Below the pieces are notes generated by a model, which ran no database searches, was not told the origin of the DNA, and saw nothing but the letters and a program-made list of their open reading frames with translations. A stretch of DNA of 45,901 nt. Origin: Oscillospiraceae bacterium (GTDB lineage Bacteria > Bacillota > Clostridia > Oscillospirales > Oscillospiraceae). The translations under genes were made by a program, and so were the position numbers. The stretch covers positions 1 through 45,901 of the forward strand of contig JAFSEW010000031.1 in the NCBI GenBank assembly GCA_017435525.1, in the 5' to 3' direction. Of this stretch, positions 1 to 45,901 are shown in pieces (the stretch's first letter is position 1; each line of letters starts with the position of its first letter).

Positions 1-447
1 ACCCTGGGTACTCTGGACGGCGCCAATGTGGAGATCGCCCAGGAGGCTGGCCGTGAGAACGAGTATATCTTCGGCCACACCGTGGAGCAGATCAACGAAG
101 CCAAGCACAGCTACCGCTCCCGCGGCATCTACGAGATCGACGCAAGACTGCGCCGGGCTCTGGATACCCTGGTGGATGGCACCGTGCCCACCGACAACGA
201 GCAGCAGGAGCTCTACCACGCTCTGCTGGACGGCACCCACTGGCACAAGGCTGACCACTATTTCATCCTGCTGGACTACGCTTCCTACATGGATGCCAAG
301 CTCCAGGCCAACAAAGACTATGCCGACCGCATTGCCTTCGGCCGCAAGTGCCTGATGAACATTGCCAGCGCCGGCAAGTTCTCCTCCGACCGCACCATCC
401 GTCAGTACGCCGAAGAGATCTGGCACATCGAACCCACCAAGTACTAA
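1..447 (+). CDS. glgP: Glycogen/maltodextrin phosphorylase, C-terminal part (5' end outside window)
   Basis: The frame is open from base 1 and ends at TAA 445-447, giving about 148 C-terminal residues of a protein that is usually 750-850 aa. The visible part begins TLGTLDGANVEI, the conserved segment near the active site of family GT35 alpha-glucan phosphorylases. It continues with the family's C-terminal helices (DHYFILLDYASY, then a segment ending in SSDRTIRQYAEEIW). These enzymes release glucose-1-phosphate from glycogen or maltodextrin in the cytoplasm using pyridoxal phosphate. The PLP-lysine region lies upstream and cannot be checked. Whether it is GlgP or MalP cannot be decided from this part. 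A strong terminator follows 5 nt after the stop, so this gene ends its transcription unit. Confidence 0.93.
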   Translation, partial: TLGTLDGANVEIAQEAGRENEYIFGHTVEQINEAKHSYRSRGIYEIDARLRRALDTLVDGTVPTDNEQQELYHALLDGTHWHKADHYFILLDYASYMDAKLQANKDYADRIAFGRKCLMNIASAGKFSSDRTIRQYAEEIWHIEPTKY

Positions 448-452
448 GAAGC

Positions 453-488
453 AAAACCAGGCTTTCCAATGGAAAGCCTGGTTTTTTT
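453..488 (+). terminator. Rho-independent terminator of the phosphorylase gene
   Basis: The arms AAACCAGGCTTTCC and GGAAAGCCTGGTTT surround a 2-nt AT centre, and the second arm runs straight into a seven-T tract. It separates the phosphorylase gene from the sigma factor gene. Confidence 0.9.
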
Positions 489-554
489 CTGTTGCATTTT
501 TTGTTTTTCTGCGACCTATATGGCAGAAGGGCCTTTCCGGAAAGGAGGAATGAC

Positions 555-1112
555 ATGGCAGATGCCACACTTTTGACACTGTACCGCAACCGGGATGAAC
601 AGGCAATCCAAAGAACCATAGACATCTATGGCAGCTATTGCCGCACCGTAGCTGCCAACATATTGGACAATCCCCAGGATATTGAAGAAGCTCTGGCTGA
701 CACCTGGCTGAAAGTATGGAACGCGGTTCCGCCCTATGAGCCGAAATACTGGAATCTCTTTCTGGCTAAAATTGTCCGCAGCTGCGCTCTGGATATTTGG
801 CGCAAAAACCATTCTCAACGCCGGGGCAGCGGCCAGGCAGATCTTGCCCTGGAAGAGCTCAGCCAGTGTATTCCGTCCCGGATCTCCCCTGAATTGCAGC
901 TGCAGTCCAAAGAATTGGTTCAGGCAATTTCTTCTTTCCTGCGCATTCTTCCTGCGCGTCATCGGGTTATTTTTCTCAGCCGATACTTCTACCTGGAAGA
1001 TCTGGCCGCGATCGCGAAGGCAAACGGTATGCGCGAAGCCAACGTGCGGATGCTGCTCAGCCGTATTCGCCGGAAATTGAAAATGCACTTACTACAGGAG
1101 GGATATTTATGA
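555..1112 (+). CDS. ECF-type RNA polymerase sigma factor
   Basis: Encodes 185 aa. The start at 555 is chosen because AAAGGAGG lies just upstream; the frame stays open further 5' but would cross the preceding terminator. Residues about 10-85 match sigma-70 region 2 (DIEEALADTWLKVWNAV, then a DIWRK end). Residues about 125-180 match region 4, with an LPARHRVIFLSRYFYLEDLA helix and the recognition helix ANVRMLLSRIRRKL. There is no region 1 or 3, as expected for an ECF factor that redirects RNA polymerase to a small regulon. The stop overlaps the next start (ATGA at 1109-1112), so the downstream membrane protein is translationally coupled and is the natural candidate anti-sigma or sensor. Class assignment is firm; the stimulus is unknown. 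Confidence 0.88.
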   Translation: MADATLLTLYRNRDEQAIQRTIDIYGSYCRTVAANILDNPQDIEEALADTWLKVWNAVPPYEPKYWNLFLAKIVRSCALDIWRKNHSQRRGSGQADLALEELSQCIPSRISPELQLQSKELVQAISSFLRILPARHRVIFLSRYFYLEDLAAIAKANGMREANVRMLLSRIRRKLKMHLLQEGYL

Positions 1113-2107
1113 CTGTCCAGGAACAATTACTGGATGCCATCGGCGGCATTGAGGAAGAACTTCTTCTGAAGCCAAATGCACCGTCTATTCGCCGAATCCG
1201 TGTGGGTCTGATTGCCGCTGTGGTGGCAATCATGCTGGCCTGCAGCGCTTTTGCTGCAGAAATCCTTTACGGCAAAACCGATATGGATAATATGATTACC
1301 GGTTCCGGAAGATTTCTCTTCCATGACGGCCAGATTTTCTTTGAAGAACCCTATCAGGGAATTCTGGCTCTGAATACCCAAAACCGTTCTGTCAATACAA
1401 TTTCAACCCAGGACACCGGCCTTCGAAGTCTGTTTATCCTGAATGGTCGTCTTGGCTATGTCCGGGGTTTTCAGGATGTGGTCTTGCAGAAAGAAGATTC
1501 CATTGGGTGGGATGTCCTTTTCAGCGGCAGCTATCCCCGGATGCATTTGGACGGCAGCTTCCTGTATAGCGACAACGGCATGCAGCTTCAGCGCACCGAT
1601 CTTGCCACCGGAGAGGCTACCGTATTGGCCAACGATACCCACGGGTATTTTGTGGATGAAGAATATCTGTATGTGCTGGCAGGAGGCCGAGGAAATGTCT
1701 TTTTGCGAAGCAGGAAAGACACCGTTTCTTTTGAAGAAATCCCGCTTTCTTTCTATCCCGCAGCAATCTATGTGGATGGGGAAGATATTTACCTCTCCCG
1801 CTATGCCGCCTTGGCGGAAGGCGAGCCGAATTTCCGGGTCATTCACTATCGGGACGGCGTGGAAACGCCGCTGCCCATCTACAGCGGCTTACTGCAGGCC
1901 GTAGGAAACACCATTTATTATCTGCAGAACAACACCCTGAAAACCTACAACACGGATACCGGTGCCATAGAGATCCTGCAAGATCGGGTTTTCGAGTTTT
2001 CCATTCTGGAGGAACGCTATCTCTGTATCACATATCTTTATGACCGCGGAACGGAAATCCGGGATCTGAACACCAACGCAACGCTCTATCCCGCCAACAG
2101 GAATTGA
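1109..2107 (+). CDS. Membrane-anchored beta-propeller-like protein, putative anti-sigma/sensor partner
   Basis: Encodes 332 aa. A cytoplasmic stretch of about 30 residues (MTVQEQLLDAIGGIEEELLL) is followed by one hydrophobic segment at about residues 31-49 (VGLIAAVVAIMLACSAFAA). The remainder is predicted extracellular and shows repeated short strand patterns (RFLFHDGQIFF, GSFLYSDNGMQLQRTD, NTIYYLQNNTLKTYNTDTG), like DUF5050-type or propeller domains. The short cytoplasmic N-terminus, single membrane pass and 4-nt overlap with the ECF sigma gene are the usual layout of an anti-sigma factor. I see no zinc anti-sigma HxxxCxxC motif, so the anti-sigma role is inference from position and topology. 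A terminator follows 18 nt after the stop. Confidence 0.6.
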   Translation: MTVQEQLLDAIGGIEEELLLKPNAPSIRRIRVGLIAAVVAIMLACSAFAAEILYGKTDMDNMITGSGRFLFHDGQIFFEEPYQGILALNTQNRSVNTISTQDTGLRSLFILNGRLGYVRGFQDVVLQKEDSIGWDVLFSGSYPRMHLDGSFLYSDNGMQLQRTDLATGEATVLANDTHGYFVDEEYLYVLAGGRGNVFLRSRKDTVSFEEIPLSFYPAAIYVDGEDIYLSRYAALAEGEPNFRVIHYRDGVETPLPIYSGLLQAVGNTIYYLQNNTLKTYNTDTGAIEILQDRVFEFSILEERYLCITYLYDRGTEIRDLNTNATLYPANRN

Positions 2108-2124
2108 CGCTTTCGGCACAATCT

Positions 2125-2158
2125 GCAAGCCCTGCCAATCGGCAGGGCTTGCTTTTTT
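2125..2158 (+). terminator. Rho-independent terminator of the sigma factor unit
   Basis: A perfect 12-bp stem (GCAAGCCCTGCC / GGCAGGGCTTGC) with loop AATC is followed by six T. It closes the sigma/anti-sigma unit. Confidence 0.92.
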
Positions 2159-2203
2159 CGAGCATACGGATCCTTCGACTGCGGGCTTCGTATGAATTGT
2201 GGT

Positions 2204-2332
2204 ATGCTTGCCACCGGCAAGCATGTTTATTTTGATTCGCTGCGCGGAGCACCATGCTCAGGATGACAGCGAGAACGCAAAGCTCTGCCATGTCATCTGT
2301 CATTCTGAGCGCAGCGCAGCGGAGCCGAAGAA
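2204..2332. repeat. Palindromic intergenic repeats (REP-like) upstream of prfC
   Basis: The 368-bp gap before prfC holds a hairpin ATGCTTGCC-ACC-GGCAAGCAT (2204-2224). It is followed by two inverted copies of a GC-rich module: CTCAGGATGACAG near 2258-2270, and CTGTCATTCTGAG near 2297-2309 running into GCGCAGCGCAGCGG. Sequences of the type GTCATTCTGAGCGCAGCG are a common dispersed intergenic repeat in gut clostridia (recalled, not searched). No gene is apparent in this gap apart from the terminator before it and the prfC promoter after it. Confidence 0.55.
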
Positions 2333-2392
2333 CCCGTTCTCCATAACCGGAGCCGTGTGCACAGCGGTTGTGAAAAATCTGGATTTTACCTC

Positions 2393-2421
2393 TTGTAAAG
2401 TGCTGGAAATTGTGGTAAACT
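2393..2421 (+). promoter_or_regulatory. Promoter of prfC
   Basis: TTGTAA (2393-2398), 17-bp spacer, TAAACT (2416-2421), about 55 nt upstream of the prfC start. The same -10 hexamer occurs in the AraC gene promoter in this window. Confidence 0.65.
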
Positions 2422-2475
2422 GAATTAGTTTGAAAGAATTTTCTGTTTTTATTAGCAGTTCGGAGGATATAGCGT

Positions 2476-4068
2476 ATGTCTACCTTACATGAAGAAATCA
2501 GCCGGCGCAGAACCTTTGCCATTATCTCTCACCCTGACGCCGGTAAAACCACCCTGACCGAAAAATTCCTGCTCTACGGCGGTGCCATCGCCCAGGCAGG
2601 CGTTGTTAAGGGCAAGAAGAATTCCCGCGCCGCCACATCCGACTGGATGGAGATTGAAAAGCAGCGTGGTATTTCCGTTACCTCTTCCGTGATGCAGTTC
2701 CAGTACGGCGGCTTCTGCATCAACATTCTGGACACCCCCGGCCACCAGGACTTCTCCGAGGATACCTACCGCACCCTGATGGCTGCGGACTCCGCGGTGA
2801 TGGTCATCGACGGTGCCAAGGGCGTGGAGCCCCAGACCCGGAAGCTGTTCAAAGTCTGCGCCATGCGCCACATCCCCATCTTTACCTTTGTCAACAAGAT
2901 GGACCGGGAAACCAAGGACCCCTTTGACCTGCTGGACGAAGTGGAGCGGGAACTGGGCATCGAAACCTATGCCATGAACTGGCCCATTGGCTGCGGTAAG
3001 GACTTCCAGGGCGTTTATGACCGGGAACAGGGCCAGCTGCTGTTCTTCTCCGGTGTTTCCGGCAAGAACAAGGCTGCCAAGCAGACCATTGATCTGTATG
3101 ATCCCCAGGTTGCCCAGCTTCTGGACAGCGAAAGCAAGCATCAGCAGCTGATCGACGATGTGGAGCTGCTGTCCGCCGGTCGGGAAATGGACATTGATGC
3201 CGTACAGCATGGTCAGCTGAGCCCTGTGTTCTTCGGCTCCGCCCTGACCAACTTCGGCATTGAGCCTTTCCTGGAAGCGTTCCTGAAGCTGACCCCCGCA
3301 CCCCTGTCCCGCACCGCGGACTGCGGCGAGATCGACACCTTCAGCCCCGATTTCTCCGCCTTTGTGTTCAAGATTCAGGCCAACATGAACAAGGCCCACC
3401 GTGACCGTCTGGCTTTCATGCGGATTTGCTCCGGCAAGTTCCAGCGTGACGCGGAATACTACCATGTGCAGGGCGGCAGAAAGATGCGCCTGTCCCAGCC
3501 CCAGCAGCTAATGGCTGCGGAGCGTGAAATCGTGGAGGAAGCCTACGCCGGTGATGTCATCGGCGTGTTCGACCCCGGTATTTTCTCCATCGGCGACACC
3601 ATCACCGTTCCCGGCAAGAAATTTGCCTATTCCGGCATTCCTACCTTTGCCCCGGAGCATTTCTGCCGTGTTTCCGCCAAGGATTCCATGAAGCGTAAGC
3701 AGTTCGTCAAGGGCACCGAGCAGATCGCCCAGGAAGGTGCCATCCAGATTTTCAAGGTTCCGAATTCCGGTATGGAAGAAGTGATCGTGGGCGTTGTGGG
3801 TACGCTGCAGTTTGATGTGTTCCAGTACCGCATGAAGGGCGAGTACGGCGTGGATCTGCGGATGGAAGGCCTGCCCTACGAAGAGATCCGCCTCATCGAC
3901 AGCTATCCCGGCGACCTCACTGACCTGAATCTGGGCAGCGACGCCGAGCTGCTGGAAGATTACCGTGGCCGCAGCCTGCTGGTATTCACCAGCTTCTGGG
4001 CCATCGATTTCATCTGCCGCCGGAACCCCGGCCTGGTTCTGAAGGAAATCGTTGTGGAAGAAGGCTAA
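2476..4068 (+). CDS. prfC: Peptide chain release factor 3
   Basis: Encodes 530 aa, the usual RF3 length. RF3 is the GTPase that recycles RF1/RF2 from the ribosome after termination. G1 is SHPDAGKTT (about residues 18-26), the switch region is RGISVTSSV, G3 is DTPGHQDF and G4 is NKMD. The long loop with KGKKNSRAATSDWM and the C-terminal domain (GVVGTLQFDVFQYRMKGEYG) are typical of RF3 rather than EF-G or EF-Tu. The ATG at 2476 follows TTCGGAGGATATAGCGT with GGAGG at suitable spacing. It has its own promoter and terminator, so it is monocistronic. Confidence 0.97.
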   Translation: MSTLHEEISRRRTFAIISHPDAGKTTLTEKFLLYGGAIAQAGVVKGKKNSRAATSDWMEIEKQRGISVTSSVMQFQYGGFCINILDTPGHQDFSEDTYRTLMAADSAVMVIDGAKGVEPQTRKLFKVCAMRHIPIFTFVNKMDRETKDPFDLLDEVERELGIETYAMNWPIGCGKDFQGVYDREQGQLLFFSGVSGKNKAAKQTIDLYDPQVAQLLDSESKHQQLIDDVELLSAGREMDIDAVQHGQLSPVFFGSALTNFGIEPFLEAFLKLTPAPLSRTADCGEIDTFSPDFSAFVFKIQANMNKAHRDRLAFMRICSGKFQRDAEYYHVQGGRKMRLSQPQQLMAAEREIVEEAYAGDVIGVFDPGIFSIGDTITVPGKKFAYSGIPTFAPEHFCRVSAKDSMKRKQFVKGTEQIAQEGAIQIFKVPNSGMEEVIVGVVGTLQFDVFQYRMKGEYGVDLRMEGLPYEEIRLIDSYPGDLTDLNLGSDAELLEDYRGRSLLVFTSFWAIDFICRRNPGLVLKEIVVEEG

Positions 4069-4074
4069 ATAACA

Positions 4075-4105
4075 AGATCCCGAGTCGCAAGACTCGGGAT
4101 CTTTT
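4075..4105. terminator. Terminator between convergent prfC and the CotH gene
   Basis: A 12-bp stem (AGATCCCGAGTC / GACTCGGGATCT) with a GCAA tetraloop is followed by TTTGTGTT. It lies between two convergent genes; on the minus strand the trailing sequence is TTGTTATTT, so it may serve both. Confidence 0.85.
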
Positions 4106-4108
4106 GTG

Positions 4109-6448
4109 TTACGGCATCACATCGCCGAAATAATATTCCATTTCCGACTGGGACAGCTGGAAGTGCATTTTCAGATCCGCCAGCACATGCTGATCCCGTT
4201 TGCCATTATTGACATAGTCCCGCAGCGCCTGCACAGACTTTTCCCACTGGGCCACCGTGCGGTTCCACCGCTCCCGGTCTCTGGGCACTTCCGATTCAAT
4301 GGCCGCCACGATCTCATCAATGACCTGATTAAAATATTCCTCATTAAGGATCGTACCCATCAGCTCCGCATAGCGCTTCAGGAATACATCCTGGCCGGTT
4401 TTGCTTGCCAGGGCCGCCCGGATCAGAATGGGCTCACCGTTGACGCCGTTGACCAGGCCGGAGGTGGGTTTATCCGCGGTGTGGACAAAGGCCCAGTCCA
4501 AATCAAAGTGCATCCAGCGCCACTTGCCGTCATGCTCTTCTGACATGAACCGGCGGATATTGGCGGTATCCTTGTCGCCCATATAGCTGCGGCAGATGTA
4601 CCAGTCCATCAGGCTGAGGATATCCACCTGCTCTTCCAGATACCGGTAGTTCTCCTCCAGGGCCATATTGTTGTGGGTGACAAAGGACTTGATGGCATAA
4701 AAATCCTTGCCCACGCCGGACTGGATGGAAGCACCGGTGGAATACAGCAGATTCACCGATTCCTCGCTGACACCCAGATGGCTGGCCACATAATCCGCGC
4801 TGAAACGCTCCCGGAGATAGTAGATGCCCCAGTAGGTATCCCCTAGGTACAGCACCACCGGCTTCATGGCCTGGGTATAGAGATGGGTGGTACCATTGGC
4901 AATCTGGGTGGCCAGTTCATCACGCATAATGGACTTGTGCCAATCCTCACTGCCGCCTTTCAGCAGCAGAGAATCGAAGGTATCGATATCCCGGTCGTCA
5001 AACAGCCGGTATTCCAGCTTGGACGCGCCGTATTCCCCGCGGAAGCGCAGCTGGAAATTCTGCTTGTCTCCCTTGCGGCTGTCATTACCGTGGAGACGGA
5101 AGCCGCAGGGAATGGAGAATTTCTCCTGGCCGTCCTCAATGAGGGTCAGCTGGCCCTCATATTCGTAGGTCATTTCAATGTTATTCAGCACACCCTGGGC
5201 ACCTGTCAGGCAGGTCTGAGGAATGGCCAGGGTCACCACGGGCATTTCGTGTTCCTTGCCCACCAGATAGGTATAGGCAGTAATGCGGCTGCGGCGGTTG
5301 CCGCTGACGCAGAAGGTGCGAATGGTGCAGATATCGGAAATCTCAATGGGCTGCTTGTATACCCGGGAGCGGGTGGTGGGGCGGCTGCCGTCGGTGGTGT
5401 AGTAGATGGTGCCCTCGCCGCTGAGGGTCACCGTTACAGGTTCATCATACATGCCTGTGGGATGATCCGCCTGGGGCGCTGCCACGCCGCTGGGATAGCC
5501 GGGGGCATTGATTCCCCCAAAGGTGGGGCTTTCCAGATAGGCGGGGATATTCCCGTCACGGCCATAGCTTTCATTTACCTGCAGATCTCCGGGCACCGTC
5601 AGGGCATCCAGCAGCACCCCATTTTTGCTCAGGTAGAGGGTTTCTCCCTCCGCGCTGACCTTGAAGGGGGCATGGTTTTCTCCCAGGGCAGGCTCATCGG
5701 AGCAGTATACCACATAGTATTCCCCCGGCTGCAGGGTAACTTCCGGGAAGGTATATCGGGTGGGGTTGTTGGCTTTATCCGTCAGGCCGTAGTCTGCCAG
5801 ATTCAAAGGCTCTTGGGAATTGTTCATGATCTCCACCAGATCATAGTATTCCTGGCCCACGCTCAGGTATTTTCTGTTGGAAGGGAGCACTTCTGTAATC
5901 ACCAGCTCCGGCAGCTGCAGAGCGGCCTGATAGCTCTCAAAGCCCGCTTCCGTATTGGCAAAACCGGGGGTGGGCCAGGGGCACGGGCCTTCCTGATCGT
6001 AGGTCAGGCCATCCGGTGCCTCGCCGTAGGTCAGTTGATCCGCTTCCCGATCCCGGTACAGCAGATACACCGTTTCTCCTTTGGATGACAGGCCGAAGGT
6101 GCCTTCCATCGTCACCACCAGGTAGCCCTGCGCAGGCACTGTCCTGCCTGCCAGAGGCATCCAGATGCCCCCCAGGGGATCATCCGTCAGGTACCAGCCC
6201 TCCAGATCCACCGGGGTCTCACCGGCATTATACAGCTCTACCCAGTCTTTCTCATGACCCAGGCAAAGCTTGGTATTCTCCGCCATGACTTCCGTAATGG
6301 ACACAGGGGGCAGATCCGCAGGCGCTGTGGCTGCCGGTGCCGTTTCCGGCGGCAGGGTGGGCAGCGCCGTAGGCTCCGTGGCTTCCGGCACAGCTTCGCA
6401 TCCTGCCAGCAACAGCAGCGCCAGCAGCAAAAGCAGAATTCTTTTCAT
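4109..6448 (-). CDS. CotH-family lipoprotein with lamin-tail and chitobiase-like domains (copy 1)
   Basis: Encodes 779 aa. The ATG at 6448 is chosen over an in-frame TTG at 6463 because GGAG sits 10 nt before it. The signal peptide ends in LLAGC (Cys17), a lipobox, so the protein should be lipid-anchored outside the membrane. Two lamin-tail-like domains follow (about 45-165, ITEVMAEN...DWVELYN, and about 185-310, ITEVLPSN...DLVEIMNNS). Next comes a chitobiase/Fn3-like module (about 335-395, GTIYYTTDGSRPT), then a CotH kinase-like domain (about 410-720, FRLHGNDSRKGDKQNF, ending at HFDLDWAF). CotH of Bacillus is an atypical protein kinase of the spore coat; the substrate here is unknown. The start lies 4 nt after the stop of a close paralogue, so the two are one operon. 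Confidence 0.85.
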   Translation of the reverse strand: MKRILLLLLALLLLAGCEAVPEATEPTALPTLPPETAPAATAPADLPPVSITEVMAENTKLCLGHEKDWVELYNAGETPVDLEGWYLTDDPLGGIWMPLAGRTVPAQGYLVVTMEGTFGLSSKGETVYLLYRDREADQLTYGEAPDGLTYDQEGPCPWPTPGFANTEAGFESYQAALQLPELVITEVLPSNRKYLSVGQEYYDLVEIMNNSQEPLNLADYGLTDKANNPTRYTFPEVTLQPGEYYVVYCSDEPALGENHAPFKVSAEGETLYLSKNGVLLDALTVPGDLQVNESYGRDGNIPAYLESPTFGGINAPGYPSGVAAPQADHPTGMYDEPVTVTLSGEGTIYYTTDGSRPTTRSRVYKQPIEISDICTIRTFCVSGNRRSRITAYTYLVGKEHEMPVVTLAIPQTCLTGAQGVLNNIEMTYEYEGQLTLIEDGQEKFSIPCGFRLHGNDSRKGDKQNFQLRFRGEYGASKLEYRLFDDRDIDTFDSLLLKGGSEDWHKSIMRDELATQIANGTTHLYTQAMKPVVLYLGDTYWGIYYLRERFSADYVASHLGVSEESVNLLYSTGASIQSGVGKDFYAIKSFVTHNNMALEENYRYLEEQVDILSLMDWYICRSYMGDKDTANIRRFMSEEHDGKWRWMHFDLDWAFVHTADKPTSGLVNGVNGEPILIRAALASKTGQDVFLKRYAELMGTILNEEYFNQVIDEIVAAIESEVPRDRERWNRTVAQWEKSVQALRDYVNNGKRDQHVLADLKMHFQLSQSEMEYYFGDVMP

Positions 6449-6452
6449 GGTT

Positions 6453-8774
6453 TTAGTCTCCAAAATATTCTTCGATCTGGGCGGTTCTCATCTGGAAATA
6501 AGACTGCAGATCCTGCAGCACCCGTTTTTTCCGGTTGCTGACAAATTTACGCACAAAGGCGATCTCCGATTCCCATTCTTCCATAGATGCCTTCCAGCGG
6601 GCTCTGTCTGCGGGAAGCTCCGATTCAAAAGCATCCACCAGTTCATCGATGAGGCCGGTGATATGCTCGCCGTTCAAAATGGTGTCCATCAGGTAATCGT
6701 AGCGCTTCAGGAAGGCATCCTTACCTTCCTTGTTTGTGAGCACCGCCTGCATCAGCACATAGTCGCCGCCCAGAAATGCAATGCTGCTGAAGGGATGGTC
6801 CGTCATCCAGTTGAAGCCCCAGTCCAGGTCAAAGAACATCCAGTGCCATTTGCCATCGTGCTCCCAGGAGCGGAAGCGGCGGATATTGGCGGTATCCCGG
6901 TCGCCGATAAAGGAGCGCAGGATATACCAGTCCATAAGGCTCTGGACATCGATGCGGTCTGTCAGATACTTGTAGTGCTCTTCCTTGCGCATGTCATGGG
7001 TCTGGACATAGGTACGCAGCGCCTGGAAATCGGACACATCGCCGCATTCCCGGTAGGCACCGTTGGAATAGGCAATATCCACGGATTCCGGGCTCACATG
7101 CAGATGGCTGGCCACATAATCCGCGCTGTAGCGCTCCCGGAGATAATAGATGCCCCAGTATTCGTCACCCAGGTACAGCACCACGGGCTTCGTTGCCTGG
7201 GCATAGAGGCTGGTGCCGCTGTCGGCAATGGCAGAGGCCAGTTCGTCCCGGATCATGGATTTATACCAGTCCTCGCTGCCGCCTTTCAGGAGAATGGAGT
7301 TGAATTCTTCAATATCCCGATCTTCAAATAGCTTATATTCCAGCTTGCTTGCGCCGTACCGGGCACGGAAACGCAGGGAGAAATTCTTCTTTCTGTGTTT
7401 GCGGCTGTCGTTTCCGTGAAGCCGGAAGCCACAGGGGATGGAGAACTTCTCTTCTCCATCCTCAATCAGCGTCAGCACCGCTTCATACTCTTCCTTGGAT
7501 TCGTAATTTTTCAGCAGACCCGCCGCACCTGTCAGACACGCCTCAGGGATGGATACCGTCACCACCGGCAGGTCATGTTCCTTGCCCACCAGATAGGTAT
7601 AGCTGACAATGGCGCTGCTGCGGTTGCCGCTGACGCAGAAGGTGCGCACTGTGCAAACATCCGCAATCTCAATGGGCTGAGAATAGACTTTGGATTTTTC
7701 CGTAGGTCTGCTGCCGTCGGTGGTGTAGTAGATGGTGCCTTCTCCACTGAGGGTCACTGCCACAGCTTTCTCATACATACCGGAGGGCAAATCTGCCGCC
7801 GGCGCAGCCACACCGCTGGAATAGCCCGGGGCATTGGCTGCACCGAAGGTGGGCGTTTCCAGATACATGGGCAGCTTCTCTGCCCGGCCGTAGCTTTCAT
7901 TTTCCTGCAGATCGCCGGGAACCGTCAGCACATCGGTAAATACCCCATCCTTGCTCAGATACAGGGTCTCGCCCTGGGCGCTGATCTTAAAAGGCGCATG
8001 GTTCTCCCCCAGGGAAGCATCGCCGGAGCAGTGTACCACATAGTATTCTCCCGGCTGCAGCGTCACATCCGGGAACGCATATCTGGCTGGGGTGCTGCGC
8101 TTATCCGTCAGACCATAGCCGCCCAGATGCACAGGGGCATCGGAATTGTTCATGACCTCCACCAGATCATAATACTGAGCATTTACCGGCAAATACCGGG
8201 AATTGGAAGCAAGAACCTCCGTAAGGATCAGTCCTTCCAGGGGTCTTTCTTCCAAATAGGCATAGTAACCCGCCTGCGTATTGTCCTGACCGGGGGTGGC
8301 CCAGGGGCAGGCACCCTCCTGAGAGAAGGATTCGCCTTCCGCAGCCGCGCCGTAGGTCAGCTGACTGACCACAGCCTCGCCCATAGCCAGATACACCGTT
8401 TCACCGGCAGCAGACAGCCCGAAATTCTCCGGGATTACCACCAGATATCCTTCCCCGGGCACTGTCAGCCCGGAAAGATCCATGCCGCCGCCCAGTGGGT
8501 CATCGGTCAGAAACCAGCCGTCCAGATCCACAGGGGCTTCGCTTGGGTTATACAGCTCCACCCAGTCCTGATCGTGACCCAGGCAAAGGTTTTCATTGTC
8601 CGGCATCACCTCGGTAATGGTGATGGGGGGAATTTCTGCCGCAGGCGGCTCTGTGGGTGCCTGGGTGGGCAGCGTATTGGGAAGGGTCTGCACAGGCTGC
8701 TCCGGCACCGCCCCACAGCCCGGTAAGCTTATCAGCAGCACTGCCGCAAGCAGCAGTGCGACAAATCGTTTCAT
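6453..8774 (-). CDS. CotH-family lipoprotein with lamin-tail and chitobiase-like domains (copy 2)
   Basis: Encodes 773 aa and is the first gene of a tandem pair. The ATG at 8774 is preceded by AAAGGATG at good spacing; an upstream in-frame start would put a non-signal extension before the signal peptide. The lipobox is LPGC (Cys20). The domain order matches the downstream copy: two lamin-tail domains, GTIYYTTDGSRPT module, and CotH kinase domain with FRLHGNDSRKHRKKNF and FFDLDWGF. Long identical blocks (GGSEDW, VVLYLGD, YWGIYYLRER, DTANIRRF, HDGKW) point to a tandem duplication. Sequence between blocks has diverged well beyond silent change, so both copies have probably been kept under selection. 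The peptide or protein target is unknown. Confidence 0.85.
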   Translation of the reverse strand: MKRFVALLLAAVLLISLPGCGAVPEQPVQTLPNTLPTQAPTEPPAAEIPPITITEVMPDNENLCLGHDQDWVELYNPSEAPVDLDGWFLTDDPLGGGMDLSGLTVPGEGYLVVIPENFGLSAAGETVYLAMGEAVVSQLTYGAAAEGESFSQEGACPWATPGQDNTQAGYYAYLEERPLEGLILTEVLASNSRYLPVNAQYYDLVEVMNNSDAPVHLGGYGLTDKRSTPARYAFPDVTLQPGEYYVVHCSGDASLGENHAPFKISAQGETLYLSKDGVFTDVLTVPGDLQENESYGRAEKLPMYLETPTFGAANAPGYSSGVAAPAADLPSGMYEKAVAVTLSGEGTIYYTTDGSRPTEKSKVYSQPIEIADVCTVRTFCVSGNRSSAIVSYTYLVGKEHDLPVVTVSIPEACLTGAAGLLKNYESKEEYEAVLTLIEDGEEKFSIPCGFRLHGNDSRKHRKKNFSLRFRARYGASKLEYKLFEDRDIEEFNSILLKGGSEDWYKSMIRDELASAIADSGTSLYAQATKPVVLYLGDEYWGIYYLRERYSADYVASHLHVSPESVDIAYSNGAYRECGDVSDFQALRTYVQTHDMRKEEHYKYLTDRIDVQSLMDWYILRSFIGDRDTANIRRFRSWEHDGKWHWMFFDLDWGFNWMTDHPFSSIAFLGGDYVLMQAVLTNKEGKDAFLKRYDYLMDTILNGEHITGLIDELVDAFESELPADRARWKASMEEWESEIAFVRKFVSNRKKRVLQDLQSYFQMRTAQIEEYFGD

Positions 8775-8828
8775 TGCGGTCACATCCTTTGGCAGGATTA
8801 TCGCATATTTTGCCGAAAAAAGCAAGAA

Positions 8829-8862
8829 ACAGATTACCGTTCCCGTGGAAACGGTAATCTGT
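8829..8862 (-). terminator. Terminator of the hydro-lyase/AtuA operon
   Basis: A 13-bp stem (ACAGATTACCGTT / AACGGTAATCTGT) with an 8-nt loop. On the minus strand it is followed by TTCTTGCTTTTTT. It lies 9 nt after the stop of the CapA-like gene. Confidence 0.85.
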
Positions 8863-8870
8863 TTTCCTGT

Positions 8871-10163
8871 TTACGGAATATTTACGCCGATAACGCCTTC
8901 GCTGAGGGTCAACCGTGTGCCATAGGGGGCGCTGAGGCGGCAGAGGGTCCCAAAAATATCCTCCGTCACTTCCGCGTCTGCCAGCTGAGGCAGACCCTTG
9001 CAGGCTTTTTCGGAGCGGAAATTCAGCTCCACAGGCCGGATCTTCACAGACTTCAGCTTTCCGCTTTCAAACTCCAGCAGGGGCATCAGGCCCTTGTAGT
9101 TCTTGAACTGGGTTTCCAGGCCCCGTGTGCCGCCGTTGGAGCGAATGTACTCCGCTTCGTCAATGGTCTTACTGGGGTCTACCCGGAACTTTTCATAATA
9201 ATCCCGGGGCACCATGGTCATTTTATCCACCTGGAAAATGAAATTTGCGATGGAATAGAAGATGGGCTTTCCCTTGTAAAGCTCGATGGCTTTGATCTGA
9301 TGGGTACCGCTGCCAACCACCGCACTGGCACCCCAGTCGATGCAGCTACGGGCGAATTCCTCAATGAAGAAATCCGGCTCTTCGTCATCGTCGCCCTTGA
9401 TCTCATGGGAGTGGAAGCATACCACCACATAGCTGGCTTCCTTGGAAGCTTCTTCGATGGCCTTCTTCATCCGCTCCATATCCCCGGGATGGGGTGCGGA
9501 AGACTTACCTTCCACATCGCTCAGCTTGAAATCGACGCTTCCCAGAGAGAAGATGCCAGGTTTGGTCTGGGTGTAGCCACCAGCCTTGGAATTGTTGATG
9601 CGGCCGTTGATATGGGTGGCAGCTGCGATTTCTTCCAGGGCTTTCATGTGGGCTTCATTTACCAGGAACGTTTCACTATGGCGCAGCATGTTCAGGCCGG
9701 GGCGGGCGGGCATATTGCCCTGGGCATCCCCGGCACGGGCCGCATCATCGCAGGTGGCACTGATACAAAGTACAGCCACCTTTTCGCCTGCTGCTTCCAC
9801 CATGGCAGGGGCCGTTGCAGCTTCCAGGCTCATACCGGCGCCGCACACAGGCTTCTTGCGCTTTTCCAATTCCCGGAGGGTATTTTCCATACCGCCGTAG
9901 CTGAAATCCATGGTGTGGTTGTTGGCGAAGCCGAAGCAATTGAAGCCGTAGCTGCACACATCATCCAGCCGCTCCGGCTTACCGGTGAGCCAGATACCGC
10001 CGCAGTAGGTGGAAGCAAACTTGTCGCCCTGGGAAATGACCATTTCCAGATTGTTGATGCGCACATCTGCCTGACCGATATGGGCTTTCACGGCTTCGAA
10101 GCCTTTGTAGCTTTCCGGAAACGGTGCCATCAGAATGGAATCGCCGGTGACGCAGATTTTCAT
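8871..10163 (-). CDS. CapA-family metallophosphoesterase-like protein
   Basis: Encodes 430 aa. The N-terminal GDSILM, the NLE motif, FGFANNHTMDFSYGG (about residue 80), the CFHSHEIKG motif and GSGTHQIKAIELYKGKPIFYS are the conserved blocks of the PGA_cap (CapA) branch of calcineurin-like phosphoesterases. Related proteins are linked to poly-gamma-glutamate capsule, but cytoplasmic versions of unknown function are common. This one has no signal peptide and no capsule genes nearby. It is the last gene of the operon; its ATG overlaps the stop of the M20 amidohydrolase by 4 nt. The role in the operon is unknown; hydrolysis of a phosphorylated or amide intermediate is only a guess. Confidence 0.82.
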   Translation of the reverse strand: MKICVTGDSILMAPFPESYKGFEAVKAHIGQADVRINNLEMVISQGDKFASTYCGGIWLTGKPERLDDVCSYGFNCFGFANNHTMDFSYGGMENTLRELEKRKKPVCGAGMSLEAATAPAMVEAAGEKVAVLCISATCDDAARAGDAQGNMPARPGLNMLRHSETFLVNEAHMKALEEIAAATHINGRINNSKAGGYTQTKPGIFSLGSVDFKLSDVEGKSSAPHPGDMERMKKAIEEASKEASYVVVCFHSHEIKGDDDEEPDFFIEEFARSCIDWGASAVVGSGTHQIKAIELYKGKPIFYSIANFIFQVDKMTMVPRDYYEKFRVDPSKTIDEAEYIRSNGGTRGLETQFKNYKGLMPLLEFESGKLKSVKIRPVELNFRSEKACKGLPQLADAEVTEDIFGTLCRLSAPYGTRLTLSEGVIGVNIP

Positions 10164-11323
10164 AGTGCCATTCCCTCCATATGATCCAGCACAAACTGCA
10201 CACAGACCTGGCTGCCGATGGGCAGGGCATCCTCGTCCAGGAGAAAATCATTGTTGTGGGGCAGGGTCACGCAGCCCTTGGCGGCGTTGCGGGTACCCAG
10301 CCGGATAAAGGCACCGGGCTTTTTATCCACGAAGAAGGAGAAATCCTCGCTGCTCATCTTGATGGGCATGTGGGCAATGTTGCTCTCCCCCACCACCTTT
10401 GCCGCGGATTCCAGCACCGCCTGCCGCACCACCGGGTGGTTAATCACCGGCAGCGCCTTGGCCTCATGGTGGATCTTCACGGTGCCGCCCTGGACTTTGG
10501 CGGCATTTTCCGCGATGGCGCAGATATTCTCCACAATGAAGCTTTCCAGCGCTGTGTCATAGGTGCGCAGGGAGATCTTCATCTGGGCATAATCCGGGAT
10601 CACATTGTCCGTTTGACCTGCTGTCAGCTGACCCACGCAGCAGATATACTTGGCAAAGGGATCGATCCGGGTAGCCAGCATGGTCTGGATGCCGGTGTAG
10701 GTATTCACCGCCATAGCCAGGGCATTGGCGCCGCTCTGGGGCAGGCTGGCATGGGCAGTCTTTCCGAAAAATTCAATGTGAAGAGGATGCGACGCTGCCA
10801 TACAAGCGCCCTCGCCTACGCCTACAGTGCCGGCTTCCAGCCAGTTTTCAATATGCATGCCGATGATGGTGTCGATTTCCTCCATGAGGCCGTCTTCCAC
10901 CATTTCTCTGGCACCGCTCAAAGAACCTTCTTCACAGGCCTGGAAAATCAGCAGCACCCGGCACTTCAGTTCCTTTTCCAAAGCTTTCAGGGCCTTGGCC
11001 GTACCCAGCAGCATGGCTGTATGGGCATCGTGGCCGCAGGCATGCATGGCACCGGGGATCTTGGAGGCATAGGGCAGGTCGGTCTTTTCCGTCAGGGGCA
11101 GGGCATCCATATCGGCCCGGATGCCGATGGTAAAGGCCTTGCAATCCGGGTTCAGGTAACCCACAATGCTGCTTCTGCCATACTGCTCCGTATAGGGAAT
11201 GCCCAGGGCTTCCAGCTCCCGGCGCACCACCGCCAGGGTTCTGGGCAGGTCGAATTCCAGCTCCGGATATTCATGGATCTCATGGCGCAAAGAGAGAATA
11301 TATTCCTTGTCCACTGCTACCAT
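10160..11323 (-). CDS. M20-family amidohydrolase (aminoacylase/IAA-amino acid hydrolase type)
   Basis: Encodes 387 aa, typical for M20D enzymes that hydrolyse N-acyl amino acids or similar amides using two metal ions. Metal and catalytic motifs: ADMDALPL (about 70-77), HACGHDAH (Cys96, His98), EE at 131-132 within FQACEEGS, and GMHIE (His157). The usual FQPAEEG reads FQACEEG here, a small departure next to the catalytic Glu. A dimerisation/lid domain occupies about residues 180-290. There is no signal peptide, so it acts in the cytoplasm. The start lies 1 nt after the ceramidase-like gene's stop and the stop overlaps the CapA-like gene, so it is translationally coupled on both sides. The substrate is not predictable. 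Confidence 0.88.
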   Translation of the reverse strand: MVAVDKEYILSLRHEIHEYPELEFDLPRTLAVVRRELEALGIPYTEQYGRSSIVGYLNPDCKAFTIGIRADMDALPLTEKTDLPYASKIPGAMHACGHDAHTAMLLGTAKALKALEKELKCRVLLIFQACEEGSLSGAREMVEDGLMEEIDTIIGMHIENWLEAGTVGVGEGACMAASHPLHIEFFGKTAHASLPQSGANALAMAVNTYTGIQTMLATRIDPFAKYICCVGQLTAGQTDNVIPDYAQMKISLRTYDTALESFIVENICAIAENAAKVQGGTVKIHHEAKALPVINHPVVRQAVLESAAKVVGESNIAHMPIKMSSEDFSFFVDKKPGAFIRLGTRNAAKGCVTLPHNNDFLLDEDALPIGSQVCVQFVLDHMEGMAL

Positions 11324-11324
11324 T

Positions 11325-12839
11325 TTAGTTTTCCTCCCGGAACAGATTGTTGATATCCTGCAGGGTTTCTCTTACCAGCTGCTCGCCGCCAATGTGGCCC
11401 ACCTGACCGGAGGAAAGGAAGGCGCTGTAGTGGCCGCCCTTTTCGGCCTTTTCCGTAGGCAGATAGCCTTCCGTGCCGTTGGCCAGCTGGATCAGGAAGG
11501 TCTGCTCCGCCAGAGAGCGGGCCTTAATCTGGTTGCCAAAGTCCAGGAACAGCTCAAAGGGATTGGTGGCCATGGCAATGGAGCCCAGGCGCATCACATG
11601 CACCTCGGTAGGCAGCACATCCACAAATTCCTGCTGCTGTGCCCGCTTCAGCAGACCCAGATGCACCTGCAGACGGGCTGCGTCATTGTAGTCCACATCC
11701 CCGGGATGGTCGTTCAGGTACTCCCGGATGGCCTTCTTGGCGTTGGCCACCTCGGTCATATTGGCCCGGCGGATGGGCAGCTTTATCCAATGGACATGGT
11801 GGGTAAACACCACATCCTCCTGGGCTGCGTCCAGGCCGTCTTCATACACTTCAATAATTTCTCTGGCAATGCGCTTGCCGGTTTTGCGCATACCGGCCAG
11901 GTCGAACATGGAAGGATCGGCCTTGCGCTTGGGGGGATTGCTGCGCTCGCAGTTGGGATCGTTGATGGGACTTTCGGGATTGACCCAGCGCACCAGATCC
12001 ACAGGGCACTGGTCGCCTGCGGCAGAGCACAGAGCCAGCAGGAACAGGTCTTCACCGAAGTGCTGCCGCAGCAGCATCTTCACTTCACCCCAGAAGTCGG
12101 GGGAAACAAAGTGCCGGTGCTGGACGCACTGGGCGGGGCAGGCAAGATTTGCCACGATGCCGGTGAGCTTCTTGGCTTCATCAAAGACATACATCAGCTC
12201 GATGCCGGAATCGTTGCCGCCTTCCAGCTGGGTAAACATGGCGGTGTTGGTATCGCCCCACATCTGGGCAGAGCCATCGGAGTAGCAGGCCCGGCGGCAC
12301 ATACCCACCACGGCACGGCCGAAAGCATTGGTAAAGGAACCGGCCTTCCGGTTCTTCCAGGCATCCAGAACAACCTTGCTAAGCTGCTCGGTAAAGAACA
12401 CCAGAGTCTCTTCCTCGGTGATGATGTCGGGGTTGCGGGTCACATCGGCGCTCTCCACATACTTCTGGCCGGGGCGCAGCATGGTCTCCAGCACCATGCG
12501 GGAGCTGTTGGACATGAAGTGGCCGCCGCTGCGCTGCTCACGGGGATACACGGGGGCAGTGTGGGTATGGATGGCAGCCATGACCACCTTCATGGGATCC
12601 AGGCCTACTTTGTTGTCTGCCAGCTTCTCACGGACCAGATCCACCAGGTTGGCGGCAACGCCCACCAGATCCACGCTGACCAGAACCATCTGCTCGTTAC
12701 CTGCTTCCACGGCCATGGCGGTAGCGGTCAGGGGCTTTTCGATATACTGGGAAATACGCTCGGCAAACTGGCCTGCCAGGGCCACCTTCTTATCGGGGGT
12801 AATGCTGATCTCAGACCAGCCAATCTTCATGTTGGACAT
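11325..12839 (-). CDS. Neutral/alkaline ceramidase-like protein (PF04734-type), cytoplasmic
   Basis: Encodes 504 aa. The start KIGWSEISITPD, the VSVDLVG strand and the IHTHTAP zinc motif (His91, His93) match the N-terminal domain of neutral/alkaline ceramidases. A later block around CVQHRHFVSPDFWGE sits where ceramidases carry further active-site residues. Known members cleave the amide of ceramide, but this protein has no signal peptide and lies between an M20 amidase gene and a DUF4387 gene. A cytoplasmic amidase on another acylated substrate is therefore more likely (inference). The ATG follows GAGGAG of the preceding gene's end, 3 nt after its stop. A more distant relative is at 33412-34842. 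Confidence 0.75.
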   Translation of the reverse strand: MSNMKIGWSEISITPDKKVALAGQFAERISQYIEKPLTATAMAVEAGNEQMVLVSVDLVGVAANLVDLVREKLADNKVGLDPMKVVMAAIHTHTAPVYPREQRSGGHFMSNSSRMVLETMLRPGQKYVESADVTRNPDIITEEETLVFFTEQLSKVVLDAWKNRKAGSFTNAFGRAVVGMCRRACYSDGSAQMWGDTNTAMFTQLEGGNDSGIELMYVFDEAKKLTGIVANLACPAQCVQHRHFVSPDFWGEVKMLLRQHFGEDLFLLALCSAAGDQCPVDLVRWVNPESPINDPNCERSNPPKRKADPSMFDLAGMRKTGKRIAREIIEVYEDGLDAAQEDVVFTHHVHWIKLPIRRANMTEVANAKKAIREYLNDHPGDVDYNDAARLQVHLGLLKRAQQQEFVDVLPTEVHVMRLGSIAMATNPFELFLDFGNQIKARSLAEQTFLIQLANGTEGYLPTEKAEKGGHYSAFLSSGQVGHIGGEQLVRETLQDINNLFREEN

Positions 12840-12842
12840 TGC

Positions 12843-13166
12843 TTACTCCTCCAATTCAAATGTAAAATTCACCAGGGGACCATGCTGCTGGGCGCCGTAG
12901 ACATCCCGCTCCTGCAGTGCGCCGGATGCGCAGGGCCGCACGATGGTGGCCTTGATGGCCCGGGCGTTGGGGAAATACACGATGCCGATAACATCGCTTT
13001 CGGGAATGCGGTAAAGCTTTGCAATGCTCTTAGCGTTGATCACATCGGCCTTGCGGAGCATCTCGAAGGTGGCATCGTCCTTCAAAAGCACATCCAGGGT
13101 CAGTTCAAAGGGGCCCGCGTTCTTGGAACGGATAACGCTGGCCACATCACGAAGTCTTACAGTCAT
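12843..13166 (-). CDS. DUF4387 protein, partner of the AtuA-family protein
   Basis: Encodes 107 aa. The pattern RLRDVASVIRSKNAGPFELT, a central PESDVIGIVYFPNARAIKATI and a C-terminal QQHGPLVNFTFE fit DUF4387, a small domain regularly found next to or fused with AtuA/DUF1446 proteins (recalled family knowledge). Its ATG overlaps the AtuA stop by one base (TAATG), so the two proteins are probably made in fixed ratio and may form a complex. No catalytic motif is evident to me. Confidence 0.8.
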   Translation of the reverse strand: MTVRLRDVASVIRSKNAGPFELTLDVLLKDDATFEMLRKADVINAKSIAKLYRIPESDVIGIVYFPNARAIKATIVRPCASGALQERDVYGAQQHGPLVNFTFELEE

Positions 13167-14533
13167 TATGCTTCCCCTCCAATCATTTCATAGGTTCTGG
13201 GGAACAGATCCAGAGGATCTTCACCCTTCAAAAGGCCGTAGACGCTGAACACGAACACCGGGCCCACCTTCACATCCGAGGGAGAGAAGGGGAAGGCCAG
13301 GTTGCCGGCAGTGGCAATGCGGCCGGGATAGCCATAGTGCAGCAGCGTGGAGCGGGCCACGGAGCAAACAGCGTTGGCATGCTCCTGGGTGTCCGCCACC
13401 ACATCGATGACGATGCAGATCTCATGGGAGGTGATTTCGGTGAGCGGTTCCAGAGCGCCCATGACACCGTTCTTGCCGTAGACGATAAAGTCCAGACGGT
13501 AGTCAAAGTCGGCAGAGAGATTATCCGCGGTGCGCTTGCGCAGGCCTTCCAGAATATCATCCACCTGAGAAATAAAGATGGGGTCACGGTTGGCGCAGAT
13601 GGAGATGGTACGGAAGCCTGCCTGCTTCGCGCCCTCCAGCTTCACGCTGGCCACTTCCTCGGGAATGAACTTAGAGCCCATGACCTTGACGCAGCGGTCG
13701 CTCTCAGCGGTGAAGGTAGCCTTGGAAATATCCAGCATACCGCCGGGGCCGGGCAGCAGATAGGGGTTGGTCTTTTCATACAGGGTGTGGGCAGACACAG
13801 ACAGGGGCGTACAGCTGCGGATGGGATTCAGGGGCTCTACCTTGAAATAGTCCTCACCCAGATAGCCCATGATGCAGTCTGATCCGCTGCCGGGGGTGGC
13901 GCAGATGGCGGCGCACTCCAGGATCTTGCCCAGGTGCAGCGCCAGTGCCTTGTCATAGCCCAGGCGAATGGCAGGGGCTGCAAAGGCCGCGGGATCGTAG
14001 CAGCGGCCTGTCAGCACCACCTGGGCGCCGTTATCCAGGGCGTCGATGATGGGTTCCACGCCCATCTGTGCCACGATATGGGTGCTGGCCAGGATCTCTT
14101 CTTCGGTGATTTCCGGAGCAGGACCCAGCTTTGCCATTTTCCCGGCGTGGAGGGCTTCCACCAGGTATTCCTTCTCAAATTCGGAAGTAATCACAGCCAG
14201 CTTGAAAGACAAGTTGTTCTCCTTGGCGATTTCTTTCAGGATGCCCACTTCCCGCATCAAGTGAGGATTGGCACCGGCACCGCCGCAGGTACCGATGACC
14301 AGGGGGATATCCAGCTCCCGGGCAGCTTTGAGCATCAGGGTCATGTCCCGCTTGACGGCGGTGGCATTGGTAAAGGGAATGCCCGCGCCCAGGTAATAGG
14401 GGCCGGGGTCGGTAGAACCGGCATCACAGGCGATGAGGTCCGGCTTCTGTGCCACACCGGCAAAGAAGGATTCCTCCGGGAATCCGTAACCCACGATACC
14501 GGTGCAGGAAAGGATTTTCATTTCTTTTTTCAT
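13166..14533 (-). CDS. AtuA-family protein (DUF1446; acyclic terpene utilisation-like)
   Basis: Encodes 455 aa. The start at 14533 is chosen because AAGGAG lies 9 nt before ATG; an upstream in-frame start would lie inside a palindromic repeat. Features include a glycine-rich N-terminus (CTGIVGYGFPEESF), DAGSTDPGPYYLG, VIGTCGGAGANPH and VVLTGRCYDPA, all typical of the AtuA/DUF1446 family. AtuA was named from Pseudomonas genes for growth on citronellol-type terpenes, but its biochemistry is unsettled and many clostridial members sit with hydro-lyases and DUF4387. Here it is third in the operon, downstream of a 128-bp gap that holds a palindromic repeat. A role in carboxylic acid or acyl-CoA metabolism is inferred from neighbours only. 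Confidence 0.83.
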   Translation of the reverse strand: MKKEMKILSCTGIVGYGFPEESFFAGVAQKPDLIACDAGSTDPGPYYLGAGIPFTNATAVKRDMTLMLKAARELDIPLVIGTCGGAGANPHLMREVGILKEIAKENNLSFKLAVITSEFEKEYLVEALHAGKMAKLGPAPEITEEEILASTHIVAQMGVEPIIDALDNGAQVVLTGRCYDPAAFAAPAIRLGYDKALALHLGKILECAAICATPGSGSDCIMGYLGEDYFKVEPLNPIRSCTPLSVSAHTLYEKTNPYLLPGPGGMLDISKATFTAESDRCVKVMGSKFIPEEVASVKLEGAKQAGFRTISICANRDPIFISQVDDILEGLRKRTADNLSADFDYRLDFIVYGKNGVMGALEPLTEITSHEICIVIDVVADTQEHANAVCSVARSTLLHYGYPGRIATAGNLAFPFSPSDVKVGPVFVFSVYGLLKGEDPLDLFPRTYEMIGGEA

Positions 14534-14554
14534 GGTATTACTCCTTACGGCGCT

Positions 14555-14644
14555 TGTCATTCCGAGGCTTGCAAAGCAAGCCGTGGGAATCCGCGTTCTC
14601 ATAGGGGTACGGATTGCCACGCAGCTTCGCTGCTCGCAATGACA
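14555..14644. repeat. 90-bp palindromic repeat inside the operon (MITE/REP-like)
   Basis: The ends TGTCATTCCGAG (14555-14566) and CTCGCAATGACA (14633-14644) are inverted copies with one mismatch. Inner arms CGTGGGAATCCG (14582-14593) and CGGATTGCCACG (14610-14621) are also inverted. It lies between the hydro-lyase beta gene and the AtuA gene, so it would be transcribed as a long imperfect hairpin. The wording TCATTGCGAGcAGCGaAGCtGCGTGGCAATCC is a common dispersed repeat in gut clostridia (recalled, not searched). Confidence 0.7.
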
Positions 14645-14661
14645 GCGAAAAATCGGAAGCC

Positions 14662-15282
14662 TTAGTACAGCTTGGTATATTCAAAATCTTCCAGGCCCAA
14701 CTTGGCGTAGGCCTTGGCCTTATTCTCCGCCACGACTTTATCCACGGCGTCAAAGAGGTTATTGCCCTGGGTGTCCATATCCACCACGAAGGGGCCCAGC
14801 TTATCCAGATCCATGTGCCAGGTGGCCTCGATGGTGCCCAGCTCATCAAAGAGCTCCACATCGGTGATTTGGATCTGGCTGGCCCACAGATTGGGGCTGA
14901 CACCCTGGGGAGAAACATGGACGCAGCCCAGCTTCTTCATCATGGCCATGGTGTCGTCGCCCATGGTGGTCTTGCCGATGATCATTTTTAGCCCCCAGTT
15001 CTCCACGCTCTTTGCGCCCCACTTCTCAAAGCGGATAGAAGAAGTGGGCATGAAGCTCACCAGTTCATAGCTATCGGGATGCCGCAGCACGATGGGGCCC
15101 ACATGGATCAGCAAATCCCGCTCCATAGCTGCCTTGGGGGACGGATGGTTTTCATCAAAGACCCAACGGTGCAGCCGGGAGCGGCAGGTAAATGCCTTAC
15201 CGCTGACATACACCAGGTCGCCAATGCGCAGCTTGGCGATTTCTTCCGGGTCAAAGGGGGTTTTCAGTTCGTATGTAGCCAT
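14662..15282 (-). CDS. Fe-S hydro-lyase beta subunit (tartrate dehydratase / class I fumarase type)
   Basis: Encodes 206 aa, the usual size of separate beta subunits. Motifs: LKTPFDPEEIAKLRIGDLVYVSG at the start, AFTCRSRLHRWVFDE, GPIVLRH, and GKTTMGDDTMAMMKKLG, all matching the FumA C-terminal / TtdB domain. With the alpha subunit it would form an oxygen-sensitive [4Fe-4S] hydratase for a dicarboxylate such as fumarate, tartrate or mesaconate. The family cannot be split further by eye. The ATG follows GGGAGGTAAGAAC, 5 nt after the alpha-subunit stop. Confidence 0.9.
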   Translation of the reverse strand: MATYELKTPFDPEEIAKLRIGDLVYVSGKAFTCRSRLHRWVFDENHPSPKAAMERDLLIHVGPIVLRHPDSYELVSFMPTSSIRFEKWGAKSVENWGLKMIIGKTTMGDDTMAMMKKLGCVHVSPQGVSPNLWASQIQITDVELFDELGTIEATWHMDLDKLGPFVVDMDTQGNNLFDAVDKVVAENKAKAYAKLGLEDFEYTKLY

Positions 15283-15287
15283 AGTTC

Positions 15288-16205
15288 TTACCTCCCGCCG
15301 AACCAGTCAGGGCTTGTCATTCTCTCCACGGTGCCGTCCGCCAGAATCCGGCTGGAGGCCCGCCGTGCCACCATGCAGTTGCTGCTGATAGCCACGCAGA
15401 TGCCCGCGATATGGGTGTAGGCGTATTCCACATTGACAGCGAATACGGAAGTATCGCCGCCGGCACCCATGCAGCCCACGCCCAGGCTGTTCAGGGCTTC
15501 ATAGAGTTCTTCCTCGATCTTGCGGAAAGGTGCTTCCGGATGGTGGGAGCCTACGGTTCTCAGGCAGGCTGCTTCCTTGGCAAGATTTGCCGCCACATTG
15601 GCCGTGCCGCCAATGCCCACGCCCAGCACAGAGGGCGGGCAGATAGCACCGGCCCGGCTGGCTGCGGCGAAGCAGTCAATGACGAACTTTTCGATGCCCT
15701 TGACACCGTCGGCAAAGGCCACCACTCTGTGCCGGGTGCCGCCGAAGCATTCGCTGCCGCCGCCCTTGGCAACATAGGTCACCTCGATGCTGTCACCGGG
15801 GACAAACTGATAGGTAAAATCCGGGATGTTCATGCCGATGTTATTGCCGGGATCATAGCCCGTCAGCGGATGCTTCATGGTTTTGCGCAGATAGCCCTCT
15901 TCGGTGGCCCGGGCAACAGCGTTGCGGGTGGCATCCTCCAGCGCCATAAAGCCGCCCTCCAGCTGGCACTCGTTGCCCACCTTGAAAAAGAAGATGGGCC
16001 AGCCGGTATCCGGGCAGGCAGGCTTGCCAATTTCGCTGGAAAGCAGAATGCTCTGGCAGGTACGGCTGAGGCCTGTCTTGGCAGAGGGAGAGGATTCCTT
16101 CTCAATGGCCGCCTCGAAAGCAGCCTTTACATCCGGTGAGATCACCGTAGCGCCCCGGACGATGGTCTGATAAATGACTTCTTCAAATTGTTCGCGTTTG
16201 ATCAA
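15288..16205 (-). CDS. Fe-S hydro-lyase alpha subunit (tartrate dehydratase / class I fumarase type)
   Basis: About 305 aa. Two starts are possible: GTG at 16214 without a clear ribosome site, or TTG at 16205, 8 nt after GGGG; I prefer the TTG. Three cysteines sit in the positions expected for [4Fe-4S] ligands: CPDTGWP (about residue 64), ICPPSVLGVGIGG (about 189) and SSNCMVARRAS (about 277). The IEVTYVAKGGGSE block is also typical. It is the first gene of the seven-gene operon and is read from a promoter facing the divergent AraC gene. The substrate is open: the linked AtuA and DUF4387 proteins do not fit a plain TCA-cycle fumarase. Confidence 0.9.
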   Translation of the reverse strand: MIKREQFEEVIYQTIVRGATVISPDVKAAFEAAIEKESSPSAKTGLSRTCQSILLSSEIGKPACPDTGWPIFFFKVGNECQLEGGFMALEDATRNAVARATEEGYLRKTMKHPLTGYDPGNNIGMNIPDFTYQFVPGDSIEVTYVAKGGGSECFGGTRHRVVAFADGVKGIEKFVIDCFAAASRAGAICPPSVLGVGIGGTANVAANLAKEAACLRTVGSHHPEAPFRKIEEELYEALNSLGVGCMGAGGDTSVFAVNVEYAYTHIAGICVAISSNCMVARRASSRILADGTVERMTSPDWFGGR

Positions 16206-16242
16206 GCGTATCACCCCATTGTATTATTTGGTTTCTACCCTT

Positions 16243-16271
16243 AATTTACCAGATTCTGTTCTGTTTCACAA
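16243..16271 (-). promoter_or_regulatory. Promoter of the hydro-lyase/AtuA operon
   Basis: On the minus strand, TTGTGA (16271-16266), 17-bp spacer, TAAATT (16248-16243). It lies in the 158-bp gap shared with the divergent AraC gene; their -35 boxes are about 40 bp apart, so one regulator could act on both. Confidence 0.6.
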
Positions 16272-16312
16272 TAGCAATTCACCCAACCGGCTTTGCAGTT
16301 TTTCCAAAAATA

Positions 16313-16341
16313 TTTACACCCGGCTGCAAATGTGCTAAACT
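16313..16341 (+). promoter_or_regulatory. Promoter of the AraC-family regulator
   Basis: TTTACA (16313-16318), 17-bp spacer, TAAACT (16336-16341), 22 nt before the start codon. Confidence 0.6.
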
Positions 16342-16363
16342 GATGCAAAAAGGAGGTGGAACG

Positions 16364-17275
16364 ATGCAGGAGCTTTCGCTGAATTATTTCAAGCTGCCCG
16401 CAGGGCAAAAGTACCATATCTACCGCATCACCGGCAGCGAAGTCAGTGAACCCCACAGCCATGACTACTACCAGATCTGCTATGTGGAATGCGGCCGGGC
16501 GGAGCACCGGCAGGATAGCAGCACTGTGCCGTTGGAAGCCGGAGATGCCTTCATCGTACCGCCCGGCTTTGCCCATCAGATCATCTTCCCGGATCGGGAT
16601 GCCTATCTCTATTCCCTCTCCTTCCAGGAAGATATGTTCCATACAGGCTTCTCCCAATCCAATGTCTATCATTTCATGACCGCTCTGAAGCTGGAAACCA
16701 TGGAATCCGCGCGGATTCCCATTCGGATGAAAGTGCAGCTGGATCATCCCCGGCAGCAGACTTTGAAGGGGCTGATGGATGCTTTGATCCGGGAGCAGGA
16801 CAGCAGCAGTCCTCCGGAGCTTACCGCTGCCGCCAGCCTGGTTGCCGCCATTTTGTGCATCCTTTCCCAAGGCTATTTTCTGGGGGACGCCACCCAGCTG
16901 CAGGCTGTGGAAGCCTGCTCCAAGGCTATGGCGCAATGCCTGCGGTATCTGGACGCCCATTTTACGGAAGATCTGGTTCTGGAAGAGACCGCAAAGAAAT
17001 TCGGCCTTTCCCGTTCCAAATTCAGCCTGCTGTTTCCCCAACATACCGGCACCACCTTCAAGCGCTACCTGACCAAAAAGCGCATTGACTACGCTGTGAC
17101 CCTGATCCGCAGCACGGAGCTTCCTATCCAGCAGATCGCCCAAATGGCAGGCTACAGCGACCTTTCCACCTTCTACCGGAACTTCACCAAAGTCACCGGC
17201 ACCGCCCCCACCACCTACCGCTGCACCCAGGATCTGGAGCAGCATCTGACTCTTTCTCTGGGATACTTTTTTTAA
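16364..17275 (+). CDS. AraC-family transcriptional regulator
   Basis: Encodes 303 aa. ATG 16364 has AGGAGG 7 nt upstream. The N-terminal cupin sensor (about 1-130) shows EPHSHDYYQICYVECGRAEH and LEAGDAFIVPPGFAHQI. The C-terminal double helix-turn-helix (about 195-290) has the first helix pair at ETAKKFGLSRSKFSLLFPQHTG and the second ending GYSDLSTFYRNFTKVTG, the AraC signature. It is divergent from the hydro-lyase operon with facing promoters, so it is the likely activator of that operon, responding to its substrate (inference). The inducer is unknown; the cupin type is common in regulators of carbohydrate or organic acid use. Confidence 0.92.
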   Translation: MQELSLNYFKLPAGQKYHIYRITGSEVSEPHSHDYYQICYVECGRAEHRQDSSTVPLEAGDAFIVPPGFAHQIIFPDRDAYLYSLSFQEDMFHTGFSQSNVYHFMTALKLETMESARIPIRMKVQLDHPRQQTLKGLMDALIREQDSSSPPELTAAASLVAAILCILSQGYFLGDATQLQAVEACSKAMAQCLRYLDAHFTEDLVLEETAKKFGLSRSKFSLLFPQHTGTTFKRYLTKKRIDYAVTLIRSTELPIQQIAQMAGYSDLSTFYRNFTKVTGTAPTTYRCTQDLEQHLTLSLGYFF

Positions 17276-17348
17276 CACTGAAAAAATTATTTCTATTTCC
17301 AGAAATTTGATGTATAATGGGGGCAATTGCAAAAAGAGAGGAAATTCT

Positions 17349-19070
17349 ATGCTGAAACGATTCTTAAAATACTATAAACCCCACGCCAAGCTCTTCACCC
17401 TGGATATGCTGGCCTCCCTGCTGGTATCTCTCACAGCCATTATTTATCCCATGGTCACCCGCACCATGCTCAACGATCTGATCCCCAACCGGAACTACCA
17501 GATGATCGTCATTGCAGGTGTCGGCGTGCTGCTGATTTACCTGGTGCGGATGGGATTGAACTATTTCATCCAGTATCAGGGCCACATCATGGGTGTGCGG
17601 ATGCAGGCGCACATGCGCAGCGACCTGTTCCACCATCTGCAGAAACTCCCCTTCACCTACTACGATCAGCACGAGACCGGCAAGATCATGAGCCGCCTCA
17701 CCAGTGACCTGCAGGAAGTCAGTGAGCTGGCTCACCACGGCCCGGAAAATCTGATCATCAGCTCCATTTCCGTCGTTGTAGCCTTCGTGTATCTTTCCGG
17801 CATCAACATCTGGCTGACGCTGATCATCTTCCTGTGTATGCCGGTGCTGCTGTTTGTGGCAATCCGGATCCGGGATAAAATGACCGCAGCTTTCCGGAAG
17901 GGCCGCAAGGCCATTGCCGAGATCAACGCCTCCCTGCAGAGCTCCATCGCCGGCATCCGGGTCACCAAGGCGTTTACCAACTCCGCCAAGGAAGAGGAAA
18001 AATTCCAGCGCAGCAACGGCATGTATATGGAAGCCAGCCGGGACCAGTACAAGGCCATGGCCCAGTTCCACTCCGCCACCACCTTCATTACGGAAGTGTT
18101 CAATGTGGTGATCCTTATTGCAGGCGGCCTGTTCCTTTACGGCGGCAAGATTGATTTTGCGGATTACTCCACCTTCATCGTGTCCGTAAACCTGTTCCTG
18201 AACCCCATCACCACCCTGATTCGCTTCGCTGAGCAGCTGCAGAGCGGCGTCAGCGGCTTTGAGCGCTTCCTGGAAGTGATGGACACTCAGCCGGAAATGG
18301 ACACCGAGCATGCTGCTCAGGCGCCCCGGCTGCAGGGTCACATCACCTTCGAAAATGTCCACTACGGCTATGATACCGACCGGGAAGTGATCCACGGGGT
18401 GAATCTGGATATCCCCGCAGGCAGCACCTTTGCTCTGGTAGGTCCCAGCGGCGGCGGCAAGACCACCATCTGCCATCTGATTCCCAATTTCTACAATGTG
18501 GATGCCGGTGATATCCGCATCGACGGCACCCGGATTCAGGACTTCACCCTGGAATCCCTGCGGCGGAATATCGGCATCGTGCAGCAGGATATCTACCTGT
18601 TCAACGCCAGCGTGAGAGATAACATTCTCTACGGCCGCCTGGATGCCACGGAAGAAGAAGTAATCGAAGCCGCCAAGCGTGCCAACATCCACGATTACAT
18701 CATGGCCATGGAGCATGGCTACGACACCGTCATCGGTGAGCGTGGTGTGCGGCTTTCCGGCGGTCAGAAGCAGCGGCTTTGCATCGCCCGGGTATTTTTG
18801 AAGAATCCCCCCATCCTGATTCTGGATGAAGCTACCTCCGCCCTGGACAACGCCACGGAAATTCTGATTCAGCAGGCCCTGGACGAGCTGTGCAAAGGAC
18901 GCACCACCCTGGTGGTAGCCCACCGGCTTTCCACCATCAAGAATGCCAATGAGATCGCCGTGGTAGCAAACGGCAAGATCCAAGAGCAAGGCAGCCACGA
19001 AGCCCTGCTCGCCCTGAACGGCATCTACAGCGGATTGTATAATCAGCAATTCCGGGAAGAAGAAAAATAA
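17349..19070 (+). CDS. ABC exporter, fused permease and ATPase (MsbA/BmrA type)
   Basis: Encodes 573 aa; works as a homodimer or with an unlinked partner. ATG 17349 follows GAGAGGAAA. Six transmembrane helices fill about residues 15-300. The nucleotide-binding domain has Walker A GPSGGGKTT (about 375-383), signature LSGGQKQRL and Walker B ILILDEATSALD, followed by the VAHRLST switch His. A GAxxxGP-type ligand pocket is not recognisable, so the substrate (lipid, peptide or drug) is open. A TATAAT at 17313-17318 lies just upstream but without a good -35 hexamer. A strong terminator follows, so it is monocistronic. Confidence 0.93.
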   Translation: MLKRFLKYYKPHAKLFTLDMLASLLVSLTAIIYPMVTRTMLNDLIPNRNYQMIVIAGVGVLLIYLVRMGLNYFIQYQGHIMGVRMQAHMRSDLFHHLQKLPFTYYDQHETGKIMSRLTSDLQEVSELAHHGPENLIISSISVVVAFVYLSGINIWLTLIIFLCMPVLLFVAIRIRDKMTAAFRKGRKAIAEINASLQSSIAGIRVTKAFTNSAKEEEKFQRSNGMYMEASRDQYKAMAQFHSATTFITEVFNVVILIAGGLFLYGGKIDFADYSTFIVSVNLFLNPITTLIRFAEQLQSGVSGFERFLEVMDTQPEMDTEHAAQAPRLQGHITFENVHYGYDTDREVIHGVNLDIPAGSTFALVGPSGGGKTTICHLIPNFYNVDAGDIRIDGTRIQDFTLESLRRNIGIVQQDIYLFNASVRDNILYGRLDATEEEVIEAAKRANIHDYIMAMEHGYDTVIGERGVRLSGGQKQRLCIARVFLKNPPILILDEATSALDNATEILIQQALDELCKGRTTLVVAHRLSTIKNANEIAVVANGKIQEQGSHEALLALNGIYSGLYNQQFREEEK

Positions 19071-19077
19071 TACAGCA

Positions 19078-19117
19078 AACACCCGAAGCAGACAAGTCCT
19101 GCTTCGGGTGTTGTTTG
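19078..19117 (+). terminator. Terminator of the ABC exporter gene
   Basis: A 13-bp stem (AACACCCGAAGCA / TGCTTCGGGTGTT) with a 9-nt loop is followed by GTTTGTTTT. Confidence 0.85.
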
Positions 19118-19126
19118 TTTTGGGTA

Positions 19127-19160
19127 TGTAGAGGCGGCCACTGGCCGTCCGCTGCCCGGT
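19127..19160. repeat. Short GC-rich intergenic repeat candidate
   Basis: GTAGAGGCGGCCACTGGCCG, with the small inverted repeat CGGCCA / TGGCCG, lies between the exporter terminator and the convergent EamA gene. It resembles a short dispersed module seen in gut clostridial genomes (recalled, not searched). Confidence 0.3.
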
Positions 19161-19190
19161 GCAATGCCGGCAGCTGTAGGTTCTCTATCA

Positions 19191-20039
19191 TTATTTCTTT
19201 TTTCCGGACAGGAAGGCTTCGCCCAGGACGCCGATTGTCACAGCGATGAAGCCGATAAGACCCACGGGGTCCGGATATTCGCGCAGGAAGATCGCCGTCC
19301 ACACAGGGCCCAGGATCATTTCCAGGGGGCACAGCATAGCTGCGGTGGTAGCCGTGGTATAGCGCAGGCCGGAATAATACAGGGCATAGGAAACGCCGAT
19401 CTGGAATACGCCCAGGTACAGCAGCACCAGCAACTGGGCGGTGGGCAGCTGCAGCAGCATGGAAGGGGCAGGCCGGGCAATGGCCAGAGCCACCACAGCC
19501 ATCACCAGGTTCGCCACCGCTGCCAAACCCACGGGATTCTCCGAATCCAGCTTTTTGGCAAACCAGGTCATGCCCGCAAAGGAAAAGCTGGTACTCACGG
19601 CAATGAGATTGCCCAGCATGGTCACGCCAGCCGCCTGAGAGCACATGGACACCGCCACACCTGCCAGCAGAAGCAGCATGGGCCAGGTACGCCGGGGGTG
19701 CAGATCCTGCTTTTTGGGCTTTGCCAGCAGGAACAGCCACAGGCAGGAGGCGTACTGCATACCCACGGCAATGGCCGAGCTGGTGGTCTTCAGCGCCAGA
19801 ATAATGCCAAAGGTAATGGCCAGAAAGCAAGCCAGGAAGCCGAAGAAATACCGGTTCAGCTTCAGCTGCTTCGGCTTCAGAAACGGCAGCAGCACCAGCG
19901 CTGCAATGGCAGAGCGGATGCCCGCCACCGTCACCGCGTCCAGGGTGATCCATCTTACAAAGGGCGCGTTACTGCTCCACAGCAGAGCCGCAGCCAGCAC
20001 CATCAGCAGGCCGCGGATATTATTTTTCTCATTCTTCAT
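19191..20039 (-). CDS. EamA-family (drug/metabolite) transporter
   Basis: Encodes 282 aa. The ATG at 20039 is preceded by TTGGAGGC at good spacing. About ten hydrophobic helices are visible in two EamA repeats. The first starts at RGLLMVLAAALLWSSNAPFVRW, and the second at LGNLIAVSTSFSFAGMTWF, ending with the usual PLEMILGPVWTAIFLREYP segment and a lysine-rich tail. Such proteins move small metabolites across the membrane, often out of the cell. Its start is 93 nt after the stop of the envelope operon with no terminator between, so it may be read as the last gene of that unit. The substrate is unknown. Confidence 0.88.
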   Translation of the reverse strand: MKNEKNNIRGLLMVLAAALLWSSNAPFVRWITLDAVTVAGIRSAIAALVLLPFLKPKQLKLNRYFFGFLACFLAITFGIILALKTTSSAIAVGMQYASCLWLFLLAKPKKQDLHPRRTWPMLLLLAGVAVSMCSQAAGVTMLGNLIAVSTSFSFAGMTWFAKKLDSENPVGLAAVANLVMAVVALAIARPAPSMLLQLPTAQLLVLLYLGVFQIGVSYALYYSGLRYTTATTAAMLCPLEMILGPVWTAIFLREYPDPVGLIGFIAVTIGVLGEAFLSGKKK

Positions 20040-20131
20040 TGATTCTGCCTCCAACCGTTCCATGGCATCGGCAGTCCGGAAGCCGCTGTCGAAGTGTGCA
20101 GCCGGTCCACTACCTTATAAATATTCCGATT

Positions 20132-20716
20132 TTAGTCGGGAATGCGCATTTCGATGGACACCACATAGCCGTTGCCGGTCAGGACGATGAGCTGGGAGTT
20201 TCTGCCCTGGTAAACATACTGGCCATCGGTAAGGGTGTAGCCGTTGCCGTAGAGCCCCGCGATCTTGGCTTCTTCATCGCCAACAGCCAGCCCCTCGGGG
20301 GTCATCACTGTGGGGTCCAGCAGGTACACGGAGTAGATCACTTCCCCCTGGCCTTCGTTATAGGCGATGATCTCGCAGCCGGGATAGGTGTAGACATTAT
20401 CGGTGCCCTCAAAAGCGCAGCTGGGGATCTGATACAGTGCCTCTGCCGGGGGCATCGCAGCGGCATCATAGGCAGCACCGGGGGTCAGGGTGATGCCATC
20501 CATCACATAACTGTAATCCCGGTTGTTGATAACGGTCTTCTCAACAGCCTGGCTCTCAGAGGGGGTGGTTTCCTGGGCTGCAGGAGCCTTGGTTTCAACA
20601 GGTGCCTGGGTCTCAGCGGGAGTTTCTACCTTGGGCTGGGTCTGCACAGGCGCCTTACTGCCGCAGGCAGTAAGCAGCAGGCTCAGTGCCAGCAGCATAG
20701 CAAAGATCTTTTTCAT
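20132..20716 (-). CDS. Predicted lipoprotein of unknown function
   Basis: Encodes 194 aa. ATG 20716 has AAAGGGAA 8 nt upstream and lies 1 nt after the SGNH gene's stop. The signal peptide ends LLLTACGS (lipobox Cys18). Residues about 20-60 form a Pro/Thr/Glu/Ala-rich linker (TPAETQAPVETKAPAAQ). The globular part (about 65-194) has no family I recognise. Its short strands and an IAGLYGNGYTLTDGQYVY segment suggest a beta-rich extracellular domain. Its place in the operon links it to the MBOAT/SGNH pair. Confidence 0.65.
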   Translation of the reverse strand: MKKIFAMLLALSLLLTACGSKAPVQTQPKVETPAETQAPVETKAPAAQETTPSESQAVEKTVINNRDYSYVMDGITLTPGAAYDAAAMPPAEALYQIPSCAFEGTDNVYTYPGCEIIAYNEGQGEVIYSVYLLDPTVMTPEGLAVGDEEAKIAGLYGNGYTLTDGQYVYQGRNSQLIVLTGNGYVVSIEMRIPD

Positions 20717-20717
20717 G

Positions 20718-21752
20718 TTAATTCCCTTTCTGTTTTTGGACTTCGGCATCGTACTGCCGCAATTTTTCTTCATAAACCGCCTGTACCGCCGGGTCCTCCC
20801 GATGGTCGGTGCAGTCGTGTTTCTCTGCCAGAATCCGGCCGAAATACTTGCACAGCTTCACGGTGCCGCTGTAGTTCAGATGCAGGCCCGCGTCATAGGT
20901 ATCGGTCTGGAAATCCAGGCCGATATCCTCCACCGCCTGAGTCAGGTCATAGTAGGCCAGGCCGTGCTCCGCGGCGTAGGCCGCGATCTGGGCATCGTAC
21001 TGCTCGTACCAATAGGGATAGAGGCTGGGGGCCTTGATCAGGATCAGCTCCACGCCTTTTTCCGCACATAGAGATGCCATTTTATCCAGATAGTCATAGC
21101 AGATATCCCCGAAGGCATAGTCCGCCAGGGGACGCTTGGACGGCAGGTGTCCCACAGCTTTGACGCCGGTGTGGAGCTGGTAGCCGTTCCAGGAATTGTC
21201 CCGGCCGGAGAAGAAATAGGCAAGATCCTCTCCGGTCAGCTCGTCGAACCGGGCATGGTAGCGCAGGATCGGAAATACATAGGACCAGAAGGTCTCCTCC
21301 TCCGTCATGGAAGCCAGGATCATCTTCACCTTGGAAGAGGACCAACGCAGACCATCCATGGTCAGCCGGTTATAGGCCTCGCTGACAGGCTCACTGTAGC
21401 GCATGGCATTCACATTGAACACCACGGCCTTGGGTATCTCATATCGGAAGGTTTCTTCCAGAACATAGTAAGACTGCCAGATCAGCTGCTGGGAAGATCC
21501 CCGGATATAGGAAGTGATGCCGTAGTCCCGGTAGAGCTCCAGAGGAGAGAAATTGGCGTACACCTCGCAGTCGCCCACGAAGATCACATCATGGCCACCG
21601 GCTTCCTTGTAATACTGGGGCAGAAAGCTGCCCTCCACCAGATCCGTGGCATACTTGGGTTCCAGGAGCCGGGAGACCAGGCAGAACACTGCCGCAAACA
21701 CCAGCAGCACTGCCAGAACCAAAAGGACAGTGGTAAGCTTTTTCTTTTCCAT
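20718..21752 (-). CDS. SGNH/AlgJ-DltD-like protein partnering the MBOAT enzyme; Cys in nucleophile position
   Basis: Encodes 344 aa. One N-terminal membrane helix (about 6-30) anchors an extracellular domain. The order VIFVGDCEVYANFSP (about 56-70), a central strand VELILIKAPS and a C-terminal DAGLHLNYSG (Asp287, His291) follow the SGNH hydrolase layout of proteins that finish O-acylation of exported polymers. The usual GDS motif reads GDC (Cys62), so the nucleophile would be a thiol or lost. It lies 12 nt after the MBOAT gene, as AlgJ/AlgX- and DltD-type proteins lie beside AlgI/DltB. The acceptor polymer is unknown. Confidence 0.72.
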   Translation of the reverse strand: MEKKKLTTVLLVLAVLLVFAAVFCLVSRLLEPKYATDLVEGSFLPQYYKEAGGHDVIFVGDCEVYANFSPLELYRDYGITSYIRGSSQQLIWQSYYVLEETFRYEIPKAVVFNVNAMRYSEPVSEAYNRLTMDGLRWSSSKVKMILASMTEEETFWSYVFPILRYHARFDELTGEDLAYFFSGRDNSWNGYQLHTGVKAVGHLPSKRPLADYAFGDICYDYLDKMASLCAEKGVELILIKAPSLYPYWYEQYDAQIAAYAAEHGLAYYDLTQAVEDIGLDFQTDTYDAGLHLNYSGTVKLCKYFGRILAEKHDCTDHREDPAVQAVYEEKLRQYDAEVQKQKGN

Positions 21753-21764
21753 AGCCGCCCCTCC

Positions 21765-23018
21765 TTAAAACTGACTGTAGATGAAGGCCGCGGCGTTGAA
21801 GCCGATCCCGTACATGCCAAAGACCAGAATCACCATGGCCATGACAGCCATGAGACCCGTCTGGACAGCGGGATGCTGCCGGACATACCATGCACCCAGT
21901 TTTCCGGGCCGCAGATCGCACAGCCACAGCAAACCGCAGGCTGCAGCCAGGACGATCCAATCCCCCAGGGTCAAACCCAGGGCGCAGAAGCCTGTCAGGA
22001 AGGCAGCGGGGTCAAAGGCTGTGAACACAGAGGCAGCCATTTCCAGGGCGGTGCCGGTGTTGGGCCAGACGAAGAAGGCCCAAAGGAAGGACACTGCCAG
22101 GAACATGGTGACCCGGTTCAGAAGCTTCCAGCGGGTTTTCAGCGTTTCTCCGAAGCAGACGAAGAGGCCGTTGAGGGCGCCCCAGAGCAGATAATGGGCG
22201 CCGTGCCAATAGCCGGAAACCAGGAAGGTCAGCACCGTATTGATATACTTGCGCAATTTCCCCTTCCGGTTGCCGCCCAAGGGGATATAGATATAATTCC
22301 GGAGCCAGGTGCCCAGGCTCATGTGCCACCGGCGCCAGAACTCCTGGAAGGACTGGGCAAAATAGGGGGTGTCAAAATTTTCGCTGAGGGAGATACCCAG
22401 AATCCGGGAAATACCCAGAACCATATCTATGCCGCCGGAGAAATCGGCGTACAGCTGCACCGAGTACAGCAGCATCGCCAGCAGGGCGAAAAGCCCCCGA
22501 TAGGTTTCGGTGTCACCGGTGATGGTGGCGATGACTACACCCAGACGGGCGGCAATGACCAGCTTCTTGAAGCCGCCCCAGAGGATTCTGGCAGTGCCCT
22601 CAAAGAGGCCCGCCCAGGTGAAGCGGGGATTGTCAAACCGGTGGGGATCATAGGCTTCAATGGGGCCGATGAACATATAGGGCAGGTACAGGGCGTAGAG
22701 GGCGAAGCGGAAGAAATTATGCTCCGGGGCGATTTTGCCCTTTGCCACATCCGCGTTATAGGAAATGAGCCGCAGTGTAAAATAGGACACGCCCAAAGGT
22801 GCCAGCAGGCCCCACTGGGTATAGGGCTCCAGCTTCAGCACCACCAGGGAAGCGCCGGTGACGGCGATACTCACCCAGGTAAGCCAGGGGGCTTTGCCAT
22901 AAAGCCGGGCAGCAAGGAAGCTCACCGCCGCAGCTGCGGCAAGGCAGCCCAGCCCCGGCAGACCGTAGCTGCCGTAGGCCAGGAGGCTTACCAGAAAAAT
23001 CAGAATTCTCAGCACCAT
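21765..23018 (-). CDS. MBOAT-family O-acyltransferase (AlgI/DltB type)
   Basis: Encodes 417 aa with about ten membrane helices. The family core is clear: VQLYADFSGGIDM (about 187-199), FAQSFQEFWRRWHMSLGTWL (His232) and VSGYWHGAHYLLWGALNG (His272, the catalytic His), with IYIPLGGN between. These enzymes transfer acyl groups across the membrane to a polymer or lipid acceptor. The start is coupled to the transglutaminase stop, 6 nt upstream, with only a weak ribosome site. No dltA or dltC lies nearby, so D-alanylation is unlikely; acetylation of a surface polysaccharide or peptidoglycan fits better (inference). Confidence 0.93.
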   Translation of the reverse strand: MVLRILIFLVSLLAYGSYGLPGLGCLAAAAAVSFLAARLYGKAPWLTWVSIAVTGASLVVLKLEPYTQWGLLAPLGVSYFTLRLISYNADVAKGKIAPEHNFFRFALYALYLPYMFIGPIEAYDPHRFDNPRFTWAGLFEGTARILWGGFKKLVIAARLGVVIATITGDTETYRGLFALLAMLLYSVQLYADFSGGIDMVLGISRILGISLSENFDTPYFAQSFQEFWRRWHMSLGTWLRNYIYIPLGGNRKGKLRKYINTVLTFLVSGYWHGAHYLLWGALNGLFVCFGETLKTRWKLLNRVTMFLAVSFLWAFFVWPNTGTALEMAASVFTAFDPAAFLTGFCALGLTLGDWIVLAAACGLLWLCDLRPGKLGAWYVRQHPAVQTGLMAVMAMVILVFGMYGIGFNAAAFIYSQF

Positions 23019-23024
23019 AGATCA

Positions 23025-24578
23025 TTACTCACAGGCGGGCCAGAGAGAGGTATCCCACTCTCTGCCGCTGAGGGTCTCCAGTCTTTGTTGGTCGGTCATA
23101 AAGGGATATCGGGAATGGAGGCTGGAGGGGGTGGCATCAATGTGCCGCCAGTAGCCGCCCATATCCACAATGAGCCAGTAGTGGCTCTTGTCAGTTACCC
23201 AGATCAGCTTTGTGGTGTAGCCATGCTCCTTCAGCAGTCTCTGGAGGCACAGGGCATGGACATAGCAATTGCCCTTCCGGTTGGTAAAGCCGTACCAGAC
23301 AGGATCATCGCCGCCCCAGTCGCTGTTGTAACGGATGTTGGAACGGACATAATCGGTAATAGCCTTGACGGTGGTGCCACACTTCTGGGCATGGGCCTTC
23401 ACCAGAGCGGTGGTGTCCTCGGCATCGGGAAGAACCGTCACCTTCCGCTTGTAGGTGCCCACATTGCCACTGAGATCCACAGAGGTGTAAGTGACATAGT
23501 AAGTACCGGCCTTTGTCAGATTCACGGCAGAAGCATCGTAAGTAAATTCCAGATTACCATCCTGGGAATCATAGGCCTTGACCTTCTCCACATAATCGGG
23601 CTTGCTGTTCTTCTCCACCTTCATTTCGCCCACATTCCGGAACTGGGGGGGAGTCTTGTCTTTCACGACCCGGAGGGTTGCTTCCACTGTGGCCACATTG
23701 CCGTAGATATCCTCAGCCTCGATTTTCACAGGGAAGTTTCCGAACTCCCTGGAGCTGGGGGGCTCAGCAAAACGCACTTCCCGGACACCGGACAGATCCA
23801 CAGCAGACACCACGAACTGTTCCAGGGTCACCTTGCCGCCCCGGTACACAGACACTTCCTGGACCACCACATTGGGAGCAGTGGTATCCTGGACGGTAAC
23901 CAGACAGGTGTAATCCTTCATGCCTGCCTGGAATTCCAGGGGATACTGGCCTACGCCCCCATTGTTGATGGGCTCCAGGGCCTCCTGGTCAATCAGATCC
24001 TCACCGAAGCTGGGGTCCAGCAGCAGGTCAGCCGCCTGCAGGTAGATGCCCAGTTCCAGGGTATACTGGGTTTTCAGCCATTCGTAGGTCACCCGGCACT
24101 CCTGAGAAACGGCGTTACCGCTGGTGTCCGTAACCACTACGGTAACAGGGCCATCCTGCCGCTGTTCCGGCAGCGCCTGGGCAAAGGAATAGGTCAGCTC
24201 CGTCAAATCGGAGGCTTCCGCCACGAACATCTCCGGGGTGGGTTCCTTGCCCAGATTCAGCGTCACATCCCGGAAGGTGGCTTCCGGGGCCGTAGTATCC
24301 TCCACGGTCAGCGTGACAGTCTCTTCCCGCCACAGGTGGGTCAGTGTGACAGACTGGTCGCCCAGCACATCGGTAGTCAGGGACTCTGTTACAAATCCCG
24401 CCCACTTGGGATTGGCCTGATCCGTGAGAAAATCTGCAAGCTGCGGCTTTTCCGCCCCCAGTTCCAGCGTGAGCCCATGGAATTTGGGCAGCTGCCAGTA
24501 GTAACCGGCGCAGCACATGGCGATCAGCAGCAAGATCAGCAGGACAGTGCAAACTTTGCTCTTAAAAAAATTCTTCAT
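23025..24578 (-). CDS. Membrane-anchored protein with Ig-like domains and transglutaminase-like domain
   Basis: Encodes 517 aa. There is an N-terminal membrane helix (about 8-28). Three or four Ig-like modules of DUF5011 type follow (repeated DTTAPxx, e.g. at about 94 and 231, and DKTPPQF at about 307). Residues about 390-517 form a transglutaminase-like fold with catalytic triad Cys438 (KGNCYVHA), His466 (SHYWLIV) and Asp481 (HIDATPSS). It should act outside the cell, on the wall or on surface proteins, as a protease or crosslinking enzyme. It sits between an M15 peptidase gene and an MBOAT gene. Confidence 0.87.
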   Translation of the reverse strand: MKNFFKSKVCTVLLILLLIAMCCAGYYWQLPKFHGLTLELGAEKPQLADFLTDQANPKWAGFVTESLTTDVLGDQSVTLTHLWREETVTLTVEDTTAPEATFRDVTLNLGKEPTPEMFVAEASDLTELTYSFAQALPEQRQDGPVTVVVTDTSGNAVSQECRVTYEWLKTQYTLELGIYLQAADLLLDPSFGEDLIDQEALEPINNGGVGQYPLEFQAGMKDYTCLVTVQDTTAPNVVVQEVSVYRGGKVTLEQFVVSAVDLSGVREVRFAEPPSSREFGNFPVKIEAEDIYGNVATVEATLRVVKDKTPPQFRNVGEMKVEKNSKPDYVEKVKAYDSQDGNLEFTYDASAVNLTKAGTYYVTYTSVDLSGNVGTYKRKVTVLPDAEDTTALVKAHAQKCGTTVKAITDYVRSNIRYNSDWGGDDPVWYGFTNRKGNCYVHALCLQRLLKEHGYTTKLIWVTDKSHYWLIVDMGGYWRHIDATPSSLHSRYPFMTDQQRLETLSGREWDTSLWPACE

Positions 24579-24605
24579 AGGTTTCTCGTTCCTTTTCCGA
24601 AGAAA

Positions 24606-26687
24606 TCATGGTGTCACATACCCCTGGGCATCGAAGGTGTAGCTTACGCCGTCGATGGTGCGGGTACAGTCGTTATAATAGCTACCGCTGGAACGGCGAT
24701 AACGCCAGCCGGTGTTATCGGCTTTCCAGCCTTCTGCGGATATACCGGACCAGAGGGCCTTCAACTCCAGAGTGTCGATCGCATCGTCATCCTGGAAGTG
24801 CCACCATTCAGAAACCAGGGTGGCAAAGCCGGCATCCTTCATGATGCGGCTCAGGGCATCGGCATTTTCCTTATTCCGCCGGAGCACCGAATAGTAGCTC
24901 AGGTCGTGGATGGCGCTCTGCATTTCCAACTCCCGGCCGTTTTTCGCGTATTCCAGGGTCAGGTCCAGTGCCACGCCATAGTTGTGCCGGGAGCCGAAGC
25001 CTGAGATGAAATAATTGATGGAATACTGACCGTCGTCGGTCATCAGCCGTTCGTAGGTCAGGATCTCCCCTTCCGCCACCGTAGGCATCTCTGTCTGGGG
25101 GATGTTCTGATAGGTGGTTTCCGGAAGGGGCTGCTCCAGCAAAGCTTCGGTAACCTCCCGGACATTTGCGCTGGCCTTACCGGGGCGATAGGCATCGTAG
25201 ATCTTCAGCCGGTAGCCTTGCCGGGATGCTGCCGTGGCAGCCTGCTCCAGCTTCAGGGCTGTTGGGTACAGCAGTGGCACCAGCTGTTCGGATCTTCCAA
25301 GAGCCACCTTTTCGTAGCCTTCTACAACAGTACCGGTGATGCCAGGGATCTCATAGCCATGAACCGTGAAAATAGATTTGACACTATTGGTGATATTATA
25401 GCTGCACAGATCGCCCAGGAATTCCGGCAGATTGATCATGCAGTAGTTGCTGTCGATCCAGCCATAGGAATCACCGTAGCGAATTTTGAACAGGTCGTTT
25501 TTCATGTCCAGCACACAGAAGGTGGAACTCTTCTCGGCAGTGCCCAGAACTTCCATCCGGTCGGCATCCCCGTAGACCTTTAGATCCACCAGAGGCCAGA
25601 TGGTGCTGTACACAGGAGTCGCACCGGTGCTGAATTCCAACTCCCGGGGCTCTGTGCCCTGATCTCCCAGGGCCACCACCCGGTAGCGGTGGTCGGAATA
25701 ACTTTCCAGATAGCCGGTGGAGAAGAAACGCTCGCCGTCCCTGGCAATTTGAACCAGCGGTGTCCAGCTTTCCGTACTGTCGTTCCACTTCTGGACTTCG
25801 TAGCCTTCGCCCTTAGTCTCATCCCAGGTGAAGGTATAGTTGTTCAGACCCTCGTCTTCCATCTTCAGATTCAGCTCGGTACCCAGGAAGGTTTCCCGGC
25901 TGACGGAGAAACCCTCATAGGCAATGCCCTGATGCAGGTAGGTGTCCGTCTGAATGTAGGAGCCAAAAGAGAAGGTATATTGCTGGCCGTATTCCAGCAT
26001 AGGGAAAGTCTGATCCGAGCCGAAATGCAGCACCGGGTTGCTGTCCTTCAGATCCATGCACCAGGTCTGGGCCCCGTCGTCCAGAGAAATCAGCAGCTGG
26101 CAGACCTGGTTTTCTATCAGGTCATAGCCCAGGGTCAGGGTGTCTGTATCCGTGTCCGGCTCCCAGTGCAGGTTCTTCACCACCGGAGCCTCAAAAGTAC
26201 CGGTGGCTCGGAGGACTACTTCGCCAGGGCGGATCTTCTGTGAGAAAAAGGTATCGTATTCATTGTAGGAATGAACTTCAATGATCATTCGCTCGCCAGT
26301 GGAAAGATTCGGCAGGATGCAGGATGTGGCACCCCGGATCTGGGTTCTGTAGAGCAGATTCACATAGGTGTCCGGAGCATCCTCCTGCGCGATCAACTGC
26401 TCACCGTCGGCCACCAGTACATCATAGTAGTGGGTGTTGATGCCCTGGGGCCATTGGAGACGCACCGTGCCGTCCTCCTGCTGAGTCAGCTGGAGCATTT
26501 CTCCCTGGGGCATGGTGTTCCAGGCCTCCCGGAAGGGCAATTCTATGCCAAAATACCACAGCATGGCGATACCGGCGCCCAACAGCACCAGCAACAGACA
26601 GCTGACAATCGCTTGGGTGTATTTGCGCCGTTTCAGGGATGTATGGCGGCGGCGGGGTGGGTTCTGTTCCCCGGTATTGGATTCCAT
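24606..26687 (-). CDS. Membrane-anchored M15 (VanX/VanY-type) D-Ala peptidase with Fn3/SH3-like and wall-binding modules
   Basis: Encodes 693 aa. ATG 26687 follows AAGGAGGTG. One membrane helix at about 24-46 follows a basic N-terminus (RRRHTSLKRRKY). Residues about 70-340 look like Fn3-type strand repeats, and about 360-420 resemble an SH3-like module. The peptidase domain (about 470-640) has IYDAYRPGKAS, SRHNYGVALD (zinc ligands His568 and Asp575) and EWWHF (Glu627, His630), the M15 D zinc site. A C-terminal repeat (GWRYRRSSGSYYNDCTRT) resembles a wall-binding repeat. It probably trims D-Ala-containing cell-wall peptides. It is the first gene of the envelope operon. Vancomycin resistance is not implied: no vanH, vanA or vanSR genes are near. 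Confidence 0.87.
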   Translation of the reverse strand: MESNTGEQNPPRRRHTSLKRRKYTQAIVSCLLLVLLGAGIAMLWYFGIELPFREAWNTMPQGEMLQLTQQEDGTVRLQWPQGINTHYYDVLVADGEQLIAQEDAPDTYVNLLYRTQIRGATSCILPNLSTGERMIIEVHSYNEYDTFFSQKIRPGEVVLRATGTFEAPVVKNLHWEPDTDTDTLTLGYDLIENQVCQLLISLDDGAQTWCMDLKDSNPVLHFGSDQTFPMLEYGQQYTFSFGSYIQTDTYLHQGIAYEGFSVSRETFLGTELNLKMEDEGLNNYTFTWDETKGEGYEVQKWNDSTESWTPLVQIARDGERFFSTGYLESYSDHRYRVVALGDQGTEPRELEFSTGATPVYSTIWPLVDLKVYGDADRMEVLGTAEKSSTFCVLDMKNDLFKIRYGDSYGWIDSNYCMINLPEFLGDLCSYNITNSVKSIFTVHGYEIPGITGTVVEGYEKVALGRSEQLVPLLYPTALKLEQAATAASRQGYRLKIYDAYRPGKASANVREVTEALLEQPLPETTYQNIPQTEMPTVAEGEILTYERLMTDDGQYSINYFISGFGSRHNYGVALDLTLEYAKNGRELEMQSAIHDLSYYSVLRRNKENADALSRIMKDAGFATLVSEWWHFQDDDAIDTLELKALWSGISAEGWKADNTGWRYRRSSGSYYNDCTRTIDGVSYTFDAQGYVTP

Positions 26688-26744
26688 GGATGCACCTCCT
26701 TAGGGCCTTGGGCCATTTTTTCACATAATATCTCATAATACGAC

Positions 26745-26773
26745 ATAATAGCATAGCTTGTTGTATTTTCCAA
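26745..26773 (-). promoter_or_regulatory. Promoter of the cell-envelope operon
   Basis: On the minus strand, TTGGAA (26773-26768), 17-bp spacer, TATTAT (26750-26745), about 58 nt upstream of the M15 peptidase start. Confidence 0.6.
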
Positions 26774-26910
26774 CAGAAAAATTCGAAAATTTCAAAAAAT
26801 ATTGCGTGCCTGTGTGGGTGCGGCGGATTGCCGCAGCCAGTGTGCAAACCAGCTTCCCTATGGCAGCAGTGACTCCATTGCATGCTTGGTGAATCCCCCT
26901 GGCAGAGGGC

Positions 26911-26941
26911 AAAAAAGACACGCGGCAAAAACCGCGTGTCT
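26911..26941 (-). terminator. Terminator of ftsH
   Basis: A GC-rich 9-bp stem (GACACGCGG / CCGCGTGTC). On the minus strand it is followed by six T. It lies 16 nt after the ftsH stop. Confidence 0.88.
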
Positions 26942-26956
26942 TGGTGGGATTGGGGG

Positions 26957-28837
26957 TTATTCGGTGGGTTCTGCGGATTCGGCTGCGGCCGGAGCATTCA
27001 CATAGGCCATCAGCTCGTCGCCGGTGATGGTCTCCTTCAGCAGCAGATACTCGGATACTTCATCCAGCAGGCTGCGGTGATTCTGCAGCAGCGCCACGGC
27101 TTCTGCGTAGCAAGTATTCAGCAGCTTTTGGGTCGCCTGATCCACCAGGGCAGAAGTTTCCTGAGAGCAGTCCAGATACGCCTGATTTTCCAGGTACTGG
27201 CTGGACACGCTGGCAGGAGCCATCAGACCCAGCTCCTCGCTCATGCCGTACAGGGCAACCATGTTTCGGGCAAGGCCGGTGGCACGCTGAATATCGTTGG
27301 CAGCGCCGGTGGTCTTGGTGCCGAACACCACCTGCTCCGCGGCACGGCCGCCCAGCATGGAGCGCAGCTCCGCCAGCAGCTCATCCCGGGTGGAGAGATA
27401 CTTCTCCTCATCCGGCAGGTACATGGTGTAGCCCAGGGCACCGGAGGTATGGGGCACAATGGTGATTTTAGATACGGGAGAGGTCTTCTTTTCCAGAGCC
27501 GCCACCAGTGCGTGACCCACCTCATGGTAGGCAACCAGGCGCTTCTCCGTATCGGTCAGCACGGTATTTTTCTTTTCCGTACCGGCAATCACAGTCTCAA
27601 ATGACACCAGCAGGTCTTCCTGATTCACAGCCTTACGGCCCATACGCACAGCCCGCAGGGCTGCTTCGTTCACCAGGTTTGCCAGATCCGCACCCACAGC
27701 GCCGGCGGTAGCCTGGGCCAGCTTCTGCAGATCCACATCCTCGGAAAGCTTGATCTTGCGGGTATGCACCTTCAGGGTATCCAGTCTGCCCTGGAGGTTG
27801 GGCCGGTCAATGATCACACGGCGGTCAAAACGGCCGGGACGCAGCAGCGCCTTATCCAGAATTTCCGGACGGTTGGTAGCTGCCAGGATCACCACGCCCT
27901 TGGAAGAGTCGAAACCGTCGATCTCACCCAGCAGCTGGTTCAGGGTCTGGTCGTTGTAACTGTAGCGGGCATCCCGGTTGCGGCCAACGGCATCGATCTC
28001 ATCGATGAAGATGATGCAGGGGGCCACCTTGGCAGCCTGCTGGAACAGATCCCGGACACGGCTGGCACCGGAGCCTACGAACATATCGTCAAAGGCAGAG
28101 CCGGACACAGAGAAGAACGGTACATCCGCCTCACCCGCCACAGCCTTGGCGATGAGGGTCTTACCGGTACCGGGAGGTCCCACCAGCAATGCGCCCTTAG
28201 GCAGCTTGGCACCGATGTCGGCGTACTTCTGGGGATTGTGCAGGAAGTCAATGATCTCCATCAGGGATTCCTTGGCCTCATCCTGACCAGCCACATCCTG
28301 GAAGGTAACGCCGGTCTGCTTCTCCATGTAAACCTTGGCTTTGCTGGCGCCGAAGCTGCCCAGCATGCCGTCACCGCTCATACGCTTCGTCAGGGATCGC
28401 ATCATCAGGAAGATGAAGCCGAACATAATGGCATAGGACAGAACCATGATAATCCAGGAATTATCCTCCACGATGATCCGTTCATTTTCCACGCCCATGG
28501 CAGTAAGCTCTTCCGCCAGCCGCAGCGTATCACCGCCGGTAGGCAGGCCTGTGAAGCAGGCTTTCTGCTGCTCCGGGGGTTTGGCCGCTTCTTCCTTGGT
28601 CAGGTAAATGATGCGGTCGGCGTGGAATTCCACTTCCGCCAGCTGACCTGCTTCTTTGGCTTTCTCGAAATCCGAGAATTTCACAGCGGTGTACTTGCTG
28701 CCCACAATGGCATTATACATCAGCGCGATCAGCAGCACGATCACCACGGTAATCAGCAGCGCCGCAAGGATGCTGCCTTTTTTCTTATTGTCTCCGGTGT
28801 TGGGAGATTGGGGATTCTTGTTAGGGTTTTGTTCCAT
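26957..28837 (-). CDS. ftsH: ATP-dependent zinc metalloprotease FtsH
   Basis: Encodes 626 aa. ATG 28837 has AAGGAGG 7 nt upstream. Two membrane helices (about 23-43 and 128-147) flank an extracellular domain. The AAA module has Walker A GPPGTGKT (220-227), Walker B IIFIDEID (275-282) and a second region of homology with RPGRFDR. The zinc protease motif is HEVGH (438-442). Two differences from most FtsH proteins: the pore loop reads FVGSGAS rather than FVGVGAS, and the glycine-rich loop after VGRNR is shortened to DARYSYNDQ. FtsH degrades misassembled membrane proteins and some regulators. It is monocistronic, divergent from rlmB. Confidence 0.95.
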
Positions 28838-28873
28838 GTGGGAACCTCCTTGGTCCATCGTTCCATTTCGCAC

Positions 28874-28902
28874 ATCATATCATACTTTTCCCCAGCCTGC
28901 AA
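28874..28902 (-). promoter_or_regulatory. Promoter of ftsH
   Basis: On the minus strand, TTGCAG (28902-28897), 17-bp spacer, TATGAT (28879-28874), about 37 nt before the start codon. Confidence 0.6.
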
Positions 28903-28974
28903 CGAAGAACATGCTTTTTTGCAGTAAACTTTCTGTTAATTTCCCGCAGAATGGGGCTGCCGGAAAAAAATCTG

Positions 28975-29003
28975 TTGTATAGAGGGGAAAAATCTGATAT
29001 AAT
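28975..29003 (+). promoter_or_regulatory. Promoter of rlmB
   Basis: TTGTAT (28975-28980), 17-bp spacer, TATAAT (28998-29003), 59 nt before the rlmB start. Confidence 0.72.
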
Positions 29004-29062
29004 ACGGGATGTAGTATGAGAAGTGTACCCTGCTTGCAGGAAGATTATATGGAGTGAAACTT

Positions 29063-29890
29063 ATGAAATATGAAAGACGTTCCCCCCGGGAGCAGGAAAA
29101 GCGTTATCCCCGGGAAGACAAGCGCCGTTACGCCGACCCCGAACCTGAAGAAAACGAAGGCCAGATTGAGGGCCGCAATGCCCTGACCGAGGCCCTGCGC
29201 AGCGGACGCACCATTGATAAGGTGTTTGTTGCTGCCGGCGATACTGACCGTTCTTTGCAGCGGCTGGCAGCTCAGGCCAAGGAAGCCGGTGCCGTGGTTG
29301 TCCCTGTGGACCGCCGGAAGCTGGATGCCATGAGCACCAGCCATTCCCATCAGGGTGTCATTGCCCTGGTTGCCGCCAGAGAATACTTCTCTCTGGACGA
29401 CATTCTGGAGGAGGCCGCATCCCGGGGTGAAAATGCCCTGATCGTAATTTGCGATGAGCTGTCCGATCCCCACAACCTGGGTGCCATCCTGCGCAGCGCC
29501 GAATGTGCAGGTGCCCACGGCGTGATCATTCCCAAGCGCCGCAGTGTGGGCCTGACTGCCGTGGTAGCCAAGGCTTCCGCCGGTGCCGTGGAATACATGA
29601 AGGTGGCCCGTGTCACCAATATCACTGCCGCCATTCAGGAGCTGAAGGAGAAAGGTGTCTGGATTTTCGGTACCGCAGCCGAAGGCTCCATCCCCATGTA
29701 CGATGCCGACCTGAAGGGTCCGGCTGCCATTGTCATCGGCAACGAAGGCGACGGCATGAGCCGTCTGGTTCGCGAAAGCTGTGATGTGACGGTGCACATT
29801 CCCATGAAGGGCAGAATTTCTTCCCTCAACGCATCCAACGCCGCATCCATCTTACTGTATGAAGCTGTGCGTCAGCGCAGCGGGAGGTAA
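29063..29890 (+). CDS. rlmB: 23S rRNA 2'-O-methyltransferase, RlmB/SpoU family
   Basis: Encodes 275 aa. ATG 29063 is preceded by GGAG 8 nt upstream. A charged N-terminal extension (about 1-35) precedes the substrate-binding domain (IEGRNALTEALRSGRTIDKVFVA). The SPOUT methyltransferase core has DELSDPHNLGAILRSAE, IVIGNEGDGMSRLVRE and PMKGRISSLNASNAASILLYE, the three SpoU motifs that form the knotted SAM site. RlmB methylates G2251 of 23S rRNA; closely related enzymes methylate other sites, so the exact position is likely but not certain. The downstream membrane protein starts 2 nt after its stop, so they share a transcript. Confidence 0.93.
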   Translation: MKYERRSPREQEKRYPREDKRRYADPEPEENEGQIEGRNALTEALRSGRTIDKVFVAAGDTDRSLQRLAAQAKEAGAVVVPVDRRKLDAMSTSHSHQGVIALVAAREYFSLDDILEEAASRGENALIVICDELSDPHNLGAILRSAECAGAHGVIIPKRRSVGLTAVVAKASAGAVEYMKVARVTNITAAIQELKEKGVWIFGTAAEGSIPMYDADLKGPAAIVIGNEGDGMSRLVRESCDVTVHIPMKGRISSLNASNAASILLYEAVRQRSGR

Positions 29891-29892
29891 CT

Positions 29893-31950
29893 ATGAACCC
29901 CAATGATGAATTGCTGGAGGGTCTGCCCGCGGATTTGCCGGAAGAAGCGGATACCAGCCTGAGTCTGGACGATATTCTGAAGGAATTTTCCCCGGAAGAC
30001 GCTGCGCCGCCGGAAGCTGAGCCCATCCCGGATGCCGAGACCGAACCTGCTGCACAGGAAGCCTCCGGCGATACTCTCCGGATAGAGCTTCCTTCCAAGG
30101 AACCTGCCGCCGAAGTTACCGGCGATACGGTTCGGTTTGAGCCCGTGGGCGAACAGGCTGAAGAGGCGCCCCCCCAGGCTGAAAAGCCTAAGTTCCAGAA
30201 AAAAGAACCCTTTACCGAAGGCTGGGAGCCGGATTATGAGCAGCCCATCGGCGAGTATGTGCCGCCGCAGCCCATTATCTTCCATCCCCGCTCCCGGCTG
30301 CGGGAACTGAAGCGCAAGCTGGTGGCCGGTCCCGAAAAGCGCTACTATGATCTTACGGAGATCGGTTTCGGCAGAATCCAGGCTGCCATCTTTATCAGCA
30401 TCCTGATTGTTCTGTTTTCCGCTTGTGTCACGGTGCTGTATGCCTGCGGCATGGTCCCGGCGAGCCGGATCAAGCTGATGGTGTTTCTGCAGTTCCTTTC
30501 CATGCTGGTTTCCGCCCTTCTGGGCTGCTATCAGATGCTGGACGGCGTGACAGATCTGTTCAAGCTGCGCTTCAGCCTGAACACCATGCTCCTGATTACC
30601 TTCGCCGCCTGCTTTGCCGACGGTATTCTGGGTCTGCGGGAATTCCGCGTTCCCTGCTGCGCAGCCTTCAGCCTTCATGTGACCATGAGCCTGCTCAGCG
30701 CCTATCAGCGCCGCCAGACAGAGCTGTGGCAGATGGACACCATGCGCAAAGCCACCCACCTGGACAGCATTGTACGCACCCCTGCGTATCACGACGGCAA
30801 TGCCGGTCTGCTCCGGGGTGAGGGCCAGGTGGAAGATTTCATGGACAATTATGCCGCCACCTCCGGTCCGGAAAAGGCGCTGCACACCTACGCATTTCTG
30901 GCAACGCTGGCCAGCGTCTGCATCAGCGTTGTGGCAGGTTTGCTGCACAGCGATGTTTCCTTTGCCGTACAGGTGCTCAGCGTGACTATGCTGGTCAGCG
31001 TGCCGGTTACCGCGTTTATTTCCTTCTCCCGCCCCATGGCCATTCTGGAGCGCCGGCTGCACAAGCTGGGCACTGTGCTCTGCGGCTGGCAGGGTGTGAA
31101 GCGCATGGCCGGCAAAAAAGTATTCTTCCCGGTCAGCCATAAGGACCTGTTCCCTGCCGGTTCCTGCAAGATGAACGGTGTCAAATTCTATGGCAGCCGG
31201 GACCCCGATCAGGTAGTCGCCTACAGCACCGCCCTGATTCTGGCAGACGGCAGCGGCCTGGGCAGTCTGTTTGAGCAGCTGCTCAGCAGCCGCAACGGTC
31301 GTCACTATGATGCCATGAATTACCGGGCTTACCCCAACGGCGGCATCGGCGCCGAGGTCTGTCAGGAGCCTGTGCTCATGGGCAGCCTGGCCTTCCTGCA
31401 GGAGATGGGTGTGGAAATTCCCGAAGGCATCAATGTGAACCATGCCATCTACACTGCTGTGGACGGCGAACTGTGCGGTGTCTTTGCCATCACTTACAAC
31501 CGGGCTTATTCCGTGGCTGCCGGTTTGGGTACTCTGTGCAGCTACCGGCGGGTGCGCCCTGTGCTGGTCAGCTGTGATTTCATCCTCACCGAGAAGTTTA
31601 TGAAAGATCTGTTCGGCATCAACCCCCGCAGGTTTTTCTTCCCGGAGCGTGAAGTGCGGCAGCAGCTGCAGGCCAAGGCACTTCCCGAAGACACCACCGC
31701 TGCGGCGCTGATTACCACAGAAGGTCTGACACCCTTTGCCTACGCGGTTACCGGTGCCCGGGCCATCCGCACAGCTGCCATCATTGGCACCGCCGTGCAT
31801 ATCATCGGCGGCATTCTGGGTCTGCTGATTATGCTGGCCCTGGCTGTGCTGGGGGAATCTGCCTTGCTGACTCCCGCGAATCTTCTGGCATTCGAATTGG
31901 TTTGGCTGGTTCCCGGCCTGCTGATCAGCGAATGGACAAGAGCTGTATAA
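29893..31950 (+). CDS. Catalytically dead P1B-type ATPase-like membrane protein (pseudoenzyme)
   Basis: Encodes 685 aa. Residues 1-135 are acidic and Pro/Glu/Ala-rich. Eight hydrophobic segments (about 160-185, 192-215, 228-247, 251-270, 331-351, 357-378, 626-650, 655-682) follow the P1B ATPase plan. The soluble loop at 435-580 aligns by eye with a P-type N/P region: VVAYSTALILADGSGLGSLF, PVLMGSLAFLQEMGVEIPE, AIYTAVDGELCGVFAI, then RPVLVSCD. The essential residues are gone: where DKTGT should stand the protein reads FFPVSHKDL (411-419), TGD reads SCD, there is no TGE loop, no HP, no GDGxND and no CPC. It is intact and in frame, so it looks like a kept pseudoenzyme. Function unknown; it shares a transcript with rlmB. 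Confidence 0.62.
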   Translation: MNPNDELLEGLPADLPEEADTSLSLDDILKEFSPEDAAPPEAEPIPDAETEPAAQEASGDTLRIELPSKEPAAEVTGDTVRFEPVGEQAEEAPPQAEKPKFQKKEPFTEGWEPDYEQPIGEYVPPQPIIFHPRSRLRELKRKLVAGPEKRYYDLTEIGFGRIQAAIFISILIVLFSACVTVLYACGMVPASRIKLMVFLQFLSMLVSALLGCYQMLDGVTDLFKLRFSLNTMLLITFAACFADGILGLREFRVPCCAAFSLHVTMSLLSAYQRRQTELWQMDTMRKATHLDSIVRTPAYHDGNAGLLRGEGQVEDFMDNYAATSGPEKALHTYAFLATLASVCISVVAGLLHSDVSFAVQVLSVTMLVSVPVTAFISFSRPMAILERRLHKLGTVLCGWQGVKRMAGKKVFFPVSHKDLFPAGSCKMNGVKFYGSRDPDQVVAYSTALILADGSGLGSLFEQLLSSRNGRHYDAMNYRAYPNGGIGAEVCQEPVLMGSLAFLQEMGVEIPEGINVNHAIYTAVDGELCGVFAITYNRAYSVAAGLGTLCSYRRVRPVLVSCDFILTEKFMKDLFGINPRRFFFPEREVRQQLQAKALPEDTTAAALITTEGLTPFAYAVTGARAIRTAAIIGTAVHIIGGILGLLIMLALAVLGESALLTPANLLAFELVWLVPGLLISEWTRAV

Positions 31951-31956
31951 AAAACT

Positions 31957-31991
31957 CCCCTGCTGCCAAATCCGGCTGCAGGGGATCTTTT
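31957..31991. terminator. Terminator between the pseudo-ATPase gene and the MFS gene
   Basis: An 11-bp stem with one mismatch (CCCCTGCTGCC / GGCTGCAGGGG) and a 6-nt loop is followed by ATCTTTTTAT. It lies 7 nt after the pseudo-ATPase stop; the convergent MFS gene ends next to it. Confidence 0.75.
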
Positions 31992-33262
31992 TATGCTGTT
32001 TCCGCCAGGAATGCTTCTTTATCCTTGTAGGCCGCCCGGATCACAAACCGGTAGCCGATCACAACCGCGATCATGGACACGGCAAAGAACCAGAAGCAGG
32101 GCTTGTAGGTGCCGAAAATGTCAAAATAGAGGTCTCCCAAAGGTGCGCCCAGGCACAGGCCCAGAGAATTCATAGCCATCATCACACCCAGCACCTTGTG
32201 ATAGGCGGCAGAGCCGAACAGATCGCCGGTAAGCAGCGGCATCAGTACGGTTTCCATAGGGGAAGCGATGGCGCTGAGCACCGTTGCCGTCATAGCCAGC
32301 GTCATGCCCGCCACGGTGTTATTCATAGTACCCTTCATCATAAAGGCCACAATCGCCGCGATCTGGCACATCAGCAGCGTGAAGTGCAAGCCCTTCTTAT
32401 CGTAGACGGTACCCACCAGAATCTTGGTAACGGTCAGGCACAGGGAGCTGACAGTGGCAATGGACGCAACAAAGCCTGTGGGCATGCCCATATCCGTCAT
32501 GTATACGATGCTGATGCTGCCGATGCTCTGAAGGCTGATACCCGTGAGGAACACCATGGCTGCCGCAGCATAGAAATAGGGCTTCTTCCGGATCACATCA
32601 TAGGAATATCCCTGCCACAGTTTTCCCGTGAGGGCTTTCTTTCCGGCTGTTCTCTGAATCACAGGTCCATCCTGGGGGTGTTCCCGCAGGAAGATCATCA
32701 CCACAATACTGATAACCAAGGCAACCACTGCCGACAGCATATACGCTTTCCGGTAACCGAAGGTTTCTCCGTTGTTGATGATGGGCGAGATAATTTGTGC
32801 GGCAATGGCGCCGCCGATGCCGTTGGCAGACATCACGATGCCGGTGTAGCGGCCCACATCCTGCCGAAACCAGCGGCGCACAATGGTACCGGCCATATTG
32901 CTGCCTACGAAGACGATGCCGACGCCCCAGAGAATGCTGCTGACATACAGGTGGAATATATTGGTTGCCAGCGCCCGGATCAGCACGGAGCCTGTAAGAC
33001 CCACCAGACCTACCAGCACCATTTTCTTGGTGCCGAACCGCTGCACCAGCGTACCGAAGTACAGTGCCGTAACCACCTGGGTCACGAAGCGAAGACTCTG
33101 GGTCAGAGAGTAAATGCTGCGCTTGATGTGCAGCGCTTCCGTAACCGCCTTGGTGTAAAGGCCCACATTGCTGCTGCAAAAGCCCAGACACAGAAACTCC
33201 ATCATAAAGCATGTTGCCAGGATCACCCATTTATAATCCAGCCGGGATTTCTGCAATTTCAC
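31991..33262 (-). CDS. Major facilitator superfamily transporter
   Basis: About 423 aa with twelve hydrophobic segments. The start is GTG 33262 or TTG 33256, the latter 5 nt after GGGG. Features include FCSSNVGLYTKAVTEAL in the first helix region, the loop 2-3 motif GTLVQRFGTKKMVLVG, a basic central loop (about 195-225), and VGTVYDKKG in the second half. The pattern is that of MFS members related to oxalate/formate antiporters or monocarboxylate carriers, but the substrate cannot be read from sequence. It has its own promoter and lies downstream of a ceramidase-like gene. Confidence 0.87.
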   Translation of the reverse strand: MKLQKSRLDYKWVILATCFMMEFLCLGFCSSNVGLYTKAVTEALHIKRSIYSLTQSLRFVTQVVTALYFGTLVQRFGTKKMVLVGLVGLTGSVLIRALATNIFHLYVSSILWGVGIVFVGSNMAGTIVRRWFRQDVGRYTGIVMSANGIGGAIAAQIISPIINNGETFGYRKAYMLSAVVALVISIVVMIFLREHPQDGPVIQRTAGKKALTGKLWQGYSYDVIRKKPYFYAAAAMVFLTGISLQSIGSISIVYMTDMGMPTGFVASIATVSSLCLTVTKILVGTVYDKKGLHFTLLMCQIAAIVAFMMKGTMNNTVAGMTLAMTATVLSAIASPMETVLMPLLTGDLFGSAAYHKVLGVMMAMNSLGLCLGAPLGDLYFDIFGTYKPCFWFFAVSMIAVVIGYRFVIRAAYKDKEAFLAETA

Positions 33263-33298
33263 CCCATCTCACAACCTTTCCGCGTTCAAACTACCCAT

Positions 33299-33326
33299 AC
33301 TATAGCACCGCAGCCCGGTTTGTCAA
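33299..33326 (-). promoter_or_regulatory. Promoter of the MFS gene
   Basis: On the minus strand, a consensus TTGACA (33326-33321), 16-bp spacer, TATAGT (33304-33299), about 37 nt before the start. The -35 box is the loop of an inverted repeat (33308-33337). Confidence 0.7.
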
Positions 33327-33337
33327 CCGAGCTGCGG
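33308..33337 (-). promoter_or_regulatory. Inverted repeat around the MFS promoter -35 box (operator or terminator)
   Basis: Arms CCGCAGCCCGGTT and AACCGAGCTGCGG (one mismatch) enclose TGTC. On the minus strand it is 74 nt after the ceramidase-like gene's stop and could be its terminator, but no T tract follows. Its overlap with TTGACA suits an operator equally well. Confidence 0.4.
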
Positions 33338-33411
33338 AAGAAGTTTTCGTTTTTCCATGGTGCGCTGTTGGAAACTGCATCGTTACAGCCGGTTGCCCGG
33401 CAGTGTTCTTG

Positions 33412-34842
33412 TTACAGCAGTTCTTTGAGCAGGGCCTGACCGTCTGCGATAATCTGTTCGGCAACGCCGCCCTGATATCTGGAGGATCTGGCCTCGTAGC
33501 CGCCCTCATCAAAGGCACTTCTCATGGGGTAGTAACCCTCAGAGCCGTTGGTCAGTGCCATAGGCAGAATGCAGCGGTAGCCTTCGGTCTTTTTCAGTTC
33601 TCTGCCGATATCGGTGAAGGGTTCACCGGGAATACCGCAGAAACCGATGGGGCCGATCTTCAGGCCGGTCAGGGGCAATTGGAAGAAGTCCGGGCCGTTT
33701 TCCAGCTTGCACATACGCACAGCCTCAGCAACCACGGTGGTCAGCTCCATGGCGGTGTAGGGGATCAGATCATCCCGGCCTGCATCATGCAGTTCCTTGT
33801 ACTTGTGTGCCAGGGGAAGCTGCTCCGGCTTTGCCTTGTTGGCAGGTACCGTGACAACCTTTTCCATAACACGCAGCTCATCCACATCCACATACTCCAC
33901 CTTGTCATACACCTGCAGAATGGTGCCGCACAGAGCGCGGCCCACAAACCGTGCCATACCGTCCGACTTCATTTCGTTGTCGAAGGAAATCAGGGTGTCG
34001 TTCATGTCACCGCCGCAGGGATTCACATGGGTGCTGCCCACATCGCCCTCACAGCCGTTCAGGAACACGCACTTGACATCAGGAATGCATGCTTCAAAGG
34101 TACGGGCCATCCAACCGGGCCAGTCGGGAGAAATCTGATCCAGGTTGATGCAGTCGGCATGCAGGCCGTAGTTCATCAGCACAATGGTATCGGCATTTTC
34201 CCGGTCGAAACGAATCACATTCACCTGCTGATCCAATGTACCGATGGGGTAATCAATATTGGGATCGTTGATGGGAGGACAGGTCATGGTAGAGCCGTCC
34301 TTCATCTTGTAGCGGCGGATATACGCCACTCTCTCAGGTGCCTGACCGACACAGAAGCCCATCTTTGCAGCTTTCAGATCTGCCACAGCATAGGTAACCG
34401 CGTCACACAGCTTCTCACCCAGGAATTCCGCATACTCGTTGACCTTCCTGGCATCCGCCTCGAAATGATCGTCCAGCTTTGTATGAGGGCCGGTATGGGT
34501 GTGGGTGCTGTGAAGAATGATATTTTCAAATGGAACGCCGGTCTGCTCATGGATCTTCCGGCGGTACGCTCTGCATTCCGCAGCAGACAGGCCGCAGTTA
34601 TCCACGCTGATCAGAGCCACGCAGCCGGAAGCGTCATTGCGCTGAGCGGCTACATACCGTCCGGTATCAGGATTATACTTCTGGCATTCTACGGTTTTCT
34701 CATCCATTGCAAACACAACGGCATTGGCATAGATGTGATCCAGAATGCCGCTGGAGAATCTGGGCACATAATATCCCCGAACAGGAATTCCATGCTTGGG
34801 GTCAATGTTCACTCTGGAAAAACCCACTCGTAACTGCTTCAT
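33412..34842 (-). CDS. Neutral/alkaline ceramidase-like protein (second, divergent copy)
   Basis: Encodes 476 aa. ATG 34842 is preceded by GGGAGG 8 nt upstream. The start RVGFSRVNIDPKHGIPVRGYY, the LISVDNCG strand and HSTHTHTGPH (114-120) match the ceramidase N-terminal domain and its zinc site. NGCEGDVGSTHVNP corresponds to a later conserved block. It has no signal peptide. It differs widely from the protein at 11325-12839, so this is not a recent duplication. Its neighbours are a dipeptidase gene upstream and an MFS gene downstream; import and cleavage of an N-acylated compound is a guess. I see no clear promoter in the 117-bp gap before it. Confidence 0.75.
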   Translation of the reverse strand: MKQLRVGFSRVNIDPKHGIPVRGYYVPRFSSGILDHIYANAVVFAMDEKTVECQKYNPDTGRYVAAQRNDASGCVALISVDNCGLSAAECRAYRRKIHEQTGVPFENIILHSTHTHTGPHTKLDDHFEADARKVNEYAEFLGEKLCDAVTYAVADLKAAKMGFCVGQAPERVAYIRRYKMKDGSTMTCPPINDPNIDYPIGTLDQQVNVIRFDRENADTIVLMNYGLHADCINLDQISPDWPGWMARTFEACIPDVKCVFLNGCEGDVGSTHVNPCGGDMNDTLISFDNEMKSDGMARFVGRALCGTILQVYDKVEYVDVDELRVMEKVVTVPANKAKPEQLPLAHKYKELHDAGRDDLIPYTAMELTTVVAEAVRMCKLENGPDFFQLPLTGLKIGPIGFCGIPGEPFTDIGRELKKTEGYRCILPMALTNGSEGYYPMRSAFDEGGYEARSSRYQGGVAEQIIADGQALLKELL

Positions 34843-34959
34843 TTGTAATCCTCCCTACGCTTAGCCCTTTACGGAGCCTGCTCTCATGCCGCCCATGCGT
34901 TTTTCATGGGACAGTGCGTAAATACTTACCTGTCTGGCCGTCAGGAACACGGCTTTTCT

Positions 34960-36405
34960 TTATTTCTCTGCGAAGACCGCCGTAAACAGCGCCCAGAATT
35001 CAGGGACCCGGTCAATGTAAAGCAGTTCATTGGTTGTGTGGGCATTTTCCATAGGCAGGTTGATGGCAATGGCATCCATATCCGGGATCGCCGCCACAAT
35101 ATCTCCCACCTCAATGCCGCCATGCACAAACCGGTGCCCTGCGGGGTAGCCAAACAGTTCTTCGTGCTTTCTGTCAAACAGTTCCACCAGCTTGGAATTC
35201 GTCTGCATGGGCCAGCCGCCGTAATGCTTTCCGATGGTCCATGGGAAGCCCAGCAAGCGCAGCGTTTCTTCCGTCAGCTCTCCGTACTGGTCCCGGACAC
35301 TGTCCTCCACCGCACGAACGGCATATTCATAGTCCAGATAGCCCTCCGTCAGGCTGGCTTTCAGCACAGAGCCGGAACCCAGAACAATGGACTGGTCCTG
35401 CGCATCGCATTTTCTCAGCTCTGTCCGCAGCAGGAACAGCAGATTTTTTACCCGGATGCTGTCTGCCTCCGACAGCGCCTGCACACACCCCTCGCCCTGT
35501 TCGATCCGGCAGCACAGATCGGGGTCTGTCCGGGTATAGCGGCTGTTCAGCTTGGCAAACACTGCTTCCAGGGTCTGTTTCGCCTGTTCGTACTTCCCCG
35601 CAGGCACTACGATTTCCGCGTCACAGCAGGGAAAAATACTTCTGCTCCAGCACCGGAATCCGCAGAGCCGGAAGGGCATCTCCTTTCCCAGCAAATGCAG
35701 CATTTCACCTGCCACATTACCGGCGCAGGCCCGGTTCTTGTGGATATCCAGCCCTGCGTGGCCACCCAATCCGCCCCGGATCATGATCTTCACCACATCG
35801 CCGTCAGCTGCCCCCATGGGAAGCTGCTGCTGCACCACATGGGTAATGCTGCCCGCGGAAGAAACACAGAAATTATGGGTTCTGCCGGAATCGAAATTGA
35901 CCATGCGGCGGGATCTGATCTGGCTGAAATCAAACTTTCGCACACCGGCCATGCCCACCTCTTCCTGCACGGTAAAGAGCAGCTCCAGCGCCGGATGCTT
36001 CACCTGGGGGTCATCCACAAAGGACAGCATTGCCGCAATTCCGCCGCCGTCATCAGCGCCCAGGGTGGTGCCCGTTGCCCGGAGCTCGTTGCCCACCACC
36101 CGCAGCTGAATGGGATCTTTCAAAAAGTCAAAAGTTACCCCTTCGTCCGCGGCAGGCACCATATCCATGTGGCTTTGCAAAAGGTACGGCGGCACATCTT
36201 CGTAGCCTTCCGTTGCCGGAACCCGAATCAGCAGGTTATGCATCTCGTCCCGGACATATTCCAGCCCCCGCTCCCTGGCAAACTCCACCAGAAAATCGCA
36301 GAGCTTTTCTTCATGATAGGACGGATGCGGAATGCTGCAGATTCTTTGAAACCATTGAAAGAACAATTCCGGCTGGCAGTTTTCCAGCTCCTTCATCATT
36401 TCCAT
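34960..36405 (-). CDS. pepD: Aminoacyl-histidine dipeptidase (PepD, M20 family)
   Basis: Encodes 481 aa, the usual PepD size. Metal and catalytic blocks: LLQSHMDMVP (about 74-83), GTTLGADDGGGIAAML (about 111-126), TVQEEVGMAGVRKFD (about 144-158), and near the C-terminus FVHGGIEVG (PepD proteins usually read HGGLECG) and LPMENAHTTNELL. It cleaves unspecific dipeptides, including carnosine-type Xaa-His, in the cytoplasm with two metal ions. ATG 36405 follows GTGGAGGAACACC. It has its own promoter and probably feeds peptide-derived amino acids into metabolism. Confidence 0.93.
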   Translation of the reverse strand: MEMMKELENCQPELFFQWFQRICSIPHPSYHEEKLCDFLVEFARERGLEYVRDEMHNLLIRVPATEGYEDVPPYLLQSHMDMVPAADEGVTFDFLKDPIQLRVVGNELRATGTTLGADDGGGIAAMLSFVDDPQVKHPALELLFTVQEEVGMAGVRKFDFSQIRSRRMVNFDSGRTHNFCVSSAGSITHVVQQQLPMGAADGDVVKIMIRGGLGGHAGLDIHKNRACAGNVAGEMLHLLGKEMPFRLCGFRCWSRSIFPCCDAEIVVPAGKYEQAKQTLEAVFAKLNSRYTRTDPDLCCRIEQGEGCVQALSEADSIRVKNLLFLLRTELRKCDAQDQSIVLGSGSVLKASLTEGYLDYEYAVRAVEDSVRDQYGELTEETLRLLGFPWTIGKHYGGWPMQTNSKLVELFDRKHEELFGYPAGHRFVHGGIEVGDIVAAIPDMDAIAINLPMENAHTTNELLYIDRVPEFWALFTAVFAEK

Positions 36406-36445
36406 GGTGTTCCTCCACTTTCTTTCAGGTATTTGATAAGCAGAT

Positions 36446-36474
36446 TATATAAAATCCTGAAGATGAAATCAATC
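36446..36474 (-). promoter_or_regulatory. Promoter of pepD
   Basis: On the minus strand, TTGATT (36474-36469), 17-bp spacer, TATAAT (36451-36446), about 41 nt before the start. Confidence 0.68.
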
Positions 36475-36547
36475 CGCTCGATTTATTTTTCTGCGCGCCA
36501 GCCATGGCACGCAGAAAAAAGCGATCCCCCCGTCGAACTGTTGGCTC

Positions 36548-36576
36548 TTGACAAGCGTATCTTTCCATGCTATATT
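36548..36576 (+). promoter_or_regulatory. Promoter of the GntR/ABC/CPBP operon
   Basis: Consensus TTGACA (36548-36553), 17-bp spacer, TATATT (36571-36576), 36 nt before the regulator start. The -10 box forms the left edge of a large palindrome. Confidence 0.82.
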
Positions 36577-36602
36577 GTGTATATCGTATATACACAATAT
36601 AG
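36570..36602. promoter_or_regulatory. 33-bp perfect palindrome, operator of the GntR regulator
   Basis: Half-site CTATATTGTGTATAT (36570-36584), centre CGT, and its exact reverse complement (36588-36602). It covers the -10 box and transcription start of the GntR operon, the expected layout for autorepression by a dimeric YtrA-type regulator. Confidence 0.85.
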
Positions 36603-36611
36603 AGGTGCCAT

Positions 36612-36995
36612 ATGGATATCATGTTAAGCAATTCATCCGGCGAGCCGATCTATCAGCAGATCGTCACCCAGATCAAGGGTCATATTATGAGCGGTACGCT
36701 TGCGGCGGGGGACGCCCTGCCTTCCATGCGGCTGCTGGCCCAGCAGCTGCGCATCAGCGTCATTACCACCAAGCGGGCCTACGAAGAACTAGAGCGGGAT
36801 GGCTTCATTGAGAATTTTACCGGCAGAGGCTGTTTTGTCAGGCAGCAGAACCCGGAGTTCCTGCGGGAGGAAACCATCCGTCAGACGGAGGAACTGCTGC
36901 GCAAAGCCTGCGAAAGGGCGAAGCTCGGCAGCCTGACCCTGGAAGAAATGAAGGAAATGCTGGAACTGATGTATGGAGGAGATACGGATGCCTGA
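36612..36995 (+). CDS. GntR-family regulator, YtrA subfamily
   Basis: Encodes 127 aa. The winged helix domain fills about residues 1-75: PIYQQIVTQIKGHIMSGTLAAGD, LPSMRLLAQQLRISVITTKRAYEELERDGFI, GRGCFV. A short C-terminal helix (about 85-125) serves for dimerisation; there is no ligand domain of the FadR or HutC type. This short form is YtrA, which represses ABC transporter operons, in Bacillus in response to cell-wall antibiotics. ATG 36612 lies 5-6 nt after GAGGTG. The ABC ATPase start overlaps its end by 8 nt. Confidence 0.93.
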   Translation: MDIMLSNSSGEPIYQQIVTQIKGHIMSGTLAAGDALPSMRLLAQQLRISVITTKRAYEELERDGFIENFTGRGCFVRQQNPEFLREETIRQTEELLRKACERAKLGSLTLEEMKEMLELMYGGDTDA

Positions 36996-37866
36996 TTACG
37001 AAAATGCCATTGAAATCAAGGACTTGACTAAGAAATATGACGGATTCACCCTGGATTCCATTCGTTTCGCTGTCCCAAAGGGCTGCATTATGGGCTTTAT
37101 CGGTCAGAACGGCGCGGGCAAGACCACCACGATCCGGGCTATGCTGAACATCATTCAGACCGATGGCGGCACCATCAATATGCTGGGTCTGGATCACATC
37201 AAAGACGAGTACGCCATCAAGGAGCAGATTGCCGCAGTCTTTGACGAGCTGCCCTTCCATGAGAGTTTCACCGCCAATCAGGTGAATACCATGTTCAAGG
37301 GGCTTTACGGAAACTGGAACGAGGAGCAGTTTTTTGCCTATCTGGACCGTTTCAGCCTGCCCCGGAAAAAGAAGCTGAAAAAGTTCTCCAAGGGCATGAA
37401 AATGAAGCTGCAAATCGCCACTGCCCTGTCCCATGGAGCCAAGCTGCTGATCATGGACGAGGCTACCACAGGTCTTGACCCGGTGGTGCGCAATGAGATT
37501 CTGGATATTTTCCGGGAGTACATTCAGGACGAGAATAACAGCATCCTGATGTCCAGCCACATCACCAGCGATCTGGAAAAGATTGCCGACTGTGTCACTT
37601 TCATCGATAAAGGCAAGATCCTGCTGACGGGCTTCAAGGACGAGATTCTGGAACACCACGCGGTTTTGAAATGCACCAAAGCAGATTTCAAAGCCATCCC
37701 CGCCGGGGACTACATCAGCGCCCGGATAAATGACTTTGGGGCCGAATTGATGGTGGCGGATATTTCTGCCGCCAAAAGGCAGTATCCCGACTTCACCTTC
37801 GACCGCACTACCCTGGAAGAGATCATGCTCTTCTATGTCAATCAGGGGAAGAAGGTGTGGCAGTGA
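36988..37866 (+). CDS. ABC transporter ATP-binding protein (YtrB-like)
   Basis: Encodes 292 aa. ATG 36988 is chosen because GGAGGAG lies 7 nt upstream and inside the regulator gene; a start at 36973 lacks a ribosome site. Walker A GQNGAGKTTT (about 39-48), signature KFSKGMKMKLQIATAL and Walker B LLIMDEATTGLD, then a SSHITSD switch. The C-terminal 70 residues are those seen in exporters of the ABC-2 type. It works with the two ABC-2 permeases encoded just downstream, presumably to export or relieve a membrane-active compound. Confidence 0.94.
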   Translation: MPDYENAIEIKDLTKKYDGFTLDSIRFAVPKGCIMGFIGQNGAGKTTTIRAMLNIIQTDGGTINMLGLDHIKDEYAIKEQIAAVFDELPFHESFTANQVNTMFKGLYGNWNEEQFFAYLDRFSLPRKKKLKKFSKGMKMKLQIATALSHGAKLLIMDEATTGLDPVVRNEILDIFREYIQDENNSILMSSHITSDLEKIADCVTFIDKGKILLTGFKDEILEHHAVLKCTKADFKAIPAGDYISARINDFGAELMVADISAAKRQYPDFTFDRTTLEEIMLFYVNQGKKVWQ

Positions 37867-38585
37867 GGAAGAAGGCTTCTTTTCCGGCACTGCTGTACCG
37901 TGAGCTGCTCCTGTGCCGAAAGTCACTGATGACCTATATGGTTTCAACGCTGATTTTTACCATGATGCCGATTCTTGTGATTCTCAGCCTGCGCTATGGC
38001 AATCTGGCTATGCTGCCGGAATATATCGTAGCGGATATCCGGGCCAACAATGACCTGATGCTGACGCTGTATGCGGTGATCTGCCCCAGTATGCTGGTAA
38101 TGGCCGTTGCGGAATCCGCTGTTTTCGATACCCAAATCAAATGGGACCGCTTCCGCAGAAGCACGCCTGTGAAGCCTGCCCGGATGGCCCTTGCCAAGTA
38201 TGCGCTGTTTGTGATCCTGCTGCTTGCGTCTGTGGTGATTTCCATTGCCGTGATGGTGCTGTGCCATGGACTGCTGGGGACACCTGTGCTGAAAACAGAT
38301 ATTGCTGTCATACTGGCAATCATCACGCTGACTACTTTGATGTGCGTGCTGTCGCAGGTGTTCATCATGCTGTTTCGCAGCGTGGACAAGGGTATGTTGG
38401 CAATGATTGGCTGTATAGCGGCGGTCATTTTTCTGCTGCCTGAGAAATGGAAAGCAAATCTTTCCTTTGACCGGATGCTCAGAGCCGCGGAAGCTCTGTT
38501 ACCTCTGACGCCTGTCGTCCTCATGGGCATCCTGCTTCTTGGCGTCGTGCTGACCACAGTCATCTATGCAAGGAGGGAGAAATAA
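37863..38585 (+). CDS. ABC-2 type permease 1
   Basis: Encodes 240 aa. GTG 37863 is preceded by AAGG at 7 nt and overlaps the ATPase stop (GTGA); an alternative GTG at 37857 is too close to that site. Six hydrophobic segments are visible (about 20-40, 57-78, 103-125, 131-160, 165-190, 205-233), with a KWDRFRRSTPVKP cytoplasmic loop typical of the ABC-2 fold. It is coupled to the next gene by a one-base overlap (TAATG). Confidence 0.85.
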   Translation: MRKKASFPALLYRELLLCRKSLMTYMVSTLIFTMMPILVILSLRYGNLAMLPEYIVADIRANNDLMLTLYAVICPSMLVMAVAESAVFDTQIKWDRFRRSTPVKPARMALAKYALFVILLLASVVISIAVMVLCHGLLGTPVLKTDIAVILAIITLTTLMCVLSQVFIMLFRSVDKGMLAMIGCIAAVIFLLPEKWKANLSFDRMLRAAEALLPLTPVVLMGILLLGVVLTTVIYARREK

Positions 38586-39280
38586 TGGCAGGTCTGATGT
38601 ATAAAAACTTCCTCTTGTACCGGGTGGAGCTGATAGTAATCGGTGTTATGCAGCTGTTTATTTCCACAACCGTTCTGCTGACCGGAATCGCAGAAATCGG
38701 CAGTCCGGAAGGAACGCTGCTGCTGTACGGATGTATGTTCCTGATCATCGGATATATGGAAAGCGGCCTGTTTGCGCCGGACGAAAAACAGTTCGCACGG
38801 AACTTTCTGATTGCTGCGCCAACCGGAGCTGCGGGACATGTCCGGAGCAAGTACTTGTTTTTGCTGCTTGTAAATTTGGGTGTGCTGATCTGCTGTTTTC
38901 TCACCGATACCGTGGTCTTTGCGCTGACCGGGGACGAAAACACCATGACCGGTGTGATGCTGGTGCTGCTGTTTGCCATTGGGCTGATTATGGATGCCCT
39001 GTCCCTGCCCTTTATCATCTATTTCGGTACGAATTACGGTCTGAACGCCAAGGCATCGGCACTGGGTGTGCTTCTGCTGCTGGCGCTCCTGTATGCGCTG
39101 TTCGGCGATATTTCCTATTTCCTGAGCAATGATTTTATGACGGCGTTGAAAAAGCTCTTTGAAGATAGTAATGTGCTGCTGATGCTGGGTTTGCTGCCCT
39201 ATGCCGGGGGACTGCTGTACTGGCTTTCCTGCAAACTGTCCGAGGTGCTGCTGCGAAAGGGGGCGGAAAACTATGAATGA
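38585..39280 (+). CDS. ABC-2 type permease 2
   Basis: Encodes 231 aa with six hydrophobic segments. Starts MAGLMYKNFLLYR and carries a FAPDEKQFARNFLIAAPTG loop, common in ABC2_membrane_5-like permeases. ATG 38585 follows GGAGGGAGAAATA. Together with permease 1 it gives the heterodimeric membrane part of the exporter. The CPBP protease gene starts 8 nt before its end. Confidence 0.85.
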   Translation: MAGLMYKNFLLYRVELIVIGVMQLFISTTVLLTGIAEIGSPEGTLLLYGCMFLIIGYMESGLFAPDEKQFARNFLIAAPTGAAGHVRSKYLFLLLVNLGVLICCFLTDTVVFALTGDENTMTGVMLVLLFAIGLIMDALSLPFIIYFGTNYGLNAKASALGVLLLLALLYALFGDISYFLSNDFMTALKKLFEDSNVLLMLGLLPYAGGLLYWLSCKLSEVLLRKGAENYE

Positions 39281-40163
39281 CCGGAAAATGACGGTGCTTC
39301 GCCTTGTGATTTTCTGCGTTCTGGCGTTTGTTCCCTTCTGGATCATCCTGCCTGCGATGAACGCGCATTTCGGAGAACCGGTGTATATGAGCGAAGCAGC
39401 TCAGCCTGCCGTGTATGCGCTGGGTTTATTCGGAATGCTGATTCCCTCGGTGGCGCACCTGATTACCAGACTGGTGACGGGAGAAGGATTCCGGAATACT
39501 TATCTCGGAGTGAATATCAGAGGAAACGGAAAATGGTATCTGGCTTCCGTGTGGGTGAAGCTGGCGGAAAGTGCCATCGGCGCGCTGCTGATCTGGCGGC
39601 TTTTCGCAGGCGAGCTTTCCTTCCGGGAGGCTTTTCCCCTGGACGACCCCAAGGCGCTGACAGGTATGCTTCTGTTGCAGCTTGCTTTCACGCTGGTTGT
39701 GTTTTTTCCCGCTTTCGGTGAGGAATGGGGCTGGCGGGGTTACATGATGCCAAAACTGCTGCAGCTGATGCCCAAATGGGCCGCTGTCCTTCTGGGCGGT
39801 GTCCTCTGGGGTCTGTGGCATGCCCCTCTGACCGTTGCAGGGCACAACTTCGGCGTGGATTATGTGGGATATCCCTGGGTCGGCATCGGAGAAATGTGCC
39901 TCATGTGCGTGCTGATCAACGCATTTCTGACGCTGTTGACAGAGAGAACCAAAAGCATCTACCCCGCCTCCTTCTGCCACATGGTCAGCAACAATATCGG
40001 CTCCGAGGTGCTGATCCTGCTCGCAGGCAGCGATGCTTTGACCACCGCAGTCGATCAGTCCCAAGGCTCCACATTTTTCAGCACCTATGTCCCGCTCCTG
40101 CTCATTACGGCTGTTATCAGCATGATGCTGTTGCGAAAGCCCAATGCAGAAATAACTTCATAA
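39273..40163 (+). CDS. CPBP-family intramembrane glutamic protease (Abi family)
   Basis: Encodes 296 aa with about eight membrane helices. ATG 39273 follows AAAGGGGGCGG. The three CPBP motifs are present: EEWGWRGYMMPKLL (catalytic Glu-Glu, Arg), LLWGLWHAPL (His) and FCHMVSNNIG (His, Asn). Such proteases occur near bacteriocin and ABC exporter genes and are tied to peptide processing or self-immunity. Being last in a YtrA-type operon, it may act in defence against a membrane-active peptide (inference). A terminator follows. Confidence 0.92.
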   Translation: MNDRKMTVLRLVIFCVLAFVPFWIILPAMNAHFGEPVYMSEAAQPAVYALGLFGMLIPSVAHLITRLVTGEGFRNTYLGVNIRGNGKWYLASVWVKLAESAIGALLIWRLFAGELSFREAFPLDDPKALTGMLLLQLAFTLVVFFPAFGEEWGWRGYMMPKLLQLMPKWAAVLLGGVLWGLWHAPLTVAGHNFGVDYVGYPWVGIGEMCLMCVLINAFLTLLTERTKSIYPASFCHMVSNNIGSEVLILLAGSDALTTAVDQSQGSTFFSTYVPLLLITAVISMMLLRKPNAEITS

Positions 40164-40169
40164 ACACAA

Positions 40170-40219
40170 AAAGGACTGATTCGCCGATACGCAATTGTAT
40201 CAGCAAATCAGTCCTTTTT
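40170..40219. terminator. Bidirectional terminator between the CPBP and SLOG genes
   Basis: Arms AAAGGACTGATT and AATCAGTCCTTT, with an internal second palindrome (GATACGCAATTGTATC), end in TTTTTT on the plus strand and TTTTTGTG on the minus strand. It overlaps the last codons of the minus-strand gene. Confidence 0.85.
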
Positions 40220-40658
40220 TGGATTCTCCTAAATTGGTAGTTGAAATTCCTTTTTTCTGAGCATACTCCATCAAGTCCCGTGCGTTGCTTGCCGGATGCC
40301 ATGCGTAGGCAATGAGATAGTCCACATGATCGACCATGTAGCGGTTGGCCCGGGTAATAGCCAGTCTGCGCGGCACTTTCTCCATGCCCGGAGGGTAGAA
40401 AGTGTTGTCAAACCCTTGTGGCAGTTCCAACGGCCGCTCTGCCGGGTGGTATGGAATCAGCATGGATAGGGTTATTCCCGGATACCGCTCCTTTGCTGCA
40501 ATCACAGCTTTTGCAGCCATGTGGTCAAAACTGCCGTAATTGCCAACGATGAACTCTGTGACACCATGCTCCACAATGTGCTGCTCTATGGCTTCCGTTA
40601 ATGCTGGCAGCGCTTCTGATGAAGCTTCTCTATGACCGATAAAGAAACAGCTTTTCAT
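40200..40658 (-). CDS. SLOG-domain-like protein (YpsA/DUF1273 type)
   Basis: Encodes 152 aa. ATG 40658 is preceded by GGTGATAAT; an upstream GTG at 40673 adds only five residues. The start CFFIGHREAS, the NYGSFDHMAAKAVIAAKERYP segment and DYLIAYAWHPASNARDLMEYAQKKG follow the Rossmann-like SLOG fold, which binds nucleotides or nucleotide-derived ligands and occurs in YpsA, DprA and defence-linked sensors. It is divergent from a small XRE regulator with shared operator-like sites. Its cellular role is unknown. Confidence 0.75.
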   Translation of the reverse strand: MKSCFFIGHREASSEALPALTEAIEQHIVEHGVTEFIVGNYGSFDHMAAKAVIAAKERYPGITLSMLIPYHPAERPLELPQGFDNTFYPPGMEKVPRRLAITRANRYMVDHVDYLIAYAWHPASNARDLMEYAQKKGISTTNLGESKKGLIC

Positions 40659-40691
40659 ATTATCACCGACCAAAAGATTGTCTAATTTATT

Positions 40692-40768
40692 AAGTGGACC
40701 AGAACCAGTCCCATTATATCATAGCTAACTAATAAAATAAACCCGAATGGACCAAATTAAGTCCACTT
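40692..40768. promoter_or_regulatory. Shared operator-like sites between the SLOG and XRE genes
   Basis: AAGTGGACCA (40692-40701) recurs as TGGACCA (40748-40754) and, inverted, as GTCCACTT (40761-40768). The minus strand has TATAAT (40718-40713) for the SLOG gene, with the first site just downstream of its start point. The other two lie in the XRE leader, ending 11 nt before its ATG. The layout suits repression of both genes by the XRE protein. Confidence 0.55.
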
Positions 40769-40779
40769 GGGGTGTTAGT

Positions 40780-41022
40780 ATGGAACAGAAAATCAAGCAA
40801 GATATTCATATCGGTAGGAATATCAGAAAAATCCGCAAAGCGCAAAAGCTGGGTCAAACGGATCTTGTTCGTATACTTCAGATTGATGGTTGTGACATGA
40901 CCCGTGAATGTCTTGTAAAAATAGAGCGTTGTACGCAGCATATCCAGGCATCACAGCTGCAGGCAATTAAGAAAGCATTGAATACAACCTATGATGCGTT
41001 AATAGATGGAATTGAAGAATGA
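40780..41022 (+). CDS. Small XRE-family regulator
   Basis: Encodes 80 aa. ATG 40780 has GGGGTG 6 nt upstream; an upstream in-frame ATG would begin inside the operator-like sequence. One HTH domain: IGRNIRKIRKAQKLGQTDLVRILQ, then MTRECLVKIERCTQHIQASQLQAIKKALNTTYDALI. There is no ligand domain. It probably represses itself and the divergent SLOG gene. Its AT-richer codons differ from most neighbours, which may hint at acquisition. Confidence 0.82.
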   Translation: MEQKIKQDIHIGRNIRKIRKAQKLGQTDLVRILQIDGCDMTRECLVKIERCTQHIQASQLQAIKKALNTTYDALIDGIEE

Positions 41023-41024
41023 AA

Positions 41025-41065
41025 AAACCGCCTGCATGAGTGTTTGATGCTCACGCAGGCGGTTT
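41025..41065 (+). terminator. Hairpin after the XRE gene
   Basis: An 11-bp GC-rich stem (AAACCGCCTGC / GCAGGCGGTTT) with internal pairing (TGAGTGTTTGATGCTCA). The T tract is short, so it may be a weak terminator. Confidence 0.6.
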
Positions 41066-41164
41066 ATGAATGGTACCAAACGATGAAAAATCGTATTGCT
41101 ATGTAAAATTAGGTTTTTACAAAGAATAATGCACTTCTATAGGTTCGGATTATTCTCCTTTGAC

Positions 41165-41411
41165 ATACCGGAAGGGACTCGTTTGCATTTCTGCCCCTTG
41201 GGCAGAAATGGAGGTAGCCACCAGTGTTTACACTGGTGGCAGCAATATGCCACCGGCAGCGCATGAAATAAAAATGGATAGCCGCCAACAGGCGTACCGC
41301 CTGCCGTCGTCCATCCATGGACTCTCCCACGGGCTAAGAAACATGCCCCCGGCATGTTTCTTACACCAGTGTGCGCACTGGTGCCGCCCTTTCGAGTCCC
41401 TTTCCGGGTAG
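41165..41411. repeat. Hairpin-rich element bounded by inverted tRNA-3'-end-like sequences
   Basis: The ends ACCGGAAGGGACTCG (about 41166) and CGAGTCCCTTTCCGGGT (41393-41409) are inverted copies of the tRNA-Arg acceptor/T-arm sequence nearby. Between them are perfect hairpins: CATTTCTGCC/GGCAGAAATG (41186-41210), GCCACCAGTG/CACTGGTGGC (41217-41240), AAGAAACATGCC/GGCATGTTTCTT (41336-41362) and CACCAGTG/CACTGGTG (41364-41383). The second and fourth share their stem sequence. I see no convincing gene; the short frames here are low-complexity products of the palindromes. With the XRE hairpin it accounts for the 425-bp gap before tRNA-Arg. Confidence 0.65.
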
Positions 41412-41412
41412 C

Positions 41413-41446
41413 AAAAAAGCAGATACCCAAATGGGCATCTGCTTTT
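41413..41446 (-). terminator. Terminator of tRNA-Arg
   Basis: The stem AGCAGATaCCC / GGGcATCTGCT has one mismatch, with T runs on both strands (symmetrical). On the minus strand it starts right after the tRNA CCA end. Confidence 0.85.
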
Positions 41447-41447
41447 T

Positions 41448-41523
41448 TGGTACACCGGAAGGGACTCGAACCCCCAACCCTCGGAACCGGAATCCGATGC
41501 TCTATCCATTGAGCCACCGGTGC
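41448..41523 (-). tRNA. tRNA-Arg (anticodon CCG)
   Basis: 76 nt including an encoded CCA. On the minus strand the acceptor stem is GCACCGG / CCGGTGT (one G-T pair) with discriminator A. The anticodon arm is TCGGA-TTCCGGT-TCCGA, giving anticodon CCG, which reads CGG. The T arm is TTGGG/GGTTCGAGTCCC. A minus-strand reading frame across this gene is only its shadow. Confidence 0.95.
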
Positions 41524-41625
41524 ATGTGCTTAACAGCTTGCTTATTATAGCAAGGTTTCTCCGGTTTGTAAAGGGGGGATTTTGAAAAATCGTCCCTTTC
41601 TTTCCCTGTTCTTTCGGGAAAACTG

Positions 41626-41654
41626 TTGTAATTCCGGCAGTTATGTGCTATAAT
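41626..41654 (+). promoter_or_regulatory. Promoter of the DivIVA-like gene
   Basis: TTGTAA (41626-41631), 17-bp spacer, TATAAT (41649-41654), 36 nt before the start codon. Confidence 0.78.
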
Positions 41655-41689
41655 CCATCAAACTACGGTACTTTCAGGAGGTTTTTCTC

Positions 41690-42211
41690 ATGGCCGAATT
41701 TCAGAATTTCCGCAGCGCGCTGGGTGGTTTCAACCGGGAGGACGTTGTGCATTATATCGAGTTTATCAACAACAAGCACGCCGCGCAGCTGAATCAGCTG
41801 AAGACTGAACTGGCAGAGCAGCGCCGGATCAATCAGGAGGCAGAGGATCTCTCTGCGCAGCTGGCAGAAGCCAGAGAGCAGATTGCAGCATTGGAGCAGG
41901 AGCTAGAAGCAGCCCGGGCCGCTGCCCCCAAGTGCGAAAAGACCGAGGACGAGCTGGAAGCTTATCGCCGGGCTGAGCGGGCCGAGCGCCGTGCCGCAGA
42001 GCGGGTTGCGCAGCTCTACGATCAGGCCAACGCCGCCCTTGCAGATGCCGCCACCCGTGCGGATACTTCTGCTGCCCAGGTGGGTCAGCTGGCGGATTCT
42101 CTGCATCTGCAGCTGGAGCAGTTGCTGGGTGCCATCGCCTCCGGCAAGAACACCCTGCTGGATGCCGCCGCAGCCATGTACGCTGTGCGTCCCCTTTCCG
42201 AAGAAGAATGA
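41690..42211 (+). CDS. DivIVA-like coiled-coil protein
   Basis: Encodes 173 aa. ATG 41690 follows CAGGAGG. The N-terminus FRSALGGFNREDVVHYIEFIN resembles the lipid-binding N-terminal domain of DivIVA/GpsB proteins. It is followed by a long coiled coil (about 25-90, rich in Glu/Gln/Ala/Leu heptads such as LAEAREQIAALEQELEAA) and a second helical region (about 95-165). Such proteins mark curved membranes at poles or septa. It is short, and no division genes are adjacent, so the exact role is unknown. A terminator follows. Confidence 0.68.
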   Translation: MAEFQNFRSALGGFNREDVVHYIEFINNKHAAQLNQLKTELAEQRRINQEAEDLSAQLAEAREQIAALEQELEAARAAAPKCEKTEDELEAYRRAERAERRAAERVAQLYDQANAALADAATRADTSAAQVGQLADSLHLQLEQLLGAIASGKNTLLDAAAAMYAVRPLSEEE

Positions 42212-42218
42212 TTCCCCG

Positions 42219-42248
42219 GTGCGCATACGCCATGTATGCGCACTTTTT
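42219..42248 (+). terminator. Terminator of the DivIVA-like gene
   Basis: A perfect 10-bp stem (GTGCGCATAC / GTATGCGCAC) with a 5-nt loop, then five T. Confidence 0.88.
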
Positions 42249-42262
42249 CACGGAGGTTACTT

Positions 42263-43264
42263 ATGGAAATCCGTTACCCTGCATATTACGACACCTTCCG
42301 CTGCATCGCCGGTGCCTGTCCGGACAGCTGCTGCAAAGAATGGGCTGTGGCCGTGGATGCCGATGCTGCAGCGTTTTATCGGACTCTTCCCGGTTCTCTG
42401 GGAGATGCCCTGCGGGAAGCCATGTGTGAAGAAGATGGTGACACCATTCTGGCGCTGACCGCTGACCGCCGCTGTCCCATGTGGCGTGAGGACGGTCTGT
42501 GCCGCATTCAGGCACAGTTGGGCGAAGATGCCCTGTGCCACACCTGCAGGCAGTTCCCCCGGCTTCGCCATGACTATGGAGATTTCATGGAATTGGGTCT
42601 GGAACTTTCCTGCCCGGAAGCCGCAAAGCTGATCCTTTCCGGCGAGAATGCACAAACCGTTGTCCGCCAGGAATCCGGCGTCGAATCCGCGGAATATGAT
42701 CCGGATGCCATGGCACTGCTGCTGGAATCCCGGAAGCAGGCACTGGATCTTCTGGACACCTACCGCAGCGCCCCCGGCCAGGCACTGGCAGCACTGCTGT
42801 TCTGGGGCTACACCGTGCAGGCACAGCTGGACGGCGAGGAATCTGCGGATTTCTCTGCGGAAGACGCGCTGCGCACCGCAAAGAAAATTGCCGCTCCCGG
42901 AGATGCCGCTTCCCTGCTGGCCCTATATCAGGAGCTGGAAATTCTTACCCCTGCCTGGAAGCAGCAGTTGGAGGCACCGCAGGGTTCTTCCTGGTCTGCT
43001 GCCCATATTGCTATGGCCCGGTATCTGATTGAGCGCTACTGGCTGCAGGCCATTTCCGATTGGGATCTGATCTGCCGGGTGAAGTTTATTCTCGCATCCT
43101 GCCTGACAGTAAAACTCCTGGGCGGAGATATTCTCGTCACCGCCCAGCGCTATTCCAAGGAAATTGAAAATGACGCCGACAATGTGGATGCCCTTCTGGA
43201 CGCTGCTTACACATCGCCGGCCCTGGCAGATATTCGACTGCTGGGCCTGCTTCTGGAGGATTGA
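42263..43264 (+). CDS. FliB-like flagellin lysine-N-methylase homologue
   Basis: Encodes 333 aa. ATG 42263 is preceded by CGGAGG; a start at 42236 would lie in the terminator. The N-terminus YPAYYDTFRCIAGACPDSCCKEW carries Cys14, Cys19, Cys23 and Cys24. Further cysteines lie in RRCPMWREDGLCRIQ and ALCHTCRQFPR, the FliB pattern that probably binds a metal cluster. FliB of Salmonella methylates flagellin lysines. No flagellar gene is in this window, and FliB homologues are common in non-motile gut clostridia, so the target is probably a different protein (inference). The next gene starts 3 nt after its stop. Confidence 0.87.
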   Translation: MEIRYPAYYDTFRCIAGACPDSCCKEWAVAVDADAAAFYRTLPGSLGDALREAMCEEDGDTILALTADRRCPMWREDGLCRIQAQLGEDALCHTCRQFPRLRHDYGDFMELGLELSCPEAAKLILSGENAQTVVRQESGVESAEYDPDAMALLLESRKQALDLLDTYRSAPGQALAALLFWGYTVQAQLDGEESADFSAEDALRTAKKIAAPGDAASLLALYQELEILTPAWKQQLEAPQGSSWSAAHIAMARYLIERYWLQAISDWDLICRVKFILASCLTVKLLGGDILVTAQRYSKEIENDADNVDALLDAAYTSPALADIRLLGLLLED

Positions 43265-43267
43265 ACA

Positions 43268-43849
43268 ATGGAAAAAAGATTACTGATTACAGGTTTTGAC
43301 GCCTTCGGCGGCAGTGAGGAGAATCCCTCCTGGCTGGCGGTTTCTCAACTGCCGGATACCGTGGGCGGTTTTACACTGAAAAAATGCATGATTCCCACCG
43401 TCTTTGGCAGAGCTGCCCAGGAGGTTCTGGCCGCAGCAGAGGATTTCCAGCCGGATGTGATCCTCTGCGTAGGTGTTGCCGCCGGACGGGATGCCGTAAC
43501 CCCAGAGCGTATTGCCGTCAATATCCGGGATGCCAGAATTCCAGACAATGCGGGCAATCAGCCTGTGGGAGAATTTGTGGTAGCCGATGCTCCCGCCGCC
43601 TATTTTTCCACGGTTCCCGTTGCTGCCATGGCCCAGGCTATCCGCGATGCAGGTGTCCCCGGCACCGTTTCCAACAGTGCTGGCGCTTTCGTCTGCAATG
43701 ACACGCTCTACCTCCTGCTCCACCACTTTGCAGGTACCTCCACCCGCGTCGGATTCATCCATGTTCCCGCCGCGCCCCACCAGCACGCCGTTTCGCTTCC
43801 TTTGGAGAAAACGATTCAGGCACTCATCAGTGCAATTTCCGCCTGCTGA
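43268..43849 (+). CDS. pcp: Pyroglutamyl-peptidase I
   Basis: Encodes 193 aa, slightly shorter than the usual 200-215. It removes N-terminal pyroglutamate from peptides in the cytoplasm. The catalytic triad is visible: Glu80 (VTPERIAVNIRDARIPDN), Cys143 (SNSAGAFVCND) and His165 (GFIHVPAAPHQ), with the opening LLITGFDAFGGSEENPSW typical of family C15. It shares a transcript with the FliB-like gene (3-nt gap). No clear terminator follows before the tRNA promoter at 43881. Confidence 0.96.
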   Translation: MEKRLLITGFDAFGGSEENPSWLAVSQLPDTVGGFTLKKCMIPTVFGRAAQEVLAAAEDFQPDVILCVGVAAGRDAVTPERIAVNIRDARIPDNAGNQPVGEFVVADAPAAYFSTVPVAAMAQAIRDAGVPGTVSNSAGAFVCNDTLYLLLHHFAGTSTRVGFIHVPAAPHQHAVSLPLEKTIQALISAISAC

Positions 43850-43880
43850 CATATTTTTTTAGAATTTTTCAAAATACCCC

Positions 43881-43908
43881 TTGACATTTCGCCTAAGTAT
43901 GCTATAAT
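43881..43908 (+). promoter_or_regulatory. Promoter of the tRNA-Ala locus
   Basis: Consensus TTGACA (43881-43886), 16-bp spacer, TATAAT (43903-43908). Transcription would begin near 43915 with a small hairpin (GCTGTCTGACAGC) and run through the tRNA fragment and the intact tRNA. Confidence 0.85.
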
Positions 43909-43938
43909 ACGAAAGCTGTCTGACAGCGAACCGAATAT

Positions 43939-43960
43939 GGGGGTATAGCTCAGCTGGGAG
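43939..43960 (+). pseudogene. 5' fragment of tRNA-Ala
   Basis: 22 nt identical to the first 22 nt of the intact tRNA-Ala (44024-44045): acceptor strand and D-arm up to GGGAG. After that the sequence diverges completely (CCCAGTTGAAGCGG). It lies 85 bp upstream of the intact gene and directly behind the strong promoter, so it is probably the remnant of the original tRNA gene, cut by an insertion. Confidence 0.75.
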
Positions 43961-44002
43961 CCCAGTTGAAGCGGTTACGCACCCCTCATTAACTTAATAA
44001 AT

Positions 44003-44116
<114 letters not shown>

Positions 44117-44124
44117 TATTTTTT

Positions 44125-44155
44125 ACTCATTTTCACCCGAAAATGAGTATTTTTT
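44125..44155 (+). terminator. Terminator of the tRNA-Ala transcript
   Basis: A 10-bp stem (ACTCATTTTC / GAAAATGAGT) with loop ACCC is followed by ATTTTTTAT. It abuts the stop of the convergent recombinase gene. Confidence 0.8.
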
Positions 44156-45758
44156 ATGCCGCAATCCAAACGATGTCAAGGCCCATGCTAAACTGCTCAA
44201 AGTCGATGTTAAAGTCGATGTGCAGCTTGTAGTCCCGGTAGACATCCACACGCTTGATAAGGCAGTTGACGATCATCTTCTTGGCTTCGATACTTGCGGT
44301 ATCGTACATATCAGCCCACGAAATAATATCGTCATACTGGGCGTTCAAGGATGCCAGGACAGCCTGTCCTTCGTCATAGGCCGCTTGCGCCGCCTCAAGC
44401 TGCTGCTGAACTTCAAGACATTTTGTCTCAGCGTCAGCGATCAGAGAGCCAAGCAGCGATTGGGAAAAGGCGCTTTCTCCACGCAGGGATTTGATAACCT
44501 CCGCCCGAAGCATTTCAAGCTCACCCGCTGCCTTCGTGTAGTCGGCCCGGATGCTGCGGAGCAGCGCCCGCCGCTCGTCCATCTTTTCCTTGTAACGGAC
44601 ATTGACGATCTCGCTTTTAGGTACAGCCTTCATCCGTTCAAAGATCTGGCGCACCAGCTTATCAATGATGCCGTCAAGGGTATGGGCGGTGTAGCCCGTT
44701 TGCCCGTCACATTCGGTCTGCTTGCGGGTTTTGCCGTAACAGACATAGCGGACTCGCTTCACAATGCGGTTAGGATCGTCCTTGCAGGGATAAGCCTTGC
44801 CGTTGGTGGTCAGCGAGAGTCGGGAGCCACAATGCCCACAAAACACGTTCCCGGCCAGTAAAGACTGCCCCCGAGTGTTGAGAGGAACACGGCGCTCCTG
44901 TTCGGCAGAGTTGGCACGGGATGTACGGATGTGCTGTGCAGCCTCGAACAGCTCCAGGAGGATAATCTGCAAATGGGGCAGCACCTCGGAGCGGCTTTCA
45001 CCGCTGCGGAGTACGCCGGTATAGGTGAGATTACAAATGATCCCCCGGATGCTGGCGTGGTGCCACATCTTACCCGACCTTGCCCGGTAGCCCAGGTTGT
45101 TCAGATAGGTAGCGATCCGCTGGGCTCCAAAGCCCTCATGCACATACTTGTCAAAGATGATCCGCACCACGGCGGCCTCAGCCTCGTTGACAACCAGCTC
45201 GTAAACCTCGTGCTTGCGCTTGTTGTAGCGCCCGCTTCTTACAAGATCGTAACCATAGGGAGCAAGGCCGCCTTTGAAGCCGCCATCCTCGACGAGCTGG
45301 CCCAGAGCGGTTTTGGTACGGATGGAAGTCTTTTCGCTTTCGCCGTCCGCTTGCCAGAAACGGATATAGTTGGTGAGCTTATCGGTGTGATTATCAAACC
45401 GCTGCTCACCCTCTTGGGTACTCCATACCCGGATGCCGTTCTTAACAAACCACTCCACCACAAAGGGCGTTTCGTCAGCGATACGCCCGATACGGTCAAA
45501 CATGAACACCAGCAGAATATCAAACTTGCCTTGCTTGGCAAGCTCCTTGATGGTCTGAATCTTGTCCCGGTTTTCAGCCCGCACCTTGTGGCCGGACACG
45601 CCGTCCTCCTGTTCCTCGTGGACGATCACCCAGCCCATTTGATCTGCGAACTGGTGACACTTCCGGCGCTGCATGGGGATGTCGGCTTGGTTTTTATCGT
45701 TATAGTCCACCTGCTTGTCGGTGGAAACTCTGTATAAGCAACAAACTCTTTCTTTCAT
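44154..45758 (-). CDS. Large serine recombinase (site-specific integrase)
   Basis: Encodes 534 aa. The resolvase domain (about 1-150) starts CCLYRVSTDKQ with catalytic Ser12 and continues with a GVSGHKVRAENRDKIQTI block, LLVFMFDRIGRIADET and a following E-helix. A Recombinase domain (about 170-280: GGLAPYGYDLV, AQRIATYLNNLGY, WHHASIRGIICNLTYTG) is followed by a zinc ribbon with CGHCGSRL (about 311-318), and a coiled coil (about 405-480). This is the architecture of integrases of conjugative or mobilisable elements. ATG 45758 is preceded by AGAAAGGA. The gene ends beside tRNA-Ala, and the upstream 143 bp to the window end hold no gene that I can see. The element's cargo must lie to the right, outside the window. 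Confidence 0.95.
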   Translation of the reverse strand: MKERVCCLYRVSTDKQVDYNDKNQADIPMQRRKCHQFADQMGWVIVHEEQEDGVSGHKVRAENRDKIQTIKELAKQGKFDILLVFMFDRIGRIADETPFVVEWFVKNGIRVWSTQEGEQRFDNHTDKLTNYIRFWQADGESEKTSIRTKTALGQLVEDGGFKGGLAPYGYDLVRSGRYNKRKHEVYELVVNEAEAAVVRIIFDKYVHEGFGAQRIATYLNNLGYRARSGKMWHHASIRGIICNLTYTGVLRSGESRSEVLPHLQIILLELFEAAQHIRTSRANSAEQERRVPLNTRGQSLLAGNVFCGHCGSRLSLTTNGKAYPCKDDPNRIVKRVRYVCYGKTRKQTECDGQTGYTAHTLDGIIDKLVRQIFERMKAVPKSEIVNVRYKEKMDERRALLRSIRADYTKAAGELEMLRAEVIKSLRGESAFSQSLLGSLIADAETKCLEVQQQLEAAQAAYDEGQAVLASLNAQYDDIISWADMYDTASIEAKKMIVNCLIKRVDVYRDYKLHIDFNIDFEQFSMGLDIVWIAA

Positions 45759-45901
45759 ATATTGATCCGTCCTTTCTGTAAGTCCAATGGGCTTTGAAAG
45801 AGCGAATCAATACACGGGGTATATGAACTTTTCAAGGTGCATAGGGGTATCCCCACTATTATTATCGCTCAGTTTAGCCTTCAATGCAAGGCTGTCGCCG
45901 G

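Follow-up and report, generated by a model that had tools for sequence, protein, structure and literature searches.

An order-wide gene behind rlmB predicted to encode a P1B-ATPase-derived pseudoenzyme

The gene at positions 29893..31950 (+) of the window (the whole 45,901-nucleotide stretch of Oscillospiraceae DNA analysed here) encodes a 685-aa protein that is, with near certainty, a pseudoenzyme derived from a P1B-type ATPase. Across its family the gene was retained in single copy and linked to rlmB, and the motifs for phosphorylation, dephosphorylation, Mg binding, ATP binding (the His) and metal binding were lost. Our best overall explanation, held with moderate confidence, is an ancient, order-wide P1B pseudoenzyme acting as a membrane scaffold or adaptor. 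The analysis extends the initial annotation of this gene from a single protein to an order-wide, nearly core gene with a signature of its own.

The gene, its family and its neighbours

The ORF starts with ATG, is intact throughout, and begins 2 nt after the TAA stop (29888-29890) of rlmB (29054..29890, +), the upstream neighbour coding for a 23S rRNA methyltransferase (TIGR00186 match, E 3.1e-71). A candidate ribosome-binding sequence, GGGAGG, lies within the 3' end of rlmB at 29882..29887 (+). Both the position directly behind rlmB and the unbroken frame, as initially annotated, were confirmed by this reading. Searched alone, the 685-aa protein had no match in Pfam, PHROGs or PDB, and its sole NCBIfam match (E 0.076) was to an unrelated glycosyltransferase model; the second-best match within its own genome reached only E 0.149. 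Two other long ORFs of the window, at 33412-34842 (-) and 36838-37947 (-), had no Pfam match at E<=1e-5.

We examined how widely relatives of the gene occur. Among genomes of the same family (own genome included) a relative was found at E<=1e-5 in 278 of 300, and in 185 of the 188 that are near-complete. An earlier profile made from near relatives only (A1) missed members, matching 111 of 147 order genomes, and profile A2, made from 38 diverse members of the pseudoenzyme family, was used instead. At E<=1e-40, A2 matched 276 of 295 genomes of the order, including 219 of 225 near-complete ones; 19 had no match at this threshold, 6 of them near-complete. All 9 order genomes in a class sample, again with the own genome included, matched A2 at E<=2.0e-87, and none of the 236 genomes outside the order did so at E<=1e-40, where the best value was 4.6e-38. 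The phylum sample, read at E<=1e-36, gave matches in 3/3 order genomes and in 0/296 genomes outside the order, at least 7 of the latter being present also in the class sample. From the 222 genomes outside the order with a match, 21 loci were fetched (L144-L164), and these are ordinary pumps: DKTGT, CPC and GDGxND were present in 21/21 and TGES in 20/21, the exception being an ORF of only 503 aa.

Neighbouring genes were compared in 117 member loci, which were picked once ORFs carrying DKTGT had been removed and some of which are one place fetched twice; before that filter there were 58 ORFs without DKTGT and 10 with it, the 10 being canonical pumps. A same-strand rlmB homologue lay upstream in 104 of the 117 loci, and in the other 13 the upstream flank was missing or shorter than 200 nt. 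The gap from rlmB to the first start codon was <=60 nt in 94 of the 104, some of the other 10 being mismeasured because of a broken match. Downstream, an EF-G-like gene on the same strand was found in 41 of the 109 loci with flank, spread over several families, and was absent at the window locus; the copy at L034:7641-9779 carries Pfam EF-G domains. This suggests an ancestral order of rlmB, pseudoenzyme gene and EF-G-like gene.

P1B descent and the catalytic motifs

The HMM comparison gave a divided answer to the initial claim of a P1B scaffold: the window protein alone matches no family, whereas the family profile matches P1B ATPases. A same-family profile of 60 sequences (the window protein and 59 loci) matched 10 canonical pump ORFs having DKTGT, CPC, TGES and GDGxND at E 2.5e-27 to 3.2e-8, values that refer to a small ORF set; two of these pumps are from the own genome (L124, 4.2e-13; L122, 1.4e-11). 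When A2 was compared with PDB, the matches included LpCopA (1.4e-30), HMA4 (1.2e-20), archaeal AfCopA (3.9e-18) and ZntA (1.8e-8), and every one of the 45 sequences with E<=0.01 was a P-type ATPase. Canonical P1B pumps (31/31) scored 56.7 to 187.1 bits with A2, and 341 reversed or shuffled pump versions, used as controls, scored <=3.8 bits. Among the 38 members, the NCBIfam P1B model TIGR01525 matched 17 (best 1.6e-12) and the NCBIfam CopA model 15 (best 5e-17), the window protein being in neither set; Pfam PF00702 (HAD) matched only 2 and PF00122 (E1-E2_ATPase) none. At the level of sequence, these profile comparisons establish P1B descent for the P/N region. In a tree of 36 members and 31 pumps the members lay together beyond a single branch (SH-aLRT 100). 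With six branches flagged as long and a midpoint root, this tree leaves the parent P1B subtype open; CopA ranked best in both the PDB and the NCBIfam comparisons.

Hydropathy averaged over 109 relatives gave eight TM-like peaks (residues 168-182, 199-214, 236-246, 254-259, 335-347, 366-373, 636-653 and 664-674), whose layout, read from hydropathy only, is the 4+2+2 order of P1B pumps, in line with the eight membrane segments initially annotated. The first four segments, equivalent to MA, MB, M1 and M2, map by hydropathy to 30379..30717 (+). They are followed by a shrunken A-domain region that aligns without TGES (30718..30882, +), by M3-M4 with VPV (residues 370-372) in place of CPC (30883..31032, +), by the P and N domain region (31045..31692, +), and by M5-M6 with the family-specific Trp671 (31780..31932, +). 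Within the membrane part, conservation among the 109 members stays below 62% for every polar or metal-binding residue; the top conserved polar position is Asn663 (56%), and Asp243 and Asp213 stand at 43% and 42%. Such low conservation speaks against metal transport, as far as can be judged from the alignment.

Motif names for P1B pumps and the motif rules of HAD proteins are used here partly as general background. Within the translation we read SHKDLFP at the place of DKTGT and VSCDF, with SCD for TGD, as well as the loop motifs MGS...FLQEMGVEIPE and YTAVDGELCGVFAI, all of which had been quoted for this protein before. For motif counts, 109 members were aligned together with 31 pumps. None of the 109 has TGES, the HP His or GDGxND, the GDGxND segment being gapped in 107 to 109 of them, depending on the column. 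Intact CPC, the only P1B M4 motif checked, was likewise found in 0/109; a single Cys of it remains in 8 and the Pro of its place in 81. DKTGT occurred in none of the 117 member loci (a set filtered beforehand for ORFs lacking DKTGT), and the window protein is not a one-off mutant among its homologues. The pump Asp column lies in a gapless register, with Asp in 8/109 members and a replacement in 101/109. The annotation that every catalytic motif had been lost stands for DKTGT, TGE, HP, CPC and GDGxND; it does not stand for the TGD Asp (D562 here), kept in 100/109, or for the second Gly of the N-domain GxG (G484 here), kept in 108/109, and G497 is also kept in the window protein. Taken with P1B ancestry supported by profiles against controls, the absence of DKTGT from the member loci upholds the pseudoenzyme reading.

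At the DKTGT place the family carries a new signature, DxD[LIV]FP, with both Asp in 85/109 members; the window protein has HKDLFP there (residues 416-421; 31138..31155, +). Among 17 close relatives, window protein included, the first signature Asp is changed to His, Gly, Phe or Pro in 8, and the second Asp is present in 17/17. Weighted conservation was 0.96 for F420, 0.91 for P421, and 0.98 for both Y535 and W671; all 31 pumps have Asp where the family has Y535. According to a paper on HMA6/HMA8 (PMC5089723), adenine in P1B N domains is contacted by the HP His and a conserved beta3 Gly. Since the HP His is gone, canonical ATP binding by the pseudoenzyme family is predicted to be unlikely.

Other degenerate P1B copies were met with in the survey. 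At E<=1e-60 a second degenerate relative was found in 5/300 genomes, all five from genus g21; the G020 copy (L198:3535-5424, -; G020:C9) reads NKTGT for DKTGT, as does that of G181, and the others read NKSGT (G231) and SLSGT (G117) or are unclear by pattern (G270). A tail motif similar by pattern to that of the pseudoenzyme family (see below) is present in 3/5 of these copies (G020, G231, G270). TGES, CPC and GDGxND are missing from the G020 copy, which keeps SDHP, TGDN and PQDK, is still matched by Pfam HAD (E 1.9e-12), and stands behind a gene read by eye as aldolase-like instead of behind rlmB. Judged from these sequence features, the g21 copy is probably of separate, younger origin and seems to be less far along the same route. 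Two P1B relatives from genus g98, L205 (G219) and L208 (G297), are by pattern without TGES or CPC and have GDGASD and GDGDAD, respectively, for GDGxND; L205 keeps DKTGT and L208 reads SKTGT. The g98 copies suggest repeated motif loss in this family.

The acidic tail and the possible roles of the protein

The first 135 residues of the window protein hold 34 Asp/Glu and 10 Lys/Arg, in agreement with the acidic N-terminal extension initially annotated, and such a tail is common to the family among the members listed. From composition and relatives the tail was drawn as residues 1-162 (29893..30378, +; boundary approximate), and would be cytosolic. Ahead of the membrane part, with the boundary cut by script, family tails have a median length of about 220 aa and are 23% acidic. 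A loose pattern around FSLEDILxEF, represented here by SLSLDDILKEF (residues 22-32; 29956..29988, +), was found in 71 of 100 tails and was absent from 29; 200 shuffles gave a mean of 0.76 and a maximum of 4, in a test that is partly circular, the pattern having been drawn from the same tails. Searched at E<=0.1 with a tail-motif model (A3), 59 order genomes, the own one among them, gave matches in 25, and 20 of the 28 places matched lie by coordinates within the pseudoenzyme gene; outside the order there were weaker matches in 5/58 genomes (E 0.017 to 0.098). The tail motif is close to specific to the pseudoenzyme, though A3 misses some members.

In the own genome A3 found only two places at E<=10, the pseudoenzyme itself and an RlmB segment (E 0.003). 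This segment, YFSLDDILEEA at window positions 29378-29428, resembles the tail motif. Mimicry of RlmB by the motif was considered and set aside as coincidence: no other RlmB match was recognised among the 28 places in 59 order genomes, a few of these places being unassigned. The tails of the window protein (29893-30189) and of relatives L032-L042 also contain repeated DTVRL/DTIRL/DTVRF-like units, which resemble phospho-Thr sites whose +3 residue is hydrophobic.

Retained in this form, the pseudoenzyme probably has a non-pumping membrane job. The pump cycle could not be expected to run; the protein would serve as a scaffold or adaptor in the membrane, its long acidic tail may dock a cytosolic partner via the FSLEDILxEF-like motif, and the degenerate P/N head may be a ligand- or protein-binding module. 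We give the scaffold or adaptor mechanism about an even chance; of the "sensor, scaffold or channel" roles suggested in the initial annotation, each is a role that we infer. A wider joint reading is offered tentatively, and we would sooner doubt it than rely upon it: a heavy-metal pump was converted once, early in the history of the order, to a core non-pumping membrane hub, in which the tail might recruit a partner via FSLEDILxEF and the head might read a ligand at DxD[LIV]FP/Tyr535, perhaps linking ribosome maintenance, with rlmB and the EF-G-like gene, to the state of the membrane or to nutrient status; a second such conversion would have begun in one genus.

That the gene is a decaying pseudogene or a mutant copy could be argued from the internal stops seen in the assemblies of a few members (G320, G788, G210). 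The family data contradict this, and we assign it negligible probability: the window frame is intact, the gene is single-copy and retained in nearly all of the near-complete genomes (219/225), the family has specifically conserved residues, and dN/dS (Nei-Gojobori) was about 0.1 in relatives, ranging from 0.057 to 0.157 in the best 14 of 32 candidate close pairs. The window gene is in none of these pairs, its nearest relatives among the loci fetched being 57% identical to it, and two of the loci, L081 and L101, are the same place; purifying selection is shown for close pairs of its relatives. Low dN/dS in the close pairs, together with near-universal retention, argues strongly against decay, as the initial annotation had held. 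An unrelated membrane protein with a chance likeness to P-type ATPases would agree with the failure of the window protein alone to find a single-sequence match, yet it is very improbable in the face of the A2 matches against shuffled controls and of PDB matches that were P-type ATPases without exception (45/45).

The remaining explanations grant P1B descent and differ in the activity proposed. An active phosphatase or phosphotransferase, with DKTGT turned into a HAD-like DxD, is quite unlikely in our estimate; DxD does stand at the motif I place in 85/109 members and the TGD Asp in 100/109, but the pump's own Asp is replaced in 101/109 in gapless register, Mg-binding GDGxND is found in 0/109, and 8/17 close relatives, the window protein among them, have lost the first Asp (the second being kept in 17/17). 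We also regard as unlikely the reuse of the P1B membrane domain as a passive channel or a transporter that needs no ATP: no membrane Cys, His, Met, Asp or Glu reaches 62% conservation, against which can be set the eight TM-like segments, the Pro at the CPC place in 81/109, and the partial conservation of Asn663 (56%), Asp243 (43%) and Asp213 (42%). Equally unlikely is that the protein regulates a real P1B ATPase as its partner, for instance within a mixed oligomer. The own genome does have two canonical P1B pumps with all tested motifs (L122, L124), but the linkage seen was to rlmB, plus the EF-G-like gene in 41/109 loci.

Comparison with known systems

To our knowledge, few P-type ATPase pseudoenzymes have been described, and among the literature matches listed, all of them open-licence papers, there was no bacterial one. 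As a single-copy gene in most near-complete genomes of the order, with a window member unmatched in Pfam and NCBIfam, this gene likely has an unnamed core function, and its family is a natural test of the use of a pump scaffold without its cycle.

Human TMEM94/ERMA is a P-type-like protein that is reported to lack TGES (PMC12134183, PMC13322241); ERMA has GSSANL in place of GDGVND (PMC13322241). Its activity is disputed, one paper being against it (PMC12134183) and the other, whose group reported ATP-dependent Mg uptake by ERMA, being for it (PMC13322241), and this dispute means that motif loss alone is no proof of inactivity. Compared by published description only, the pseudoenzyme is like TMEM94/ERMA in having a P-type-like scaffold without TGES and (for ERMA) GDGVND; it is unlike TMEM94/ERMA in that the latter is an animal protein with ten TM helices and a DKQGI loop that keeps the Asp.

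The g21 NKTGT copy is like the pseudoenzyme in being a degenerate P1B relative with a similar N-terminal motif in 3/5 copies, whereas the G020 copy differs in its retained SDHP, TGDN and PQDK and in its place behind an aldolase-like gene. The likeness to HAD phosphatases lies in DxD, their motif I, at the equivalent place in most relatives; unlike them, the family has no motif IV acidic pair, its DxD is followed by [LIV]FP, and the window protein reads HxD. With P1B ATPases (CopA, ZntA; TIGR01525, PRK10671) the pseudoenzyme shares the 4+2+2 TM-like order, a homologous P/N region, the second GxG Gly, the N-domain VG glycine and the TGD Asp; unlike them, it is without DKTGT, TGES, CPC, HP and GDGxND, its A-domain region is shrunk, and it has a long acidic motif-bearing tail together with DxD[LIV]FP, Tyr535 and Trp671.
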